The translations under genes were made by a program, and so were the position numbers. Under the pieces are notes generated by a model. It searched no databases. It was given only the letters and a program-made list of their open reading frames with translations, and was not told the origin of the DNA. Shown here one piece after another: positions 1 through 64,000 of a stretch of 64,000 bases of DNA (the first letter of the stretch is position 1; every line of letters starts with the position of its first letter). Source of the DNA: Acetobacter pasteurianus subsp. pasteurianus LMG 1262 = NBRC 106471 (GTDB taxonomy: Bacteria; Pseudomonadota; Alphaproteobacteria; Acetobacterales; Acetobacteraceae); contig NZ_CADO01000139.1 in assembly GCF_000285275.1 (NCBI RefSeq), positions 1-64,000 on the forward strand. Reading direction: 5' to 3'.

Positions 1-113
1 GACTTTTTCATAATCTGACCCGATGTACAACCCTTCTGTGAGATTTCCGCGTCATGAGCCATCCCCTCAATCATCACACAAAAGAGGGAATCACAGAGAG
101 AGACCTAAAACCA

Positions 114-139
114 GAGGGTTTTTCGAACCCTCCATTTTT
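114..139 (+). terminator. Terminator-like hairpin before the barrel protein gene
   Basis: A perfect 7-bp stem (GAGGGTT, 114-120, with AACCCTC, 126-132) around a 5-base loop is followed by CATTTTTG. It lies about 75 bases before the start chosen for the first gene. It may end a gene left of the window, or act in the leader of the barrel gene; the sequence does not decide which. Confidence 0.5.
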
Positions 140-213
140 GTACAGAAACGGCTTTACCGCTTTTTTTGTGCGTGTGCGTCTGGGTTTCAACTTCATGCAG
201 GCGCTGGCTGATT

Positions 214-1809
214 ATGAGTAATTCCTTTGTCCGGCATGCGCGTTCTCATGCCACTTCAGTATGTCGCGGGTCTCGCGGGTTTGTTAAGGCAAGCTGTTCT
301 TTAGTCGCACTCGGTCTGGCTGCTTTTGCCGCACCAGAGGAGGTGCGGGCAGAACAAACGCTTGTTTCCATTAAGGGCATCACCCTTCAGGGTGCGTTGG
401 ATATTGGTGGGTCTGCTTTTTTCCTGCCCAATACCAACTTTGGCGCCGGGTCTTACGGCACCAAATCCTCTGGTGCTCTGGTGCGCCATAAAAACAGCAC
501 GTATGGCGAATTTTACGGCAAGCCCATGCTTATGGGGTCTTGGCAGACAGGCTGGGGCTTTACCGTTATTGGCAAGGCTTCTGCTATTGGCGCCACCACG
601 CTGGGTGATGGTGATGCGGAGGAAGTTTCTCAAACATCGGGTACGCCGCGCTCCATTTATCTGGAAGAAGCCAATCTGGGCGTAGAAGTGCCGCTCAAGA
701 TGGCGGGTGGTCACCAGATTCTGACAGTGCAGGGCGGCAGGCAGGCCTTTGCGGTGGATGATGGCTTCCTGATTGGTAAAGGCACCTACAGCGCGGGGGA
801 TAGAGGCGCATGGTGGTATGCCCCGCGATATGCGTTTTCTGGCCCCGGCGTGATCAAGCTGGAAGGTGATTCCGTGCGTGGGGATGTCTTTATGTTGGAA
901 AGCAATTCCGACAACGACATTGACCGCGGATACGATCGCCCCAAAACCAAGTTTGTCGGGTTTGATGTCTCCTGGTTCAAGAACAAACCCGGTGGGCATG
1001 GTGGGTCTACATATGCAGATCGTGCGGCGTATGTAACGTTAACCTACTTCCATGTGCGTGATGCAGATGGGTCATCTCATTACGATTATTCTACACGTGC
1101 AGATCGTAACGGCATGAACGTAGCGGCCTTAAGCTGGGGTGGCACGTTGTTTCCCGTCAAGGCGTTAGGAATTTCAAAGAACTTTACGTTCTATGGAAAC
1201 TTTGTATCTGAACAGAACAGCCACGCAGGCAATGGCTACAAATCTGTAGAAGCCTACGGCATGTTTTTCGAACCCGGCTATACGTTCTCCATGCTGCCGT
1301 GGAAGCCGCATCTGTTTTATCGGTACACGCGGTTTGGCGGCGGCAAGAATGCCGAAGGTTCGGTCAAGCGCAATTACGATACGTTCTTTTTGTATGATGG
1401 TAAGCGCTACACCTATGGCGGGTACTGGCCGGGTGAAATTGTGGGCATGTATCTGGCCCCGCTTTCTGATCTGGAAGTGCATCAGTTTGACCTAACAGGC
1501 ACGCCGCCTGTGCACCTGTTCCGTAAAAAGGATGAGCTCAAGCTGGGTGTCCATTTTTACGATCTCTCCCTGCTGTATCCCTCCGGCATGGGGCTGAAGA
1601 ACGTGGGCCGCCATGTTTCCAACGAAGTGGATTTTACGGCCGAATATATGCTGGACGAAACCACATCAGCCGCTGTTGCCGCAGGTACAGCCTTTAGTGG
1701 CCCGGCAGGGCGTGCGCTTTCTCGTGCAGGGGTACCAACGGGGTATCGCATGCACAATATCGGGCGGCATGCAGGCGTGCTGGAGGCCTATTTTTACAAG
1801 CATTTCTAA
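214..1809 (+). CDS. Outer-membrane beta-barrel protein (porin-like)
   Basis: A 531-residue exported protein. The N-terminus has a basic stretch, a hydrophobic core near residues 28-40 and a likely cleavage site after VRA, so I read it as a signal peptide. The mature part alternates polar and aromatic residues, is rich in Gly, Tyr and Phe, and ends in Phe after an aromatic strand, which is the usual C-terminal signature of outer-membrane barrels. Its length and pattern resemble large alginate-export or carbohydrate-porin barrels, but I recognise no substrate motif. The ATG at 214 is chosen because it precedes the signal peptide directly; the frame is open upstream to 166. Specific transport role unknown. 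Confidence 0.65.
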   Translation: MSNSFVRHARSHATSVCRGSRGFVKASCSLVALGLAAFAAPEEVRAEQTLVSIKGITLQGALDIGGSAFFLPNTNFGAGSYGTKSSGALVRHKNSTYGEFYGKPMLMGSWQTGWGFTVIGKASAIGATTLGDGDAEEVSQTSGTPRSIYLEEANLGVEVPLKMAGGHQILTVQGGRQAFAVDDGFLIGKGTYSAGDRGAWWYAPRYAFSGPGVIKLEGDSVRGDVFMLESNSDNDIDRGYDRPKTKFVGFDVSWFKNKPGGHGGSTYADRAAYVTLTYFHVRDADGSSHYDYSTRADRNGMNVAALSWGGTLFPVKALGISKNFTFYGNFVSEQNSHAGNGYKSVEAYGMFFEPGYTFSMLPWKPHLFYRYTRFGGGKNAEGSVKRNYDTFFLYDGKRYTYGGYWPGEIVGMYLAPLSDLEVHQFDLTGTPPVHLFRKKDELKLGVHFYDLSLLYPSGMGLKNVGRHVSNEVDFTAEYMLDETTSAAVAAGTAFSGPAGRALSRAGVPTGYRMHNIGRHAGVLEAYFYKHF

Positions 1810-1878
1810 CGAGAATTTCCCAAGACGTTTCGTTTTGGGGTAGAAACTTACAGGACAACAAGAATAAAGGATTTCCTG

Positions 1879-3249
1879 ATGCCCGAACCGACGACCCTTC
1901 CTGCGGGAAAACCCGCAGACGGGCTGCGTAATCGCCACATAGCCATGATCGCTCTGGGTGGCACTATTGGGGCTGGTCTGTTTGTTGGCAGTGGCGCTGC
2001 CATTGCAGCAACGGGGCCTGCGGTTCTGCTGGCGTTTCTGCTGGTAGGATTTCTGGTTATCCTGGTTATGCGCATGCTGGGGGAAATGGTGGTGGCGGAC
2101 CCCGGGCGCGGGTCCTTTGTGGAATACATTCGCGCCGCACATGGAGATAAGGTGGGCTTTACCGCAGGGTGGCTTTACTGGTTCTTCTGGGTGGTGGTGT
2201 TGGGAAGTGAGGCCATAGCCGGTGCCATTCTGTTGCAAGATTGGGTGCATCTGCCGGTTTGGCTGCTCTCTGTTGTGCTTATTCTTGTTCTTAAACTTAT
2301 CAACTTTGCTGCCCCACGCGTTTTTGGTGAATGTGAATTCTGGCTTTCCGCCATTAAGGTTTTCAGCATTATCGCCTTTATTGCCATTTCCCTTTTGTAT
2401 GCGGCGCATGTGTTTGGGCCGGGCGTTTCCGTAAAGGAAAATCTGCTAGGGCATGGCGGGCTTTTCCCGCACGGTGTTGTGGCGCTGCTTTCTATTATTC
2501 CCACCATTTTGTTCACCATGATGGGTTCAGAAATTGCCACAGTGGCCGCTGCTGAATCTCCAGAACCGGGTAAGAACGTGGCCCGCGTAACCCGCAGCCT
2601 TGGCCGCCGTATTACACTGTTTTACGTGGCCGCTGTGGGCATGATCCTGATTGTGGTGCCGTGGACAAACATTGTCGCCGGTAAGTCTCCTTTTGTGGCG
2701 GCTATGGATGTTATGGGTGTGCCCGGTGCCGGGCTGCTGATGCGCATTGTGGTGCTAAGCGCCATTCTCTCCTGCCTGAACTCCGCCATGTATATTACAT
2801 CGCGCATTCTTACAGAGCTGGCGGCTCAGGGTGATGCTCCGGGCTTTCTGGCACGTAGCTCTGCCGCTGTTGTGCCGCGTAAGGCCATTATCGTCAGCAG
2901 CCTTGCGGGCACGTTGGTGGCTTTCTCATCCATTCTGGCACCGGGCACCATCTTTGCTTTCCTGCTAAGCTGTAGCGGTGGCGTTATCCTGCTGATCTAC
3001 AGCCTGATTGTAACATCTTACATTGTTACGCGCCGTGCAGCGCGGCAGGCTGGCACAGAGGAAGAAAATTACACGCTGCCGCTTTTCCCGCTGTGCAATT
3101 ACGTAACACTTGCTGGTGTGGTGCTGGTGTTCGTGGCCATGTTGCTCAACCCATCCGAACGGATGACAGCTCTGGCAACAATGGGCAGCTCGGTGGTGTG
3201 CTACCTTATGGCTGTTTACTTTGCCACCAATAACAAGAAAGCTGGCTGA
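1879..3249 (+). CDS. Amino-acid permease, APC superfamily (AAT family)
   Basis: A 456-residue inner-membrane protein with about 12 hydrophobic segments. Residues 18-45 (RNRHIAMIALGGTIGAGLFV) are the signature first helix of the AAT family of proton-coupled amino-acid permeases (GabP, ProY, AnsP, LysP types). A GGATTTCCTG stretch ahead of the ATG may supply the ribosome site. The substrate cannot be read from sequence. A proline dehydrogenase gene lies 0.9 kb downstream on the other strand, so proline is one possibility, but this is inference from location only. Confidence 0.88.
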   Translation: MPEPTTLPAGKPADGLRNRHIAMIALGGTIGAGLFVGSGAAIAATGPAVLLAFLLVGFLVILVMRMLGEMVVADPGRGSFVEYIRAAHGDKVGFTAGWLYWFFWVVVLGSEAIAGAILLQDWVHLPVWLLSVVLILVLKLINFAAPRVFGECEFWLSAIKVFSIIAFIAISLLYAAHVFGPGVSVKENLLGHGGLFPHGVVALLSIIPTILFTMMGSEIATVAAAESPEPGKNVARVTRSLGRRITLFYVAAVGMILIVVPWTNIVAGKSPFVAAMDVMGVPGAGLLMRIVVLSAILSCLNSAMYITSRILTELAAQGDAPGFLARSSAAVVPRKAIIVSSLAGTLVAFSSILAPGTIFAFLLSCSGGVILLIYSLIVTSYIVTRRAARQAGTEEENYTLPLFPLCNYVTLAGVVLVFVAMLLNPSERMTALATMGSSVVCYLMAVYFATNNKKAG

Positions 3250-3263
3250 GCTTTGTATTTACT

Positions 3264-3297
3264 GAGTATTCCCGTTGTTTAGGGAATACTCATTTTG
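3264..3297 (+). terminator. Intrinsic terminator after the permease gene
   Basis: A perfect 10-bp inverted repeat (GAGTATTCCC, 3264-3273, and GGGAATACTC, 3282-3291) is followed by ATTTTG. The loop holds the stop codon of the convergent DUF1275 gene, so the hairpin serves the end of both genes. Confidence 0.8.
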
Positions 3298-3962
3298 TCC
3301 AGATGCAGGGCAAGAGGGTGGCGGCGCCAATGCAGCAGGCCACCCGCCGCAAAAACGGTAGCACCCGCCGCGGCAATACCAATTCCAACATTTTTATCAG
3401 AAACCAGAGTGCCAATGACGGCCCCCACAAACAGGCTGGCAATAGCGGCTAATCTGCGCCACGTGCCAGAGTTTGTGCCACCAGCCACCGTGCTGTTATG
3501 GGCCAGCCCGTGCAGCACCATAGTGGCAGCAGGCAGCACCATATCCGGTAGTTTGGCATGGCGCGTGGCAGAGGTTTGCAGCCCCATGGCCAGCGAGAGC
3601 ATGCCAAGCGTAATGTAAATGCCGCCTCTAAGCTGTGCGCACCACACAAACGCGGCTAGCCCCACAAGGCAGCCAACACCTAGCAGGATATCCCCCACCA
3701 CAAGGCGTGTATGGCGTTCTCGCCGTACCAGGCGGCCACCAATAATGGCCCCTGTAAAGTAGCAGGCAATGGCCTCCAGGCCAGAAAGAACAATGGCCTG
3801 AGACGTGGCAATGTTAACAGCCATAAGAATAATGGTGGCTGTCATATACCCTGCAAAAATCTTGAGATGCAGTAGGGATATGGCATCCAGCATGCCCATT
3901 GCCATTGTAACCATCAGAATGGCAATAACCAGCTTGGCATCATGTCCCGTACGGGCTGTCAT
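3279..3962 (-). CDS. DUF1275 (YoaK-type) membrane protein
   Basis: A 227-residue protein with about six hydrophobic segments. The order fits the DUF1275/YoaK family: an N-terminal MLDAISLL segment, then GYMTATIILMAVNIA, a small-residue-rich CYFTGAIIGGRL segment and a central GLQTSATRH. The family is a group of small integral membrane proteins of unknown function. The ATG at 3962 has AGGAGA at 3967-3972 and is preferred to an upstream in-frame ATG at 4010. It converges with the permease, ending within its terminator. Confidence 0.8.
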   Translation of the reverse strand: MTARTGHDAKLVIAILMVTMAMGMLDAISLLHLKIFAGYMTATIILMAVNIATSQAIVLSGLEAIACYFTGAIIGGRLVRRERHTRLVVGDILLGVGCLVGLAAFVWCAQLRGGIYITLGMLSLAMGLQTSATRHAKLPDMVLPAATMVLHGLAHNSTVAGGTNSGTWRRLAAIASLFVGAVIGTLVSDKNVGIGIAAAGATVFAAGGLLHWRRHPLALHLDKMSIP

Positions 3963-4112
3963 AATGTCTCCTCTAAAGAAAAAGAATGAAAAGAGAGGTT
4001 TTATGCGCATTTTTTAATAGAAGGATGCGCGTTATATCACCATCTCTGCTCACGAAAAGATGATCTCTGGTAAGATGAGCCATGCCCTACGCTGGAGGCA
4101 CAACCGTACAAA

Positions 4113-4143
4113 CAAAACCCCCGGCGCACAAAAACGCCGAGGG
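4113..4143 (-). terminator. Intrinsic terminator of putA
   Basis: Read on the minus strand, CCCTCGGCG and CGCCGGGGG pair around an 8-base loop and are followed by TTTTGTTTG. It starts about 25 bases after the putA stop codon. Confidence 0.75.
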
Positions 4144-4167
4144 CTGGGTGTATTCAGAGTAAGCTGA

Positions 4168-7100
4168 TTAGTTCAGCGTCATCAGGCTGGCATTGCCACC
4201 CGCTGCGGTGGTGTTGATGCTGCGGGACTGTTCTTCCAGCACCACTTCAACAGAAGGCAATGTTGCGCCCGTTACAAAGGCGGAAACAATGGGGCCATTG
4301 GCTTCAGCCAGTGTTCTGCGTGCGCTGCGGAAGATGGCGTTATCATCTTCTCCTAGCAGAATAGAGCAGGGCAGGGCCGTTGCGCTGGCAACCGGGCGAA
4401 TAGCCTGGCGCAGAATATCTGGCAGTCTATCCAGCCATCCTGTCAGTTCTTCTTCTGCCAGCACCAGTGCGGTGTTGCCACCAGCCAGTGCCAGAGAGAT
4501 CTGATCATACAGCCCGGCCAGCGTGATAGGCACACACAGCACGTTGCCGCGTGCGCTCAGGCGGTAGATGTTCTGCTCACCCACAGGGCCGGGAAGGATG
4601 ATTTCTCCGCCCACCAGCGGCAGGCGTGCAAGGTTGCCAGCAATCTGCGCGGCTTTGCTTTCACCCTTTTCACGCAGCCAGTCTGTCCACTGCGCCATTT
4701 CTGGCGTGGTGCGGCCACGCACAATCTGCGCCACGGTTGGGGCTTCGGATAGCAGGCGGCGCAGAATAAGCGGGCCACCCGCCTTGGGGCCGGTGCCAGA
4801 AAGGCCGCGCCCACCAAAAGGCTGCACGCCCACAACCGCGCCAATGGTGTTGCGGTTGACGTAAAGATTACCAGCCTCGACCTGAGAGAGCACGCTTTTG
4901 ATTGTGGAATCCAACCGGGTGTGCAGACCGAATGTTAGCCCGTAGCCGGTATCGTTAATTTCCAGCAGCAGTTCTTCCAGCTTGTCACGCTCAAAGCGCA
5001 GAACATGCAGCACGGGGCCAAACACTTCTGGCCCAATTTCCCGAATGTTCAGCACTTCAATAAGCGTGGGTGGCACGTAGCTGCCGTTGGCGCAGGCTTC
5101 TGGCACAGGCAGCGCCATAACCGGGGCTTTGCGGGCCTTAAAGGCGTTAACATGCGCGGTAATGTTGGCAGCAGCTTCCTCGGTAATCACCGGGCCCACA
5201 TCGCAGGAAAGATGCGCGGGGTTGCCAATGCGCAGTTCACGCATGGCGCCACGCAGCATGGCCAGAACGTGGTCTGCACAATCTTCCTGCACGCATAGAA
5301 CACGCAGGGCGGAACAGCGCTGGCCTGCACTATCAAAGGCGGAGGCCAGAACATCGGCCACAACCTGTTCTGCCAGTGCGGAGGAATCCACGATCATGGC
5401 GTTCTGGCCGCCGGTTTCGGCCACAAATGGCACCGGCTGGCCTGTGGCTGTGCGCCGTTCCAGAAGCTGACGGTTGATAATCTGTGCCACGGTGGTGGAA
5501 CCGGTGAACATCACGCCCATTACGCGCTCATCTGCCACGGCGGCAGCGCCTACGTCACCTTCACCAGTCAGCAGTTGCAGGGCTGCGGGGGGCACGCCTG
5601 CTTCTTGCAAAATGCCCACGGCCACGGCGGCAACAAGGGGTGTTTCCTCCGCCGGTTTGGCCAGCACAACGTTACCGGCAGCAAGGGCTGCGGCAATCTG
5701 GCCGATAAAGATGGCCAGCGGGAAGTTCCACGGGCTAATGCAGGTCACAATCCCTAGCGGTTTGTGGGTAGTGTTATCAAAATCCCGCCGGATAGTGGCA
5801 CCGTAATAGCGCAGGAAGTCTACAGCCTCACGCACTTCCGCCACGGCGTTGGGGAGGGATTTTCCCGCTTCACGCCCCAGAAGTGCCAGAAGATCATCCG
5901 TGCGTTCTTCCAGAATGTCAGAGGCCTTTTGAAGAATGTCTGCGCGTTCCGCCGGGCTGCGGTTGGCCCAGTCCTGCTGGCCTTTCTGCGCGGCATCTAC
6001 AGCTTTTGTCACAACATCTGGCATGGCGTAGGAGACCTTGCCCACCACATCGCGCCGGTCTGCCGGGTTGGTAACGGGGCGGAAAGCGCCTTTCTTTTTC
6101 ACGCCCACAACCATGGGGCTGGCTTCCCACGTTTGCGGGGCATCTTTAATGCCGGTTGCCAGTGCGGACAGAACCTTGTCATCCGCCAGATCCACCCCTG
6201 CGGAGTTGATACGTTCTGGCGCAAACAGATCACGCGGGTTGCGGATTTCTGTGTGCGGTGCGCCATAAGGTGTGTAACGGCGGGCCACATCAATGGGGTT
6301 TTCAATCAGGGATGAAAGCGGAATGGCGCTATCCCCAATCTGATTGACGAAGGAGGAATTGGCCCCGTTTTCCAAAAGGCGGCGCACAAGGTAGGCCAGC
6401 AGGGTTTCATGCGTGCCAACAGGTGCATAAATGCGGCATGGGCGGTTGAACTTGTCTGCCCCCACAACCTGTTTGTACAGCGGTTCGCCCATGCCATGCA
6501 GGCACTGGAATTCGTAAGAGCCCAGCTCGAACTTTTCCCCCGCCAGTGTGTAAATGGTGGAAAGCGTGCGGGCGTTGTGGGTGGCAAACTGCGGGAAAAT
6601 CACATCACGCGCGTTCAGCAGTTTGCGGGCGCAGGCAATGTAGCTGATATCCGTGTGGCACTTGCGGGTATAAACGGGAAAATCCGCCATACCTTCAACC
6701 TGTGCTTTCTTGATTTCGCTATCCCAGTAAGCGCCTTTTACCAAACGCACCATAATGCGGCGGTTGGTGCGGCGGGCCAGATCAATAATGTAGTCCAGCA
6801 CATAGGGGCAGCGCTTGCCGTAAGCCTGCACCACAAAGCCAATACCGTTCCAGCCTTCCAGCCCCGGTGTAGCGCACAGGGCTTCCAGAATATCTAAAGA
6901 GACATCCAGCCGTTCTGTTTCTTCCGCATCAATGTTCAGGCCGATATCGTATTTGCGGGCCAGCAGCGTAAGTTCCTGCACAACCGGCAGCAGTTCACCC
7001 ATCACGCGGTCATACTGCGCGCGGGCATAGCGTGGGTGCAGGGCAGAAAGTTTGATGGAAATGCCGGGCCGGTCATACACATTGTTGCCGGTTGCGCTGC

Positions 7101-7803
7101 GGCCAATGGTGTTGATGGCGTTGATGTAATCCTGTCGATAGCGTTCAGCATCATGCGCGGTAAACGCGGCTTCGCCCAGCATATCGTAGGAATAGGAAAA
7201 ACCCACGGCTTCCAGTTTGGCGCTGTTCTTGCGGGCCTGATCAATGGTCTGGCCCAGCACAAACTGTTCGCCCATCAGGCGCATGGCGGCATCTACGGCC
7301 TTGCGGATAATGGGTTTGGATGTGCGTTCGGCAAAGTTGAGCAGAGAGCTGGCCAGCGTGCCTTCATCATGCTCGGTCACCAGCTTGCCGGTCAGCGCCA
7401 GCCCCCATGCGGCGGCGTTGGCAAACAGGGGCTTGCCGCGTGCTACATGAGAAAGCCAGTTGCTTTCACCAATCTTGTCCTGAATCAGCGCATCGCGCGT
7501 GGCAACGTCTGGAATACGCAGCAGCGCTTCGGCCAGACACATCAGGGCCACGCCCTCGGTGGAGGAAAGCGAGAATTCCTGCACCAGTGTTTCCACCAGC
7601 CCCGGGCTGCGGCGCGCACGCAGGGCTTCGGCCAGTTTGGCAGCCATGCTGGCAACAGAGCCGTTTTGCGCCTCTGTTAATGTGGCATCTGGTGTCAGGG
7701 TTTCCACGCACTGGGCTTCGGGGCGGCGCATGGCTTCAATGATGGCCTGCCGAAGTGGAGTGCGGGATGCAAAATCAGGAGCGAACGTGTCTGTGGATGA
7801 CAT
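4168..7803 (-). CDS. putA: Bifunctional proline dehydrogenase / P5C dehydrogenase
   Basis: PutA oxidises proline to pyrroline-5-carboxylate with FAD, then to glutamate with NAD. The 1211-residue protein has the proline dehydrogenase barrel at roughly residues 240-500 (RPGISIKLSALHPRY near 250, VRLVKGAYWDSEIK near 353) and an aldehyde dehydrogenase domain at about 640-1100, with ETGGQNAM near 798 and the catalytic Cys in GQRCSALR near 828. A further C-terminal domain follows. It lacks the N-terminal ribbon-helix-helix DNA-binding domain found in E. coli PutA, so it is not expected to repress its own gene; the adjacent GntR-type regulator may do so. The start at 7803 gives the normal N-terminus; an in-frame ATG at 7893 adds 30 unusual residues. 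Confidence 0.95.
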   Translation of the reverse strand: MSSTDTFAPDFASRTPLRQAIIEAMRRPEAQCVETLTPDATLTEAQNGSVASMAAKLAEALRARRSPGLVETLVQEFSLSSTEGVALMCLAEALLRIPDVATRDALIQDKIGESNWLSHVARGKPLFANAAAWGLALTGKLVTEHDEGTLASSLLNFAERTSKPIIRKAVDAAMRLMGEQFVLGQTIDQARKNSAKLEAVGFSYSYDMLGEAAFTAHDAERYRQDYINAINTIGRSATGNNVYDRPGISIKLSALHPRYARAQYDRVMGELLPVVQELTLLARKYDIGLNIDAEETERLDVSLDILEALCATPGLEGWNGIGFVVQAYGKRCPYVLDYIIDLARRTNRRIMVRLVKGAYWDSEIKKAQVEGMADFPVYTRKCHTDISYIACARKLLNARDVIFPQFATHNARTLSTIYTLAGEKFELGSYEFQCLHGMGEPLYKQVVGADKFNRPCRIYAPVGTHETLLAYLVRRLLENGANSSFVNQIGDSAIPLSSLIENPIDVARRYTPYGAPHTEIRNPRDLFAPERINSAGVDLADDKVLSALATGIKDAPQTWEASPMVVGVKKKGAFRPVTNPADRRDVVGKVSYAMPDVVTKAVDAAQKGQQDWANRSPAERADILQKASDILEERTDDLLALLGREAGKSLPNAVAEVREAVDFLRYYGATIRRDFDNTTHKPLGIVTCISPWNFPLAIFIGQIAAALAAGNVVLAKPAEETPLVAAVAVGILQEAGVPPAALQLLTGEGDVGAAAVADERVMGVMFTGSTTVAQIINRQLLERRTATGQPVPFVAETGGQNAMIVDSSALAEQVVADVLASAFDSAGQRCSALRVLCVQEDCADHVLAMLRGAMRELRIGNPAHLSCDVGPVITEEAAANITAHVNAFKARKAPVMALPVPEACANGSYVPPTLIEVLNIREIGPEVFGPVLHVLRFERDKLEELLLEINDTGYGLTFGLHTRLDSTIKSVLSQVEAGNLYVNRNTIGAVVGVQPFGGRGLSGTGPKAGGPLILRRLLSEAPTVAQIVRGRTTPEMAQWTDWLREKGESKAAQIAGNLARLPLVGGEIILPGPVGEQNIYRLSARGNVLCVPITLAGLYDQISLALAGGNTALVLAEEELTGWLDRLPDILRQAIRPVASATALPCSILLGEDDNAIFRSARRTLAEANGPIVSAFVTGATLPSVEVVLEEQSRSINTTAAGGNASLMTLN

Positions 7804-7871
7804 GGGCTTTTCATTCCGGATTGGTGAGCCAGAACCGGGCCTGCCATGTGTGCAGGTAGTTTTGGCTTCAT
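7695..7871 (-). CDS. Possible 58-codon leader frame overlapping putA
   Basis: An ATG at 7871 is preceded by AGGAGGG, the best ribosome binding site in the area, with 9 bases between them. The frame runs 58 codons and stops 109 bases inside putA, in a different frame. The putA ATG at 7803 has no comparable site of its own. The product is rich in Pro, His and Ala and resembles no family I know. It may be a translated leader that couples to putA, or the strong site may serve a longer putA start; I cannot separate these from sequence. Confidence 0.3.
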   Translation of the reverse strand: MKPKLPAHMAGPVLAHQSGMKSPCHPQTRSLLILHPALHFGRPSLKPCAAPKPSAWKP

Positions 7872-7894
7872 AATGATTATTCCCTCCTGACATG

Positions 7895-7925
7895 ATAATA
7901 TATGATTTGCAACATAATATATTAT
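7895..7925. promoter_or_regulatory. Paired AT-rich boxes upstream of putA
   Basis: ATAATATATTAT at 7914-7925 is a perfect 12-bp palindrome. A near copy, ATAATATATGAT, lies at 7895-7906 in the same orientation, with starts 19 bases apart (about two helical turns). They sit upstream of putA and next to a GntR/FCD regulator gene, so they are candidate operator sites, the putA -10 region, or both. Confidence 0.4.
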
Positions 7926-8002
7926 CCAGAAATGCACAGGTGTTCCGCTCTTTAAATCCGACCTGTAGCGCTGGGGTTTTTATGAATTCCCGTGAGGGGA
8001 AT

Positions 8003-8716
8003 TCAGGTGCCTGTTGCGGCGGTTTTTGCGGCTTTGCGGCTGCGGAACACATCTATGGAAATGGCAGCCGCTTCCAGAATATGCGCGCGTGTGAGTTTGG
8101 CGCACAAATCGGCATCGCGGTTGCGGCAGGCATCCAGAATCGCCTTGTGTTCCAGATCTGTAATATCCTTGCGGCCCTCTATCACCAGATGCCCACGGAT
8201 ATAGCGATCAAGCCGCACGTGCAGGTCTTCTATCATTTCAAGCAGGCGGGGGCTGCGGGCCGAGGCGTAAATGGAATTATGAAAAGCCCGGTTGAGCGCG
8301 CCAGAGCGGATACGCCCAGAAGGGCCATGCACACCTTCTACAAAGGCTTCATACGCATCTTCCACGCGGGCAAAATCAACGCGTGTCATGTTGCGCACAC
8401 CTTCTGCGGCGGCGCGTTCCTCTAAAATGGCGCGGATCTGGGAGTATTCCAGAATATCCGACTCATTCATGCCAATCACCATCGCCCCTTTGTTGGGCAT
8501 GAAGGTGACAAGTCCTTCGGCTTCCAGATGTTTCAGGGCCTCGCGTACAGGAATAATGCTTACACCAAAGCCACTGGCCAGTTCAGATTGCGGCAGGGGT
8601 TGGCCGGGCTGAATCTGGTCTTCCAGAATGGCGCGGCGCAGGGCATCGCATATGGCTTCAGAAGCGGTGCCGTGGCCTGTTATTTCTGTTTTTGCAAAAA
8701 GGCTGGCTGGCAGCAT
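8003..8716 (-). CDS. GntR-family transcriptional regulator, FCD subfamily
   Basis: A 237-residue cytoplasmic DNA-binding protein. Residues about 15-80 form the winged helix-turn-helix (ICDALRRAILEDQIQPGQPL, then SELASGFGVSIIPVREALKHLEAEGLV). Residues about 90-220 are the all-helical FCD effector domain, with RAILEERAAA, FHNSIYASARSP and a metal-binding-type LEHKAILDA. FCD regulators usually respond to carboxylate ligands. It lies directly upstream of putA on the same strand, which suggests control of proline use, although the ligand is unknown. The ATG at 8716 is preferred because the family begins close to here; the frame is open to 8848. Confidence 0.87.
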   Translation of the reverse strand: MLPASLFAKTEITGHGTASEAICDALRRAILEDQIQPGQPLPQSELASGFGVSIIPVREALKHLEAEGLVTFMPNKGAMVIGMNESDILEYSQIRAILEERAAAEGVRNMTRVDFARVEDAYEAFVEGVHGPSGRIRSGALNRAFHNSIYASARSPRLLEMIEDLHVRLDRYIRGHLVIEGRKDITDLEHKAILDACRNRDADLCAKLTRAHILEAAAISIDVFRSRKAAKTAATGT

Positions 8717-9258
8717 GCCTGGATATTCCCGCTTGTCGTTTCTTTTTCGATACAAGTTAACGTTGTACCCTGCTCGCTGGCTGGCTGTCCAATCTTCGGT
8801 GGAAGTTGGGCGTATATTTGAGTAGGTGGCCTCACTTCGCCTATGCACTCACTAGATCGTGATCTGGCGTGAGGGCTGAAAGAAGCCGTCAATAATAGCT
8901 GTCGGGTACTTTGTTATAACATACACAGATCACTCAGGACTACCCGCTCATCCGGGGTAAGCGCAACAGCGAAGTTCACAAAAATCCGACTTTTCGTGTT
9001 GTGGTGGAATTGAGAAAAGTGAGGCAGATTCACCAATATTCGTATCTTTGCCATGCATAAGCGGGCAGGCGGCGCTTGCGGTGCTGGCGCTATATACAGG
9101 CAGGTGCATAGGACACGTAACGTAAGCGCTGGATGAGGGGTTGCGGAAAAACCCTGATATATCTGTGGTCTGCCATGTGCGGGGTGCGCAATGGGGCTGC
9201 TTGATCTTTCGGGCAGATACAGGGCAGTTTGAGGCATATTCCGCTAGGGAGATTCTGA
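8717..9258. other. Intergenic stretch with no supported gene
   Basis: About 540 bases between the divergent GntR and DUF2501 genes. It holds the candidate operator at 8751-8767 and a short AGATCGTGATCT palindrome near 8854. Open frames here are short, lack ribosome sites and look like no family, so I call none of them. Promoters of both flanking genes must lie here, but I see no clear -35/-10 pair. Confidence 0.6.
8751..8767. promoter_or_regulatory. Candidate GntR operator
   Basis: TACAA at 8751-8755 and TTGTA at 8763-8767 form an inverted repeat with a 7-base centre containing GTTAAC. It is 34 bases upstream of the GntR gene start, where an autoregulatory operator would be expected. No binding data are implied. 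Confidence 0.35.
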
Positions 9259-9693
9259 ATGAAACTGATTGCCGTACGTGCCCTGTCGGCGCTTGCCCTC
9301 ACCACATCTCTGCTGGCAGGGGCTGCTGTGTCTGCCCATGCGCAGGAAAACACAGATGCGCCCGTAACACGCGCCGGAGATACGTCCCGCCTGACAGATG
9401 TAGATCCGTCTGGCTTTGTTGGTTCCATTGATCCGGCAGAAAATGCTGGCCTGCTGAACTACTGTGTGCAGAACGAATACGTTGATTACGACGACGGCTG
9501 GCGCACGCTGCAGGAATACAACAAAAAGACCAACGCCGTTCCAGAAGGGCAGGAAGGCAATATGTCTTACGCCAATGGTTCTGCCGGTCTGCTGCATGCC
9601 AACAACCGCACCTACACCATTGCCATGGCTATTCTGCCAGTGCGTCAGAAAACCTGTAAGGCTGTGCTGGAACGGGCCAAGGCTTCTCTGTAA
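9259..9693 (+). CDS. Secreted DUF2501 protein
   Basis: A 144-residue exported protein with a clear signal peptide (MKLIAVRALSALALTTSLLA, cleavage after AHA). The mature part has the DUF2501 (YjjA-like) pattern: AGLLNYCVQNEYV near residues 71-83, a second AGLL segment, and a C-terminal KTCKAVLERAKASL, so two conserved cysteines probably form a disulfide. Function of the family is unknown. AGGGAG ahead of the ATG supports the start. A terminator follows directly, so it is probably transcribed alone. Confidence 0.75.
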   Translation: MKLIAVRALSALALTTSLLAGAAVSAHAQENTDAPVTRAGDTSRLTDVDPSGFVGSIDPAENAGLLNYCVQNEYVDYDDGWRTLQEYNKKTNAVPEGQEGNMSYANGSAGLLHANNRTYTIAMAILPVRQKTCKAVLERAKASL

Positions 9694-9755
9694 GCACAAG
9701 GCTGTTATTCCGGTTTTGTTGATAAGGCCGGATCACGCTGAACACGGCATGATGG

Positions 9756-9789
9756 AAGGGTCAGTCACGCAAAGTGGCTGGCCCTTTTT
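9756..9789 (+). terminator. Intrinsic terminator after the DUF2501 gene
   Basis: GGGTCAGTCAC pairs with GTGGCTGGCCC, allowing two G-T pairs, around a 5-base loop and is followed by five T. Confidence 0.85.
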
Positions 9790-9910
9790 CTGTATGAACG
9801 CACTTTATTTGGTGTTCATGCGGTGCAGGGTCTTTCACGCAGGCGTGCAATATGGTCAAACCAGTTCTGTTTCGTAACAAGAACAACAGAAGCCGAAAGG
9901 GCCAGACAGA

Positions 9911-11833
9911 GTGGTAGATGCGTTTTTCCCCGCAACGGATAACCCCGTTTCTGATCGGTATCAGGATCTTGTGCAGCGGGCGCAACGTGATCCGGAGGAA
10001 TTCTGGCTGGCTCAGGCGCAAAGGCTGGCATGGCATACGCAACCCATGCACGCATCTCGCTCTGACTTTACCGGTGATGTGCGGATTTCCTGGTATGAAG
10101 ACGGGCAACTGAATGCGGCTGAAAACTGTCTGGACCGGCACGTTCTGTATCAGCCCGATAATGCCGCCCTGATCTGGCAGGGGCAGGAAGACGGCCACCG
10201 CGAGGTACTTTCATACCGTGAACTGCATGCCCGTGTGTGCCGCTTGGGCAATGTGCTGCGCCGTTTGGGTGTAAAAAAGGGAGACCGCGTGGCCATCCAT
10301 CTGCCCATGGTGGCAGAGGGTGTTATTTCCATGCTGGCCTGCGCCCGTATTGGGGCCGTGCACGTGGTGCTGTTTGGTGGTTTTTCTGCCGAGGGTCTGG
10401 CAGAACGTTTGACAGATAGCGGCGCTGTGGTGGTGATTACCGCAGATGTGGCACGCCGTGGGCCCAAGAAAATCCCCAGCAAGACCACAATGGATGAGGC
10501 CATAAAATTGTGTGGGGCACAAAGTGCCGTGCGCAATGTGCTGGTGGTGCCTGTAACAGGTGCTGATGTGCCCATGCAAAAAGGGCGGGACCTGTCCTAC
10601 ACAGCAGAAGTGGCGCTTGAAATACCGGATTGCCTGCCAGAAGTGATGAACGCGTGTGATCCGCTGTTTCTGCTTTACACATCCGGCAGCACGGGCCGCC
10701 CCAAAGGGCTGGTGCACAGCACGGGCGGGTATCTGGTGTGGGCATCTTTCACACAGGAGCTGGTGTTTGATGCCAAACCCAGTGATGTGTTCTGGTGTAC
10801 GGCAGATACAAGCTGGATTACCGGCCACACCTATGTTGTGTATGGGCCGCTGGTAAATGGTGGCACCATTCTTGTGTATGAAGGCCTGCCATCATGGCCA
10901 CAGCCCGGCCGCTGGTGGGATGTGATAGACCAGAATCAGGTTTCGGTTTTCTATACGTCTCCCACGGTTATTCGCGCTGCCATGCGTGAGGATGATTCCG
11001 TGGTGCAAAGCCGCTCTCTGTCCAGCCTGCGTGTGCTGGGCACGGTGGGTGAGCCTATCAGCCCGGAAGCATGGAAGTGGTTTTATGCAGAAGTAGGGCG
11101 CAATGCCTGCCCGGTGGTGGACACATGGTGGCAGACAGAAACCGGCGGTGTGATGATTACCGCCTGCGCCCAGAATGTTGCAGGCAAGCCGGGGGCCGCT
11201 GGGCTGCCTTTGCCGGGTGTGGCCGCTACGCTGACAGATACCAAAGGGCAGGATATTGAAGGCGAGGGCGAAGGCCTGTTGTGCCTTGCGCAATCCTGGC
11301 CCGGGCAGGCCATGACGCTGTGGCAGGACCACGAACGGTTCCGCAAAACCTATTTCACCACATGCCCGGGCCATTATTTCTCGGGTGATGGCGCACGACG
11401 GGATGCCACCGGTTATTACTGGATTACCGGCCGCGTGGATGATGTGGTGAACGTATCTGGCCACCGCATTGGCACGGCAGAAATTGAAGATGCCGTGGCC
11501 GAAGATCATGCTGTGGTGGAAAGTGCCGCCGTTGGCGTGCCGCATGATCTGAAAGGGCAGGCCCTTGTAGTGTTTGTGGTGCCCAAGGCGGAGGGCGCGT
11601 TTGATGCCACAGCCGTAAACAAGGCCGTGGCCGCAGGCGTGGGCCGCTATGCGGTGCCAGAAAAAATTTACGTGGTGCCGGATCTGCCCAAAACGCGTTC
11701 GGGCAAAATTGTGCGGCGTTTGCTGCGCAAAATTGCGGCGAATGATCTGGAAAATATGGGGGATCTGTCCACTCTGGCAGACCCGGATATTGTGGCCGAA
11801 CTGGTAAAGCTGGTGGCTCAGCAGAACGGCTGA
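9911..11833 (+). CDS. acs: Acetyl-CoA synthetase (AMP-forming)
   Basis: It activates acetate to acetyl-CoA through acetyl-AMP, a central step of acetate use in acetic acid bacteria. The 640 residues match the usual length of Acs. The AMP-binding loop FLLYTSGSTGRPKGLVHS lies near residue 254, WWQTETGG near 409, the YxSGDGARRD and GRVDDVVNVSGHRIG segments near 490-520, and the C-terminal PKTRSGKIVRR with the catalytic Lys, normally the acetylation site, near 597. Start is the GTG at 9911; no strong ribosome site is visible, so it could differ slightly. A propionyl-CoA synthetase is the main alternative, but the sequence looks like Acs proper. Confidence 0.93.
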   Translation: MVDAFFPATDNPVSDRYQDLVQRAQRDPEEFWLAQAQRLAWHTQPMHASRSDFTGDVRISWYEDGQLNAAENCLDRHVLYQPDNAALIWQGQEDGHREVLSYRELHARVCRLGNVLRRLGVKKGDRVAIHLPMVAEGVISMLACARIGAVHVVLFGGFSAEGLAERLTDSGAVVVITADVARRGPKKIPSKTTMDEAIKLCGAQSAVRNVLVVPVTGADVPMQKGRDLSYTAEVALEIPDCLPEVMNACDPLFLLYTSGSTGRPKGLVHSTGGYLVWASFTQELVFDAKPSDVFWCTADTSWITGHTYVVYGPLVNGGTILVYEGLPSWPQPGRWWDVIDQNQVSVFYTSPTVIRAAMREDDSVVQSRSLSSLRVLGTVGEPISPEAWKWFYAEVGRNACPVVDTWWQTETGGVMITACAQNVAGKPGAAGLPLPGVAATLTDTKGQDIEGEGEGLLCLAQSWPGQAMTLWQDHERFRKTYFTTCPGHYFSGDGARRDATGYYWITGRVDDVVNVSGHRIGTAEIEDAVAEDHAVVESAAVGVPHDLKGQALVVFVVPKAEGAFDATAVNKAVAAGVGRYAVPEKIYVVPDLPKTRSGKIVRRLLRKIAANDLENMGDLSTLADPDIVAELVKLVAQQNG

Positions 11834-11844
11834 TGAACCTGTAA

Positions 11845-11871
11845 AAGGCCGGGGCGTTTATGCCCCGGTTT
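11845..11871. terminator. Bidirectional terminator between acs and the DUF1653 gene
   Basis: CCGGGGC (11849-11855) and GCCCCGG (11862-11868) form a 7-bp stem with a 6-base loop, flanked by AAAA on one side and TTT on the other. It contains the last codons of the convergent DUF1653 gene, so it can end both transcripts. Confidence 0.75.
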
Positions 11872-12121
11872 CTGCCGCGTTGGTGGCTTTTAGCAACGTA
11901 AAGCGCGGTACGCCGTTTACACTTTCCTGCCACATGGCAAGGGGGCGCACCCAGTAATCTCCACGTGCCTCACTGCGGTAGGTTACAAGCCATTCTTCGG
12001 TTTCACTGTGGCGGCCTGTGCAGATCACAGTATAAAGTCCGCCCTTGTAATGTTTATAAAGACCGGGGCAGGGCATTTCTGGCACTTGGGTATCTGTATT
12101 ATTCTGGTTATGTTCTATCAT
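11858..12121 (-). CDS. DUF1653 family protein
   Basis: A small, probably cytosolic protein of 87 residues. The core PGLYKHYKGGLYTVICTGRHSETEEWLVTYRS followed by WVRPLAMW is the DUF1653 pattern, a small beta-rich domain of unknown function. The ATG at 12121 is preferred to one at 12187 because the family is short and the extra residues overlap the divergent gene's ribosome site. Confidence 0.75.
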   Translation of the reverse strand: MIEHNQNNTDTQVPEMPCPGLYKHYKGGLYTVICTGRHSETEEWLVTYRSEARGDYWVRPLAMWQESVNGVPRFTLLKATNAAETGA

Positions 12122-12178
12122 GATCGGGGTATCCTGCTGGGGTAGGTTATGATCCTGTGTTGCGGAAGGAGCGCACTT

Positions 12179-12796
12179 TTGAACCATCGTGTTGTGCTGT
12201 GTCAGGCGTTAACTGGCTTTATGTTTCTGTTTTGCGTTAATCCCGGCCATGCCACAACCACGGGCCATGCCAAAACGCATGCGCATACATCCAAGCGCAC
12301 GCACCATGCCGCAGCAGCAGCCCGCAGCCCCGCTGGTGGCGCTCCGGTTGTGCTGACAAGCCAACCCGGTACATCGCTGGACAAGGAAGCCCGCCGTCTG
12401 AATGCCGAGGATATGGCCGCCGCCGCCCGGCATAAGGAACGGCCATTGGTGCTTATTGGCTCTGCCCCGCTCAGCACCAGTGGTGGCAGCATGGCGCTGT
12501 TTGTGCAGGTGCAATCTGCCAGCCTGTGCGGTTCTGCCGGGTGTTCAACAGACGTGTATCTCAAGCGCGGGAATGATTGGGACAAGATTCTGGATTCCGT
12601 CAGCGGGCCGATTGAGCTGATGTCTACCTCCCACGGGGGCATGAAGGATATTGTGGTGGATGGCACAGACCGCTGGGTCTGGAAGAACAATACCTATGTA
12701 GATACCATTGTGGCGCAGGATGTGCCGGGGCTGAAAGATTCCATCGAGCAGCATCAGGCGCAGATGCGCAAACACGGTAAGTCTTCTTCCCGGTAA
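12179..12796 (+). CDS. Secreted protein of unknown function
   Basis: About 205 residues from the TTG at 12179, which has AAGGAG (12166-12171) at ideal spacing; an in-frame ATG at 12149 lacks such a site. The N-terminus (LTGFMFLFCVNPGHA) is a signal peptide, followed by a His/Ala/Thr-rich linker. The folded part has LIGSAPLSTSGGSMALFVQV, a CGSAGCS pair of cysteines and DIVVDGTDRWVWKNNTYV, a mix seen in periplasmic beta-rich proteins. I do not recognise the family. The next gene begins 8 bases downstream, so the two are probably co-transcribed and end at a shared terminator. Confidence 0.6.
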   Translation: MNHRVVLCQALTGFMFLFCVNPGHATTTGHAKTHAHTSKRTHHAAAAARSPAGGAPVVLTSQPGTSLDKEARRLNAEDMAAAARHKERPLVLIGSAPLSTSGGSMALFVQVQSASLCGSAGCSTDVYLKRGNDWDKILDSVSGPIELMSTSHGGMKDIVVDGTDRWVWKNNTYVDTIVAQDVPGLKDSIEQHQAQMRKHGKSSSR

Positions 12797-12804
12797 TTTG
12801 TTAC

Positions 12805-13092
12805 GTGCCCGCACCTCAACCCGGTTTGGCCTATACGGCGCTGAAAACACTGGCCACGGTGGCAATGACCGTGGTGTTGATTGCCCTTTTGCGTGGCGGT
12901 TTGGCGCTGCTGCCAAAATTTGATTCTGCAACAGGAGGGCAGGTGGGTACACATCTGCTGCAACTTCTGGCAGGAGATGGGCAGGCCCGCACCCAGAATG
13001 CAGTATCCATCGGGCTGATGTTGGGCTGTTTTATTCTGGCTGTTCTGTTGGTGCAGGTGCTGGAAAAATGGTGGCGCAGGCGGGCCAGATAA
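12805..13092 (+). CDS. Small two-helix membrane protein
   Basis: A 95-residue protein from a GTG at 12805. It has two hydrophobic segments, about residues 14-36 and 67-86, and a basic tail (EKWWRRRAR), suggesting both ends on the cytoplasmic side. It follows the secreted protein gene by 8 bases. No family recognised; the start is uncertain because no clear ribosome site is visible. Confidence 0.5.
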   Translation: MPAPQPGLAYTALKTLATVAMTVVLIALLRGGLALLPKFDSATGGQVGTHLLQLLAGDGQARTQNAVSIGLMLGCFILAVLLVQVLEKWWRRRAR

Positions 13093-13126
13093 CGCCCTGC
13101 TAAAAAGTGGGTGTTATCTGGTTTTT
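13085..13126 (+). terminator. Intrinsic terminator
   Basis: CCAGATAAC (13085-13093) and GTTATCTGG (13113-13121) form a perfect 9-bp stem followed by five T. The stop codon of the small membrane protein is inside the stem. Confidence 0.85.
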
Positions 13127-13155
13127 GGCATGTCACTCTTACATTCGGTGTGTAT

Positions 13156-14130
13156 TTAAGCGTCTTCTTGCGTAAGATTTGTGCCTGCCAATGTGGGCCT
13201 GTTTTCGGCTGCGGCTGTTTTGTTCCAGAAAAATGTCAGCTCATGTTTGTTATGGGCCAGATGCGCCAGGCTGCCACCCGGAATGGCCTCAAACGCGGCT
13301 ACAATTTCATGGTCTGTTTCACCCTGAAATTTCACCGTCAGCACAATGTTGTCTGTGTTGCCAGAGGCTATCCAGTTTTGTGTTAGCCGTAAAAGGCGCT
13401 GCGGGTAGGCAATAATGTCTGAAAACATCCAGTCCACACCAGGAAGTTTTTCTGGTTCCAAACCAAAGGCGCTGGCCTGTTGGAAGGAGACGCCCGGCAT
13501 GGCCGCCACTTTGGGGTCAAGCGGTGCGCGGTCAAATGCCGTTACCTGTGCACCAAGGTTGGCAATAGCCCATGTCCAGCCGCCGGGTGTGGCGCCCAGA
13601 TCATAACAACGATCTTCCGGCGTGGGCCAGCGGCCAAGGCGCGTGCAGGCTTCCCACAATTTCAGATAGGCGCGGGAAGGTGGGCCAGTGCGGTTTTCTA
13701 CAAACTGTGGCGCGCCGTTTACAAACGGGCTGGTTTTGCGCGCAGAAAAAAGCAGCGTGTTGGTGTCCAGCAATGTCCACGCACCCAAGGGGCTTGTTGG
13801 TGGCAGCGTGGGAAACACCAGTGGCGCGGCTTTAACCGGGGGCAGTTTGTCTGTGATCAGCGCGGTACGCCGAAAGTGATCGATAGTATACAGGCTCCAG
13901 TTCCGCTGGATGGCGCGCAACGTATCTGCGGCATTGCGGATGGAGGTTATCTCCACCACCTGAGGATCCAGCCAGATATCCAGCGCCCAAGGGGAATACA
14001 CAGGCTTGCTGCTGGAAAGGGCCAAACGGCCATGCCAGCGGTCAATTGTTACGCCGCGCCATGCCAGATCAGCTTCTAAAACGGATGTCAGCCCATCGGC
14101 GGCCAACCATGCGGTGCGAATGGTGCTCAT
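13156..14130 (-). CDS. RlmM-like 23S rRNA 2'-O-ribose methyltransferase
   Basis: A 324-residue SAM-dependent methyltransferase of the FtsJ/RlmM type. The SAM-binding motif CYDLGATPGGWTWAIANLGA is near residue 180 and is followed by AFDRAPL. Then come DWMFSDIIAYPQR with the catalytic-type Asp, LTVKFQG with the Lys and a C-terminal HELTFFWNK; together with the N-terminal domain these match RlmM, which modifies C2498 of 23S rRNA in E. coli. The target here is inferred. The start ATG at 14130 overlaps the stop of the DUF423 gene by four bases (ATGA), so the two are coupled. Confidence 0.8.
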   Translation of the reverse strand: MSTIRTAWLAADGLTSVLEADLAWRGVTIDRWHGRLALSSSKPVYSPWALDIWLDPQVVEITSIRNAADTLRAIQRNWSLYTIDHFRRTALITDKLPPVKAAPLVFPTLPPTSPLGAWTLLDTNTLLFSARKTSPFVNGAPQFVENRTGPPSRAYLKLWEACTRLGRWPTPEDRCYDLGATPGGWTWAIANLGAQVTAFDRAPLDPKVAAMPGVSFQQASAFGLEPEKLPGVDWMFSDIIAYPQRLLRLTQNWIASGNTDNIVLTVKFQGETDHEIVAAFEAIPGGSLAHLAHNKHELTFFWNKTAAAENRPTLAGTNLTQEDA

Positions 14131-14513
14131 GCCCGGCACATCCAGCCAACGGAAAGCAAGAGCCACGAAAGAATCAGCAAACTGCCACCGGTTGGGGCAA
14201 CGTGGGCTGCGTGGTGGCCCGTAAAGGCTGTGTAATACACGCCCGCGCAAAACAGCAGCGTGCCCAACACCAGCCCGCACCCGCCAGCCAGCAAGATGCG
14301 GCCTGCCTGAGGTTTAGCTGTAAGGCCCAGCGCAACAAGGGCAATGCCTTGCCACATCTGCATTTCCATGCCGCTATGGGCCATAACGCGGCCACCGGCA
14401 GCAAAGGCCGAATCTGGCAGGTGGGCGGTAAGTGCGCCCATAACGGTGCCGGTAGCGGCCAGAAGGCCCCCGCATATGCGCCATAGGCGCGGAAGAAGAA
14501 GTGAAAAGGACAT
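14127..14513 (-). CDS. DUF423 membrane protein
   Basis: A 128-residue inner-membrane protein with four hydrophobic segments. The spacing GALTAHLPD in the first half, a central MWQGIALVALGL and a later GVYYTAFTG match the DUF423 (YgdD-like) family, whose function is unknown. E. coli ygdD lies beside rlmM, and the same pairing occurs here, which supports both calls. The ATG at 14513 is chosen; an upstream in-frame ATG at 14585 would add a stretch not typical of the family. Confidence 0.78.
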   Translation of the reverse strand: MSFSLLLPRLWRICGGLLAATGTVMGALTAHLPDSAFAAGGRVMAHSGMEMQMWQGIALVALGLTAKPQAGRILLAGGCGLVLGTLLFCAGVYYTAFTGHHAAHVAPTGGSLLILSWLLLSVGWMCRA

Positions 14514-14656
14514 AAGTTCTGCTGTATAGGCGCAGCCGCCGGAATGGAAAACAGGAAAGGCAACATGCCCGGCCATTTCCTGCATGGGCCTTTACTAAAG
14601 TGTGCGCCGCATTCTGGCGGAACAGATGCAAAAATGAGAGCAGGAAAATCTAAAAC

Positions 14657-15223
14657 ATGAGCATCAGGCTGGACCGAATTGTGACGCGCGGTGGAGATGG
14701 AGGGCAGACATCTTTGGGCAATGGCGCGCGTGTTGCAAAAAGCAGCGCACGGATAGAGGCCCTGGGCACGCTGGATGAAGTAAACGCCATAACCGGCCTT
14801 GTGCGTGCCCACGCCCCGCAAGAGAGCGCCGTGGTGGGCCAACTGGCAGCCGTGCAGAACATGCTGTTCGATATGGGGGCAGATTTGTGCCAGCCAGAAG
14901 AAGGCCCAAAAGCAGCCCGTGCCAAGCGTATGCAGGAAAGTGCCGTTTTAAAGCTGGAAGAATGGGTGGAGCAGTTGCGCGCTGCCCAAAAGCCATTAAC
15001 CAGTTTTGTGTTGCCCGGTGGTTCTGTTCCCGCAGCGTGGGCGCATCTGGCCCGTACACAGGCGCGTGCGGCAGAACGGCGTATGGTGGCGCTGGCTGAG
15101 AAAGAAACAATCAATCCTGTTCTGCTACAGATCATGAACAGGTTATCTGATTACTTTTTTGTTCTGGCGCGTCACTTTAATGCAGATGGGCAGACCGATC
15201 TGGTATGGATTCCTGAAAAATAA
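14657..15223 (+). CDS. Cob(I)alamin adenosyltransferase, PduO type
   Basis: A 188-residue enzyme that transfers the adenosyl group of ATP to cob(I)alamin to form adenosylcobalamin. The N-terminal TRGGDGGQTSLGNGARVAKSSARIEALGTLDEVNA is the ATP-binding signature of the PduO family. FVLPGGSVPAAWAHLARTQARAAERR near residues 119-144 and a C-terminal NRLSDYFFVLAR are also diagnostic. No other cobalamin genes are nearby. Divergent from the DUF423 gene. Confidence 0.93.
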   Translation: MSIRLDRIVTRGGDGGQTSLGNGARVAKSSARIEALGTLDEVNAITGLVRAHAPQESAVVGQLAAVQNMLFDMGADLCQPEEGPKAARAKRMQESAVLKLEEWVEQLRAAQKPLTSFVLPGGSVPAAWAHLARTQARAAERRMVALAEKETINPVLLQIMNRLSDYFFVLARHFNADGQTDLVWIPEK

Positions 15224-15497
15224 GAGAAAACCTTATGAAATCCCTGTCTTGTGCTTGAACATGGCAGGGAAGACATGATAATAGTAATCAGTAAGAACCA
15301 AAACACATTATAAAACGTGTGTAATAATTCTGTCTGTCCGTTTGTAATGTGTGCCCTCATGCCTGCTGTAACGCATCATGAAGGAGTGGCTGGAACCGTG
15401 TTGGGTATCGCGCGGGCAAATGCCAGAATATAACGGCTGATGGAATGTTTAAGAACTGTATCAACAGACCATTTTTCTTAAAGTGACTTCCAGATTT

Positions 15498-16154
15498 ATG
15501 AACACAACATCTTTTATGCCACCCTTGGATGCCGATAGAGAACGGGATGAAGGGCTGGAAGAAGCCTCCATGCGCAATGCGCTGGAACGGCTTGGCGCAT
15601 CTCACAAAGGGCGCTCTGCGCCGTCCTCCCCCCGCCCTGCGGCAGATGCCACAGGCAACAAGCGGCGAAGATTTGTGCGTGATGGCGAAGTGCCAGTAGA
15701 AAAACATTCTCTGGCCCGTATTACGCCCCGCACGGTTGCAGCCCCCCGCACTCCCACCACATCTCGCGCTGTTCATTTTTCTGAAGAAGAAAATAGCGAA
15801 GTTTCTCGTCTGCGCCGTTTGGTGGCAGAAGAAAAGCTGCGTGTGGAAGACATGGAACGCCAGATGGGTGAAGTGCAGGCCGCCCAGCGTGCTCTGCAAA
15901 CCCAAAAAGGCCACGCCGATATGATGGTGCGTGAGCTGAAGGCCAAAGTGGCGGAGCAGGAAGCTGAACTGGCTGAATCTGGCCGCCAGTTGCGGGCTGC
16001 GCACCGTTTGGTAGCAGAGCGTGATGAAGAAATTACCAGCCTGAAACGGCAGGTAGAAGCCAAGCCGCGTGGCCGCCCGCGCCGCCAGTATGAACTGGCA
16101 AAAGAAGAAGTGGTTGAAGATGAACCACAGCCCGTAAAGTGGTGGAAGGACTAA
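15498..16154 (+). CDS. Coiled-coil protein of unknown function
   Basis: A 218-residue protein. Residues 1-90 are charged, Pro- and Arg-rich and probably unfolded. Residues about 98-185 form a long coiled coil with regular heptads and many Glu, Lys and Gln. The tail (KPRGRPRRQ, then an acidic stretch ending PVKWWKD) carries an AT-hook-like GRPRR, so DNA contact is conceivable but unproven. No signal peptide. The ATG at 15498 is preferred to a GTG at 15483. The next gene is 33 bases on. No family recognised. Confidence 0.55.
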   Translation: MNTTSFMPPLDADRERDEGLEEASMRNALERLGASHKGRSAPSSPRPAADATGNKRRRFVRDGEVPVEKHSLARITPRTVAAPRTPTTSRAVHFSEEENSEVSRLRRLVAEEKLRVEDMERQMGEVQAAQRALQTQKGHADMMVRELKAKVAEQEAELAESGRQLRAAHRLVAERDEEITSLKRQVEAKPRGRPRRQYELAKEEVVEDEPQPVKWWKD

Positions 16155-16187
16155 TATCCTGCTTCTGTTTGTAAAAAGACACTCTGC

Positions 16188-16655
16188 GTGAGAAATCCTC
16201 CTGTCACGCCAGCGTTGGTGTTGCTGGTGGCGGATATTGCCGTAGGGGTGGCCTGTGTGTTGCTGCCGCCTCTTGTTATGGGTTTTCTGGCCCTGTTGAA
16301 GGATATTTTTGGCGTGCTTATTCTGCCGTTCAGCTTTTTGTTTGGGCTGGCAGGGTGGTCATCCGATATGTCCTCTCTGGAAACCATGCAGGGCGGATTG
16401 GTGCCAGATATGATGGCCCATCCGTTCCGGGCCGCTTCTGCCGCTGCGTTGCTGGTGGTAGGGGGCGCGTGCTCTCTTATGGCGTGTGGCACGCCAGATG
16501 GCGCACGTATGGAGCGTAACCTGGCACCGGTGTTCACCTTTGCCGCCATGGTGCTGGTTGGGGTTGATCCGGGGCTTGTTGTGCTGCCTGCATTTGTTTT
16601 GCAGCTGCTGGCGTTGCGTTATCCTGCTATGGATTTTTTAAAAATCCGCCGGTAA
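16188..16655 (+). CDS. Integral membrane protein of unknown function
   Basis: A 155-residue protein starting at a GTG. There are about four hydrophobic segments: residues 8-27, 29-55, 83-100 and 113-145. A loop with MQGGLVPDMMAHPFRAASA lies between the second and third. I see no family motif. It follows the coiled-coil gene closely and a terminator follows it, so these two may form one transcript. Confidence 0.5.
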   Translation: MRNPPVTPALVLLVADIAVGVACVLLPPLVMGFLALLKDIFGVLILPFSFLFGLAGWSSDMSSLETMQGGLVPDMMAHPFRAASAAALLVVGGACSLMACGTPDGARMERNLAPVFTFAAMVLVGVDPGLVVLPAFVLQLLALRYPAMDFLKIRR

Positions 16656-16686
16656 TTCTGTAATCTGGAATATCTGTTCAAGTAAT

Positions 16687-16720
16687 AAAAAGGGCGACCA
16701 TTGAATTGGCCGCCCTTTTT
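16687..16720. terminator. Bidirectional terminator
   Basis: AAAGGGCG (16689-16696) pairs with CGCCCTTT (16711-16718) plus an inner CCA/TGG, with A-rich and T-rich flanks. It lies between two convergent genes and can serve both. Confidence 0.85.
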
Positions 16721-16744
16721 CTTGTGTAGAGTATTATATTATTT

Positions 16745-18181
16745 TCAGGCTGCGGGAAAAATCTTGCCCGGGTTCATCAGGTTTTTGGGGTCCAGCGCAT
16801 TTTTGATCCGGCGCATGGTTTCCAGCTCCGCACCGCCACGCCATTCGGGCATCATGTAGGTTTTAAGCTGCCCCACGCCGTGCTCGGCAGAAAAGGAACC
16901 GCCAAGTTTGCGCACAATAGCTGCCACAGTGTCCATCATGGCATGATCCTGCGCCAGAAATGCCTTGGGGTCAGCGCCTTCGGGCTGCACCAGGTTGAAG
17001 TGGATGTTGCCATCCCCAATATGCCCAAACGGTGCCACCCGAATACCGGGAATAAGGGCTTCACACGCTTTGGTGGCTTCATCAATAAAGGTGGGAATAG
17101 CGGCCAACGGCACGGACACATCGTTTTTAACAGACGCCCCGGCACGTTTCTGGGCTTCTGCATGTTCCTCACGGATCATCCATAGGCTCTGGCGCTGGGC
17201 TTCACTTTCTGCCAGCACGGCATCCGTTACCAAACCATCTTCCAGCGCGGTGCCCAGCACGTCTTCCATAAGAGAGCGTAGGCTGTCATCTCCACGTGGG
17301 CTGCCCAACTCTACCAGCGCATAGGCGGGTGCGGGTTCGCTGAGTGGCAGTGGCGCGCCTTCAATCAGTTTGTTCACCAGCGCCATGCTTGTGCCGGACA
17401 TGAACTCAAAAGCCTGAATGGCAGAAGGGTCCTGCTTGCGGAAAGCAGCAAACAGATCCAGCGCACCCTTGGCATCCGCCACGGCGCACAAAGCCGTCTC
17501 GCGCGAGCGGGGAGCTGGCTGAAGCTGAATAATGGCCTGCGTAATAATGCCCAGCGTGCCTTCAGACCCAACCAAAAGCTGCCGCAGGGCGTAGCCGGTG
17601 TTATCCTTGCGCAGCTTGCGCATCAGGTTCAGCACGTTGCCATCGGGCATTACGGCTTCCAGCCCCAATGCCAGTTCACGCGCATTGCCGTAGCGCACGG
17701 TGTTGTTGCCGCCCGCATTGGTGGCCAGAATGCCCCCAATATCAGCAGAGCCTTCGGATGAAATGGAAAGCGGCAGCAGCAGGCCTTCCTTGGCGGCGGC
17801 ATCCTGCGCGGCTTTAAGCGTTACGCCAGCTTCTACCGTCATGGTCAGATCAGCATGGTCAATGTCATGAATGCGCGTCATGCGGGTGGTGGAAATCACC
17901 ACAGCCTTACCGGTATCATCCGGTGTGGCGCCACCCACCATGCTTGTGTTGCCACCTTGCGGCACCATGGGCACGTTGTGCTGGTTACACAGGGCTACGG
18001 CTTTTGCACATTCTTCCGTGTTGGCCGGGCGCAGAACAGCCGCGCATTTACCATGATAAAGCGCGCGCCAATCTATGCAGAACGGATCTATGTCTGAAGC
18101 CGCAGTCAGCAGGCCAGCAGGGCCCAGAAGCTGTAAAAGGGCATCATGCAGGGGTTGGGGAAGGGCGGCGTTTTCAGGCAT
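16745..18181 (-). CDS. FAD-linked 2-hydroxyacid dehydrogenase
   Basis: A 478-residue flavoprotein of the GlcD / D-lactate / D-2-hydroxyglutarate dehydrogenase group. The FAD-binding PCMH domain covers about residues 35-220, with PQGGNTSMVGGATPDD near 75, SSEGSADIGGILATNAGGNN near 140 and VGSEGTLGIITQA near 205. The C-terminal cap has HIGDGNIHFNL, the His-rich metal and substrate site, SAEHGVGQLK, and KNLMNPGKIFP at the end. It would oxidise a D-2-hydroxyacid and pass electrons to the quinone pool or a flavoprotein; the exact substrate is not readable. The start at 18181 gives the usual family N-terminus. Confidence 0.85.
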   Translation of the reverse strand: MPENAALPQPLHDALLQLLGPAGLLTAASDIDPFCIDWRALYHGKCAAVLRPANTEECAKAVALCNQHNVPMVPQGGNTSMVGGATPDDTGKAVVISTTRMTRIHDIDHADLTMTVEAGVTLKAAQDAAAKEGLLLPLSISSEGSADIGGILATNAGGNNTVRYGNARELALGLEAVMPDGNVLNLMRKLRKDNTGYALRQLLVGSEGTLGIITQAIIQLQPAPRSRETALCAVADAKGALDLFAAFRKQDPSAIQAFEFMSGTSMALVNKLIEGAPLPLSEPAPAYALVELGSPRGDDSLRSLMEDVLGTALEDGLVTDAVLAESEAQRQSLWMIREEHAEAQKRAGASVKNDVSVPLAAIPTFIDEATKACEALIPGIRVAPFGHIGDGNIHFNLVQPEGADPKAFLAQDHAMMDTVAAIVRKLGGSFSAEHGVGQLKTYMMPEWRGGAELETMRRIKNALDPKNLMNPGKIFPAA

Positions 18182-18229
18182 GGGCGCGGGTTCCTGCAAA
18201 AGGGGTGAACACACAAAATAAAGAAAACA

Positions 18230-18793
18230 TCAGTAAAGGTAACGGGCGTTTTCTGCCGCAGTATTGATGTGCGGTGGAAAAAAGGCGTGAAAAAGCTGGG
18301 TGCCAGCAATACCAGCCAAAAGCCCGGCAATAGTGGCAATAACGATGGTCATGCGCCGCTGATACTGGCCAAAGCTTTGTATCTGCGCCATCTGGGCCTG
18401 CATTTCGGCGCGGGCCTGTAAGGTAAGATATAGCTCAGATTTAAGGGTTTCGTTCTGGGCAGTGGCGGTGCGCAGTTTACGATCCATAGAAACAATATTG
18501 TTTCTTAGTTCCTGTAACTGGGCGCGATAGGTATCAGACATATCCGCCTGCCCCTTGTTGGCAGAAGCGCGGCTGCTGGTGCGTGTTTTGCTGGCGCGGG
18601 CGGGCTTTGCCTTTTCGGGGTCTTCTGCAATGGTCTGGAACAGGTTTTTAAGTGCGCCGCCTGTTGTGGCATTGCGTTTGGCCCGGTTGCGCAGGGCTTC
18701 CAGTGCAGTGGTAGATTGGCCCGGCTGATCTTCCAGCACCAGTGCCAGAATATCCGAAAGGATTTTCAGTTCTTTTGGGTCAATATCGCTCAT
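18230..18793 (-). CDS. Membrane-anchored coiled-coil protein of unknown function
   Basis: A 187-residue protein. Residues 1-60 are helical and polar, 60-85 a Lys/Arg/Ser-rich linker, about 88-140 a coiled coil, and about 147-170 a single hydrophobic segment near the C-terminus. It would sit on the cytoplasmic side, tail-anchored. Its start overlaps the stop of the threonylcarbamoyl-AMP synthase gene by four bases (ATGA), so it is translated from the same transcript. No family recognised. Confidence 0.55.
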   Translation of the reverse strand: MSDIDPKELKILSDILALVLEDQPGQSTTALEALRNRAKRNATTGGALKNLFQTIAEDPEKAKPARASKTRTSSRASANKGQADMSDTYRAQLQELRNNIVSMDRKLRTATAQNETLKSELYLTLQARAEMQAQMAQIQSFGQYQRRMTIVIATIAGLLAGIAGTQLFHAFFPPHINTAAENARYLY

Positions 18794-19791
18794 GCGGGCA
18801 AGTCTTCCGGGGGCAGGGCGGGGCGCGGTGCTGCCGCACGGTTAAGCCGATCTTGTATGGCAAGCCCAAGGCCGTGCTGCGGAATGGGCTGTACTGCAAT
18901 GCCACGCAAATGGTGTCTCTGACCTTGCTTGTCCAGCGTGCGCAGGCCGGTAAACAGGCGGGCGGCGGCTTCTTCCAGATTGCCACTTTCGCTCAGGTTC
19001 CAGCTAATGGCGGCCCCGCTGGGCTGTGTGTTGCCAAAGGCCAGCAAGGCTTCATCTGGTGCAACATCCGTGGCGTTCAGCCGCACGGGCAGATGCGGCG
19101 CATAGTGTGAAAGCAGCCTACCGGGAGAGGCCGGGGCGGCATCTACCTCGGTTTCCGGCATAAATATGGTGCCGCAAACAGTTTGCAGGGCTTCCAGCGT
19201 AATGCCGCCGGGGCGCAACAGGGTGGGGCGTTTGGGGTTGGAAATATCCAGCACGGTGCTTTCCACCCCCACTTGGCAGGGGCCACTATCCAGCACGGCA
19301 TCAATACGGCCATCCAGTTCTTCCAACACATGCGCGGCATCTGAGGGGCTGATGCGGCCTGAACGGTTGGCAGAAGGTGCTGCAATGGGGCGTTGCACCA
19401 GCTTGAGCAACGCCTGCACGGTTTCTCCTTTAGGCACGCGCACGGCCAGAGTAGGCAGGCCATCGGCAGCCAGATCACTTACCGTGCTGTGGGGGGCGCG
19501 GGGTAGAATGAGGGTAAGTGGGCCGGGCCAGAATGCCTCTGCCAGTTTATGTGCAAGCGGGTTGGCAACAACCTGAGTGAAGGCGCCCTGTGCATCTGCA
19601 AAATGGCTGATAAGCGGGTTAAAGCGTGGGCGGTTTTTGGCTTCAAAAATCCGGGCCACGGTTTTGGGCCGCGTGGCATCTCCGCCAAGGCCGTAAACGG
19701 TTTCTGTTCCAAACGCCACCAGGCCACCTTCGCGCAGAATGCGGGCAGCTGTTTGAAGGCCAGAGGAGGAGGCATCCAGAAGGTTGGTCAT
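18790..19791 (-). CDS. L-threonylcarbamoyladenylate synthase
   Basis: It makes threonylcarbamoyl-AMP from threonine, bicarbonate and ATP, the first step of the t6A modification at position 37 of ANN-decoding tRNAs. The 333 residues match the long Sua5 form: a YrdC domain to about residue 210 (GGLVAFGTETVYGLGGDAT, KNRPRFNPLISH, PSANRSGRISPSDA), then a linker with SPGRLLSHYAPH and the C-terminal Sua5 domain. The ATG at 19791 is the natural start. It lies downstream of the cysQ-like gene on the same strand. Confidence 0.9.
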   Translation of the reverse strand: MTNLLDASSSGLQTAARILREGGLVAFGTETVYGLGGDATRPKTVARIFEAKNRPRFNPLISHFADAQGAFTQVVANPLAHKLAEAFWPGPLTLILPRAPHSTVSDLAADGLPTLAVRVPKGETVQALLKLVQRPIAAPSANRSGRISPSDAAHVLEELDGRIDAVLDSGPCQVGVESTVLDISNPKRPTLLRPGGITLEALQTVCGTIFMPETEVDAAPASPGRLLSHYAPHLPVRLNATDVAPDEALLAFGNTQPSGAAISWNLSESGNLEEAAARLFTGLRTLDKQGQRHHLRGIAVQPIPQHGLGLAIQDRLNRAAAPRPALPPEDLPA

Positions 19792-19880
19792 ACTTCTCTG
19801 TAATGGCAGCAAAAGGGGCGGCCTGTTTGCTGCATTGGCCAGCCTTTGCGCAAGGTTGGCCAAAGTGCAGCGTAATGGGT

Positions 19881-20651
19881 TTACAGCGTTCCGGTACAGA
19901 CAAACGGCGGATTTTTCCAGCCCGTTTTGCCATAAACCAGCGGAGAACCGTCCAGTAGCGTAATATTTCCGCCAGCGGCTTCCACAATAGCCTGCGGGGC
20001 TGCGGTATCCCATTCCATGGTGGGGCCAAGGCGTGGGTAAAGGTCTACCAGCCCTTCGGCCACGCGGGCAAATTTTACGGCCGAGCCAATATTGCCCAGT
20101 TTGGCAACCGGGCGACCATTCAGATATTCGGCCAGACGTTTGTCATCTGCATGGTGGCGGGATGCCAGAACAGTCAGTCCTTCTGCCGGAGCCTTGCGTA
20201 CATGAATGGGCTGTGTGCCGTTTTTATCCGTGCGGTGTGCGCCCAAGCCTACGCCACCTGTATAAAGCTGATGGTAAGCTGGCAGTGCCATAGCCCCCAG
20301 CACCGGGCGGCCATCACGCACCAGCCCGATATTTACGGTAAAATCATCACGCCCGGCGGCAAATTCACGCGTGCCGTCCAGTGGGTCCACCAGCCAATAG
20401 GCGGGGGCTACGGCAGTCTGTTTGCCAGCAGCCACTTCTTCTTCCGCGATAACGGGAATATCCGGCGTTGCTGCCCGCAGGCCGCGCAGAATATGCGCTT
20501 CTGCAGCGTGGTCTGCCTCCGTTACGGGGGAAGAATCGGTTTTGGTTATGGTTTCAAAGCCGCGCGCACGAATTGTACGAATAATTTCAGCAGCTTCATC
20601 GGCCAGTCTGGCGGCAAGGGCCAGAAGGTCGGCATCGGTATGGCTTGTCAT
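19881..20651 (-). CDS. Inositol monophosphatase-family phosphatase (CysQ-like)
   Basis: A 256-residue metal-dependent phosphatase. It shows the family motifs in order: AEEE near residue 70, WLVDPLDGTREFAAG near 87 and EWDTAAPQAIVEAAGG near 212. The DPLDGTREF form and the overall length suit 3'(2'),5'-bisphosphate nucleotidase CysQ, which removes PAP formed in sulfate assimilation. Histidinol-phosphatase or inositol monophosphatase are alternatives. Divergent from pepA. The ATG at 20651 is preferred. Confidence 0.8.
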   Translation of the reverse strand: MTSHTDADLLALAARLADEAAEIIRTIRARGFETITKTDSSPVTEADHAAEAHILRGLRAATPDIPVIAEEEVAAGKQTAVAPAYWLVDPLDGTREFAAGRDDFTVNIGLVRDGRPVLGAMALPAYHQLYTGGVGLGAHRTDKNGTQPIHVRKAPAEGLTVLASRHHADDKRLAEYLNGRPVAKLGNIGSAVKFARVAEGLVDLYPRLGPTMEWDTAAPQAIVEAAGGNITLLDGSPLVYGKTGWKNPPFVCTGTL

Positions 20652-20794
20652 GGCTGCTAGCATACGCCAGCACGCGGGCTGCGTCATGCCTACAATTGCA
20701 AGCGCATGTCATGCACTCGCGGGCTTCCTATTGCCAAGCCGCCGGGGGAGACGTACGCAGGAAGGATGAGTTTACAGAAAGGGCAGTAAACACC

Positions 20795-22279
20795 ATGCTT
20801 CAGATCAAGTTTTCTTCCGCTTCGCTGCCAGCAGGTGGCGCTCTGGCCATTTTGGTGCCGGAAGGGGAAAAACGCTCTGCCATTTTTCAGCAAGCCGATA
20901 AAGCCACCAACGGCGCACTGACCCGCGCTGCCAAAGCGGATGATTTTACCGGCAAGGAAGGCTCCGCCTGCGTTGTGCTGGCACCATCCGATGCGTTTGA
21001 GCGCGTGGTGCTGATTGGCATTGGCAAGCTGGAAGCCGTAGATGCTTGGGCCGCAGAAAAGGCCGGTGGTGCAGCCGCATCTCGTCTGGGCCGTGATGAG
21101 CAGGCAACTTTGGCAGTGGGTGATCTGTCCGGCGCGTTGGCAGCACATGCTGCACTAGGTGCCGTGCTGGGGGCTTACCACTTTGGCCTGTATCATGGCG
21201 CGCCAGAAGCCAGCAAAAACCATCGCCTTGCCGAGCTTTCTGTTCTGACAGACCACGTGGATGCCGCAGAAGAAGCATGGCCATCCCTTTCCGCCGTGGC
21301 GCGTGGTGTGGTGCTGACGCGTGATTTGGTGACGGAACCTGCAAATGTGCTCAACCCGGTAGAATTTGCAGAGCGCGCCACCACCTTGAAGAGCCTGGGG
21401 CTGGAAGTGGAAGTGCTGGACCGCGCGGCCATGGAAAAGCTGGGCTTTGGTGCGCTGCTAGGCGTGGCACAGGGCAGTGCGAATGAACCGCGCACCGTTA
21501 TCCTGCGCTGGAATGGTGCCGCTAATAAGGATGAAGCCCCGCTGGCCTTTATCGGCAAAGGCGTGACGTTCGATTCCGGTGGTATCTCCATCAAGCCTGC
21601 TGCTGGCATGGAAGACATGAAGTGGGATATGGCCGGTGCCGCTACGGTAACAGGTCTGCTTACAGCACTGGCTGGGCGTAAAGCCAAGGTCAACGCTGTT
21701 GGTGTTGTGGGGCTGGTGGAAAACATGGTGTCTGGCACTGCCCAGCGCCCCGGCGATGTGGTGCGCAGTGCTTCTGGCCAGACCATTGAAGTACTGAACA
21801 CCGATGCCGAAGGCCGCTTGGTGCTGGCAGATATTCTCTGGTATGCGCGTGAACGCTTTGCACCGCAGATTATGGTGGATCTGGCAACGCTTACGGGTGC
21901 CATTATCATCAGTCTTGGGCACGAATATGCAGGCCTGTTCTCCAATAACGATCAGCTTGCTGCAGGCCTTGCAGATGCTGGCGCGTTTGCGGGTGAAAAG
22001 CTGTGGCGTATGCCCATGGGCAAGGAATACGATGCCCTGCTGAAATCCGACATTGCGGATATGAAAAACATCAGCGGTGGCCGTGCGGGTGGTTCCATTA
22101 CCGCAGCGCAGTTCCTCAAGCGCTTTGTGGGTGAAACACCTTGGGCGCATCTGGATATTGCCGGTGTGGCTTGGGCTTCCAAGGCGCAGAATGGCCAGCC
22201 CAAAGGCGCAACTGGCTTTGGTGTACGTCTGCTCGATCGTTTTGTGCGCGATGGCTACGAATACGAACCGAAAGACTGA
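20795..22279 (+). CDS. pepA: Leucyl aminopeptidase (M17)
   Basis: A 494-residue cytosolic aminopeptidase that removes N-terminal residues from peptides using two metal ions. Residues about 1-160 are the variable N-terminal domain. The catalytic domain has GKGVTFDSGGISIKPAAGMEDMKWDMAG near 252-279 and NTDAEGRLVLAD near 333, which hold the metal ligands and the catalytic Lys and Arg. The ATG at 20795 gives the normal N-terminus. It converges with holC; these two genes are often neighbours in proteobacteria, although usually on the same strand. Confidence 0.95.
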   Translation: MLQIKFSSASLPAGGALAILVPEGEKRSAIFQQADKATNGALTRAAKADDFTGKEGSACVVLAPSDAFERVVLIGIGKLEAVDAWAAEKAGGAAASRLGRDEQATLAVGDLSGALAAHAALGAVLGAYHFGLYHGAPEASKNHRLAELSVLTDHVDAAEEAWPSLSAVARGVVLTRDLVTEPANVLNPVEFAERATTLKSLGLEVEVLDRAAMEKLGFGALLGVAQGSANEPRTVILRWNGAANKDEAPLAFIGKGVTFDSGGISIKPAAGMEDMKWDMAGAATVTGLLTALAGRKAKVNAVGVVGLVENMVSGTAQRPGDVVRSASGQTIEVLNTDAEGRLVLADILWYARERFAPQIMVDLATLTGAIIISLGHEYAGLFSNNDQLAAGLADAGAFAGEKLWRMPMGKEYDALLKSDIADMKNISGGRAGGSITAAQFLKRFVGETPWAHLDIAGVAWASKAQNGQPKGATGFGVRLLDRFVRDGYEYEPKD

Positions 22280-22313
22280 ACCCGCTGTAATTTAAAGCAG
22301 TTGGTATAAGATC

Positions 22314-22366
22314 AAAGGCTGGAAAGGCGTTGCGGTAGGTTTACCGGGCGCGGTTCCAGCCTTTTT
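22314..22366. terminator. Shared terminator between pepA and holC
   Basis: AAAGGCTGGAA (22314-22324) pairs with TTCCAGCCTTT (22354-22364) and is followed by more T. The long loop holds the holC stop codon and can form its own small GGTAGGTTTACC hairpin. Confidence 0.65.
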
Positions 22367-22787
22367 CTTCCTGCCGCCAGTAAGCTAGTTCATGCCCGGC
22401 AGCTTTGGCGGCGCTCCAGCGGGTGCGGGCGGCGGCTACGGCTTCCTCATCATGGCCGTCAAACAGGTCAAACACCCGTTCAAATGCTGCGAGATCGGGA
22501 AAGCTGCGGTTTTCCAGCAAAAACAGAAAGCGCGCATTGTTAGGGGTATCTTCCCCCATGCTCAGCCAGATAGGTTGCAGATCCGGGCAGGCAATGCCTT
22601 CGCGCCCATGTGGCAGCCATGTTGGGGTGGTCACTTTCCACAAGGCTTTATCCAGATCATCCAACATGGGTTTGCTAGCACACCACACAGTGGCTTTTTG
22701 CCCGCTGGCCAGTGTGCGGGCCAACAGTTTGGGCAAGGCCTCGGTCACGCTTGTGCGCGTAAGGTGGTAAAAACCAATCTGAGTCAT
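22341..22787 (-). CDS. holC: DNA polymerase III chi subunit
   Basis: Chi links the clamp-loader complex to single-stranded DNA-binding protein at the replication fork. The 148-residue protein begins IGFYHLTRTSVTEALPKLLARTL and has the central WLPHG, then NNARFLFLL and FERVFDLFDGHDEEAVAAARTRW, which are the typical HolC segments. Convergent with pepA. Confidence 0.9.
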   Translation of the reverse strand: MTQIGFYHLTRTSVTEALPKLLARTLASGQKATVWCASKPMLDDLDKALWKVTTPTWLPHGREGIACPDLQPIWLSMGEDTPNNARFLFLLENRSFPDLAAFERVFDLFDGHDEEAVAAARTRWSAAKAAGHELAYWRQEEKGWNRAR

Positions 22788-22893
22788 ACGTGTTAGTATA
22801 TCCAGCCTTACCTGCGGGCAGAAGGCTGATTGAGCGCGTTTAGAAAATTAACAGGCAGATAAGCCGCCTGTTTTGCAAAGGAGAACCGGCGCA

Positions 22894-23748
22894 ATGGCAA
22901 ACACAGTAACGCTGGCTGATGGCACTGTTCTGCCCGCTTTGGGGGTGGGCACTTGGAATATGGGGGAAAACCCCGCCCGTTGGCCAGAGGAAGTGGAAAG
23001 CCTGCGCTATGCCGTATTAAACGGTGTGCAGGTGGTGGATACAGCCGAAATGTACGGCAATGGCCGCTCTGAAAGTGTGGTGGGAGAGGCCATTTATCCT
23101 TACCGCAAAAAGGTTTTTCTGGTGACCAAAGTGTTGCCTTCAAACGCATCATCCCAAGGTGTGGCGGAAAGCTGCCGGAAGTCTTTGCGCCGTTTGGGAA
23201 CAGATTGGATAGACCTGTACCTTCTGCACTGGCGGGGCGGTGTACCGTTGGGCGAAACGGTAGACGCATTTAAAAAGCTGCAACGTGAAGGTTTGATCCG
23301 CCATTGGGGTGTTTCAAACTTTGATACGGATGATGTGTATGAATTGGATGGATGTTCCCGCGTTGGGGAATGTGTTGCCAACCAGGTGTTGTACAATCTG
23401 GAACATCGCGGCGTGGAATATGATCTGTTGAAAACGGATTATCGCCGCAAAATTGTGACCATGGCCTATTCCCCCATCGGGCAGGGGCAGGAACTGCTCA
23501 AAAACCCGGTTTTGGCAGATATTGCCAGCAGGCACAGCACGGTGCTTGGCCCGGCCACACCAGCACAAATTGCGCTGGCATGGGTGCTACGCCAGAACAA
23601 TGTACTGGCTATTCCCAAAGCAGCCTCGCACGAGCACATGAAGCAGAATCTGGCTGCGCGAGACCTTGAATTAACAGAGCAGGATCTGGCGCAGTTGGAT
23701 GCAGCGTTTCCGCCGCCTACCAAAAAAACACCGCTGGATATGATCTAA
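22894..23748 (+). CDS. Aldo-keto reductase
   Basis: A 284-residue NADPH-dependent oxidoreductase with the single-barrel AKR fold. The catalytic Asp and Tyr sit in VDTAEMYGNGRSE near residue 45, the Lys in VTKVLPSN near 75 and the His in LYLLHWRG near 110. VSNFDTDDV and a C-terminal AIPKAASHEHMKQNLAARDL bind the cofactor. It resembles the YeaE-type group; the substrate is unknown. GGAG ahead of the ATG at 22894 supports that start. Confidence 0.88.
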   Translation: MANTVTLADGTVLPALGVGTWNMGENPARWPEEVESLRYAVLNGVQVVDTAEMYGNGRSESVVGEAIYPYRKKVFLVTKVLPSNASSQGVAESCRKSLRRLGTDWIDLYLLHWRGGVPLGETVDAFKKLQREGLIRHWGVSNFDTDDVYELDGCSRVGECVANQVLYNLEHRGVEYDLLKTDYRRKIVTMAYSPIGQGQELLKNPVLADIASRHSTVLGPATPAQIALAWVLRQNNVLAIPKAASHEHMKQNLAARDLELTEQDLAQLDAAFPPPTKKTPLDMI

Positions 23749-23764
23749 AAAGCCGGAATGGGGG

Positions 23765-24883
23765 CTATTTGCCCCCGTTGCCATCCTCCCATTTAGGGCG
23801 GCGGCCAATGTGGATAGTCAGTGTTATTGGCTGATTATTGCGTAGCACGTTCAACTGCGCATCCAGCCCCGGCTTGGCAGATGCAACGGCGCGTATCATG
23901 GCGCGGGCGGTTTCTACGTGTTCGTTGTTCATGCCCACAATGATATCACCCTTTTTCAGCCCGCCTTTGGCAGCGGGGCCGTTATGGTCCACCTCTGTTA
24001 CCTGCGTGCCATTATGGGTCATGATATCTTCCAGCGTGGCGCCTAGCCAGCCACGCTCGATATGTCCGGCCTGCCGCAGTGTTTCCACAATGGGGATGAC
24101 AATTTCGGAGGGAATGGAAAACCCAAGCCCCACAGAGCCACCGGTGGGGGAAACAATGGCGGTGTTAAGTGCTACCACCTGCCCGGCAAGGTTAAATGTG
24201 GGGCCGCCGGAATTACCGGGGTTTATGGGTGCATCCAGTTGCAAAAAATCATCAAACGGGCTGGTGCCAATATCGCGCCCGCGGGCGGACACAATGCCTG
24301 CGGTAACGGATGATCCAAGGCCAAACGGGTTGCCCGCAGCCATAATCCAGTCTCCCACCTGCACCAGTCTGCTATCCCCCCATGTGACGTAGGGAAGAGG
24401 CTGTGGGGAGCTGATTTTTATAACGGCAATATCCGTTAAGTTATCTATGCCTGCCAATGTGGCTGTAAATTCCTTACCACTGGCAAGGGCTACAGTAATT
24501 TTGTCTGCATCTTCCACCACGTGGCCATTGGTAACAATTGTGCCTTCGGGGTCTATAATAAAGCCCGAACCCGCACCAAGCAGTTCATCCCTGTGGCGGC
24601 GCATGCGTTCGCGGTAGCGCTTTTCCAGCGGGGTGCCTTTAACGGTGGATGGCAGCTTGTGTTTGGCGCTGGTGTCCGAATCTCGCGTTACAGAAATATT
24701 CACTACTGCGGGCACAACCTTGCGCACCAAAGGCGCAAAGCTGATAGGCCCGCCAGAAACCAGCGGCACTGCGGGCTCAAATGTCGGGAGAGATGCAGCC
24801 TGTGCCAAATGGTGCGCGCCTGTTTCCTGAAGGGAAAAGCAGGCTACGGCCAGTGCGGGCAGGTTCCGTAGAAGCGTCTTCAT
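23765..24883 (-). CDS. Periplasmic serine protease, DegP/HtrA family
   Basis: A 372-residue exported protease for envelope protein quality control. A signal peptide covers about residues 1-30. The trypsin-like domain has all three catalytic residues: His in TNGHVVEDAD near 119, Asp in NLTDIAVIK near 149 and Ser in NPGNSGGP near 222. One PDZ domain follows, about residues 265-360, with GWLGATLEDI and GGLKKGDIIVGMN. Having one PDZ domain it is shorter than DegP or DegQ (two) and closer to DegS in layout, but there is no retained membrane anchor that I can be sure of. Confidence 0.9.
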   Translation of the reverse strand: MKTLLRNLPALAVACFSLQETGAHHLAQAASLPTFEPAVPLVSGGPISFAPLVRKVVPAVVNISVTRDSDTSAKHKLPSTVKGTPLEKRYRERMRRHRDELLGAGSGFIIDPEGTIVTNGHVVEDADKITVALASGKEFTATLAGIDNLTDIAVIKISSPQPLPYVTWGDSRLVQVGDWIMAAGNPFGLGSSVTAGIVSARGRDIGTSPFDDFLQLDAPINPGNSGGPTFNLAGQVVALNTAIVSPTGGSVGLGFSIPSEIVIPIVETLRQAGHIERGWLGATLEDIMTHNGTQVTEVDHNGPAAKGGLKKGDIIVGMNNEHVETARAMIRAVASAKPGLDAQLNVLRNNQPITLTIHIGRRPKWEDGNGGK

Positions 24884-25021
24884 GGAAATGGCAATAAAGC
24901 TCCAGACATTACAAACTTGTGGCCCGGATTATCTGCTTTATGCAACCGGCTATACGGGTTTGCCCTTGATCTGGTACGTTTTTATGGCGCGAGGGTGTTG
25001 TTTGCGCCACGTCCATAGGCC

Positions 25022-27589
25022 TTAGTTGCGTTTGGCGCGTGGGCGCGCCGGGGCCAAAGCAGGGTTTTCTGGCCATTCATGCTTGGGGTAACGCCCGCGC
25101 ATATCGCGCCGCATATCTGCCCAACCCCCTTGCCAGAAACCAGCCAGATCCGCCGTAATGGCCTGCGGCCGCCCTGCGGGAGAAAGCAGTGCCAGCCGCA
25201 GCGGCACGCGCCCTCCGGCCAGTTTGGGTGTTTCCGCCGTGCCATAAAAGGCCTGCGCTCGGGCCGAGGCCACAGGCACGGGCTGCGTATAATCCACCTC
25301 AGCCACACCGCCGGGGAAGGGCAGAGAGGTAGGGAGCTCCTTATCCAGCCAGCTTGTGCGGGCGTAACCCAGATAAGTACGCAGCAGGTTGAGGATGTCC
25401 AGCTCCCGCAATGCAGTAATGGATGTGCAGCCTTCAACATACGGGGTCAGCCATTCATCCATACAACCAGCAAGGGCTGTGGAGGAAAAATCTGGCCACT
25501 CTTCTTCCATGCCGGTGCCACCGGGCAGGGTGCGGGCCAGTTCCACACGGGCCTGAAGCTGTTTTACGGCGTCTGACCAATTGAGCGTGGTTTCCGGTGC
25601 CTCCTTGGCTTGTGCCAGCAGCAGCGGGCCTGCATCTTCCGGTTTTACTTTTTCTGTGCGGTCTCGCAGCACAAGGCAGCCAATGCGGGTGCGCCTGCGG
25701 GCCATGATATTGCCCGATACAGGGTCCAGCGTGGTTTCAACCTGTTCACGCGTGCGCTCCAGCAGGGCTGGGGGCAGGGCGTTGCTATCCAACGGGGCCG
25801 CCATACGTATTTCGGCAGCGGTGCGCAGGTGCAGGCCCGCTACTGCCAGCAGCTTGTGTTTGGCTAGTCCATCATCTCGGCGTAGGCGGGCATTGCTGCC
25901 ATTGGCCATGCGGTAACTGCCCATATCTCCCCGGCATAGGGCGATACGATCAGGAAAGCCTGCGGCCAGAAGGGCTGCGGCATCACCTACTGCCGGGTGG
26001 CGCGCCTTCAGCCCCATGCGTGTGCGAAAACGTGCGGCTGCCTGTCGAATGCGGGCCAAAGCGCCTCGGTCTGCCTGTGGGGTGTTATCTTCACCCGTAA
26101 TCAGATCCAGCCGGAGGGTAATATCTGCGGGCGGAATAGGCGGCGGTCCACCACGCCCGGCAGCGCGTGGGCGCAGGGGGTCTCGTTCTTCCAGCAGGGC
26201 GGCAAGGTCTGCGGCCAGTGCGGCTTCCTCCGGTGTGCGGGCAGCCAGCATCATGGCGGCAAGGCGCGGGTGTGTGCCCAGATCGGCCATGCTGCGCCCC
26301 AGTTTTGTAATCTGGCCCGCATCATCCAACGCGCCCAGCAGAATCAGCAGTTCCTTTGCGGCGGCTACCGCGCTGCCGGGGGGCTGATCTGGGAGGGGAA
26401 GCGGCGTATCGGCAGATCCTACCGTATCGGCCCACAAGGCGGTGGCCAGCACAAAATCAGACAGATCGGCTTCCAGAATTTCTGGCCTGTCATGCTGGGG
26501 CAAGGCGCGCTCAGTATGGGCAGACCACAGGCAATACGCCATACCCGGAGCCTCTCGCCCCGCGCGTCCTGCACGCTGCCGCGCTGCGGCTTTGGAGATA
26601 CGCACCGTATCCAGCCGGGAAAGCCCAGCCCCGGCATCAAACCTTGGCACACGGCGGAAACCGCAATCCACTACAACGCGCACACCGGGCACGGTAAGGG
26701 ATGTTTCGGCTATGGAGGTTGCCAGAATAACCCGCCGTTCCCCTTCATTTCCGGGGCGCAGCACGCGAGCCTGTTCTGCCGGGTGCAGTTCACCATGCAG
26801 GGGCAGCACTGTGGCGGGCACACCATCCAGAAGCTGCATCACCCGGCGGATTTCTCCCGTGCCGGGCAGAAAGGTGAGAATATCGCCTTCTGTTTCCGCC
26901 AGAGCTTGCCGCACGCCTGTTGCCGTGGCGGTGGCAATATCGCGCAGGCTGGGAATATCGTGCTTGGCATGGTGGACGGTAAGCGGGAACATTCGCCCTT
27001 CGCTTGTTAGCACAGGGGCGTTCATTAGCGTGGCAAGGCGTTCTGTTTCCGCCGTGGCAGACATGGCCACAAGGCGCAGATCAGGCCGCAAGGTGCGTTG
27101 CAGATCCAGGCAGAAAGCAAGCGCCAGATCTGCATCTAATGAGCGTTCGTGTATTTCATCCAGAATAACGCAGGCCACGCCCTCCAGCATGGGGTCACCC
27201 AGCAGGCGGCGCAGGAACAGGCCTTCTGTCAGCACCTCAATACGGGTGCGGTCAGAAACAGCGGATTCCAGCCGGGTGCGGAACCCTACAAAACCGCCAA
27301 CCTCTTCCCCCATTAGGGATGCAATGCGCTGGGCAGCGGCACGGGCGGCCAGCCTGCGGGGTTCCAGCATAATAATTTTATCAGATGGTGCGCGCCATGC
27401 CGCAGCCGCCAGAACGGGTGGCACGGATGTGGTTTTACCCGCGCCCGGAGGCGCCACCAGAATGGCGGATGCCGGATGGTCTGTGGCGGGGTTTTGAGCC
27501 AGCACTGCGCAAAGTTCTGGCAGCACATCCTGCACAGGCAGACCCTGCGCAATGGAAAACGGGTTCAGACTGGAGGCGGAAGCGGTCAT
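25022..27589 (-). CDS. hrpB: ATP-dependent RNA helicase HrpB
   Basis: An 855-residue DEAH-box helicase. Motifs in order: Walker A APPGAGKTT near residue 45, LEPRRLAARAAA, the DEIH box in ILDEIHERSLDADLALAF near 130, SATAETERL, a motif V/VI region with ATSIAETSLTVPGVRVVVDCGF and RQRAGRAGREAPG near 345, then the HrpB-specific C-terminal half. The cellular role of HrpB is poorly known. The start at 27589 has AGCAGGG before it. A strong hairpin lies between it and the gene upstream. Confidence 0.93.
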   Translation of the reverse strand: MTASASSLNPFSIAQGLPVQDVLPELCAVLAQNPATDHPASAILVAPPGAGKTTSVPPVLAAAAWRAPSDKIIMLEPRRLAARAAAQRIASLMGEEVGGFVGFRTRLESAVSDRTRIEVLTEGLFLRRLLGDPMLEGVACVILDEIHERSLDADLALAFCLDLQRTLRPDLRLVAMSATAETERLATLMNAPVLTSEGRMFPLTVHHAKHDIPSLRDIATATATGVRQALAETEGDILTFLPGTGEIRRVMQLLDGVPATVLPLHGELHPAEQARVLRPGNEGERRVILATSIAETSLTVPGVRVVVDCGFRRVPRFDAGAGLSRLDTVRISKAAARQRAGRAGREAPGMAYCLWSAHTERALPQHDRPEILEADLSDFVLATALWADTVGSADTPLPLPDQPPGSAVAAAKELLILLGALDDAGQITKLGRSMADLGTHPRLAAMMLAARTPEEAALAADLAALLEERDPLRPRAAGRGGPPPIPPADITLRLDLITGEDNTPQADRGALARIRQAAARFRTRMGLKARHPAVGDAAALLAAGFPDRIALCRGDMGSYRMANGSNARLRRDDGLAKHKLLAVAGLHLRTAAEIRMAAPLDSNALPPALLERTREQVETTLDPVSGNIMARRRTRIGCLVLRDRTEKVKPEDAGPLLLAQAKEAPETTLNWSDAVKQLQARVELARTLPGGTGMEEEWPDFSSTALAGCMDEWLTPYVEGCTSITALRELDILNLLRTYLGYARTSWLDKELPTSLPFPGGVAEVDYTQPVPVASARAQAFYGTAETPKLAGGRVPLRLALLSPAGRPQAITADLAGFWQGGWADMRRDMRGRYPKHEWPENPALAPARPRAKRN

Positions 27590-27606
27590 GCCCTGCTTTA
27601 TGGCGG

Positions 27607-27643
27607 CCCCACCGCCGCAGCGCAATGTTGTGCGGCGGTGGGG
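27607..27643. other. Perfect 13-bp GC-rich hairpin ahead of hrpB
   Basis: CCCCACCGCCGCA (27607-27619) and TGCGGCGGTGGGG (27631-27643) are exact reverse complements around an 11-base loop. It lies 18 bases upstream of the hrpB start and 46 bases after the stop of the lipoprotein gene. It has no T run in either direction, so it is not a standard terminator. Confidence 0.7.
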
Positions 27644-27688
27644 GCTATATGCGCTAAGTATTCAGGCGCTTTGCTGAGGATAACAGCC

Positions 27689-28636
27689 TTATTGAGGCTG
27701 AGACGGCAGCTTGAGATAACCCGGTTTAGGGGATGTCGCCTTTGTAGAGGATGAGCTTGAGGACGAATCATCATCCTCACCCGCCGGGAAGATGGCGTTG
27801 GGTTCACTATCCTGCGTTTTGGAGGTTGCGGCAGGTTTGGCTTCCGTGCTGCTGGTGGTGGACGGCGTTGCCGCATCGGTAGAAGGTGCAACAACAGGGG
27901 CGTTTTCCGGCACCGTTACGGGGGATGTAGCCTGCCCGGTTTTAGCTGCTGAAACGGGAGAAAGCGCCTCTTGTGTAGCTGCGGCACCAGCGCCCGTGGT
28001 GGCAGGAGCGGGCGAGCCATCAGATGTGAGAGGCTGGGCCTGAATGGCACCATCTACCGGCATACCCCCGGCATCCACCAGCCATTTGCCAAGGGCGCGA
28101 TGCACCTGTGTATCCAGCTCGGTATTGATGCTGTCCATCATCCCTTTGGTGACGTTGTACAGATTGGCTTGGCTTTCTGTATCTTCCGTGGGGTCCGGGT
28201 GCAGGCTTTGGGTGGCGTGGGCTTCTGTATGGGCAGTTTTGCTGCCATCGGGGTTCAGAATATCCAGATGCACATCTATCTGGCCCTGTAGCGTGCCGCC
28301 GGGTTCGTGCAGGATGGAGGCCCGATCAATCACAAACTGGGCGGAATTGGCGCTGGTAATGCCCCCTTTGGCGGCCAGCCTGTCCTGCACCATCTGGCGC
28401 AGGGCCTGTACTGGTGGGGTGGGGGATTTATAACCGATATCGCCCGCAACCGGGAGGGTTGCCGTGTTATCCACCAATGTCAGGGTGTTTACGTTAAGGT
28501 TGATCTGGCTGAGGTTATCATACCGTAGCGGTGCAAACTGCGTAGGCTGTTTCTGATCTGCGCAGCCTGCCAGCAGGGCAGGAAACAGCAGCGCGGCTGT
28601 TAGGCCAGAAAGGCGCATGCGGGAAAACAGCATCAT
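27689..28636 (-). CDS. Lipoprotein of unknown function
   Basis: About 315 residues from the ATG at 28636, which has AGAGG before it. The lipobox FPALLAGC marks acylation at Cys25. Residues about 30-190 are a folded domain with DIGYKSPTPPVQALRQMVQDRL and FVIDRASILHEPG, including a repeated pattern of helices and strands typical of periplasmic lipoproteins. The last 120 residues are low-complexity, rich in Ala, Pro, Thr and Ser with a DDDSSSSSSS run, so probably unfolded. I do not recognise the family. No obvious link to hrpB or hslO beside it. Confidence 0.65.
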   Translation of the reverse strand: MMLFSRMRLSGLTAALLFPALLAGCADQKQPTQFAPLRYDNLSQINLNVNTLTLVDNTATLPVAGDIGYKSPTPPVQALRQMVQDRLAAKGGITSANSAQFVIDRASILHEPGGTLQGQIDVHLDILNPDGSKTAHTEAHATQSLHPDPTEDTESQANLYNVTKGMMDSINTELDTQVHRALGKWLVDAGGMPVDGAIQAQPLTSDGSPAPATTGAGAAATQEALSPVSAAKTGQATSPVTVPENAPVVAPSTDAATPSTTSSTEAKPAATSKTQDSEPNAIFPAGEDDDSSSSSSSTKATSPKPGYLKLPSQPQ

Positions 28637-28771
28637 GGCGCAAAACCTCTTGTGAACTTTATCTGACATTTTAAAAAATGCCTGCCCTGTGGCAGATACC
28701 TTATACCAGCAGCGCCTTAAGATATTGCGCTTAGGGCCCTGCTGGCAAACTTTGCGGCTATATTTACTGTT

Positions 28772-29722
28772 TTACTGTGCCTGCGTGGCAATGTTTTTGC
28801 GCGCAAAGCGGAAATCCACATTACAGAATTCGCACGTCATCACGATGTTTCCATCATCCTGGCACATGTGGTCCAGATCATCTTGCGGGAAGGTTTCCAG
28901 CACATTGGCCAAACGCGCGCGGGAGCAACGGCACCCAAATGCCAAAGCCCGAGGCTGGCTGATATGCAGGTCTTCTTCATGGAAAAGCCGGTGCAGAAGC
29001 TGCAATGTTGGCAGGCTATCGTCCAGCAGTTCCTTGGTGGAAAGGGTGCCTGCCAGAATGGTGGCTGTTTCCCAGCTTGCTTCTGCGGCTTCGTCTTCCA
29101 CCACGTGGCTGCCGCCTTCGCCCGCAATGCGTTCCAGTATCAGACCGCCTGCGCGCCAGCCTGCATCTGTCATCTGGCAGGCCAGCATAATCCAGCATGC
29201 GTGCTGCTCACTGCTGGCAAAGTAATGCATGGCCATTGCAGACAGATCATCACCGGCAATTTCCACAATACCCTGATGCCGGTCCATTTCCGGGCCTTGG
29301 TCCACCGTAAGGGCCATATAGCCGTTACCCAGCAATTCGCGGTCTGTGGGTTTGGGTGTTTCTTCCAGCAGGGCTGCCAGCGCCTCATCATCCGTGCGGG
29401 CGTAAAAGCGTAGCGCGCCGGTGTTGGTGCAGTCTGCCACCAGCATGGAAACAGGGCCATCACCCTTCATCTGAAGGGAGAAAGAGCCCTGAAACTTAAG
29501 GGCAGAGGCCAAAGCTGCCACCAGTGCCAATGCCTTGCCAGCAAGGCGCGTAACAGGGGCTGGGTGATCATGCCGTGTGAGCAGCGTATCGGCCAGCACG
29601 CCCAAACGCACCAACCGGCCACGCACGGGCCGACCAGCCAGATAAAAAGGCGTTACACCACCGGGCACCACCAAATCGGGCACATCTGGGCGGTCACGAT
29701 CAAGAAAAGCGGGTTTTTCCAT
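28772..29722 (-). CDS. hslO: Redox-regulated chaperone Hsp33
   Basis: Hsp33 is a cytosolic holdase switched on by oxidative stress. The 316-residue protein has the usual N-terminal domain (GRLVRLGVLADTLLTRHDHP, LGNGYMALTVDQGPEMDRHQGIVEI). The C-terminal zinc-binding redox switch is GCRCSR near residue 263 and TCEFCN near 296, so all four cysteines of the CxC/CxxC switch are kept. It is the last gene of the argD-argF cluster, an order known from other alphaproteobacteria. Confidence 0.95.
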   Translation of the reverse strand: MEKPAFLDRDRPDVPDLVVPGGVTPFYLAGRPVRGRLVRLGVLADTLLTRHDHPAPVTRLAGKALALVAALASALKFQGSFSLQMKGDGPVSMLVADCTNTGALRFYARTDDEALAALLEETPKPTDRELLGNGYMALTVDQGPEMDRHQGIVEIAGDDLSAMAMHYFASSEQHACWIMLACQMTDAGWRAGGLILERIAGEGGSHVVEDEAAEASWETATILAGTLSTKELLDDSLPTLQLLHRLFHEEDLHISQPRALAFGCRCSRARLANVLETFPQDDLDHMCQDDGNIVMTCEFCNVDFRFARKNIATQAQ

Positions 29723-29846
29723 GGGAATTTAAGTTTGTCCTGAGTCCATCAAGAATACGGGAATATCAAGAACATGCGCCTGATGCGTGCGGACTCTGGT
29801 GATGCTTTTCAGGCGGACAAAAAGGAAAAGGTGGAAAGCAGGGGGG

Positions 29847-30164
29847 TTACGCCCCTGCGGAAATATCCAGCTCCAGCTTTTCCAGCTTCTGTTCAAGGGC
29901 ACGGCCGGTTTCTGAATCCATGTTCAAACCGTCCTTAAGCGCAACAAGCAGCCCCTTGCGGCAGGCATCGTGCTCGCTATCCAGATCTTCCGTACGGCCA
30001 CAGCCAGCCAGACAATCCAGATAGGCGCTACGGAACGGTGCCAGCTTATCTGCCGGGAACGGCAACGTCGCCAGAATAGCATCCAGACTGCTTTCCACCC
30101 AGCCGGGGGTGGCGGGTGTATCTTCGGTAGATGTCATGGAAACTGTTCTGTCTGTGCCGCTCAT
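29847..30164 (-). CDS. Small protein of unknown function in the arg cluster
   Basis: A 105-residue cytosolic protein whose ATG lies 4 bases after the argF stop codon, so it is almost certainly co-transcribed. It has a PGWVESSLDAILATLPFPADKLAPFRSAYLDCL stretch, three cysteines (DCLAGC and DACRKG) and a helical C-terminus. I do not recognise a family. A second in-frame ATG lies at 30137. A GCAGGGG/CCCCTGC hairpin at its 3' end (29838-29858) may act as a weak terminator before hslO. Confidence 0.6.
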   Translation of the reverse strand: MSGTDRTVSMTSTEDTPATPGWVESSLDAILATLPFPADKLAPFRSAYLDCLAGCGRTEDLDSEHDACRKGLLVALKDGLNMDSETGRALEQKLEKLELDISAGA

Positions 30165-30168
30165 GTGC

Positions 30169-31170
30169 TTATTCCTTGCCGAAAGAGGTCCAGTTTGTGC
30201 CACCCATTGTCCATGCAAGCACGCCTTTCTGGGCATGAAGGCGGTTTTCCGCCTCATCAAACACCACAGAATGCGGGCCTTCAAACACGTCCTTGGTTAC
30301 TTCTTCCCCTATATGGGCAGGCAGGCAGTGCATGAACAGGGCATCTGGCGCAGCAAGGGCCATTAAATCTGCATTTACGCGGTAGGGTTCCAGCTTGCTC
30401 ATACGTGTGGCGGCTTCCTTGGGGGAATCAGACATGCTGATCCATGTATCCGTCACCACGCAATCGGCACCTTTTGCGGCGGCTTTGGGGTCTACCGTCC
30501 ATTCCACATCACCGCCTTCGGCACGGGCCCAGTCCAGCACGTCCTGCGGGGGCTTCATGTCTGCGGGGGTGGCGGCACGCAGGGCAAAGCCAAAACGCAC
30601 GGCCCCTTCAATAAGGGAGACAAGCACGTTGTTGCCATCACCCGTCCACGCAAAGGTGCGGCCACGCACGGGGCCACGATGTTCCTCAAACGTCATGATA
30701 TCGGCCAGAATCTGCACCGGGTGAGAATGCGGGGTAAGACCATTGATAACTGGCACCGTGCTCCACTGTGCCAGTTCGTGCATGGTTTTTGTGTTGCCAG
30801 TACGCAGCATAATGGCATCTACAAAGCGGGAGAGCACGCGGGCTGTATCGGCAATGCTCTCACCACGGCCAATCTGCATTTCCTGCGGGCTGAGCACCAC
30901 GGCATCGCCCCCAAGCTGGCGAATGCCCACTTCAAAGGAAACACGGGTGCGGGTGGATGGCTTGGAAAGAATAAGCCCCAACTGCCGCCCGGCCAGCGGC
31001 TGGCGCGGGTGCAGCGGAAACCGGCGGTTCTGCTGCATGCGCTTCATGCTGGCGGCTACATCCAGAATCTGGCGCAGGGTTGCGGCATCCAGATCTTTCA
31101 GATCCAGAAAATGGCGGGGCGTTGCCAAGGAAGAAGAGGGCAGGGCAGTGGTCATGTTGGCGGCGCTCAC
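30169..31170 (-). CDS. argF: Ornithine carbamoyltransferase
   Basis: It makes citrulline from ornithine and carbamoyl phosphate, the sixth step of arginine synthesis. The 333-residue protein has the carbamoyl-phosphate motif [12 protein letters not shown] near residue 69, SHPVQILAD near 148 and the ornithine-site FMHCLPAH near 285. The GTG at 31170 overlaps the argD stop (GTGA); an in-frame ATG at 31155 is the alternative start. Second gene of the argD-argF-unknown-hslO group. Confidence 0.95.
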
Positions 31171-32414
31171 GCTGTTGGCTCCAGAACTGTCTTGTTGTTA
31201 TGATTTTTTCTGAGTGTGCTGACAGCCTGCACCAGCAGGGCCACAGCTTTGCGGCATTCTTCTTCGGAAACAGTAAGCGGCGGCACAAGGCGCAGCACGT
31301 TATCACCCGCGGTTACACACAACAGGCCTTCATTTTGCGCGGCACCCTGCACATCACCCACTGCGGGCACGCAGCGCAGGCCTATCAGCAGGCCAAGGCC
31401 ACGGCGCTGGGCAAAAATATCCGGCGCATCAGCCACAAGGCTGTCCAGAAGTTCATCCAGCAGGGCCGCACGGGTGCAAACCTGATCTAAAAAGCCGGGG
31501 GCCAGAATAACATCCAGCACAGCGTTACCAGCCGCGCAGGCCAGCGGGTTGCCGCCAAATGTGGTGCCGTGTGTGCCCGGCGTCATGCTCTTGGCAATGG
31601 TTTCTGTGGTGAGGATGGCCCCAATGGGGAAGCCCCCGCCCAAACCTTTGGCCGTGCTGACAATATCGGGCTTGATGCCAGCCCATTCATGCGCAAACAG
31701 GCGACCTGTGCGGCCAACGCCACACTGCACCTCATCCAGCGCCAGCAGCACGCCGGTTTCATCGCACAGCGCGCGCAGGGCACGCAGATATTCCGGGCTG
31801 GCCACCTTAATGCCGCTTTCACCCTGAATGGGTTCCAGCATAACGGCTGCGGTGTTAGGGGTAATGGCGGCTTTTACGGCTTCAATATCGTTGAAAGGCA
31901 CGTGCAGGAAGCCTTTTACAGGCTCACCAAAGCCTTCCAGATATTTGGGGTTGCCGGTGGCGGAAAGCATGGCCAGCGTGCGGCCATGAAAAGCCCCATC
32001 CATGCAGATAATGTCTGTGCGTTCGGGGTGGCCTGCCATCATCTGGGCGCGGCGGGCCATCTTCACCATGCCTTCGTTGGCTTCTGCGCCGGAATTGCAG
32101 AAGAACGCGCTATCGGCAAAGGAGTTTTCAACCAGCCTGCGTGCCAGCTTTTCTGCCTGCGGAATCTGAAACAGGTTGGAAACGTGCATGACCTTGGCAG
32201 CCTGCGTGCTTACGGCTTCCACCATCTTGGGGTGTGCGTGGCCAATGGAGCACGTGGCAATGCCCGCAGCAAAGTCCAGGAATCGTCGCCCGTCCGACGT
32301 TTGCAGCCAGGAGCCTTCTCCCCGCTCAAAGGCGAGATCAGCGCGCTTGTATGTCGGCATCAGGGCAGAAATCATGGAATCTGGTCTTTGTGTTGGCGGT
32401 TGTTGAACCTGCAT
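31167..32414 (-). CDS. argD: Acetylornithine aminotransferase
   Basis: A PLP enzyme converting N-acetylglutamate semialdehyde to N-acetylornithine, which can often also serve lysine synthesis as DapC. The 415-residue class III aminotransferase has [21 protein letters not shown] near residue 42, [18 protein letters not shown] near 105, the PLP aspartate in [12 protein letters not shown] near 225 and the Schiff-base Lys in [13 protein letters not shown] near 254. The ATG at 32414 is used; 32375 is possible. The gene is preceded by a promoter and an intrinsic terminator-like hairpin. Confidence 0.94.
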
Positions 32415-32437
32415 GGTGAGAAGTGGAGTGCAGAACG

Positions 32438-32474
32438 AAAAACGCCCGCTGCCTTGATATAAGGTGAGCGGGCG
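32438..32474 (-). promoter_or_regulatory. Candidate transcription attenuator of argD
   Basis: Read on the minus strand, CGCCCGCT and AGCGGGCG form a perfect 8-bp stem, extended by an inner CCTT/AAGG pair, and are followed directly by TTTTT. This is a textbook intrinsic terminator, but it points toward argD and ends 23 bases before its start. The only gene upstream is on the other strand. A smaller GCCCG/CGGGC hairpin lies at 32475-32489. Confidence 0.65.
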
Positions 32475-32491
32475 GCCCGTATTGCGGGCGT

Positions 32492-32521
32492 ATCATGGCC
32501 TTTTGTGCAGATTAAAGTCAA
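32492..32521 (-). promoter_or_regulatory. Sigma70-like promoter of argD
   Basis: TTGACT (-35, 32521-32516) and CATGAT (-10, 32497-32492) are separated by 18 bases. Transcription would begin near 32485, just ahead of the attenuator-like hairpin. Confidence 0.5.
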
Positions 32522-32613
32522 ATATTCTGTGTGAAAAAATTCTGCATACGAAACATGCGCGGCATGGCCCGTTGCGTATTTTCCTGCACGTAAGGAGTGG
32601 GTAAGAAAGAGGG

Positions 32614-33276
32614 ATGACGCATTCTGGTTCTTCCTCATCTGCCCACACATCATCGGGGTTTCCGCAGCTTGATCGCCGCGTGTTGCGAGAGGCCGCACTG
32701 GCGCATCTGGCACGTTTTGGTACCACGCGCCACGGGCTGGAACAGGTGCTTTTGCGCCGGATTGCACGGTGGGAAAAACAGGCCCTCAAAGCCGGAGCCG
32801 ATACGGAGGAAGTGGCTGAAGCTGCACAGGCGCTCCGCCCCGTAGTAGCTGAAATAGCAGAAGAAATGGTGCGCCTTGGTGCGGTGGACGATGCCAGTTT
32901 TGCAACAGCCCGCGCACGCAGGTTGGTGCGCTCTGGCCGCTCTGGCCGGGCGGTGCAGGCGCATCTGGCTGCGCGCGGCGTGGAGGCTGATCTGCGCGAT
33001 GCCGCCTTGCAGGATGCGGTGGAAGGGTTTTCTCCTGCGCAAAGGGAATTATGTGCCGCACTGGTTCTGGCCCGCAAGCGCAGGTTGGGGCCATTTGCCA
33101 CGCCTTATGTTGCGGATGATGAAGATGCTGATACCGAGCAGGCTCTGGCCCGCAGGCACAAGGCGCTGGGTGTGCTGGCCCGTGCGGGATATGCGCGGGA
33201 TGTGGCGGAGCAGGTTTTGGATATGTCCCCCACAGAAGCGGAGGACTGGATGCAACGTTTGAGGGCCGAATCGTGA
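32614..33276 (+). CDS. recX: RecX-family regulatory protein
   Basis: RecX proteins bind RecA and limit its filament growth. The 220-residue, mostly helical protein shows three-helix repeats with the RecX pattern: ALAHLARFGTTRHGLEQVLLRRI near residue 28, EEMVRLGAVDDASFATARARRLVRSGRSGRAVQAHLAARGV near 84-124 and KALGVLARAGYARDVAEQVL near 189. recA is not adjacent. Its stop overlaps the start of the next gene (GTGA). Confidence 0.82.
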   Translation: MTHSGSSSSAHTSSGFPQLDRRVLREAALAHLARFGTTRHGLEQVLLRRIARWEKQALKAGADTEEVAEAAQALRPVVAEIAEEMVRLGAVDDASFATARARRLVRSGRSGRAVQAHLAARGVEADLRDAALQDAVEGFSPAQRELCAALVLARKRRLGPFATPYVADDEDADTEQALARRHKALGVLARAGYARDVAEQVLDMSPTEAEDWMQRLRAES

Positions 33277-33731
33277 AGCGTAGCCTTGTTCTTGTTCTGC
33301 CTTTATTACTTGCAGCCTGTGCTGGCGGGCGCGGAAGTTGGAACGGATCTGTGCAATGCGCCCCCTATGCGCGGGAACATTCTGCCGTAAACCTGCGCGG
33401 TGCGGCAGCAAGCTGGTGGGGGGAAGCGCAGGGGCAATATAACCGCACGTCCTCCCCGCGTGCGGGGGATGTGCTGGTGTTCCGTTCTACAGGCAGGCTG
33501 CCATCGGGCCATGTGTCTGTGGTCAAACAGGTGCGAAATTCCCGCCTTGTGTTGGTGGACCACGCAAATTGGGAGCCGGGGGAAGTCACGCATCGTGCCC
33601 CCGTTGTTGATGTTTCCCCCAATAATAACTGGACCCGCGTGCGCGTGTGGTGGAGCCCCATTCATGCCATGGGCAAAACGGTTTATCCGGTTTATGGCTT
33701 TATTGAACCAACAGGCACGGGCGGCAGTTAG
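33273..33731 (+). CDS. CHAP-domain lipoprotein (putative cell-wall hydrolase)
   Basis: A 152-residue lipoprotein: basic start, hydrophobic core and lipobox LLAAC with Cys16 as the acylation site. The rest is a CHAP (NlpC/P60-like) domain, with the catalytic Cys in QCAPYAR near 29, PRAGDVLVF near 62, the catalytic His in LPSGHVSVVKQV near 79 and DHANW near 96. CHAP enzymes cleave peptide cross-links or amide bonds in peptidoglycan, so a role in wall remodelling is likely. It starts at a GTG overlapping the recX stop. Confidence 0.82.
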   Translation: MKRSLVLVLPLLLAACAGGRGSWNGSVQCAPYAREHSAVNLRGAAASWWGEAQGQYNRTSSPRAGDVLVFRSTGRLPSGHVSVVKQVRNSRLVLVDHANWEPGEVTHRAPVVDVSPNNNWTRVRVWWSPIHAMGKTVYPVYGFIEPTGTGGS

Positions 33732-33859
33732 CACCCAATTGGCGGGTAGGCCGCGCAAGGAAAAACTTGCAAGAAAGTGTTTCCGCCATCATGTACAAAC
33801 AAGGATGTGTGGTATGCGTTCATTTTGGGTGCGTATCGCAAGTGTAGGGGACTGGTTTG

Positions 33860-34117
33860 ATGGGTAGCTTAAGTATCTGGCACTGGCTGATCGTGCTTGT
33901 GGTTGTACTTGTGGTGTTTGGCGGCGGCGGCAAAATCAGCTCGTTGATGGGCGATATGGCCAAGGGCATCAAATCCTTCAAGAAACACATGGCGGATGAT
34001 GAACCGATGGATGATGGCACGGCACGCCCCGGTAACGGGCATATTGCCCCACCGCCCGCATCTTCCACAGTGGAGCAGCGCACAGCTGCACCAGCGGATA
34101 AATCTGTTCAGCCGTAA
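33860..34117 (+). CDS. tatA: Sec-independent translocase subunit TatA
   Basis: TatA forms the pore for export of folded proteins by the twin-arginine pathway. The 85-residue protein has one N-terminal membrane helix (about residues 4-20), the hinge FGGGGK, and the amphipathic helix [16 protein letters not shown], followed by an unfolded acidic tail. AGGGGA at 33846-33851 precedes the ATG at 33860. tatB and tatC are not next to it; the neighbour is a methionine salvage gene. Confidence 0.92.
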
Positions 34118-34150
34118 GGCTCTATCAGTTCAAGACGGGCAGAGAACGCC

Positions 34151-34774
34151 ATGGATCAAACCGTTACGGATTTTGCCCGTGCCGTGCAGGATATTCTGTT
34201 TGCCGGGCAGCGGATGGATCAGCGCGGGTGGGTGCCAGCCACGGCAGGCAATATCAGCCGCAAGCTGGCAGATGGCCGCATAGCCATTACGCGCTCCGGC
34301 TGCCACAAAGGCTTTTTGCAGGCGGCAGACGTTATTACCGTGGATATGCAGGGCAAACCGCATAGCCCGGAAAACCGGCCCAGTGCGGAAACGCTGTTGC
34401 ATTGCCAGATTTACCGCCATTTCCCGCAAGTGGGCGCAGTGCTGCATGGCCATTCCGTGGCCTCCACTGTTCTGTCCATGGAAGAAAAAACAGCAGCACT
34501 TACGCTGGCTGATTACGAAGTTCTGAAAGTGTTTGAAGGGCAGACCACGCACGAAACATCCGTGCAGGTGCCCTTGTTTGAGAACGATCAGGACATTGCG
34601 CGGCTGGCGGAAGTGGTGGAACCATTTTTTGGCACCGGTATGTCAGCGGGCTACATTATTCGCGGCCACGGTGTGTATGTGTGGGGCAAGGATATGCCCA
34701 CCGCCCTTGCGCGGCTGGAAGGGCTGGAGTTCCTGCTGGCCTGCGCGCTTGAGCGAAGGAAACTGCACGCATGA
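34151..34774 (+). CDS. mtnB: Methylthioribulose-1-phosphate dehydratase
   Basis: It dehydrates 5-methylthioribulose-1-phosphate in the methionine salvage pathway. The 207-residue class II aldolase-fold protein has PATAGNISRKL near residue 29, ITRSGCHKG near 46, the metal-binding VLHGHSVAS near 97 and a later IRGHGVYVWG near 168. It is the first of three salvage genes; its stop overlaps the mtnD start by four bases. Confidence 0.93.
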   Translation: MDQTVTDFARAVQDILFAGQRMDQRGWVPATAGNISRKLADGRIAITRSGCHKGFLQAADVITVDMQGKPHSPENRPSAETLLHCQIYRHFPQVGAVLHGHSVASTVLSMEEKTAALTLADYEVLKVFEGQTTHETSVQVPLFENDQDIARLAEVVEPFFGTGMSAGYIIRGHGVYVWGKDMPTALARLEGLEFLLACALERRKLHA

Positions 34775-35316
34775 GTTCCCTGACAGTTTACAAAGATACC
34801 ACCCCCGAACACCCCGTGCTGCAAACGCAGGACCCGGCAGAAATGGCCCGCGTTCTGGCACCACTGGGCGTGCGGTTTGAACGTTGGGAAGGCCCGCAAA
34901 TTCCCCCAAGGGATGCAGATGAGCAGGCCGTGCTGGATGTGTATGGCCCATTTTTAGACAAGCTGATGGGCGAAACAGGTGCAGGCTCTGCCGATGTGCT
35001 GCGGGTTAGCCCATCTACACCCAACCGCGAGGCCTTGCGGGATAAGTTCTTGTCCGAACATACGCATAGTGAAGATGAAATTCGCTTTTTTGTGCACGGT
35101 AGCGGGCACTTCATCCTGCATATTGCAGGCTATGTTTACGATGTGGAATGCACGCAAACTGATCTGATTTCTGTGCCAGAAGGTACAAAGCACTGGTTTG
35201 ATGCCGGGCCAGAGCCAGATATGGTTACGCTGCGCATTTTCACACACAAGGAAGGCTGGGTGGCCCGCTATACAGGCACCGATATTGCCCGGCAGTTTCC
35301 TTCTTACGCAAACTGA
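34771..35316 (+). CDS. mtnD: Acireductone dioxygenase
   Basis: It oxidises the acireductone formed in methionine salvage to the ketoacid precursor of methionine and formate. The 181-residue cupin protein has the metal-binding motif HTHSEDEIRFFVHGSGHF near residues 96-113 and TKHWFDAGPEPD, which holds the fourth ligand, near 142. It is coupled to mtnB by an ATGA overlap. Confidence 0.93.
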   Translation: MSSLTVYKDTTPEHPVLQTQDPAEMARVLAPLGVRFERWEGPQIPPRDADEQAVLDVYGPFLDKLMGETGAGSADVLRVSPSTPNREALRDKFLSEHTHSEDEIRFFVHGSGHFILHIAGYVYDVECTQTDLISVPEGTKHWFDAGPEPDMVTLRIFTHKEGWVARYTGTDIARQFPSYAN

Positions 35317-35324
35317 TTGAGGGC

Positions 35325-36032
35325 ATGATGGCCGATACCCGGATTCCTCCGCGCGTGGTGCTGCTGGATATTGAAGGCACCACCCTGCCAGTGGCTTTTG
35401 TGCATAAAGTGTTGTTTCCCTACGCGCGCAAACATCTGCCCGCATTGCTGGAACAGCGCGAAAATCCGGTAGTGCAGGAAGCACTGGCACAGATTGCCCA
35501 AGCTGCCCCCGGCGTGCCGCCGCTGGAGCAGCTTGAACGCTGGATGGCGGAAGATGCCAAGGTTGCCCCGCTTAAAAGCCTGCAAGGCCTGTGCTGGCAG
35601 CAAGGGTATGAAAAAGGGGAACTGGAAGCCCAACTTTACCCAGATGTTGAGCCCACCTTAAAGGCATGGAAAGCCGCAGGCCTTACGTTGGCTGTGTATT
35701 CCTCCGGTTCCGAAGCTGCGCAGAAGCTGATTTACGGCTATACCGAGCAGGGGAACCTGACCTCGCTTTTCAGCGCGTTTTTTGATCTGCGCGTTGGTGG
35801 TAAGAAAAGCGCGCAAAGTTATCGCCATATTCTGGAACAAAGTGGCTGGCAGGGGCAGGATGTGCTGTTTCTGTCCGATGTGGTGGCAGAACTGGATGCA
35901 GCAGCCCAAGCGGGCCTGCGTGTATGCCAGATTGCCCGCCCGGAAGATGGCACGGTGGCAGGTACTACCCACCCTGTAGCGCAATCTCTGCCGCAGGCGG
36001 GGCAGATGTTTGGCCTGCCGGAAGGAGCATAA
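35325..36032 (+). CDS. mtnC: Enolase-phosphatase E1
   Basis: A HAD-family enzyme that enolises and dephosphorylates 2,3-diketo-5-methylthiopentyl-1-phosphate in methionine salvage, feeding mtnD. The 235-residue protein begins with the nucleophile motif VVLLDIEGTTLPV near residue 10, has AVYSSGSEAAQKL near 124 and the C-terminal Asp motif in FLSDVVAELDAAAQAG near 184. It follows mtnD by 8 bases, completing a mtnBDC unit; mtnA and mtnK are not here. Confidence 0.92.
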   Translation: MMADTRIPPRVVLLDIEGTTLPVAFVHKVLFPYARKHLPALLEQRENPVVQEALAQIAQAAPGVPPLEQLERWMAEDAKVAPLKSLQGLCWQQGYEKGELEAQLYPDVEPTLKAWKAAGLTLAVYSSGSEAAQKLIYGYTEQGNLTSLFSAFFDLRVGGKKSAQSYRHILEQSGWQGQDVLFLSDVVAELDAAAQAGLRVCQIARPEDGTVAGTTHPVAQSLPQAGQMFGLPEGA

Positions 36033-36035
36033 AAA

Positions 36036-36983
36036 GTGCTGAAAGCACAGTTGCACACAAACTGGCGGGATATTCCGCCGGAAGCGCACGGCTGTGCGGC
36101 AGCGCTTGGCAATTTTGATGGTGTGCATCTGGGCCACGCCCATCTGGTTCATTCCACCCACGCGGCGCGGCCAGATCTGCCTTTGGCGGTTGTCACGTTT
36201 GAACCTCACCCGCGCGAACTCTTTCGCCCGCAGGACCCACCATTCCGCCTGAGCCTGCCGGATGAGCGTTTTGCCGCCCTGCAGGCGCTGGGTGTGCAAC
36301 ATGTGTTCCAGATCGGGTTTGATGAAGAATTCTCCCGCATGACGGCGGAACGGTTTGTAGAAGACGTGCTGCACGATGCCCTGTGCCTGCGCCACGTTGC
36401 CTGCGGGCCGGATTTTGCATTCGGTTATCGGCGCGGGGGCGATGTTACGTTTCTGGCCGAACGCACGGGTGAACTGGGCATGGGTTTTACATCCGTGCCC
36501 GCACTGGCAGATGCCGCAGGGCCATATTCCTCCACCCGTATCCGGCGGTTGTTGCAGGAAGGATATCCTGAACGCGCAACGGAAGAACTCGGTCGCCCGT
36601 GGTTTATTCGTGGCCAGGTGCAGCATGGTGATAAACGCGGCCGTCTGCTGGGCTTTCCCACAGCCAACATTCCGCTTGGGCGGCATCTGGAGCCCGCACG
36701 TGGAGTTTACGCCGTAACGGTGCGCCTGTCTGGTGGCTATACGCGTCCCGGCGTGGCCAATATTGGCCGTAGACCCACCATTAACGATGGGCAGGAAAGC
36801 CGCGTAGAAGTGAACCTGTTTGACTTTGATGGTGATCTGTACGGCCAAACACTTTCTGTGGCGCTGCACAAAATGCTGCGGGCAGAACAGCGCTTTGCCG
36901 GGCTGGATGAACTCAAGGCCCAGATCGCGCAGGATGCGCAGCAGGCCCGCATGGTTCTGAACGCCGAACTGGCGGGCATATAA
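36036..36983 (+). CDS. ribF: Bifunctional riboflavin kinase / FAD synthetase
   Basis: It converts riboflavin to FMN and FMN to FAD. The 315-residue protein has an N-terminal adenylyltransferase domain (GNFDGVHLGHAHLV near residue 24, FEPHPRELFRP near 54, SSTRIRRLL near 168) and a C-terminal kinase domain (GDKRGRLLGFPTANIPL near 198, PTINDGQESRVEVNLFDFDGDLYGQ near 247). It starts at a GTG 3 bases after mtnC, with GGAG at the end of that gene. Confidence 0.94.
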   Translation: MLKAQLHTNWRDIPPEAHGCAAALGNFDGVHLGHAHLVHSTHAARPDLPLAVVTFEPHPRELFRPQDPPFRLSLPDERFAALQALGVQHVFQIGFDEEFSRMTAERFVEDVLHDALCLRHVACGPDFAFGYRRGGDVTFLAERTGELGMGFTSVPALADAAGPYSSTRIRRLLQEGYPERATEELGRPWFIRGQVQHGDKRGRLLGFPTANIPLGRHLEPARGVYAVTVRLSGGYTRPGVANIGRRPTINDGQESRVEVNLFDFDGDLYGQTLSVALHKMLRAEQRFAGLDELKAQIAQDAQQARMVLNAELAGI

Positions 36984-37049
36984 CCCCCTGTAAAAGTACG
37001 GGCAGATAGGGCAGAATATAATTTGCGGCTGCAATGTGGCCGTTCATGC

Positions 37050-37078
37050 TTGACCCTGCGCTTGTCCTTTTTGATAAG
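37050..37078 (+). promoter_or_regulatory. Sigma70-like promoter ahead of ileS
   Basis: TTGACC (37050-37055) and GATAAG (37073-37078) are 17 bases apart, in the 170-base gap between ribF and ileS. This would start an ileS-lspA transcript. Confidence 0.45.
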
Positions 37079-37155
37079 AGCCTGAATGCAAGATGGTTTG
37101 ACCAGCACATGCGGGGCCAGACCATGAACCCGAACTGAAGTGACATCACCCGCTC

Positions 37156-40071
37156 ATGACCACATCCAGCAGCGACCAGGACACCCAATCCCCCGCCGAT
37201 CTGTATCGTGATACGGTGTTCCTGCCCCGTACCTCTTTCCCCATGCGCGGGGGTCTGCCAAAGCAGGAACCGCAGTGGCTGAAAAAGTGGGAAGAAACCG
37301 GGCTGGATGCGCGGCTGAAACAGCAGGCAGAAGGGCGGCCAGTTTTTACGCTGCATGATGGCCCCCCGTATGCCAATGGCCACCTGCACATTGGCCATGC
37401 CATGAACAAGATCAACAAGGATGTGATCAACCGCGCCCATCGCATGTCTGGTTACGGCGTGCGCTATGTGCCGGGGTGGGATTGCCACGGCCTTCCGATT
37501 GAATGGAAGGTGGAAGAAAAATACCGCAAGGCAAAAAAGGACAAGGATTCCGTGCCTGTGCTGGAATTCCGTGCCGAATGCCGCGCCTATGCGGGCGAGT
37601 GGCTGAATATCCAGATGCAGGAATTCAAGCGCCTTGGCGTGCAGGCGGAATGGCAGAACCGCTACGCCACCATGGATTTCTCATCCGAAGCAGCCATTGT
37701 GAACGAAATCGGCAAGTTCCTGCTGAACGGGCGGCTGTATCGTGGCCTGCGCCCCGTGATGTGGAGCCCGGTTGAAAAAACCGCTCTGGCCGAAGCTGAA
37801 ATCGAATATCACGATCACACCTCAACCACCATTCTGGTGGCCTTCCCGGTTGTGCGGGACCCCACGCCAGCCCATGCGCTGGAGGATGTATCTGTTGTCA
37901 TCTGGACCACCACACCGTGGACCATTCCCGGCAACCGCGCCTTGGCTTATGGGCCAGAAATCACCTACGTGGTGCTGCGGGTGGATGAAACGGGTGAGGG
38001 CGCATTGCTTGAACCCGGCGCAAAGGTGCTGGTGGCCGAAGCACTGGTGGATGCCTTCTGTCAGGAAGCTCACGTTACTGCGCACCATATCCTTTACACC
38101 CTGCCGGGCAGCGCGCTGAAAGGGGCTGTATGCTCCCATCCGCTGCGTGGTGCCGGGTATGATTTTGATGTGCCCATGCTGCCGGGTGAATTTGTCACCA
38201 CCGAGGCCGGCACCGGCCTTGTGCACATGGCGCCTTCTCATGGTGAGGATGACTTCCAGCTTTGCCGCATGTACGGCGTGGAAGTGCCAGAAGTGGTGCA
38301 GGCCGATGGCACATACGCCCCGTGGGTTTCAGGCTTTGCAGGCACGCATGTGTTCAAGGCGGCAGATGTTGTGTGCTCCACGCTGGAAGCGGTAATGGAA
38401 CATGCCAACGCCAACGGCACAGCCCCGGCTGGCTTGGTGGGGCGTGGTGAAATTGTGCACTCCTACCCGCATTCATGGCGTTCCCGCGCGCCGGTAATCT
38501 ACCGTGCCACGCCGCAGTGGTTCATCCGCATGGATGGTGAAGATTCGCTGCGTGAAAAAGCCCTTAAGGCGCTGGAAGACGTTACTTTCGTGCCCGCACA
38601 GGCGCGCAACCGCCTGACATCCATGATCCGCACGCGCCCAGACTGGTGCATCAGCCGCCAGCGCGCATGGGGCGTGCCTATTGCCGTGTTTGTTGAAAAA
38701 CGCACAGGCGAAGTGCTGCGTGATGCCGATGTGATGCAGCGTGTTGTGGATGCCTTTAAGGAAGAAGGTGCAGATGCGTGGTATAGCTCTGAACCCGCAC
38801 GCTTTCTCGGCCCGGATCGGAACCCGGATGATTACGATCAGGTGTTCGATATCGTGGATGTGTGGTTCGAAAGTGGTTCCACCCACGCCTTCGTGCTGGG
38901 CCAGCCGGGGCTAAGCTTCCCTGCCGATCTGTATCTGGAAGGTTCGGACCAGCATCGCGGCTGGTTCCAGTCCTCCCTGCTGGAAAGTGTGGGTACGCGC
39001 GGCGTTTCACCCTACAAGGCGGTTGTGACCAACGGCTTTGTTCTGGATGAACAGGGCCGCAAGATGTCCAAATCCCTCGGCAACGTGATTGCCCCGCAGG
39101 ATGTGAATGACAGCCTGGGTGCAGACGTGCTGCGCCTATGGGTGGTGAACTCCGATACCAATGATGATCTGCGCATTGGCAAGGAAATTCTCAAACAACA
39201 GGGTGAACTGTATCGCCGCCTGCGCAACACGCTGCGCTGGCTGCTGGGTGCGCTGGATGGCTACACGGAAGCAGAAGCCGTGCCGTATGCCGAACTGCCA
39301 GAGCTGGAACGCTGGGTGCTGCATCGCCTTACAGAACTGGGTGGGCTGATTGCCCGCGCGGTGGAAACGCATGAATGGGTGGGTGTGTATCCGGCCCTGC
39401 ATGGGTTCTGCACCACGGATCTGTCTGCTTTCTACTTCGATATCCGTAAGGATGCGTTGTATTGCGATGCACCCTCCAACCCCACACGCCGCGCAGCCCG
39501 CACGGTGCTGGATATTCTGCAACGCTGCCTGACAACATGGCTGGCCCCCGTGCTGGTGTTTACGGCGGAAGAAGCATGGACATCCCGCTTTGGGGCAGAG
39601 CAGAGCGTGCATGAACAGGCCTTCCCTGAACTGCCCGCGGAATGGAATGATCCGGCATTGGATGAACGCTGGGCGCGTATTCGTTCCGTGCGGCGCATCA
39701 TCACCACGGAAATTGAAGGCGCACGGCGCGGAGGCACCATTGGTTCCTCCCTTCAGGCGCAGGTTGAACTGACATTCTCTGAAGAAGAAGCCGCACTGTT
39801 TGCCGGTGTAAACTGGAGCGAACTGGCCATTGTCTCCCACGTGGATGTGGTGGTGGACCCCACGTCTTCCTCCATTTACGTGGAAGGGGATGAAGGCGGC
39901 ACGCTGCATGGTGCGCCAGTTGTGCAGGTTGCAGACGGTGAAAAATGCGTGCGCTGCTGGAAGGTTCTGCCAGAAACCGGCACGCGGGATGATTACGCAG
40001 GACTGTGCCTGCGCTGCGCCGATGTGGTGGAACAACAGGGTGGCCCGCGCACAGGGCAGGAGGACGCGTGA
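37156..40071 (+). CDS. ileS: Isoleucyl-tRNA synthetase
   Basis: A 971-residue class I synthetase. The HIGH motif is in PYANGHLHIGHAMNKINKD near residue 72, and KMSKS in DEQGRKMSKSLGNVI near 635. The editing domain lies between (WTTTPWTIPGN near 250). The C-terminal zinc-binding region keeps its cysteines, CVRCWK near 931 and LCLRCAD near 953, so it is the bacterial mupirocin-sensitive-like form rather than the eukaryote-like type. Its stop codon overlaps the lspA start. Confidence 0.96.
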   Translation: MTTSSSDQDTQSPADLYRDTVFLPRTSFPMRGGLPKQEPQWLKKWEETGLDARLKQQAEGRPVFTLHDGPPYANGHLHIGHAMNKINKDVINRAHRMSGYGVRYVPGWDCHGLPIEWKVEEKYRKAKKDKDSVPVLEFRAECRAYAGEWLNIQMQEFKRLGVQAEWQNRYATMDFSSEAAIVNEIGKFLLNGRLYRGLRPVMWSPVEKTALAEAEIEYHDHTSTTILVAFPVVRDPTPAHALEDVSVVIWTTTPWTIPGNRALAYGPEITYVVLRVDETGEGALLEPGAKVLVAEALVDAFCQEAHVTAHHILYTLPGSALKGAVCSHPLRGAGYDFDVPMLPGEFVTTEAGTGLVHMAPSHGEDDFQLCRMYGVEVPEVVQADGTYAPWVSGFAGTHVFKAADVVCSTLEAVMEHANANGTAPAGLVGRGEIVHSYPHSWRSRAPVIYRATPQWFIRMDGEDSLREKALKALEDVTFVPAQARNRLTSMIRTRPDWCISRQRAWGVPIAVFVEKRTGEVLRDADVMQRVVDAFKEEGADAWYSSEPARFLGPDRNPDDYDQVFDIVDVWFESGSTHAFVLGQPGLSFPADLYLEGSDQHRGWFQSSLLESVGTRGVSPYKAVVTNGFVLDEQGRKMSKSLGNVIAPQDVNDSLGADVLRLWVVNSDTNDDLRIGKEILKQQGELYRRLRNTLRWLLGALDGYTEAEAVPYAELPELERWVLHRLTELGGLIARAVETHEWVGVYPALHGFCTTDLSAFYFDIRKDALYCDAPSNPTRRAARTVLDILQRCLTTWLAPVLVFTAEEAWTSRFGAEQSVHEQAFPELPAEWNDPALDERWARIRSVRRIITTEIEGARRGGTIGSSLQAQVELTFSEEEAALFAGVNWSELAIVSHVDVVVDPTSSSIYVEGDEGGTLHGAPVVQVADGEKCVRCWKVLPETGTRDDYAGLCLRCADVVEQQGGPRTGQEDA

Positions 40072-40583
40072 GTTCTCGCCCCTTCATGCTGCGCCCGGCA
40101 GGCCTCGGCCTGCTGGTGCTGATGCTTACGCTTTCAGCAGATCAGCTGAGTAAATACTGGATTCTGTACGGGCTGGATCTGCCCGCACGGGGTTCTGTTA
40201 AAGTGCTGCCGTTCCTTAACTTCACTATGGTATGGAACCACGCCGTTACTTTTGGCATGTTTGGCGGGCTTGGCGGGGCGGGGCGCATTGTGTTTTCCGC
40301 TATTGCGCTGGCCGTGGCCTGCTGCCTTCTGGTATGGATTTTTCGCACGCCCAGCAAACTTACCGCTGCGTGTGTTGGGGCCATTACAGGTGGGGCCATT
40401 GGCAACGTTATGGACCGTGTGCGCTATGGGGCCGTGGTGGATTTTCTGCATGCCCATGCTTTTGGGTGGTCATGGTATGTATTCAACGTGGCAGATTCCG
40501 CTATAGTATGCGCCGTATGCATGCTGCTGGTGCAGAATTTTCTGGCAGGCGGGCAGCAACAAGACAACGTAAAAACCGGGTAA
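40068..40583 (+). CDS. lspA: Lipoprotein signal peptidase
   Basis: It cleaves prolipoproteins in the inner membrane after diacylation. The protein of about 171 residues has four membrane helices and both catalytic aspartates, in GNVMDRVRYGAVVDFLHAH and FNVADSAI, as well as the NFTMVWNHAVTFGMF segment. The GTG at 40068 overlaps the ileS stop (GTGA); an ATG at 40086 is the alternative. ileS followed by lspA is a widespread order. A short ACCC/GGGT hairpin with six T follows the gene. Confidence 0.93.
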   Translation: MSSRPFMLRPAGLGLLVLMLTLSADQLSKYWILYGLDLPARGSVKVLPFLNFTMVWNHAVTFGMFGGLGGAGRIVFSAIALAVACCLLVWIFRTPSKLTAACVGAITGGAIGNVMDRVRYGAVVDFLHAHAFGWSWYVFNVADSAIVCAVCMLLVQNFLAGGQQQDNVKTG

Positions 40584-40611
40584 CCCCCAAAGGGCTGGGT
40601 GTTTTTTCAGG

Positions 40612-41160
40612 ATGAGTGGAAGGCAGACGATGGCGCGCCGTGTTTCGACACTGATTTCTCCGCTGCTGCTTCTTGGCGGCTGCTTTTTGCTAAGTGGCTG
40701 CTCAGGGAACGAAGCCGCCCGTGCTTTCGGGCTGGAACGCAGCCTGCCGGATGAATACACGGTTACAACCCGTGCCCCGCTTTCCATGCCGCCATCAGAT
40801 GAGCTGGTAAAGCCCACAAAGGGTGATGACCGGAGGCAGGATGAAAGTGAACGCCTGCAGGCGCTGGAAACACTTTCCCCCGATGTAGCGCTGCGCGGCA
40901 CAAACGGTGATACCAGTGAAGGCCAGACCATTTTGGTGAACGAGGCCACAGAGGCATCCGATGCACCAGACCGGGGTGAACTGGGTGAAGCCGGTTCGGG
41001 CTTTGTGCAGGAACTGATGTTCTGGAAAGGTGGCAAGGCCGGGGCTGTGGTGGATGCAGATGGAGAAAACCGCCGTCTGAAAACCAATGCTGCCCTTGGC
41101 AATTCCCCCACCAAAGGGGTTACGCCCACACAGCATGCCAAAGGCTCCGGTCTGTTCTGA
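40612..41160 (+). CDS. DUF3035 lipoprotein (BamF-like)
   Basis: A 182-residue lipoprotein with the lipobox FLLSGC (Cys30). The segment AFGLERSLPDEYTVTTRAPLSMPP is the DUF3035 signature. In alphaproteobacteria this family includes BamF, an accessory lipoprotein of the outer-membrane barrel-assembly machine. The C-terminal half is polar and probably flexible, with a short FVQELMFWKGG helix. It lies between lspA and mutL. The BamF role is taken from the family and is not shown here. Confidence 0.75.
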   Translation: MSGRQTMARRVSTLISPLLLLGGCFLLSGCSGNEAARAFGLERSLPDEYTVTTRAPLSMPPSDELVKPTKGDDRRQDESERLQALETLSPDVALRGTNGDTSEGQTILVNEATEASDAPDRGELGEAGSGFVQELMFWKGGKAGAVVDADGENRRLKTNAALGNSPTKGVTPTQHAKGSGLF

Positions 41161-41177
41161 TCGGAAAGGTCTGACCC

Positions 41178-43109
41178 ATGTCCGGCCTGTTTGCTGAACC
41201 CGGTATGGATATACACCAGCCCGAAACGCCGCCCCATGTGCGGCGGCTGCCAGAGGTTATTGTTAACCGCATTGCTGCGGGTGAGGTGATAGAACGCCCC
41301 GCCGCAGCGGTGAAGGAACTGGTTGAAAACGCCATAGATGCAGGAGCTCGCAGGCTGGAGGTTTCTCTGGCTGGCGGGGGTGTGGACCGCATTATCGTCA
41401 CCGATGATGGTGTGGGCATGTCAGCCGATGATCTGGCTCTGGCGGTAGATCGGCACTGCACATCCAAACTGCGCGATGAAACATTGGTGCATATCAGCAC
41501 GCTCGGTTTTCGGGGGGAGGCTCTGCCTTCCATCGGGGCGGCAGCGCGGCTGTGCATTACCTCCCGCCCAAGGGGGGAAAGTGGCGCATGGCGTATTCGG
41601 GTAGAAGGGGGCAAGGTTTCCCCCGTTGAACCCGCAGCCGGTGCGCCGGGCACCAGCGTGGTGGTGGAAGATCTGTTTTTTGCCACCCCCGCCCGCCGTA
41701 AGTTTCTGAAAAGCGCGCGTGTGGAAGGCCGACACGCTGAAAACGTGGTGCGGCGTCTGGCCTTGGCTGTGCCGCAAACGGCTTTCCGGTTTATGCTGGA
41801 TGAGCGCGTGCTGTTTGATCTGCCCGCGCAGGATATGGCCGCCCGTTCTGCTGCCTTGCTGGACGCCAGCGAGGCCGATGGTTTTTTAGAAATTTCAGGT
41901 GAGCGCGATGGCATGACCCTTAGCGGGTTTATCTGCCCGCCATCAGTCCATCGGTCCACGGCCAATGGGCAGTTCATGCTGGTAAATGGCCGCCCTGTGG
42001 TGGACCCGGTGCTTAAAACCGCTGTGCGCGTGGCCTATAGGCGCGTGATCGAACCCGGCAGGCACCCTGTTGTGGCGCTTATGCTCACGGTGCCGCCGGA
42101 TAGGGTGGATGTAAACGTGCACCCGGCCAAAACGGAACTGCGCTTTGCGGATGAAGCCAGCGTGCGCTCCCTTGTTATTGGCACCATTCAGCGCGCGTTA
42201 GAGCATGGGGCAGGTAGCGTAGGTGTGCGGCCTGTTCTCTCCTCCGCACCACGGCAGGCACGTATTTGGTATCCGCCAGAAAAAGGGGCAGCCCCACCTG
42301 TTCCTGCCCCTGCGTTTCATGCTCCCACGCCAGAGGGCGTGCGGTTTGCAGAAGGCCGTTTGCAGTTTGGGGATGCCCCGGCAGCCAGAACCTTGCCGCC
42401 TGTGGCCATGCCTTCACCCCATGCCGGGTGGGATGCTCCGGCAGTTAACACGCCAGCAACCGGGCAGGCTGAACCTGCTTATACAGCCTCTGCACAGCCA
42501 GTGGCGGCAGATCATCCCTTGGGTGCGGCTATTGCACAGGTGCTGGACACCTATATTCTGGCCGTGGCCGCTGATGGCAGCGTGGTGTTGGTGGATCAGC
42601 ACGCTGCGCATGAACGGCTGACGCATGAACGTTTGCGGGCACAGTTTTTAAGCGGGCATGTGCAGGCGCAGCGTTTGCTGGTGCCCGATGTGGTGGATCT
42701 GCCCCGTGTGCAGGTGGACCTGCTGTTGGCACGCCAACCCACGCTGGAAAAACTGGGTGTGGAAATTGAAGCCTTTGGCGGCGACTCCGTTCTGGTAAGG
42801 GCCTTGCCTGCCATGCTGCGCAGCAGTGATGCCGTAAGCCTGCTGCGTGATCTGGCCGATGAACTGGAAGCGGATGAAAATGGCGCCCCAGATGAAATGG
42901 CAGCGCTTGATGGGCGGTTGGATGCCGTTATTGCCCGTATGGCCTGCCACGGCAGTATTCGGGCCGGGCGCAGGCTGAGCGTGGAAGAAATGAACGCGCT
43001 GCTGCGCCAGATGGAAGAAACACCCCGCGCAGGCACATGCTCACACGGGCGGCCCACGTGGCTGAAGCTCAGCAAGGCCGATCTCGAAAAGTTGTTTGGC
43101 CGCCGTTAG
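41178..43109 (+). CDS. mutL: DNA mismatch repair protein MutL
   Basis: A 643-residue GHKL ATPase that links mismatch recognition to strand removal. ATP-site motifs are VNRIAAGEVIERPAAAVKELVENAIDAGA near residue 30, DDGVGM near 76 and STLGFRGEALPSI near 104. The C-terminal domain keeps the endonuclease motif DQHA-x2-E-x4-E (DQHAAHERLTHE near 473), with ACHGSIRAG and CSHGRPTW later. It is thus an endonuclease-type MutL, as in bacteria without MutH. Confidence 0.95.
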   Translation: MSGLFAEPGMDIHQPETPPHVRRLPEVIVNRIAAGEVIERPAAAVKELVENAIDAGARRLEVSLAGGGVDRIIVTDDGVGMSADDLALAVDRHCTSKLRDETLVHISTLGFRGEALPSIGAAARLCITSRPRGESGAWRIRVEGGKVSPVEPAAGAPGTSVVVEDLFFATPARRKFLKSARVEGRHAENVVRRLALAVPQTAFRFMLDERVLFDLPAQDMAARSAALLDASEADGFLEISGERDGMTLSGFICPPSVHRSTANGQFMLVNGRPVVDPVLKTAVRVAYRRVIEPGRHPVVALMLTVPPDRVDVNVHPAKTELRFADEASVRSLVIGTIQRALEHGAGSVGVRPVLSSAPRQARIWYPPEKGAAPPVPAPAFHAPTPEGVRFAEGRLQFGDAPAARTLPPVAMPSPHAGWDAPAVNTPATGQAEPAYTASAQPVAADHPLGAAIAQVLDTYILAVAADGSVVLVDQHAAHERLTHERLRAQFLSGHVQAQRLLVPDVVDLPRVQVDLLLARQPTLEKLGVEIEAFGGDSVLVRALPAMLRSSDAVSLLRDLADELEADENGAPDEMAALDGRLDAVIARMACHGSIRAGRRLSVEEMNALLRQMEETPRAGTCSHGRPTWLKLSKADLEKLFGRR

Positions 43110-43227
43110 GGATATGGCTGTTCTGCGTAGTGTGATCGGCTGAACGTGAACGGCCGCCTGCTGGCATCAGCCCGCAAAAAAGAGCAGGTTTGCAGCATCT
43201 TCATATAACCTGAATGGTGGTGATGCC

Positions 43228-44745
43228 GTGCAGCCCATCCTGCTTTCGCTCATAACCTATCTTCCTCTTGTTGCGGCGCTGGTGGCATTTTGTGCCCCCG
43301 GCAGGCCAGAACAGCAGGATAGTACAGCCCGGTGGGTTGGGCTGTGGAGCAGCCTGATCACCCTTGGCCTTAGCGTGCTGATGTGGCTGGAGTTTGATCC
43401 TGCCCAGCCCGGCCTGCAATTTGAAACACGCCTGCGCTGGATGGGGGATTACGGTATTTCCTATCACACGGGGGTAGATGGCATCAGCCTGGTGTTCATT
43501 CTGCTTACAGCGTTTTTGACTCCGTTGGCACTGGGGGCAGGCTGGCGCAGCGTGCACACACAGGGGCGGCAGTTTGTGGCTGCCATGCTGGCGTTGGAAA
43601 CAGCCTTGTTTGGCCTGTTTTCTGCGCAGGATATGCTGCTGTTTTACGTGTTTTACGAAGCAACGCTTATTCCCGGTAGCCTGATGATAGGCGTTTGGGG
43701 TGGGCCAAAGCGTGTTTGGGCTTCGCTTCAGTTCTTTCTGTTTACGTTTGGTGGTTCGCTGTTCATGTTGGTGGGGCTTATCACCATGTGGCTGCAAACG
43801 GGCACCACGGATATTCCGGCCTTAATGCACGCGGGCTTCTCCCAGCCTTTGCAGGGATGGTTGCTACTGGCCTTTCTGTTGGCCTTTGGTGTCAAACTGC
43901 CGCTGTTTCCGCTGCACGCCTGGCTGCCCGATGCGTATTCCGAAGCCCCAACACCGGCTTCAGCGATGCTGTCTGGCGTACTTTCCAAAACCGGCGCTTA
44001 CGGGCTGCTGCGTTTTGGGGTGCTGATGTTCCCCGATGCCGTGCGGCTGTTTGCACCCTATGTGCTGGCGCTTGGGGTTGTGGCCATTATTTACGCGGCC
44101 TTTGTGGCCTTTGCTCAAACAGACATGAAGCGCGTGATTGCGTATTCCTCCTTTTCCCACATGGGCATGATTGCCGTGGGCCTGTTTACGCTGACAGCGG
44201 AAGGCATTGATGGCGCAATCTTTCAGATGCTCTCGCACGGGGTGGTCATTGCCGCGCTGTTCTTCTGCGTAGCAGCGGTGGCGTGGCGGTCTGAAACCCA
44301 GCAGATTGATGCGCTGGGTGGCGTTGCGCGCCAGATGCCGGTGCTAGCTTTGTTGGCTATGCTGTTCACAATGGCCAATGTGGGGCTGCCGGGCACAGGC
44401 TCCTTTGTCGGAGAACTGCTGGTGCTTATGGGCGCTGTGCATGTGTCCTTCTGGGTGGCATTGCTGGCAGGCAGCACCATGATTATGGGGGCGGTTTACA
44501 TGCTCTCACTGTATCGGCGGGTGCTGTTTGGGGGCGTAAAAGGCACGGTCAGCCTGCTGCGAGACCTCACCGCCGCAGAAATTGCCGTGCTGGCCCCATT
44601 GGCAATCGTAACATTGTGGATGGGTGTGCATCCGGGCAGCTTTACCCGGTTGTTTGACCCCGTGATCATGCAGGCCATTCACGGCAGTGCGGCCAATATG
44701 GCTTCGGCTGCCGGCCACACTGTTTTGCATGTGGCAGCCCGTTAA
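43228..44745 (+). CDS. nuoM: NADH-quinone oxidoreductase subunit M-like protein, stand-alone
   Basis: A 505-residue membrane protein with about 14 helices, the length of NuoM, one of the antiporter-like proton-pumping subunits of complex I. The key charged residues are kept: Glu144 in FYVFYEATLIPG, Lys223 in FGVKLPLFPLHAWLPDAYSEAPTPAS and Lys254 in LSKTGAYGLL. No other nuo gene is beside it; neighbours are mutL and a divergent transporter. MrpD-type antiporter subunits share this fold and are an alternative, but the sequence looks like NuoM. It starts at a GTG. Confidence 0.85.
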   Translation: MQPILLSLITYLPLVAALVAFCAPGRPEQQDSTARWVGLWSSLITLGLSVLMWLEFDPAQPGLQFETRLRWMGDYGISYHTGVDGISLVFILLTAFLTPLALGAGWRSVHTQGRQFVAAMLALETALFGLFSAQDMLLFYVFYEATLIPGSLMIGVWGGPKRVWASLQFFLFTFGGSLFMLVGLITMWLQTGTTDIPALMHAGFSQPLQGWLLLAFLLAFGVKLPLFPLHAWLPDAYSEAPTPASAMLSGVLSKTGAYGLLRFGVLMFPDAVRLFAPYVLALGVVAIIYAAFVAFAQTDMKRVIAYSSFSHMGMIAVGLFTLTAEGIDGAIFQMLSHGVVIAALFFCVAAVAWRSETQQIDALGGVARQMPVLALLAMLFTMANVGLPGTGSFVGELLVLMGAVHVSFWVALLAGSTMIMGAVYMLSLYRRVLFGGVKGTVSLLRDLTAAEIAVLAPLAIVTLWMGVHPGSFTRLFDPVIMQAIHGSAANMASAAGHTVLHVAAR

Positions 44746-44768
44746 CAGGGTTTGAAAGCTAAGTTCTT

Positions 44769-45695
44769 CTAGTTGGGCAGTTCTGGCACATCGCGTGCTG
44801 GAGCTGCCTTTTGTTTTGATGAGCCGGGGCTGAGAATAATACCGGCCGATGCCGCCACCACGCACAAAATGCCGCAGAGCTGAAGGGGGGATGGCGTTTC
44901 GTGCAGGATAACCGCGCCAGCCACTGTGGCGCATACGGGTTCCAGACTACTCAGGATACCGATATCGCGAGCGTTCAGGTTCTGCATGGCCAGCATTTCC
45001 AGAGAATAGGGCAGAGCGGAAGAACAGAACGCCACCAATACGCCCAGCCCCAACATGGCAGGGGCAGAAAAGCCGATAATCAGGGCTGGCACAAAACAAG
45101 GCAAAAACACAACGCACGCACCACACGCCATGCCGAGTGCACAAGCATGTGCCCCCGGCACTTTGCCAGCCACGCGCTGCCCGAACAGAATATAAAGCGC
45201 CCAGCAGAGTGCAGCCAGCAATGCAAAACCTACACCAACAAGATCTGCTCCAGTGGAGGCTGAAGGATTAAGCACCAGTGCCAGCCCCAGCACAGTAAGC
45301 AGAATCCAGCCGATATCAGACAGCTTGCGAGAGCCCACAAAAGCCACAACAAGTGGGCCAATGAACTCCAATGTCACCGTTGTGCCCAGAGGTATGTGCT
45401 GGAGCGCCAGATAGAAGCAAAGGTTCATGCCTGTCATGGCTAACCCGTAAGGGATGACCAGCCGCAGAACAGGAACGGACAGAAACCTCCAGCTTCTAAA
45501 AAGCGGCACCAGCATAAAGGCTGCCAGGCAAACGCGCAGGCCAACAACCCCGGATGTGCCAAATACCGGAAAGATGGATTTGGCAACGGAAGAGCCAAAC
45601 TGAATGCACACCATGCTGACCAGCAGTTGAGACAGAGCCAGCAGGCGTGTGCGAAGGGGCAGGGCAGCAGAGGCAGAAGATGGAGCCGCTGTCAT
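44769..45695 (-). CDS. EamA-family transporter (RhtA-like)
   Basis: A 308-residue inner-membrane protein of the drug/metabolite transporter superfamily with ten hydrophobic segments in two repeats. FYLALQHIPLGTTVTLEFIGPLVVA near residue 94 and LNARDIGILSSLEPVCATVAGAVILHE near 240 resemble RhtA, the threonine/homoserine exporter. The substrate is not readable from sequence. The ATG at 45695 is preferred to a GTG at 45701. Convergent with the nuoM-like gene. Confidence 0.82.
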   Translation of the reverse strand: MTAAPSSASAALPLRTRLLALSQLLVSMVCIQFGSSVAKSIFPVFGTSGVVGLRVCLAAFMLVPLFRSWRFLSVPVLRLVIPYGLAMTGMNLCFYLALQHIPLGTTVTLEFIGPLVVAFVGSRKLSDIGWILLTVLGLALVLNPSASTGADLVGVGFALLAALCWALYILFGQRVAGKVPGAHACALGMACGACVVFLPCFVPALIIGFSAPAMLGLGVLVAFCSSALPYSLEMLAMQNLNARDIGILSSLEPVCATVAGAVILHETPSPLQLCGILCVVAASAGIILSPGSSKQKAAPARDVPELPN

Positions 45696-45764
45696 GCACA
45701 CCCATATGGAGGCAGATGCACAAGCCCCATGCCGCGTTGCCCATCTGCTGCGTTGGAGAGCAGG

Positions 45765-47804
45765 TTAAACATCCAGCAGGTCATCTACGGTGCGTGCATG
45801 TTCCTGAATAAAGGCAAAGCGCAGTTCTGGTTTACGGCCCATCAGGCTTTCTACCCGCTGGCGTGTTGAAAGCCTGTCCTCCTGCGGGGTGACCACGCGC
45901 AGCAGGGTGCGGCGCTTGGGGTCCATTGTTGTTTCTTTCAAATCCCCCGGCGGCATTTCCCCCAGCCCTTTAAAGCGGGAGACATCAATTTTGCCACGCG
46001 TCTTGAACTCGGTTTTCATTTTGCGGTCACGGTCTGCGTCATCCATGGCGTAAACCGATTTTGCGCCTTGTGTCAGGCGGTACAGCGGGGGCTGGGCCAG
46101 ATATAGGTGGCCGTTACGGATAAGCTCCGGCAGTTCACGGTAAAAGAATGTCATGAGCAGCGAGGCAATGTGCGCGCCGTCCACGTCTGCGTCGGTCATG
46201 ATAATCACGCGGCCGTAGCGCAGTTTGGAAAGATCGAATCTATCGCCCGATCCACAGCCCAGTGCTTCAATCAGATCACGCAGTTCCTGATTCCCGCGCA
46301 ATTTTTCTGCCGTGGCGCTGGCAACGTTCAGAATTTTACCGCGCAGGGGCAAAACGGCCTGTGTTTCACGGTTACGGGCCTGTTTGGCAGACCCACCTGC
46401 CGAGTCGCCTTCCACCAGAAAAATTTCTGTGTCCGGGGCAAATTCCTTGGTGCAATCCGTCAGCTTGCCGGGCAGGCGCAGGCGGCGCGTAGCACTTTTG
46501 CGCGGTGTTTCCTTCTGCTCCTTACGGCGCAGGCGTTCTTCTGCGCGTTCTATGGCAAAGCCCAGCAGTGTATCGGCCTGTGGTGGGTTTTGTGCCAGCC
46601 AGTGGTCAAACCTGTCACGCAGAGCCGTTTCCACCAGTTTGCTGGCACCGGATGAGGTGAGTTTTTCCTTGGTCTGGCCCTGAAACTGCGGATCACGAAT
46701 AAATACGGAAAGCCGCCCGGCACTCATGCCCAGCACATCTTCAGCCGTAATGGCGGAGGCTTTTTTGATGGACCGCTGGTCCCCCCAAGCACGCAGGCCT
46801 TTTACCAGTGCGTTGCGGAATCCGGTTTCATGCGTGCCGCCCTGCGGGGTGGGGATGGTGTTACAGTAAGACACCAGAGAGGCTGGGCCGTGTTCTAAAA
46901 ATGCTACGGCCCATTCCACCTTGCCGTTATCTGTGCCGTCTGCTGCGGGGGGCAGAGGGGCCTCTCCAGCCCACAGAGGGGTGAGCAGCGGGGCCTTGGG
47001 GCCAAGCTCATCCGTCAGGCTGTCAGCCAGCCCACCGGGGAAGTGCAGGGTGGCTTCTGCCGGGGTTTCATCCCCCGCTTTGATTAACGCCGGATCGCAG
47101 GACCAGCGGATGGTAACGCCACGGAACAAAAACGCCTTGGAGCGGCAGAGCCGGTACAGGCGGGAAGGCACAAAAACATGCGTGCCAAAAATTTCCGGGT
47201 CCGGCTGAAAGCTGATCTGTGTGCCGCGCCGGTTGGGGGCTGCGCCCACTTTTTCCAGCTTGGTTACGGGTTTGCCGCGTTCATACACCTGTTTCCACAC
47301 GGTGCGATCACGCGCAATTTCCACTTCCATACGGGTGGAAAGCGCATTCACCACAGAAGAGCCTACCCCGTGCAGGCCGCCAGAGGTGGCATAGGCCTTG
47401 CCAGAAAACTTACCGCCCGCATGCAGGGTGGTGAGAATAACTTCCAGCGCAGAACGATCGGGAAAGCGCGGGTGGGGGTCTACCGGAATACCGCGCCCGT
47501 TATCCCGAATGGTCAGGCGGTTTTCCGTATCCAGCCGCACATCAATGGTGTTGGCATGGCCTGCCACGGCTTCATCCATGGCGTTATCAAGAATTTCCGC
47601 CGCCAGATGGTGCAGCGCACTTTCATCCGTGCCGCCAATATACATGCCGGGGCGGCGGCGTACGGGTTCCAGACCCTCCAGAACCTCAATGGCGCTGGCA
47701 TCATAGGCCTGTGCCGAGTCTGCCTGCGTGCCCGGCTTGGCATCGCGGGTTTTGCCGGTGGAGGATTTGCGGGCTGGTGGGGTATTGGAAAACAGATCGC
47801 TCAT
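45765..47804 (-). CDS. parE: DNA topoisomerase IV subunit B
   Basis: The ATPase subunit of topoisomerase IV, which unlinks daughter chromosomes. The 679-residue protein has an N-terminal tail, the ATP site EILDNAMDEAVAGHANTI near residue 69 with RPGMYIGGTDESALHHL just before, GGLHGVGSSVVNALS near 140, and the TOPRIM motifs EGDSAGGSAKQARNRETQAVLPLRGKILNV near 450 and DADVDGAHIASLL near 530. Length and the C-terminal region fit ParE rather than the longer GyrB. parC is not in the window. Confidence 0.92.
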   Translation of the reverse strand: MSDLFSNTPPARKSSTGKTRDAKPGTQADSAQAYDASAIEVLEGLEPVRRRPGMYIGGTDESALHHLAAEILDNAMDEAVAGHANTIDVRLDTENRLTIRDNGRGIPVDPHPRFPDRSALEVILTTLHAGGKFSGKAYATSGGLHGVGSSVVNALSTRMEVEIARDRTVWKQVYERGKPVTKLEKVGAAPNRRGTQISFQPDPEIFGTHVFVPSRLYRLCRSKAFLFRGVTIRWSCDPALIKAGDETPAEATLHFPGGLADSLTDELGPKAPLLTPLWAGEAPLPPAADGTDNGKVEWAVAFLEHGPASLVSYCNTIPTPQGGTHETGFRNALVKGLRAWGDQRSIKKASAITAEDVLGMSAGRLSVFIRDPQFQGQTKEKLTSSGASKLVETALRDRFDHWLAQNPPQADTLLGFAIERAEERLRRKEQKETPRKSATRRLRLPGKLTDCTKEFAPDTEIFLVEGDSAGGSAKQARNRETQAVLPLRGKILNVASATAEKLRGNQELRDLIEALGCGSGDRFDLSKLRYGRVIIMTDADVDGAHIASLLMTFFYRELPELIRNGHLYLAQPPLYRLTQGAKSVYAMDDADRDRKMKTEFKTRGKIDVSRFKGLGEMPPGDLKETTMDPKRRTLLRVVTPQEDRLSTRQRVESLMGRKPELRFAFIQEHARTVDDLLDV

Positions 47805-47909
47805 GCGGGAAATCTGTCCCGCTTTGGCGCTGATTCGTCAAGCGTAGTGGTGAGGGGGCGGCAAGCTTTTAACAGCTTCCTTGCCAAAGCCCCCTTACCA
47901 GCAGGCTTT

Positions 47910-48437
47910 TTAGGCGCGGCGTGTGGTACGGCGGCGCGTAGTGGTGTGCGTTGTGGAACGGGAAGAGGAAGGCGCTGCGCAGGTTTCAAAGGAAGCAGGC
48001 TGCGTGACGTCCTTGGCATCGGAATAGCTGGAAAGATCTTCCCCGCTTTCCAGTGCATTCACTTCATCAAACATGGCAAGGCGCTGCTGACAGAAAATAG
48101 TGCCAGACTGCAGGCCACGTTCAGACTGCACATTGGCCAGCTGCGTGATGTAATCATCATGCTCCTGCTGGGCACGGCGGCCATAGGTGGTGCGGAAGTA
48201 GCCGTTAAGGCGATCTTCTTCCCGCAGGAGGGTGGTGCGGAATTTGGCCACGAATGAGTTGTAGCGGTCCTGCGCATTGCAAGACAGCGCAGTCACCATC
48301 AGTTCGCTTTTAAGGCCCTGCACGTTAAAGGCTTCATGCGCAGGGGAGTGGCCACATTCGCTGGCGGCAAAGGAAGCCGAGCTGTGCAGAACGCCCGCGG
48401 CAAGAACCCCCGCGGCAAGGAAACGGGAAAAGGACAT
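47910..48437 (-). CDS. Secreted protein of unknown function
   Basis: A 175-residue exported protein from the ATG at 48437, which has GGAGG before it. The signal peptide is MSFSRFLAAGVLAAGVLHSS, with cleavage after SFAA. The mature part is mostly helical with four cysteines (ECGHSP, LSCNAQ, IFCQQR, ETCAAP), so probably two disulfides, and ends in a Thr/Arg-rich tail (THTTTRRRTTRRA). No family recognised. It lies downstream of and divergent from a lipoprotein gene and upstream of parE. Confidence 0.65.
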   Translation of the reverse strand: MSFSRFLAAGVLAAGVLHSSASFAASECGHSPAHEAFNVQGLKSELMVTALSCNAQDRYNSFVAKFRTTLLREEDRLNGYFRTTYGRRAQQEHDDYITQLANVQSERGLQSGTIFCQQRLAMFDEVNALESGEDLSSYSDAKDVTQPASFETCAAPSSSRSTTHTTTRRRTTRRA

Positions 48438-48825
48438 AGTACCTCCGACAGATGCTGGGAAGGGAATACCGCATTCACGCAAGAAAGAAACCGGTATTTT
48501 TTCATACCGTCTGCCTGCTTTGGGGGGTGCGGGTAAGCCAGCATGTTATTTTGGCGTAAAAGTTGGAAAAATAGGCGGCTCTGTTTAACAGAATATTTGC
48601 GGTTAAAAGATGTTTTCGCGCAGTTGTGTGTAAGTTGATATGCGACAAGCTGCCCAGCTGTGCTGTATGCCTCTTCCTTCCTGCAGCGGGATGTTTTAAA
48701 GGCAGATGCGAATCATGCTTTGCGGGTAAGGGGCAGGTGCCCGGTTTGGGCCTCTTTCCATTCCGCCCCGAAGCGTGCAGAAGAGATTGCAAGTTTAATT
48801 GATACAACAGAAGCGGAGCTGTCGA
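48438..48825. other. Intergenic stretch between two divergent envelope genes
   Basis: About 390 bases with no supported gene. It holds a CGGTAT/ATACCG hairpin near 48492-48509 and a perfect TCTGTTTAACAGA palindrome at 48581-48593 that could be an operator. Promoters for the two flanking genes should be here, but none is clear. Confidence 0.5.
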
Positions 48826-49353
48826 GTGCGCTTACGAGGAATTGCCGGTTTGGCGCTAACTGGTGGGATGCTTGCCGGCTGTGCAACAACGGGCGGCCCT
48901 ATTCATGTCGGGTCCCCCAATCCCTTTGGGTACCTTAAAAAGTCTGCCGTGTGCAGCACAACGCCTATCAAGAAAGAAGCTGATGGCTCACTTTCCACCA
49001 CCATGACCGTGCGGTCTGATGATGGGCTGTGCGAAGTGCTGGTAGATCAGCCCGGTGGCAAGCCGTATGCATCCTTTGGGGTTTCCCCTGCGCCAGAACA
49101 CGGCAAGGCGTTCCTGTACACGCTGGATAGCGATACGCACGTAACCTATACCCCTACACTGGGCTATGCTGGGCAGGATAAGTTTACGGTTATCCTTATT
49201 CCCGGCCCCGGCCAGCAGCGCACCCGCCTGACAGTGACGGCGCAGGTGGATGCAACGGGCGTGGTTATTCCGCACGCGGCTGTAACGGCACCTGCGGCAG
49301 AAGCTCCTAAAAAGAAAGCAGTTGTGCGCAAGGCTGTTACGCGTAAGCGCTAA
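48826..49353 (+). CDS. Lipoprotein with a cadherin/Ig-like domain
   Basis: About 175 residues from the GTG at 48826, which has GCGGAG before it at good spacing; a TTG at 48799 is less likely. The lipobox GGMLAGC marks Cys19. Residues about 30-140 are beta-rich and include YTPTLGYAGQDKFTVILIPG, typical of bacterial Ig-like or cadherin-like repeats (Big_9 type, with the YTPxxGYxGxDxFT pattern). The tail is Ala/Lys/Arg-rich. Likely an envelope-anchored binding or structural protein; function unknown. Confidence 0.65.
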   Translation: MRLRGIAGLALTGGMLAGCATTGGPIHVGSPNPFGYLKKSAVCSTTPIKKEADGSLSTTMTVRSDDGLCEVLVDQPGGKPYASFGVSPAPEHGKAFLYTLDSDTHVTYTPTLGYAGQDKFTVILIPGPGQQRTRLTVTAQVDATGVVIPHAAVTAPAAEAPKKKAVVRKAVTRKR

Positions 49354-49388
49354 TCTGCCCCACTGCCCAGCTTTTGGGTGATGAAATT

Positions 49389-49428
49389 AAAAAAAACGGT
49401 GTTCCAGAAATGGAGCACCGTTTTTTTT
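49389..49428. terminator. Strong bidirectional terminator
   Basis: ACGGTGTTCCA and TGGAGCACCGT form an 11-position stem with a single T-G wobble around a GAAA loop, with eight A on one side and eight T on the other. It separates the lipoprotein gene from the convergent Rrf2 gene and can end both. Confidence 0.9.
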
Positions 49429-49479
49429 ATGCCGTAACGCTCCGGGCAAAACCCGGCAGCGTGTGGGGCAGAATAGAAA

Positions 49480-49929
49480 TTAAATGGAAAATGTAATGGG
49501 TTCGGCCAGCGGGCGTTTCAGCCCCGCGGATTCCGCCTGTTTGACCAGATCATCCAGCGTAGTTTTGCTCATCTGTGTAATCAGCTTCTGATCAAACTTG
49601 TCCCAACATGGGGCCAGAACTTTCTGGAACAGTGCACCCTGCGGGCCATCATTGGCATCTGCATCTGTGTTCAGCACGGCTTCAATAATATCCACCAAGG
49701 AAATATCGCGCCGGGGGCGGCCAAGCCGATAGCCCCCGCGTGGGCCACGAATGCTTTCCAGTAAACCAGAACGGGAAAGAGCCTGAAGCAATGGTTCTAT
49801 ACCACGCCGCGCCAGTTCGGAGCGTTCTGCAATATCAGCAGCACTTACCGTGCCGGAACGCCCGGCGTGAAACGCAACATCCAGCATAATAAGAACGGCG
49901 GTCATGGCTCTATCACGACGGAGGATCAT
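49480..49929 (-). CDS. Rrf2-family transcriptional regulator
   Basis: A 149-residue winged-helix regulator. The pattern MTAVLIMLDVAF, SAADIAERSELARRGIEPLLQALSRSGLLESIRGPRGGYRLGRPRRDISLVDIIEAV is typical of Rrf2 proteins such as IscR, RirA and CymR. It has only one cysteine (Cys108), so the three-Cys iron-sulfur site of IscR and RirA is absent. That, and its divergence from a cysteine synthase gene 154 bases away, suggests a CymR-like role in sulfur control. This is inference; the spacing allows shared regulatory sites. Confidence 0.83.
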   Translation of the reverse strand: MILRRDRAMTAVLIMLDVAFHAGRSGTVSAADIAERSELARRGIEPLLQALSRSGLLESIRGPRGGYRLGRPRRDISLVDIIEAVLNTDADANDGPQGALFQKVLAPCWDKFDQKLITQMSKTTLDDLVKQAESAGLKRPLAEPITFSI

Positions 49930-50083
49930 GCAAAACAGTCCCTGTCCTGGTTGGGGGTATGGTTGATCATGTTTTATTTCCAGATCTTATGTTCAGTATA
50001 GCAGCACAGATATGGTTTATCTACGCTATAAATTCGTATTATATGGGTCTGAGATTTGTAAAACAGACATGGGAGAGCTTCTA

Positions 50084-51070
50084 ATGGCAGCATCAACGCA
50101 GGAAAAAGAGGATTACGGCTTTGCCGCACCCAGAGGGCGGGTTTACGAGTCTGTCCTTAATCTGGTGGGGGGCACGCCGCTTGTTGCGTTGCCACGGCTG
50201 ACACAGGAAGATGAACTAAAAGCCCGCGTACTGCTGAAGCTGGAGTTTTTTAACCCGCTTGGTTCTGTAAAAGACAGAATTGGCACCGCCATGGTGCTGG
50301 ATGCTGAACGCAAGGGCCTGATCACACCGGGCCGCACTCTGCTGGTAGAACCTACATCCGGCAATACGGGCATTTCTCTGGCGTTTGTGGCGGCCGCACG
50401 GGGCTACCGGTTGATTGTAACCATGCCAGAGGGAGCCTCTATTGAGCGGCGCCGTATGCTGCGCCTGATGGACGCACAGGTGGAACTCACCCCCTCGCGT
50501 TTGGGTATGGCAGGGGCCATTGCCCGTGCGAACGAAATTTTAAACGAAACCCCAGATGCATGGATGCCAGATCAGTTTGATAATCCGGCAAACCCCGCAG
50601 TGCATGCCGCCACCACGGCAGAAGAAATCTGGGTGGATACGGATGGCAAGGTGGATGTGGTTGTGGCTGGTGTTGGCACTGGCGGCACGGCCACAGGTAT
50701 TGCAGAAGCCCTAAAGCCCCGCCGCAATACTCTACAGGTTTTTGGTGTGGAACCAGCAGAAAGTGCGATTCTGAATGGTGATGAACCCGGCCCCCACGGA
50801 ATTCAGGGTATTGGCCCCGGTTTTTGCCCCGCTACACTGAATACAAAGCTGCTGGATGGTGTCATTACCGTTTCAGAGCGTGAGGCCATTGCGGCGGCGC
50901 GCCGTTGTGCGCGTCTGGATGGTATTCCGGTAGGTATTTCTTCCGGCGCATCCTTGCATGCTGCACTGCAACTGGCCGGACAGGATGAATACAAGGGCAA
51001 GACCATTGTAGCCATTGCGCCTTCCTTTGCTGAACGTTACCTGTCCACTCCTCTGTTTACCGGTCTGTAA
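50084..51070 (+). CDS. cysK: Cysteine synthase (O-acetylserine sulfhydrylase)
   Basis: A PLP enzyme making cysteine from O-acetylserine and sulfide. The 328-residue protein has LVGGTPLVALPRL near residue 28, the PLP lysine in FFNPLGSVKDRIGTAM near 59, EPTSGNTGISLAF near 92, the phosphate-binding VGTGGTATG near 199 and the C-terminal PVGISSGASLHAAL near 287. The ATG at 50084 has GGGAG before it; the frame is open to 50012. Divergent from the Rrf2 gene. CysM is the alternative name; this resembles CysK more. Confidence 0.92.
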   Translation: MAASTQEKEDYGFAAPRGRVYESVLNLVGGTPLVALPRLTQEDELKARVLLKLEFFNPLGSVKDRIGTAMVLDAERKGLITPGRTLLVEPTSGNTGISLAFVAAARGYRLIVTMPEGASIERRRMLRLMDAQVELTPSRLGMAGAIARANEILNETPDAWMPDQFDNPANPAVHAATTAEEIWVDTDGKVDVVVAGVGTGGTATGIAEALKPRRNTLQVFGVEPAESAILNGDEPGPHGIQGIGPGFCPATLNTKLLDGVITVSEREAIAAARRCARLDGIPVGISSGASLHAALQLAGQDEYKGKTIVAIAPSFAERYLSTPLFTGL

Positions 51071-51108
51071 GGCCGGTTTTCAGTCATCAGGTTTGGCCTG
51101 TTGGCCAC

Positions 51109-51148
51109 AAAAAAGCCCGTTTGGCCATGTGGCCAACGGGCTTTTTTT
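51109..51148. terminator. Bidirectional terminator after cysK
   Basis: AAAAGCCCGTTTGGCCA pairs with TGGCCAACGGGCTTTT, a long stem with one mismatch and a two-base turn, flanked by A and T runs. It lies between cysK and the convergent OmpA-family gene. Confidence 0.9.
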
Positions 51149-51173
51149 GAAGCTGTAAAGCTAAAGCAACTTT

Positions 51174-52337
51174 TTAGCGGAAAATAATTTCCACGCGCCG
51201 GTTCTGGGCTTCCTTGGTGTTGGGGCCTGTTGTGACCAGCGGATGTGTTTCACCATATCCGTGAATATCAATGGTGGTGCCCGGCACGCCATCACGCATC
51301 AGCTCGGCTTTCACCACTTCTGCACGGCGGAGGGAAAGCCGCATGTTGTATTCTTCACCCGCTTTCTGGCCCGGGTGGGCGGAGGAGTTATCCGTATAGC
51401 CAGAAACCGTAATGCGGGTGAGCGCCACATGGGCTGCTGCCTGTGCGGCTACGCCAACAATGGAACGCGCCCGATCTGTCAGGTCGGATTTATCCCAATC
51501 AAAGAACACTAGGTAGCTGCGGGCGGCTGCCGGGGCAGGTGCTGCCACAATAGGTGCTGGCGGTGGGGGCGGCGGGGCCGGATTGAATTCATACCGCAGC
51601 CCCAGCATGAGGGTGTGGTTGAAATCGGTTTTGGTATCGTGGTGGCCGCTGGAGAACTGATACGAGTGTGTCTGGTTGATGCTGTTGATGGTGCCGCCAA
51701 TGGTACCCCATGACGTAGCGCCATGAGACTGCGGGCCAAGCATGGTCCAGAACCGATATTCCGCTGTGGCGGAAAGCCCTACAACCCAAGGAATGGGGAA
51801 GGCGAGGCCAAAAATGCCCTGATAGGCAAAGTTGCCAAACGTGCCGCCCATTTTTTCTGCAAGCTGGTTGCCCGGTGCGGTTATGGATGTGCGCATGGCT
51901 GTCCAGCCATAGCCAATGCCAGCCCCAAAATACGGGAACAGCCACGGTTTTCCAACATCCAGATCAAACAGCGCATTGGCCATAACGCCATAGGTCTGGC
52001 GGCGGCCATCTGCACGGCTGTTGAAGGTGTTGGTCACAAACCGCTGGTAACCCATGCTGCGGTAATCGCCTTCAACTTCCACACGGAAGCCGTTGCCCAA
52101 ACCCCAACCGATGGAGCCAATACCCGCAGCGCCCGTGCGCCAGCGGTCTCGCCCATCAGGAAACTGGGCGGACGTACGTACGCGCTGATCCTGGTTAAAG
52201 GTGGCACCGCCTTCACCCGCAATATAAAGCCCCTGCACAGGCTGGGCTTTTGCGGTTACGGCAGCACACAACAGAAGCCCCGCGGCCAGCGGCGCAGAAA
52301 GCAGCGTTTGCGCAAGCAATTTCTGGCGCGGCTTCAT
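51174..52337 (-). CDS. OmpA-family outer-membrane protein
   Basis: A 387-residue exported protein from the ATG at 52337, with GGGAGA before it. The signal peptide ends at AKA. Residues about 30-245 form an eight-strand-type barrel (YIAGEGGATF, FRVEVEGDYRSMGY, FPYFGAGIGYGW, LMLGLRYEF). A Pro/Ala linker (PAPPPPPPAPI) follows, then the OmpA peptidoglycan-binding domain with YLVFFDWDKSDLTDRA, ITVSGYTDNS, RLSLRRAEVV and GYGETHPL. It tethers the outer membrane to the cell wall. Confidence 0.93.
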   Translation of the reverse strand: MKPRQKLLAQTLLSAPLAAGLLLCAAVTAKAQPVQGLYIAGEGGATFNQDQRVRTSAQFPDGRDRWRTGAAGIGSIGWGLGNGFRVEVEGDYRSMGYQRFVTNTFNSRADGRRQTYGVMANALFDLDVGKPWLFPYFGAGIGYGWTAMRTSITAPGNQLAEKMGGTFGNFAYQGIFGLAFPIPWVVGLSATAEYRFWTMLGPQSHGATSWGTIGGTINSINQTHSYQFSSGHHDTKTDFNHTLMLGLRYEFNPAPPPPPPAPIVAAPAPAAARSYLVFFDWDKSDLTDRARSIVGVAAQAAAHVALTRITVSGYTDNSSAHPGQKAGEEYNMRLSLRRAEVVKAELMRDGVPGTTIDIHGYGETHPLVTTGPNTKEAQNRRVEIIFR

Positions 52338-52538
52338 GGTCTTCTCCCTGCTATGGCAGTAGTCGCGCGATACGTCCGGCATCGCATCTAATAGTACGAA
52401 GGCACACATGCTTGCCTTCTTTGCTGTAAAGTTGCCCGCTGTGCAACAGGTAGAACGGCCAGTTGACACAAACAGACAGGATTTATGTGTAATAAATGCC
52501 GCAGGCGTGTGCGATAAGCCACAATTAAGGAAATTGTA

Positions 52539-52880
52539 TCAGAGCAGTATTGCTTCAAACGAAGGGCTGAAGCTGTCCGATTCAATTTCCAGAACCCATA
52601 AGTCGGGGTCAAACTTAACCTGACGTTCTATAAACTTCTGAATCTGTTCCGCATCAACAGGCGTATTACCTGTGGCACGCAGCCATGCGGGTTCACCTTC
52701 TGGTGTACGGGTCTGGCTTAAAACCACGCCAGAACCGTTGCGCGCCGCCAACACTACCAGAATCCCCCCTGCGTCCGGGTCTCCCTTGCGCAACAGCATG
52801 GCGGAGCTGCCATCCTGCCCACTTTGGCGGAGTATGGCGCGGGCCATGATATCGGTTTTAAGGCGGGGTGGGGGTGTCAT
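52539..52880 (-). CDS. DUF1491 family protein
   Basis: A 113-residue protein. It has the DUF1491 pattern: MARAILRQSGQDGSSAMLLRKGDPDAGGILVVLAARNG near residues 12-49, then a C-terminal FDPDLWVLEIES. The family is small, alphaproteobacterial and of unknown function. AGGA precedes the ATG. It begins 10 bases after the upstream protease gene ends, so it closes the long minus-strand operon. Confidence 0.75.
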   Translation of the reverse strand: MTPPPRLKTDIMARAILRQSGQDGSSAMLLRKGDPDAGGILVVLAARNGSGVVLSQTRTPEGEPAWLRATGNTPVDAEQIQKFIERQVKFDPDLWVLEIESDSFSPSFEAILL

Positions 52881-52890
52881 GTATCCTGCC

Positions 52891-54606
52891 TTACGGGGCT
52901 GCGGAAATCTGGGGGGCCGTTACGGCATCATCCGGAATGGCGTTGATGGCCGTTTTATACCATTCCGGATTCTCCAGCACGTTACGGGCCACGTTCACAT
53001 CCCGGTCAGTGCCCAGAGCGGCCGGGCAGGTTTTGCGGATGGCCATGATCTGTGAAACGGGAATCGGAAAGCGCGCGTTGCGAGATGCCGTAATGGCAGC
53101 CTGATTGGCTACTTGCCCTTCTGCCAGATCGTGCAGGTTTTTTTCTACATCTGCGGCACCAAGGCTGGTGCAAACCTGTGGCATCACGCCAAGGCCCTGC
53201 AACGGCCAGCGCAATGGGGCTATCACGCGGCTCCATGTCACAAACAGCTCACCTTCATCGGGCAACTGGGCCACGGTTTGCACCAAGCCTTTGCCCAATG
53301 TAGCGCTGCCAATCACCACAGCGCGGCGATGGTCCGCCAAGGCTGCGGCCAGAATTTCTGCCGCACTTGCAGTACGCCCATCTACCAGAATGGCAATGGG
53401 CAGGCCGTTTGTCATATCTCCACCCTGCACGGCCCAGATATGGTTGGCCTGAGAATCCCGCCCGCTGGTTACGGCTGCCACGCCTCTATCAAGCAGCAGG
53501 GCGGCAGCGGGTACGGCTTGTTGCAACACGCCGCCACGGTTGCCGCGCAAATCTATAATCAGACCTTTTAGGTGCGTATCCTGCACGGCCTGATCCAGAT
53601 ATTGGCTCATTTCCTCCGCAGTGTCGGCGGAAAAGGCTGTCACGCGCAGCACCACAATGGAACCACTGGCAAAAGCAAATACGGTTTCAGGCGGTGTTTT
53701 GGCGCGGCGGAGGGTTACAGTGCGCGCACGGCGCTGGCCGGGTGTGAGCAGGCGCAGCACCACAGGGGTATCTTCTTCCCCCCGCAACCAGTCCATAACC
53801 ATTTCTGGCGTTTTGCCTGCCGTTAAGCGGTTGTTGACGGAAAGCAGCCGGTCACCCGTATCTACGGCGGCTGTCCATGCCGGGCCGTTGGCATTTATGG
53901 CGGAGATAACAAGGTAGCGGCCACTCTGCCCAAGGCTGACACCAATATCTGCTTCCCCCCCCACACGTGCCGCCCGGTCCGAGGTGGCGGAACTGGGGCC
54001 AATGTAGCGGGAGTAGGGGTCTAGGTGGTTAAACAGCTCATCAAAAAAGGCCTGCACCAGTTCTTCACGGCTGGTTGTGCGCACGGCAAGGGAATGTGCG
54101 CGTGCAGTATCCAGAAAATCCACGGCAATTTGTGCCCAATCATCCGCTGAGCCATCTGTGGGGGCCGGGCGGGAGAGCAGACTGGTCTGTCCAGAAAGAA
54201 GCTGGATATTGGCGCCGCGGGAATCGAAGGACAGTGAAGGATCAAGCGCTGAAAGGCTTGCCAGCCCCCAAAGCGTAAAATCCCGATAGCTGTGAGCTTC
54301 CAGCGTGCGCGGCTGCAAAAACTGGAGCGCGGTGCTGATAACGGATTTCACCATCAGCATATCTGGCACGGGGGCCTTGTCTGGCACAGCAGCGGAAGCA
54401 GGCTGTTGCTCAGTCGCAGGAGAAGATGCAGATGCGGCAGCCTGTGTTGTGGAGGCAGAACCCGGAGCACTTTCTGGTGGCGGTGTATCGGCTTTGCTTT
54501 GGGCGTGCAGGGGCGCAGGCTGGCAAAAAAGCAACACAGCCAGCACCATGCCCGGCAAGGCACGCGGCAGACCACGCACAAACCAGATGGCGGTATCAGT
54601 GCTCAT
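52891..54606 (-). CDS. S41-family C-terminal processing peptidase (Ctp)
   Basis: A 571-residue exported serine protease. A signal peptide covers about residues 1-36, followed by an Ala/Ser/Pro-rich linker to about 75. A PDZ domain lies near 205-275 (IGVSLGQSGRYLVISAINANGPA) and the tail-specific protease domain about 290-480. The catalytic Ser is in DGRTASAAEILAAAL near 400 and the Lys in GSATLGKGLVQTV near 425, the Ser/Lys dyad of Ctp enzymes. It acts in the periplasm on C-termini of proteins. The start overlaps the end of rnr by 11 bases. Confidence 0.87.
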   Translation of the reverse strand: MSTDTAIWFVRGLPRALPGMVLAVLLFCQPAPLHAQSKADTPPPESAPGSASTTQAAASASSPATEQQPASAAVPDKAPVPDMLMVKSVISTALQFLQPRTLEAHSYRDFTLWGLASLSALDPSLSFDSRGANIQLLSGQTSLLSRPAPTDGSADDWAQIAVDFLDTARAHSLAVRTTSREELVQAFFDELFNHLDPYSRYIGPSSATSDRAARVGGEADIGVSLGQSGRYLVISAINANGPAWTAAVDTGDRLLSVNNRLTAGKTPEMVMDWLRGEEDTPVVLRLLTPGQRRARTVTLRRAKTPPETVFAFASGSIVVLRVTAFSADTAEEMSQYLDQAVQDTHLKGLIIDLRGNRGGVLQQAVPAAALLLDRGVAAVTSGRDSQANHIWAVQGGDMTNGLPIAILVDGRTASAAEILAAALADHRRAVVIGSATLGKGLVQTVAQLPDEGELFVTWSRVIAPLRWPLQGLGVMPQVCTSLGAADVEKNLHDLAEGQVANQAAITASRNARFPIPVSQIMAIRKTCPAALGTDRDVNVARNVLENPEWYKTAINAIPDDAVTAPQISAAP

Positions 54607-56626
54607 ATACGGCATCAGTCAGCATCAGCGTACCTCGTGCCGGGCAGGTGCCCGCCAAGGTAACTGAAAGCACAGCCCCACTTTGCACGTGGGGGTGATG
54701 TGCCGAGGCATGGGTGTGCTGCGAGTCGTCATTCATCCCTGTGCGATCCGGAAAAGCTGACCATGCAAGGAAAGACGGAGTTCCGGTTTTCGTCAATCTC
54801 ACCCGCAAGCCATGCCGTGTTGCTGTCATGACATGGGCAGACATTCTCTGGCCAATAAACGGGGCAAGAAAGATGGCAGCCAGCCGGTTCAGACTATCCT
54901 GGATGATGGTAGCTGCCCGGCGTTCTGTAAAGTTTAGCTGTGATGCCAAAGCCACATCTGGTGTGTGGGCAGATGTCTCGGCCTGCGCAGAGGAGTCGTT
55001 TGCTTGGGTTAGGATGCGGTGTGCCAGCAGGTCTGCATATCGGCGGATGGGGCTGGTAAAATGCGTGTAATGGCCCAGCCGTAGGCCATAATGGGGCGCT
55101 GCACGGGTGCTATAGCGCGCCATGGGGCGTGGGCTATCTGGGCTGGGCTGCGCATGGGTGCGGAATAGTGCTGGCAATGCCTGCGCTTGCAATTTTTCCG
55201 CCGCGATCTGATTAGCCAGAATCATGCACGCCGCCACCATATAATGTGCTTCCTGAGTGTTACGCGGCATAAAGGCACAGGGTTGCCCGTTGGCATCAAA
55301 CTGTACGCTCCAACCCGTTTCTTCCCGTTCCATCACACCGCGCTGTGTGGCGGCCTGCCGAATAATAGCCCCCACCTTGCGCAATGTAGGAAGCAGGGCA
55401 GGCGGCAACAGGGCTGCAGGATGTTCGGGCGGCAAGGTGGGTTGGTGAGTTGGAGCATCAAATACGTGCTGCACCGTCTCATATGTCAGCCGGGCCGTGC
55501 TTTGCATGATCCCGCGGCTGATTTGGGCAGAAACCACATGCCCTTGCGGGGTGATGTGCATATCAGCAAACAGGCAGAGCCGATCCTGCCCCGGCAGCAG
55601 TGAACACGCCTGCGCAGAAAGGGACAGAGGCAGCATGGGCACTACTTTGTCTGGCAAATAAATGGAATTGCCCCGTTCTCGCGCTTCCTCATCCAGCGCG
55701 GAGCCGCGCTTTACCCAATGCGCCACATCGGCAATGGCCACGATAAGATGAAAGCCATCGGCTGTTTGCTCGGCCCAGAGCGCATCATCAAAATCATGTG
55801 CTGAGGCATCATCAATGGTGATGAGTGGCAGGTGGCGTAAATCTGTGCGGCCAGAAGGTGCTGGTGCGCCCTGTAAGGCGGCACTTTGCTGTGCGATTTG
55901 CCGGGCTTCGGCCTCGGCCTGTTCTGAAAATGCGGTGGGTGGATGATGGATCAGCAGGCTAAGGCGTGAGGGCATGTCTGCATCATCAGCGCACCCCAAA
56001 ACGCTATGCACACGCCCCGCATAAGTGCCATCGGGCAGAGCATGAGGCGTTGCCAACCCAATCTGTCCTAGCGTGAGCGGGAGAGAACTGGCGTTTTCTT
56101 CTGGCGTAAGCGGCAGGTTTAGCCGGGCATCACATGGCAGCAGTAGATGTTCTGGCGTGCGTGCAGGGGTAACGGGCAGGTTGTTATCAAGCCGGGTCAG
56201 CAGCCGCAGGCCACGTGCCTCGCGCTTTTGGGTGCCGGTTGCCGGGCGCAGGCGCACCAGCACGATATCGCCGGGAAAGAGATACGGCGTATCCGGCGGC
56301 TTTATCAGCAATACAACGGGGCGGGAGAGAGCATCATCAGCCAAAAAGCCAGCCGCGTTGCCATCATCCCGAATATAGGAAACCCGCATAAGGGCTACAT
56401 CTGGCAGGCCGATGGATGCCTTGAGTGTTCCGGGAGCAAGGTCGAGCAACTCCCCCGCAACAGCCATATCGTGCAGCAGGGTGCGTATGGCGGCCTTTTG
56501 CCGCATGGGAAGCTGGAAATTGCGTAGAATGTCCGTGAGCCCAGTGGCGGCTCCGGCGCGGCTTTCAAGAAAAGCCCGTAGCTCCTGCACAGATGGCAGG
56601 GCAGAAGCGTACGGGCTTGCCGACAT
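54596..56626 (-). CDS. rnr: Ribonuclease R
   Basis: A processive 3'-5' exoribonuclease of the RNB family. The 676 residues are shorter than E. coli RNase R (about 813), mainly at the ends. The RNB active site is ITIDDASAHDFDDALWAEQ near residue 275, with the conserved Asp residues, and YTHFTSPIRRYADLLAHR near 530 is kept. The N-terminal helical and cold-shock-like domains and a C-terminal S1-like segment (GQRMSAHVMTATRHGLRVRL) are present, but the long basic tail is absent. Six bases after topA. Confidence 0.92.
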   Translation of the reverse strand: MSASPYASALPSVQELRAFLESRAGAATGLTDILRNFQLPMRQKAAIRTLLHDMAVAGELLDLAPGTLKASIGLPDVALMRVSYIRDDGNAAGFLADDALSRPVVLLIKPPDTPYLFPGDIVLVRLRPATGTQKREARGLRLLTRLDNNLPVTPARTPEHLLLPCDARLNLPLTPEENASSLPLTLGQIGLATPHALPDGTYAGRVHSVLGCADDADMPSRLSLLIHHPPTAFSEQAEAEARQIAQQSAALQGAPAPSGRTDLRHLPLITIDDASAHDFDDALWAEQTADGFHLIVAIADVAHWVKRGSALDEEARERGNSIYLPDKVVPMLPLSLSAQACSLLPGQDRLCLFADMHITPQGHVVSAQISRGIMQSTARLTYETVQHVFDAPTHQPTLPPEHPAALLPPALLPTLRKVGAIIRQAATQRGVMEREETGWSVQFDANGQPCAFMPRNTQEAHYMVAACMILANQIAAEKLQAQALPALFRTHAQPSPDSPRPMARYSTRAAPHYGLRLGHYTHFTSPIRRYADLLAHRILTQANDSSAQAETSAHTPDVALASQLNFTERRAATIIQDSLNRLAAIFLAPFIGQRMSAHVMTATRHGLRVRLTKTGTPSFLAWSAFPDRTGMNDDSQHTHASAHHPHVQSGAVLSVTLAGTCPARGTLMLTDAVYEH

Positions 56627-56632
56627 GACAGA

Positions 56633-59326
56633 TTACTCGGTCTCGGCTTTTTTCTTGCGTGTTGTGGTGGTGGCCTTCTTTTTAGCGGGCGCCTTTTTCT
56701 TGGGAGCCGCTTTTTCCGCACCCTCTGCATCAGCCTTGGCTGTGCTTTTGGTTGCGGTTTTCTTTTTGGCCGCCGTTTTGGTGGTGGTGGCTTTCTTTTT
56801 GGCGCCAGCCTTGGCTTTTAGGGGTTTGCCCTTATCTGCCAGCAAAGCCACGGCCTCATCCAGCGTTACGGCATCCATATCCGTACCGCGTGGCAGGGTG
56901 GCCACCATCTGGCCATGCTGCACATACGGGCCAAAGCGGCCCTTGCGCACCATAACCGGTTCACCATCCTTGGGGTGCACGCCCAGATTGCGGATGGAAG
57001 CCAGCTTTTTAGCCAACGCATCCACAGCACGGTTGAGGCCGATGGTCAGAACATCATCGTCCTTGTCCAGCGAACCATACACAGCACCCATTTTTACAAA
57101 CGGGCCAAAGCGCCCAAGCCCGGCCTGAATGGGCTCACCCGTTTCTGGGTGAATACCAACAAGGCGTGGCAGGGAGAGCAGGCCAAGGGCCTGATCCAGC
57201 GTAATGCTTTCCCCATTGATGTTTTTGGGTAGGGAGGCGCGTTTGGGCTTGGCTTTTTTGTCTTCCGGGTTGGGTTCACCCTGCTGCACATATAGGCCCC
57301 ACGGGCCTTGGCGCACGGTAATATCCTCACCCGTTTCCGGGTTCTGGCCCAAAAGGCGCATGCCGTCTTTAAGGGCTGCATCATCACCTTCTTCCGCGCT
57401 GTCAGACGTTAAGCGGCGGGTGTACTGGCATTCCGGGTAGTTGGAGCAGCCAATAAATGCGCCATAACGGCCCAGCTTCAGCCCAAGGCGGCCTGTGCCG
57501 CAGGAGGGGCAAACCCGAGGGTCTGATCCATCAGCCCGTTCGGGGAAGAAGAATGGCCCCAGATCCTTATCGAGTGCATTGAGCACATCGGTAATGGTGA
57601 GTTCCTTGGTGCCGGATACGGCCTTGGAAAAATCGTTCCAGAATGCGGCCAGAACCTGCTTCCACTGCGCACGACCGCCGGAAATATCATCCAGCAGTTC
57701 TTCAAGGCTGGCGGTAAAGCCCGTATCCACATACCGCTCAAAGAACGAGACAAGGAAGGCCGTGACCAGCCGCCCGCGTGCTTCGGGAATAAAGCGGCGG
57801 TTTTCTAGCCGCACATAGCTGCGATCCTGCAACACGGTTAGAATGGAAGCGTAGGTAGAGGGGCGACCAATGCCCAGTTCTTCCATTTTTTTCACCAGCG
57901 ATGCTTCGGAATAACGCGGCGGCGGCTGGGTGAAGTGCTGTTCGGCATCCACCTTTTCGCGCTTGAGCGGATCTTTTTCCTGCATGCTTGGCAGCATGCG
58001 GGCATCATCATCCGCTGCTTTTTCCGTATCATCGCGCCCTTCACGGTAGAGCTTGAGAAAGCCCTCAAACGTGATGATGGAGCCATTGGCACGCAGCACG
58101 GTCTGGCCGGAGGGGCCTGCAATATCTACCGCTACCTGATCCAGCGATGCGGATTCCATCTGGCTGGCAACAGCACGCTTCCATACCAGTTCGTACAACC
58201 GGCGCTGGTCATTATTCAGGAACCGGGCAACGGATTCGGGCGTGCGGGACACATCGGTGGGGCGCACGGCCTCATGCGCTTCCTGCGCGTTCTTGACCTT
58301 GGAGGTATAGATACGCGGCTTGGCAGGCACGTATTCCGTGCCAATTTTCTGGCCGATATGCTGGCGAATGGCGTTGACGGCTTCCTGCGCCATCGTCACG
58401 CCATCGGTACGCATATAGGTGATCAAACCTACGGTTTCACCACCCAGATCCATCCCTTCATAAAGCTGCTGGGCGGTGCGCATGGTGGTTTGCGCGCTCA
58501 TGCCCAACTTGCGGGAGGCTTCCTGCTGCAAGGTGGAGGTGGTGAACGGCGGTTGCGGGTTACGGCGAACCTTGCGGCGTTCGATAGATTTTACAGCAAG
58601 GTTTTCAGCTTCCACCGCCTTTTTGGCGGCCTCGGCCAGTTCCGCATTGTGCAGATCAAACTGATCCAGCTTTTTGCCGTTCAGATGAGTCAGCCGTGCG
58701 GTAAAGGCGGCACCTGCGGGGGTGAGCAGCGATGCAATAACGCTCCAGTATTCCCGCGGTTTGAAAACCTCAATCTCGGCTTCGCGCTCACAAATCAGGC
58801 GCAGCGCCACAGATTGCACACGTCCCGCACTGCGAGACCCCGGCAGCTTGCGCCACAACACGGGGGAAAGCGTAAAGCCCACCAGATAATCCAGCGCCCG
58901 GCGGGCCAGATAGGCCTCAATCAGCGGGAAATCCAGATCCCGCGGGTGCTCCATGGCGTAGCGGATGGCGGATTTGGTAATTTCGTTAAACGTAACGCGC
59001 TGAACATCCACCCCTTTCAGGGCTTTACGTTCTTCCAGCATGGCGCGCACATGCCACGAAATGGCTTCACCCTCACGGTCCGGGTCAGTGGCCAGATACA
59101 GTCGGTGGGCACCCTTAAGCGCTTTGGCAATGGCGGCAACCTGCTTCATGCCCCGTTCATCAGACTGCCACTTCATGGCAAAGTCTTCATCCGGCAGCAC
59201 GGAGCCATCCTTGGGTGGCAGATCGCGCACATGCCCGAAGGAGGCCAGCACCGTGTAGCCATCACCCAGATATTTGTTGATCGTTTTTGCCTTTGCGGGC
59301 GATTCGACCACAACAACGTCAGTCAT
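56633..59326 (-). CDS. topA: DNA topoisomerase I
   Basis: It relaxes negative supercoils. The 897-residue protein has the TOPRIM domain at the start (VVVESPAKAKTINKYLG, then ATDPDREGEAISWH near 116), and the catalytic Tyr in GLITYMRTDG near 303. One four-Cys zinc finger follows (CPSCGTGRLGLKLGRYGAFIGC.. near 590). Three zinc-free repeats come next with the HPETGEP/GRFGPFV pattern near 645-820, typical of alphaproteobacteria, and a Lys/Ala/Thr-rich tail of about 70 residues. It lies between dprA and rnr. Confidence 0.95.
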   Translation of the reverse strand: MTDVVVVESPAKAKTINKYLGDGYTVLASFGHVRDLPPKDGSVLPDEDFAMKWQSDERGMKQVAAIAKALKGAHRLYLATDPDREGEAISWHVRAMLEERKALKGVDVQRVTFNEITKSAIRYAMEHPRDLDFPLIEAYLARRALDYLVGFTLSPVLWRKLPGSRSAGRVQSVALRLICEREAEIEVFKPREYWSVIASLLTPAGAAFTARLTHLNGKKLDQFDLHNAELAEAAKKAVEAENLAVKSIERRKVRRNPQPPFTTSTLQQEASRKLGMSAQTTMRTAQQLYEGMDLGGETVGLITYMRTDGVTMAQEAVNAIRQHIGQKIGTEYVPAKPRIYTSKVKNAQEAHEAVRPTDVSRTPESVARFLNNDQRRLYELVWKRAVASQMESASLDQVAVDIAGPSGQTVLRANGSIITFEGFLKLYREGRDDTEKAADDDARMLPSMQEKDPLKREKVDAEQHFTQPPPRYSEASLVKKMEELGIGRPSTYASILTVLQDRSYVRLENRRFIPEARGRLVTAFLVSFFERYVDTGFTASLEELLDDISGGRAQWKQVLAAFWNDFSKAVSGTKELTITDVLNALDKDLGPFFFPERADGSDPRVCPSCGTGRLGLKLGRYGAFIGCSNYPECQYTRRLTSDSAEEGDDAALKDGMRLLGQNPETGEDITVRQGPWGLYVQQGEPNPEDKKAKPKRASLPKNINGESITLDQALGLLSLPRLVGIHPETGEPIQAGLGRFGPFVKMGAVYGSLDKDDDVLTIGLNRAVDALAKKLASIRNLGVHPKDGEPVMVRKGRFGPYVQHGQMVATLPRGTDMDAVTLDEAVALLADKGKPLKAKAGAKKKATTTKTAAKKKTATKSTAKADAEGAEKAAPKKKAPAKKKATTTTRKKKAETE

Positions 59327-59355
59327 ACTCTCTCCGACCTGCCTGCAAGCAGCAC

Positions 59356-60594
59356 TTACCCTGCCGTTTCTGCCTGATTATCCGCCAGACCGACCATGCC
59401 TCCAGAATAAGTGGAGACGCAGCCCGAAAGCTCAAGTTCCGTGAGCGCGACAAGCACGGCAGAAGCCGAGAACTGGCAGCGCCTAATCAGATCGTCAACC
59501 GCTATAGGCGTAAAGGAGAGGAGCGAAAGCAGGTTTTCACGCACATCTTGCGCGGTGGAAGCCGCTGAAAAATGCGGTTTTAGAGCAATTGGCTCTTTTT
59601 CATCCACATTTTGGGGAGAAGCAAAAAATGCGCGTTCAGGAGGCTCTGAAACAAAAGGCAGACCGGTTTGAGCAGGGGATACAGATTTTTTCTGGCGTGG
59701 AGCAGAAACGCTGGGGAGGGATACTGTAGAGCCAGCGGGTTGAGGGGTGACTGGGGGCAAATGCGGCAAAATATCTGCCACACTTTCTGTAAGAATAGCG
59801 CCGTTACGCAAAAGATTGTTACTGCCCCTGCAACGCGGGTCTAGCGGTGATCCGGGAACGGCAAATAATTCCCGCCCGTAATCCACCACCATGCGCGCAG
59901 TAATAAGTGTGCCGGAATGGGGTGCCGCTTCCACCACCACACACCCAAGGCCCAAGCCAGCAATAAGCCGGTTGCGGCGAGGGAAGTGGCGGGCCAAAGG
60001 GGCCGTGCCCAGTGGTGCTTCTGTGACCACCGCACCTTTTTGGGCAATTTCTGCCTGAAGGCTGGCGTTTTCTGGCGGGTAGGGGCAATCCAGCCCGCCT
60101 GCAATGGCGGCAATGGTGCAGCCTTGGCGATGCAGCGCACCTTTATGGGCAGCTTTATCAATACCGCGCGCCAAGCCAGAAATAACAGTTAGCCCGGCTT
60201 CCACCAGTTCTGTCGCAAGGCTTTCTGCCAGCCGCATACCCTGTGCCGAGGCATTACGCGCCCCCACAATGCTAACCCCCGCACGGCTGAGGCATGAAAC
60301 ATCGCCCAGAACGCTCAGCACCGGAGGGGCATCTGGAATCTGGCGTAAAAAGGCAGGGTAATCTGCATCAAAAAGTGTGAGAAAACAGCCGCCCATCTGC
60401 AAGGTGGCGTCTATTTCGCGCATCACCACATCCATGGGCGGTATAACCGGCTGGTTACGCCCGCGCACTGGCAGATAGGGCAGGGCTTCCAGCGCTTCTG
60501 CGGCAGAGCCGTATTTATCTACCAGTTTCCGCCATGTGTGTGGGCCAACCTGTTCGGTACGTGCCAGACGAAGGCAGGCGGGCAGGGATGTCAT
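59356..60594 (-). CDS. dprA: DNA processing protein DprA (Smf)
   Basis: DprA binds incoming single-stranded DNA during transformation and loads RecA. The 412-residue protein has an N-terminal SAM-like helical part, then the Rossmann-like core with SIVGARNASAQGMRLAESLATELVEAGLTVISGLARGIDKAAHKGAL near residue 110-156, PRRNRLIAGLG near 215 and TARMVVDYGRELFAVPGSPLDPRCRGSNNLLRNGA near 240-275. A winged-helix C-terminal domain ends it. A competence role depends on other genes not seen here. Confidence 0.92.
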   Translation of the reverse strand: MTSLPACLRLARTEQVGPHTWRKLVDKYGSAAEALEALPYLPVRGRNQPVIPPMDVVMREIDATLQMGGCFLTLFDADYPAFLRQIPDAPPVLSVLGDVSCLSRAGVSIVGARNASAQGMRLAESLATELVEAGLTVISGLARGIDKAAHKGALHRQGCTIAAIAGGLDCPYPPENASLQAEIAQKGAVVTEAPLGTAPLARHFPRRNRLIAGLGLGCVVVEAAPHSGTLITARMVVDYGRELFAVPGSPLDPRCRGSNNLLRNGAILTESVADILPHLPPVTPQPAGSTVSLPSVSAPRQKKSVSPAQTGLPFVSEPPERAFFASPQNVDEKEPIALKPHFSAASTAQDVRENLLSLLSFTPIAVDDLIRRCQFSASAVLVALTELELSGCVSTYSGGMVGLADNQAETAG

Positions 60595-60624
60595 GCTTGG
60601 GTAATCAGGCAGCCAAATTGCAGA

Positions 60625-61266
60625 TCACGGCTTTTTTTCGCCAATCCGCGGCTCTTTCCCGCTGAAAATGCGGACAATGTTTTCATGATGCCGCGCAATT
60701 ACCAACACGCTGATAAGCACCGCAGCCAAGGGTTTGGGGGAAGCCTGAAAGGAAAAGCCATAAAGTGCCAGCAACACCACCGGCATAACGATAAAGGCCG
60801 CCAAAGCCCCAGCAGAGGAAATACGCGTGAGCTTGGCCACACCCAGCCACGTGGCGCAGCCAGCCAGCCCAGTAAGGGGAGAAAGAGCCAGCATGGCACC
60901 CAGCCCGGTTGCAACACCTTTACCGCCCCTAAACCCCAGAAATATCGGGTAGCAATGCCCCACCACAGCGGCCAGAGCGGCCACAGTTACGGTGCGGTCT
61001 GAAAAATCAGGCGGGGTCATAATCCAGGCAATGGCAACCGCCAAAAAGCCCTTGGCAGCATCTAGCAGCAGCGTTGCGGCGGCCAGATCCTTACGGCCCG
61101 TGCGCAATACATTGGTAGCCCCGATATTGCCGGAACCAATTTTGCGCAAATCTCCCGCACCAGCCAGATTGGTAAGGAGCAGGCCAAAAGGCACGCTGCC
61201 CAGCGTGTACCCCATGAACGCCATGGCAGCCACAAGCTTTAAGGCATAGGGAGGCAGAGCTTCCAT
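60625..61266 (-). CDS. plsY: Glycerol-3-phosphate acyltransferase PlsY
   Basis: It transfers an acyl group from acyl-phosphate to glycerol-3-phosphate, the first step of phospholipid synthesis. The 213-residue protein has about five membrane helices and the family motifs: GSVPFGLLLTNLAGAGDLRKIGSGNIGATNVLR near residues 22-55 and GHCYPIFLGFRGGKGVATGLG near 103. Its ATG shares a base with the pyrC' stop (TAATG). Confidence 0.94.
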   Translation of the reverse strand: MEALPPYALKLVAAMAFMGYTLGSVPFGLLLTNLAGAGDLRKIGSGNIGATNVLRTGRKDLAAATLLLDAAKGFLAVAIAWIMTPPDFSDRTVTVAALAAVVGHCYPIFLGFRGGKGVATGLGAMLALSPLTGLAGCATWLGVAKLTRISSAGALAAFIVMPVVLLALYGFSFQASPKPLAAVLISVLVIARHHENIVRIFSGKEPRIGEKKP

Positions 61267-62558
61267 TATGCCTGCCCTGCCTCATACACCCGGCGGCCAG
61301 CTTTCCATGTGCCCAGCACGCGGCCTTCCAGCGGGCGGCCATCAAAAGGTGTGTTTTGTGCACGGCCCGGCAGTTTGCCCGCTTCTACCAGCCAACTTTG
61401 TTCGGGGTCGAACAGGCACAGATCAGCCGCAGCGCCTACAGCCAGCGTGCCGCATTCTGCACCAAGCAACTGTGCAGGGCGATGGGTTAGCAGGGAAAGT
61501 GCCTGAGGCAGCGTGAGCGTACCATCATGTACGCGTGCCAGCGTAACACCCAGAAGTGTTACCAAGCCTGTGCCACCGGTTGCCGCCTGCGCAAAGGGCA
61601 GGCGCTTGTCATCCGCATCACGCGGGAGATGGTCCGAGCCAATGGCGTCTATCGTGCCATCAGCCAGCGCGGCGCAAATAGCCAGCCGATCATCCTCGCT
61701 CCGCAATGGGGGAGAGAACTTGGCGTAGGTGCGGAAATCACCAATCGTGTTTTCGTTCAGGTCAAAATACGGCGGAGCGGTATCACACGTTACGTTCAGC
61801 CCGCGTTCCTTGGCTTGCCGAATAAGGGCTACGCCTTCACCGGTGGAAACATGGGCGAAATGCAGACGTCCGCCCGTAAGTTCAGCCAGACGAATATCCC
61901 GTGCAATCATAATGGCTTCTGCCGCTGCCGGAATGCCGGGTAGGCCTAACCGTGTGGCCAAAGCCCCAGCCGTAGCGCAGCCAGACCCCGCCAGCGAGGG
62001 TTCTTCCGGGTGCTGCACAATCATGGCCCCAAAGCCGCTGGCGTAGGAAAGGGCCAGCCGCATCAGGCGTGCGGGGTCTAGCGCACGTGCGCCGTCTGTA
62101 AAGGCTACGGCACCGGCTTCGTGCAGCAGGCCAATTTCTGCCAGTTCCTTCCCTTCACACCCTTTGGTAAGGGCACCATAGGGCAGAATGGTAATGGCCC
62201 CGGTTTCTTCCCCACGGGTGCGCAGCATGCGCACAAGGGCCGGGTTATCTATGGCCGGTTTGCAGGTGGGTAGCACGGCAAGGGTGGTAATGCCCCCGGC
62301 AGAAGCGGCCCGCGCGGCGGAGGAAACGGTTTCACGGTATTCGTATCCCGGTTCACCAATTTCTACGCGCATGTCCACAAGGCCGGGGCACAGCACGGCA
62401 TTTTTGCCATCAATAACGGTGGCGTTTTCTGGCGTGCCTTCGGCTCCGGCTTTATCTGTGCCTGCAATAACGCCATCGCGCACCAGCAGGCGGCCGGGTT
62501 GGTCCAGCCCGGATGCGGGGTCTATCAGGCGGACGTTTTCAAATAAAAGGGTATTCAT
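61266..62558 (-). CDS. Dihydroorotase-like protein, probably non-catalytic (PyrC')
   Basis: A 430-residue amidohydrolase-fold protein in the place of pyrC after pyrB. The first metal-binding motif, normally DxHxH in family members, is [11 protein letters not shown], with Arg64 and Glu66 where the two His should be. The later TPHH-type site is TAPPYF (262-265) and the final TDHAPH is SDHLPR (Arg313), while His183, His236 and Asp309 are kept. By analogy to the PyrC' of Pseudomonas, which lacks these residues and is needed to build aspartate carbamoyltransferase, I infer a structural role. An active dihydroorotase would be elsewhere. Confidence 0.8.
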
Positions 62559-63496
62559 GCGGCGGGCCTGCTGCGGGTAAGGCGGTCCAGAACGGCCATG
62601 CGCACGGCAACGCCCATTTCAACCTGTTCCTGAATGACGCTCTGGCTGGAATCAGCGACAAGACTGTCTATTTCCACCCCACGGTTCATGGGGCCGGGGT
62701 GCATGACCAGCGCATTCTTGCGGGCCAACTGCAACCGGCGCTGATCCAGCCCGAAAAAGCGGAAATATTCACGCGCGCTGGGGATAAGGCCGGAGGACAT
62801 GCGCTCACGCTGCAAACGCAGCATCATTACCACGTCCACGTCCTGCAGGCCTTCTTCCATGTTGTGGAAGATTTCCACCCCGCGTTGCTTCATGGCGCCG
62901 GGCACCAGCGTTGGCGGGCCAACAAGCCGCACCGTGCTGCCCATGCCTGTCAGCAGGAAGATGTTGGAGCGCGCCACGCGGGAATGTGAAACATCCCCAC
63001 AAATGGCCACTTTCAGCCCACCCAATGTGCCTAGGTGGCGGCGAATGGTCAGCGCATCCAGCAGGGCCTGTGTGGGGTGCTCGTGCATACCGTCACCCGC
63101 GTTGACTACGCTGGCTTCCACCTTTTGCGCCAGCAGGGCCGGTGCGCCGGATTGGGAATGACGCACCACCAGCAGGTCTGTCCGCATGGCGTTAAGCGTT
63201 GCGGCCGTATCCAGCAGGGTTTCACCCTTGTTCACCGAGGATTGGGCAACGGACATATTGATAACGTCCGCCCCCAAACGCTTACCCGCCAGCTCGAAAG
63301 ATGTGCGGGTGCGCGTGCTGTCCTCAAAGAACAGGTTGATAAGGGTGCGCCCCCGCAGCACATCGCGCGGCACCTTGCGGGAGCGGTTAAGCAGGGCATA
63401 GCTTTCGGCCAGATCCAGCAAAGGCTCGATCTGGTCGGGCGTCATGCCTTCCAGCCCGAGCAGATGCCGGGTGTGGCGGCCGGGAAAGCTAGCCAT
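62555..63496 (-). CDS. pyrB: Aspartate carbamoyltransferase catalytic subunit
   Basis: It forms N-carbamoylaspartate in pyrimidine synthesis. The 313-residue protein has the carbamoyl-phosphate motif [21 protein letters not shown] near residues 56-76, [29 protein letters not shown] near 140, and MHPGPMNRG near 268. The ATG at 63496 overlaps the stop of the upstream gltX by eight bases, and the stop overlaps the pyrC' start by four bases. No pyrI regulatory gene is present. Confidence 0.95.
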
Positions 63497-64000
63497 GCAG
63501 AACGGCTCCCAAACGGGCGAGGGTTTCATCCTTGCCCAGTGCTTGCAGGGTGGCATCAATGCCGGGGGAGGTGTTGGAGCCTGTTACGGCAGCGCGCACA
63601 GGCTGGGCCACCTTGCCCAGCTTCAACTCATGCTTTTCAGCAAAGTTGCGCAGGGTGGTATCAATGGCTTCTGGCGTAAAGTCTGGCACAGCAGCCAGAT
63701 CACGCGCCAGTTCACCCAGCATGGTGCGGGCTTCTGGTGTCAGCAGCTTCTGCGCTTTGTCATTGAACGCCAGCGGTACCTGACGGCCAAGGAAAGCCGC
63801 ACTTTCTGCCAGCTCAACCAGCGTGCGTGCGCGTTCCTTCAGCCCCGGCATCAGGGCGGCCACGCGGGCGCGGGTGGTTTCATCCACACTTACGTCGTCC
63901 ATTTTCTTGAAGCGTTCCATCACATCGTTGGTCAGGCGTTCATCATCCGCCTGCCGCAGCCATACGGCGTTGATGTGCAGCAGCTTGGCGTAATCCATGC
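63489..64000 (-). CDS. gltX: Glutamyl-tRNA synthetase, C-terminal part (gene runs off the window)
   Basis: Only the last 170 residues are here. They match the C-terminal end of glutamyl-tRNA synthetase: [22 protein letters not shown] near the join with the catalytic domain, then the helical anticodon-binding part ending [49 protein letters not shown]. The catalytic HIGH and KMSKS motifs would lie beyond the right edge. Which of the two GltX copies often found in alphaproteobacteria this is cannot be decided. Confidence 0.85.

Follow-up and report, generated by a model that had tools for sequence, protein, structure and literature searches.

Genes and features at the argD locus

The window, i.e., the whole stretch of 64,000 nucleotides that was analysed, belongs to a genome of the genus Acetobacter (2.98 Mb in 141 contigs). 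It holds an arginine operon, argD-argF-hslO, on the minus strand, with the following features in and around its 5' leader.

28772-29722, minus strand: hslO, Hsp33 chaperone, a further gene of the argD-argF run (PRK01402 and PRK00114, two Hsp33 models, match best but fall short of their curated cut-offs)
30169-31170, minus strand: argF, ornithine carbamoyltransferase (TIGR00658, above cut-off)
31167-32375, minus strand: argD, acetylornithine transaminase, starting at the conserved ATGATTTCTGCC (passes the cut-offs of NF002325 and TIGR00707)
32430-32439, minus strand: 3' strand of closing helix P0, overlapping the end of the U-tract (RNA fold)
32438-32442, minus strand: U-tract TTTTT, predicted end of an RNA of about 48 nt (T-score 4.14)
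32443-32474, minus strand: terminator hairpin P1, CGCCCGCT...AGCGGGCG with inner CCTT/AAGG (-18.2 kcal/mol; found in 45/49 Acetobacter)
32476-32485, minus strand: 5' strand of P0, the transcript's first bases GCAATACGGG (RNA fold; covariation in the genus)
32485, minus strand: predicted +1, 7 nt past the -10 hexamer and uncertain by 2-3 nt
32492-32521, minus strand: sigma-70-type promoter of argD, TTGACT-18-CATGAT (sequence and conserved spacing)
32614-33276, plus strand: recX-like gene, divergent neighbour (best match RecX, below cut-off)

The argF gene overlaps the argD stop by 4 nt. Between argF and hslO, an ORF of 145 aa (29847-30284, minus strand) has no NCBIfam match, and may encode an uncharacterised small protein of the argD operon.

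The start of argD had been placed at 32414, only 23 bases past the terminator, in an earlier sequence-only reading of this DNA. In the genus alignment, however, the start falls at 32375, where the pattern is ATGATY[CT]C...; at 32414 a close relative (G223) has TTG in place of ATG, and elsewhere the codon is missing. The true start is thus very probably ATGATTTCTGCC at 32375, judging from the alignment, which extends the distance from U-tract to start codon to about 62 nt.

A terminator-like hairpin between promoter and argD

The promoter, the stem of 8 plus 4 bp and the TTTTT run described in the sequence-only reading are all present on the minus strand. The -35 hexamer TTGACT occupies 32521-32516 and the -10 hexamer CATGAT occupies 32497-32492, separated by a spacer of 18 nt. 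The outer stem of P1 pairs CGCCCGCT (32474-32467) with AGCGGGCG (32450-32443) over 8 bp, and the inner stem pairs CCTT (32464-32461) with AAGG (32455-32452) over 4 bp, the layout being CGCCCGCT CA CCTT ATATC AAGG C AGCGGGCG. T is found at seven of the next nine nucleotides, and stem and U-tract together read TTTTTCGTT. This is the structure of an intrinsic (rho-independent) terminator, a GC-rich stem directly followed by a U-tract. The leader presents a minimum free energy z-score of -3.4 against shuffles, folding better than 199 of 200 of these. An RNA ending at the U-tract would be about 48 nt long, close to the 50 bases first estimated.

It had also been claimed that the terminator has no upstream minus-strand gene to serve, and this was confirmed, as the neighbouring recX-like gene is divergent. 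A GCCCG/CGGGC hairpin at 32489-32475, proposed as a competitor of the terminator, is real as a sequence, but its 5' arm precedes the predicted +1 at about 32485 and it is confined to the five genomes of the window's clade; as a general mechanism it was therefore rejected.

The genomic background was assessed by scanning 400 kb of the window's own contig (about 13% of the genome) in both orientations for a TTGAC promoter followed by a terminator at most 45 nt away, a terminator being considered strong at dG <= -12 and T-score >= 2.6. The scan yielded 28 TTGAC promoter-like sites, eight of them with any terminator-like structure within 45 nt. Given the argD site is the sole strong promoter-then-terminator arrangement in the 400 kb scanned, the arrangement exceeds what chance would be expected to give. 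The GCCCGC...GCGGGC stem was not found as a genome-wide repeat used elsewhere as a terminator.

Conservation within Acetobacter

The argD gene was located in 49 of 49 Acetobacter genomes, and its upstream region was examined in all of them. In nearly all other leaders of the genus, the promoter spans exactly 31 nt, counted from TTTGAC through the last base of the -10 hexamer, which is CATCAT, CATGAT or CATTAT. P1 with its GCGGGC 3' arm is found at argD in 45 genomes, with energies between -13.5 and -19.9 kcal/mol. Loss of the stem in close relatives, looked for as possible counter-evidence, does not occur: all four nearest genomes keep it exactly. The four genomes in which P1 is missing comprise two reduced ones (1.5-1.7 Mb) and two divergent species, the latter retaining a short hairpin at +1 that is not followed by a U-tract.

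The stem sequence of P1 is nearly invariant in the genus, while ArgD proteins differ by up to 32%, and species differ in the spacing of the P1 arms, which is 10 to 16 bp. The 3' arm GGCAGCGGGC hardly varies, even in leaders whose partner arm has changed (G232 type). As judged from this alignment, P1 is conserved beyond what keeping a hairpin needs. The U-tract is more variable, with a score of at least 2.2 in 37 of the 49 genomes; in eight genomes it is weak (T-score <= 2), with the long hairpin described below still kept. In G205/G206 the U-tract region has become TATGTCTGTTT, and its complementarity to the leader's own 5' strand is kept.

The distance from the -10 hexamer to P1 is 16-19 nt in all aligned Acetobacter, about 6 of which are untranscribed, so that only 10-12 nt separate the predicted +1 from P1. 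No leader ORF with regulatory codons fits before the terminator in any aligned Acetobacter. Given these 10-12 nt, a leader peptide is excluded for lack of space if the promoter assignment is right, in agreement with the earlier remark that no clear one is seen.

The closing helix P0

When the leader is folded from the predicted +1, the transcript's opening bases form a helix, P0, with the U-tract and the nucleotides just past it. P0 and P1 are nested rather than mutually exclusive, and together form one long 5'-terminal hairpin in the predicted folds of almost every Acetobacter leader. Since P0 requires sequence past the usual release point, it would belong to the read-through mRNA. In most Acetobacter the predicted +1 lies on the P0 5' strand, so the stem would start near the 5' end, as in stabilisers of the ompA type. 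The clade that includes the window has a weak P0 (3 bp, mismatches, 5 bp), and most other Acetobacter have a strong one.

Covarying stem bases had been suggested as a check on the hairpin. P1, being almost invariant, offers no covariation to count inside the genus, and in other genera it is replaced by a hairpin of wholly different sequence; it is P0 that covaries. Among its outer cells, 93 of 128 are paired, whereas 2000 shuffles averaged 73 and never exceeded 88; such shuffling leaves the relatedness among the sequences in place. The pairs observed across the genus are C-G, G-C and U-G at outer position 1; G-C, U-A, A-U and C-G at position 2; C-G, U-A and U-G at position 3; and G-C, A-U and G-U at position 4. 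They were counted in Python on an anchored layout, as the MAFFT alignment blurs P0. In addition, the pairing of a leader with its own 5' segment exceeds that with a swapped or shuffled one by about 3 to 4 standard deviations; this excess holds for Acetobacter, for other Acetobacteraceae and for the class sample described below, and was not seen in 14 other named Alphaproteobacteria. Within Acetobacter, the predicted long hairpin of P0 and P1 is better kept than the U-tract.

Other Acetobacteraceae

The same two-tier hairpin, with unrelated sequence, is found at +1 in Gluconobacter, Brytella, Asaia, Swaminathania and Neokomagataea, an example from Gluconobacter being TGCGGAATC...GATTCTGCA enclosing GGCCCTGCCCCGGGCGACCGGGGCAGGGTT. 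A U-rich tail accompanies the sequence-distinct hairpin before argD in Gluconobacter, Neokomagataea, Asaia and two further genera of the family sample. In these two, g60 and g73, a terminator hairpin with a U-tract precedes argD in a longer leader. The covariance model built for the element, R1, fails to detect the argD hairpins of other acetic acid bacteria; hence, these hairpins are linked by position and shape, not by sequence. In one g60 genome (G135, leader L007), an upstream GGTGGGC could pair with GCCCACC, the 5' arm of the argD terminator, resembling a classical antiterminator; this was not seen in the similar leaders L016 and L196.

Outside the acetic acid bacteria, many Acetobacteraceae have a hairpin at the transcript start without a U-tract. 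Acidocella-type leaders (L068, L072, L076, L078, L079, L085, L091) are about 30 nt long and consist of hardly anything besides a hairpin of 6-7 bp, TGCTTTC...GAAAGCA, directly before the argD start codon, with no U-tract. The 3' arm of this hairpin is a possible weak ribosome binding site.

Comparison across Alphaproteobacteria

A class sample of 89 argD leaders was drawn evenly from Alphaproteobacteria, with 30 recA and 30 argG leaders as controls. In 67 of the 89 leaders, argD is preceded by a TTGAC promoter whose -10 box is good, and in 26 of them, 18 strong, a terminator follows within 45 nt. The controls contain no such promoter-terminator case (0/30 for both recA and argG), and a TTGAC promoter occurs in 0/30 recA and 2/30 argG leaders. 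Given only argD often has a TTGAC promoter, this control cannot separate the promoter from the terminator. We make no claim of homology between the argD hairpins of different orders; what recurs across much of the class is the arrangement. The argD gene of Sinorhizobium meliloti is transcribed divergently from gcrA (PMC3616915), and therefore no upstream same-strand gene needs a terminator there either.

Downstream of most argD promoters in the class sample (L201-L289), the predicted transcript opens with a pyrimidine tract such as GCTTTCC, T occupying one position within the first 8 nt or so in 85%; Acetobacter has AAC-GGG instead. Individual folds of other alphaproteobacterial argD leaders suggested pairing of this tract with the ribosome binding site. 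Sequestration of the binding site was rejected as a candidate, the value being 0.35 against 0.38 in composition-matched controls.

Searches for known regulators and further copies

ArgR (PF01316) is absent from the window's own genome, the same search having found it in 9 of 14 genomes as positive controls. Among the Proteobacteria studied in PMC5343134, ArgR is reported as confined to gammaproteobacteria. At the gathering threshold, neither the window nor any of 14 related loci matched an Rfam 15 family, and relaxed thresholds gave a single sub-threshold match of 14.4 bits. No conserved aptamer was found, and no unpaired sequence is common to different genera. Given the silence of Rfam and this lack of a shared unpaired sequence, a metabolite riboswitch is disfavoured. 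A regulated attenuator would need an antiterminator that excludes P1 and is kept genus-wide; none emerged from the folds compared, the GCCCG/CGGGC hairpin and P0 included.

No other strong copy of the argD element was detected in the window's own genome or in the family sample. R1 was also tried as a means of finding a regulon, and this was abandoned: beyond argD it gave only weak matches and no arginine regulon, and those inspected are ordinary GC-rich hairpins adjoining genes, e.g., dnaK-dnaJ. In two Acetobacter species, the dnaK-dnaJ intergenic hairpin resembles the argD hairpin in its GCCCGCTCC stems (L192, about 1755-1817; L193, about 1723-1787), a likeness that is probably convergent.

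The open-access literature searched (Alphaproteobacteria, Gluconobacter, Sinorhizobium, Caulobacter) yielded no account of argD attenuation, of an argD leader or of a small RNA from it, nor any transcript data on argD in Acetobacter. Going by Rfam 15 and this literature, the argD element is undescribed.

Interpretation

Sequence and comparison show the promoter, P1, the U-tract, their conservation, and the pairing potential and covariation of P0, as well as the lack of an upstream gene to serve, of space for a leader peptide and of an ArgR gene. With moderate confidence, we read the element as a promoter-proximal premature terminator, without leader peptide, in the argD-argF-hslO 5' leader. 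This is the leading reading because the terminator lies between the promoter and the sole operon it could serve, the neighbour being divergent. The conserved sigma-70 promoter would start RNA at about 32485, the nascent RNA would fold P1 after 10-12 nt, and the U-tract would allow part of the polymerases to terminate near +48. The operon would then be expressed only from read-through transcripts, in which P0 would seal the 5' end into a single long hairpin. That read-through might answer to arginine or a related signal is a guess. Control by premature termination had been proposed in the sequence-only reading, and what stands of it is a terminator that serves solely the argD operon, is kept genus-wide and has its arrangement repeated across much of the class; the competing hairpin does not stand.

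Like the trp, his and ilv attenuators, the predicted leader places a terminator past the promoter and ahead of the first gene in an amino acid operon, and would yield a short terminated RNA. Unlike them, it leaves no space for a ribosome in front of the hairpin, and has neither a leader peptide nor a codon run. The pyrBI and pyrG attenuators sense nucleotides and have a start-proximal terminator. The argD leader resembles them in having its terminator close to +1 and no classical sensor domain, yet there is no homopolymer slippage run at its predicted +1 (GCAATACGGG), and none is conserved in the genus. In Escherichia coli, a 5'-terminal stem-loop stabilises the ompA mRNA; the argD stem likewise begins a few nucleotides from the predicted 5' end, but a U-tract of the kind seen in intrinsic terminators forms part of its 3' strand. 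Alphaproteobacterial SAM-II leaders (metZ; O-succinylhomoserine sulfhydrylase in Gluconobacter) are also cis leaders of an amino acid pathway in the same bacterial group, and those of terminator type act by premature termination, as predicted for argD. The argD element differs from them in lacking an Rfam match and an unpaired core shared between genera, and in measuring about 55 nt as a whole. The SAM-II leader of Gluconobacter oxydans is covered about 20-fold more than its ORF (PMC5756330), which provides a precedent for terminated leaders in acetic acid bacteria.

Given the long hairpin outlasts the U-tract and related genera have hairpins without one, the hairpin may act at the 5' end of the mRNA besides, or in place of, termination. 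This is the main rival of premature termination, and we consider it rather unlikely as the principal role, although both can be true. P0 and P1 would guard the mRNA from 5'-end-dependent decay or form a cleavage site, with the U-tract serving chiefly to pair with the 5' strand, and termination a side effect. It would account for the covariation of P0 beyond the shuffle maximum, the long hairpin folded from +1 by almost every Acetobacter leader, the retained complementarity in G205/G206, the preference of 5' segments for their own leaders, and the hairpins at +1 without U-tracts elsewhere in the family. However, it leaves unexplained the strong U-tracts kept in 37/49 Acetobacter and the recurrence of U-tracts with unrelated sequences in other genera and orders, and P0 is weak in the very clade of the window.

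An unlikely reading is that of a fixed brake, in which a constitutive partial terminator tempers a strong promoter without any sensor. In its favour are the strong promoter and terminator, with no conserved sensor or antiterminator found, yet a weaker promoter would achieve the same level, and the near-invariance of P1 despite the divergence of ArgD suggests selection beyond hairpin strength. We give little credence to the terminated RNA of about 48 nt being a trans-acting small RNA: it would have its own promoter and terminator, a 3' arm nearly invariant even with a changed partner, and a leader-derived precedent in RZ, from the S. meliloti metZ SAM-II leader (PMC9373788), but nearly all conserved bases lie within the stem, there is no conserved single-stranded seed, and the element is missing outside argD. 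Most improbable is a repressor operator near +1 to +45, for although an inverted repeat with conserved arms lies downstream of the promoter, an arm spacing of 10 to 16 bp between species would hardly be tolerable for a dimeric DNA-binding protein, P0 pairing and the U-tract would be unexplained, and no second copy is found at other genes.

Beyond premature termination at one locus, it is a tentative possibility that Alphaproteobacteria control argD-argF through an old, class-wide leader element at the start site that senses arginine status. This joint claim comprises the TTGAC promoter, a start-proximal hairpin that is a terminator in many lineages, and the closing helix in Acetobacteraceae, with arginine sensed without leader peptide, ArgR or known aptamer. 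If true, it would be considerably more interesting than a start-proximal terminator or leader hairpin as such.

The control of arginine synthesis in Alphaproteobacteria, where ArgR is absent, is poorly known, and a conserved terminator at the argD start site would be a precise place to test it. One orthologous gene also offers a natural comparison of leader hairpins with and without a U-tract. The hairpin kept by nearly all Acetobacter species points to RNA-leader control of the arginine operon in a class where the usual repressor is missing.
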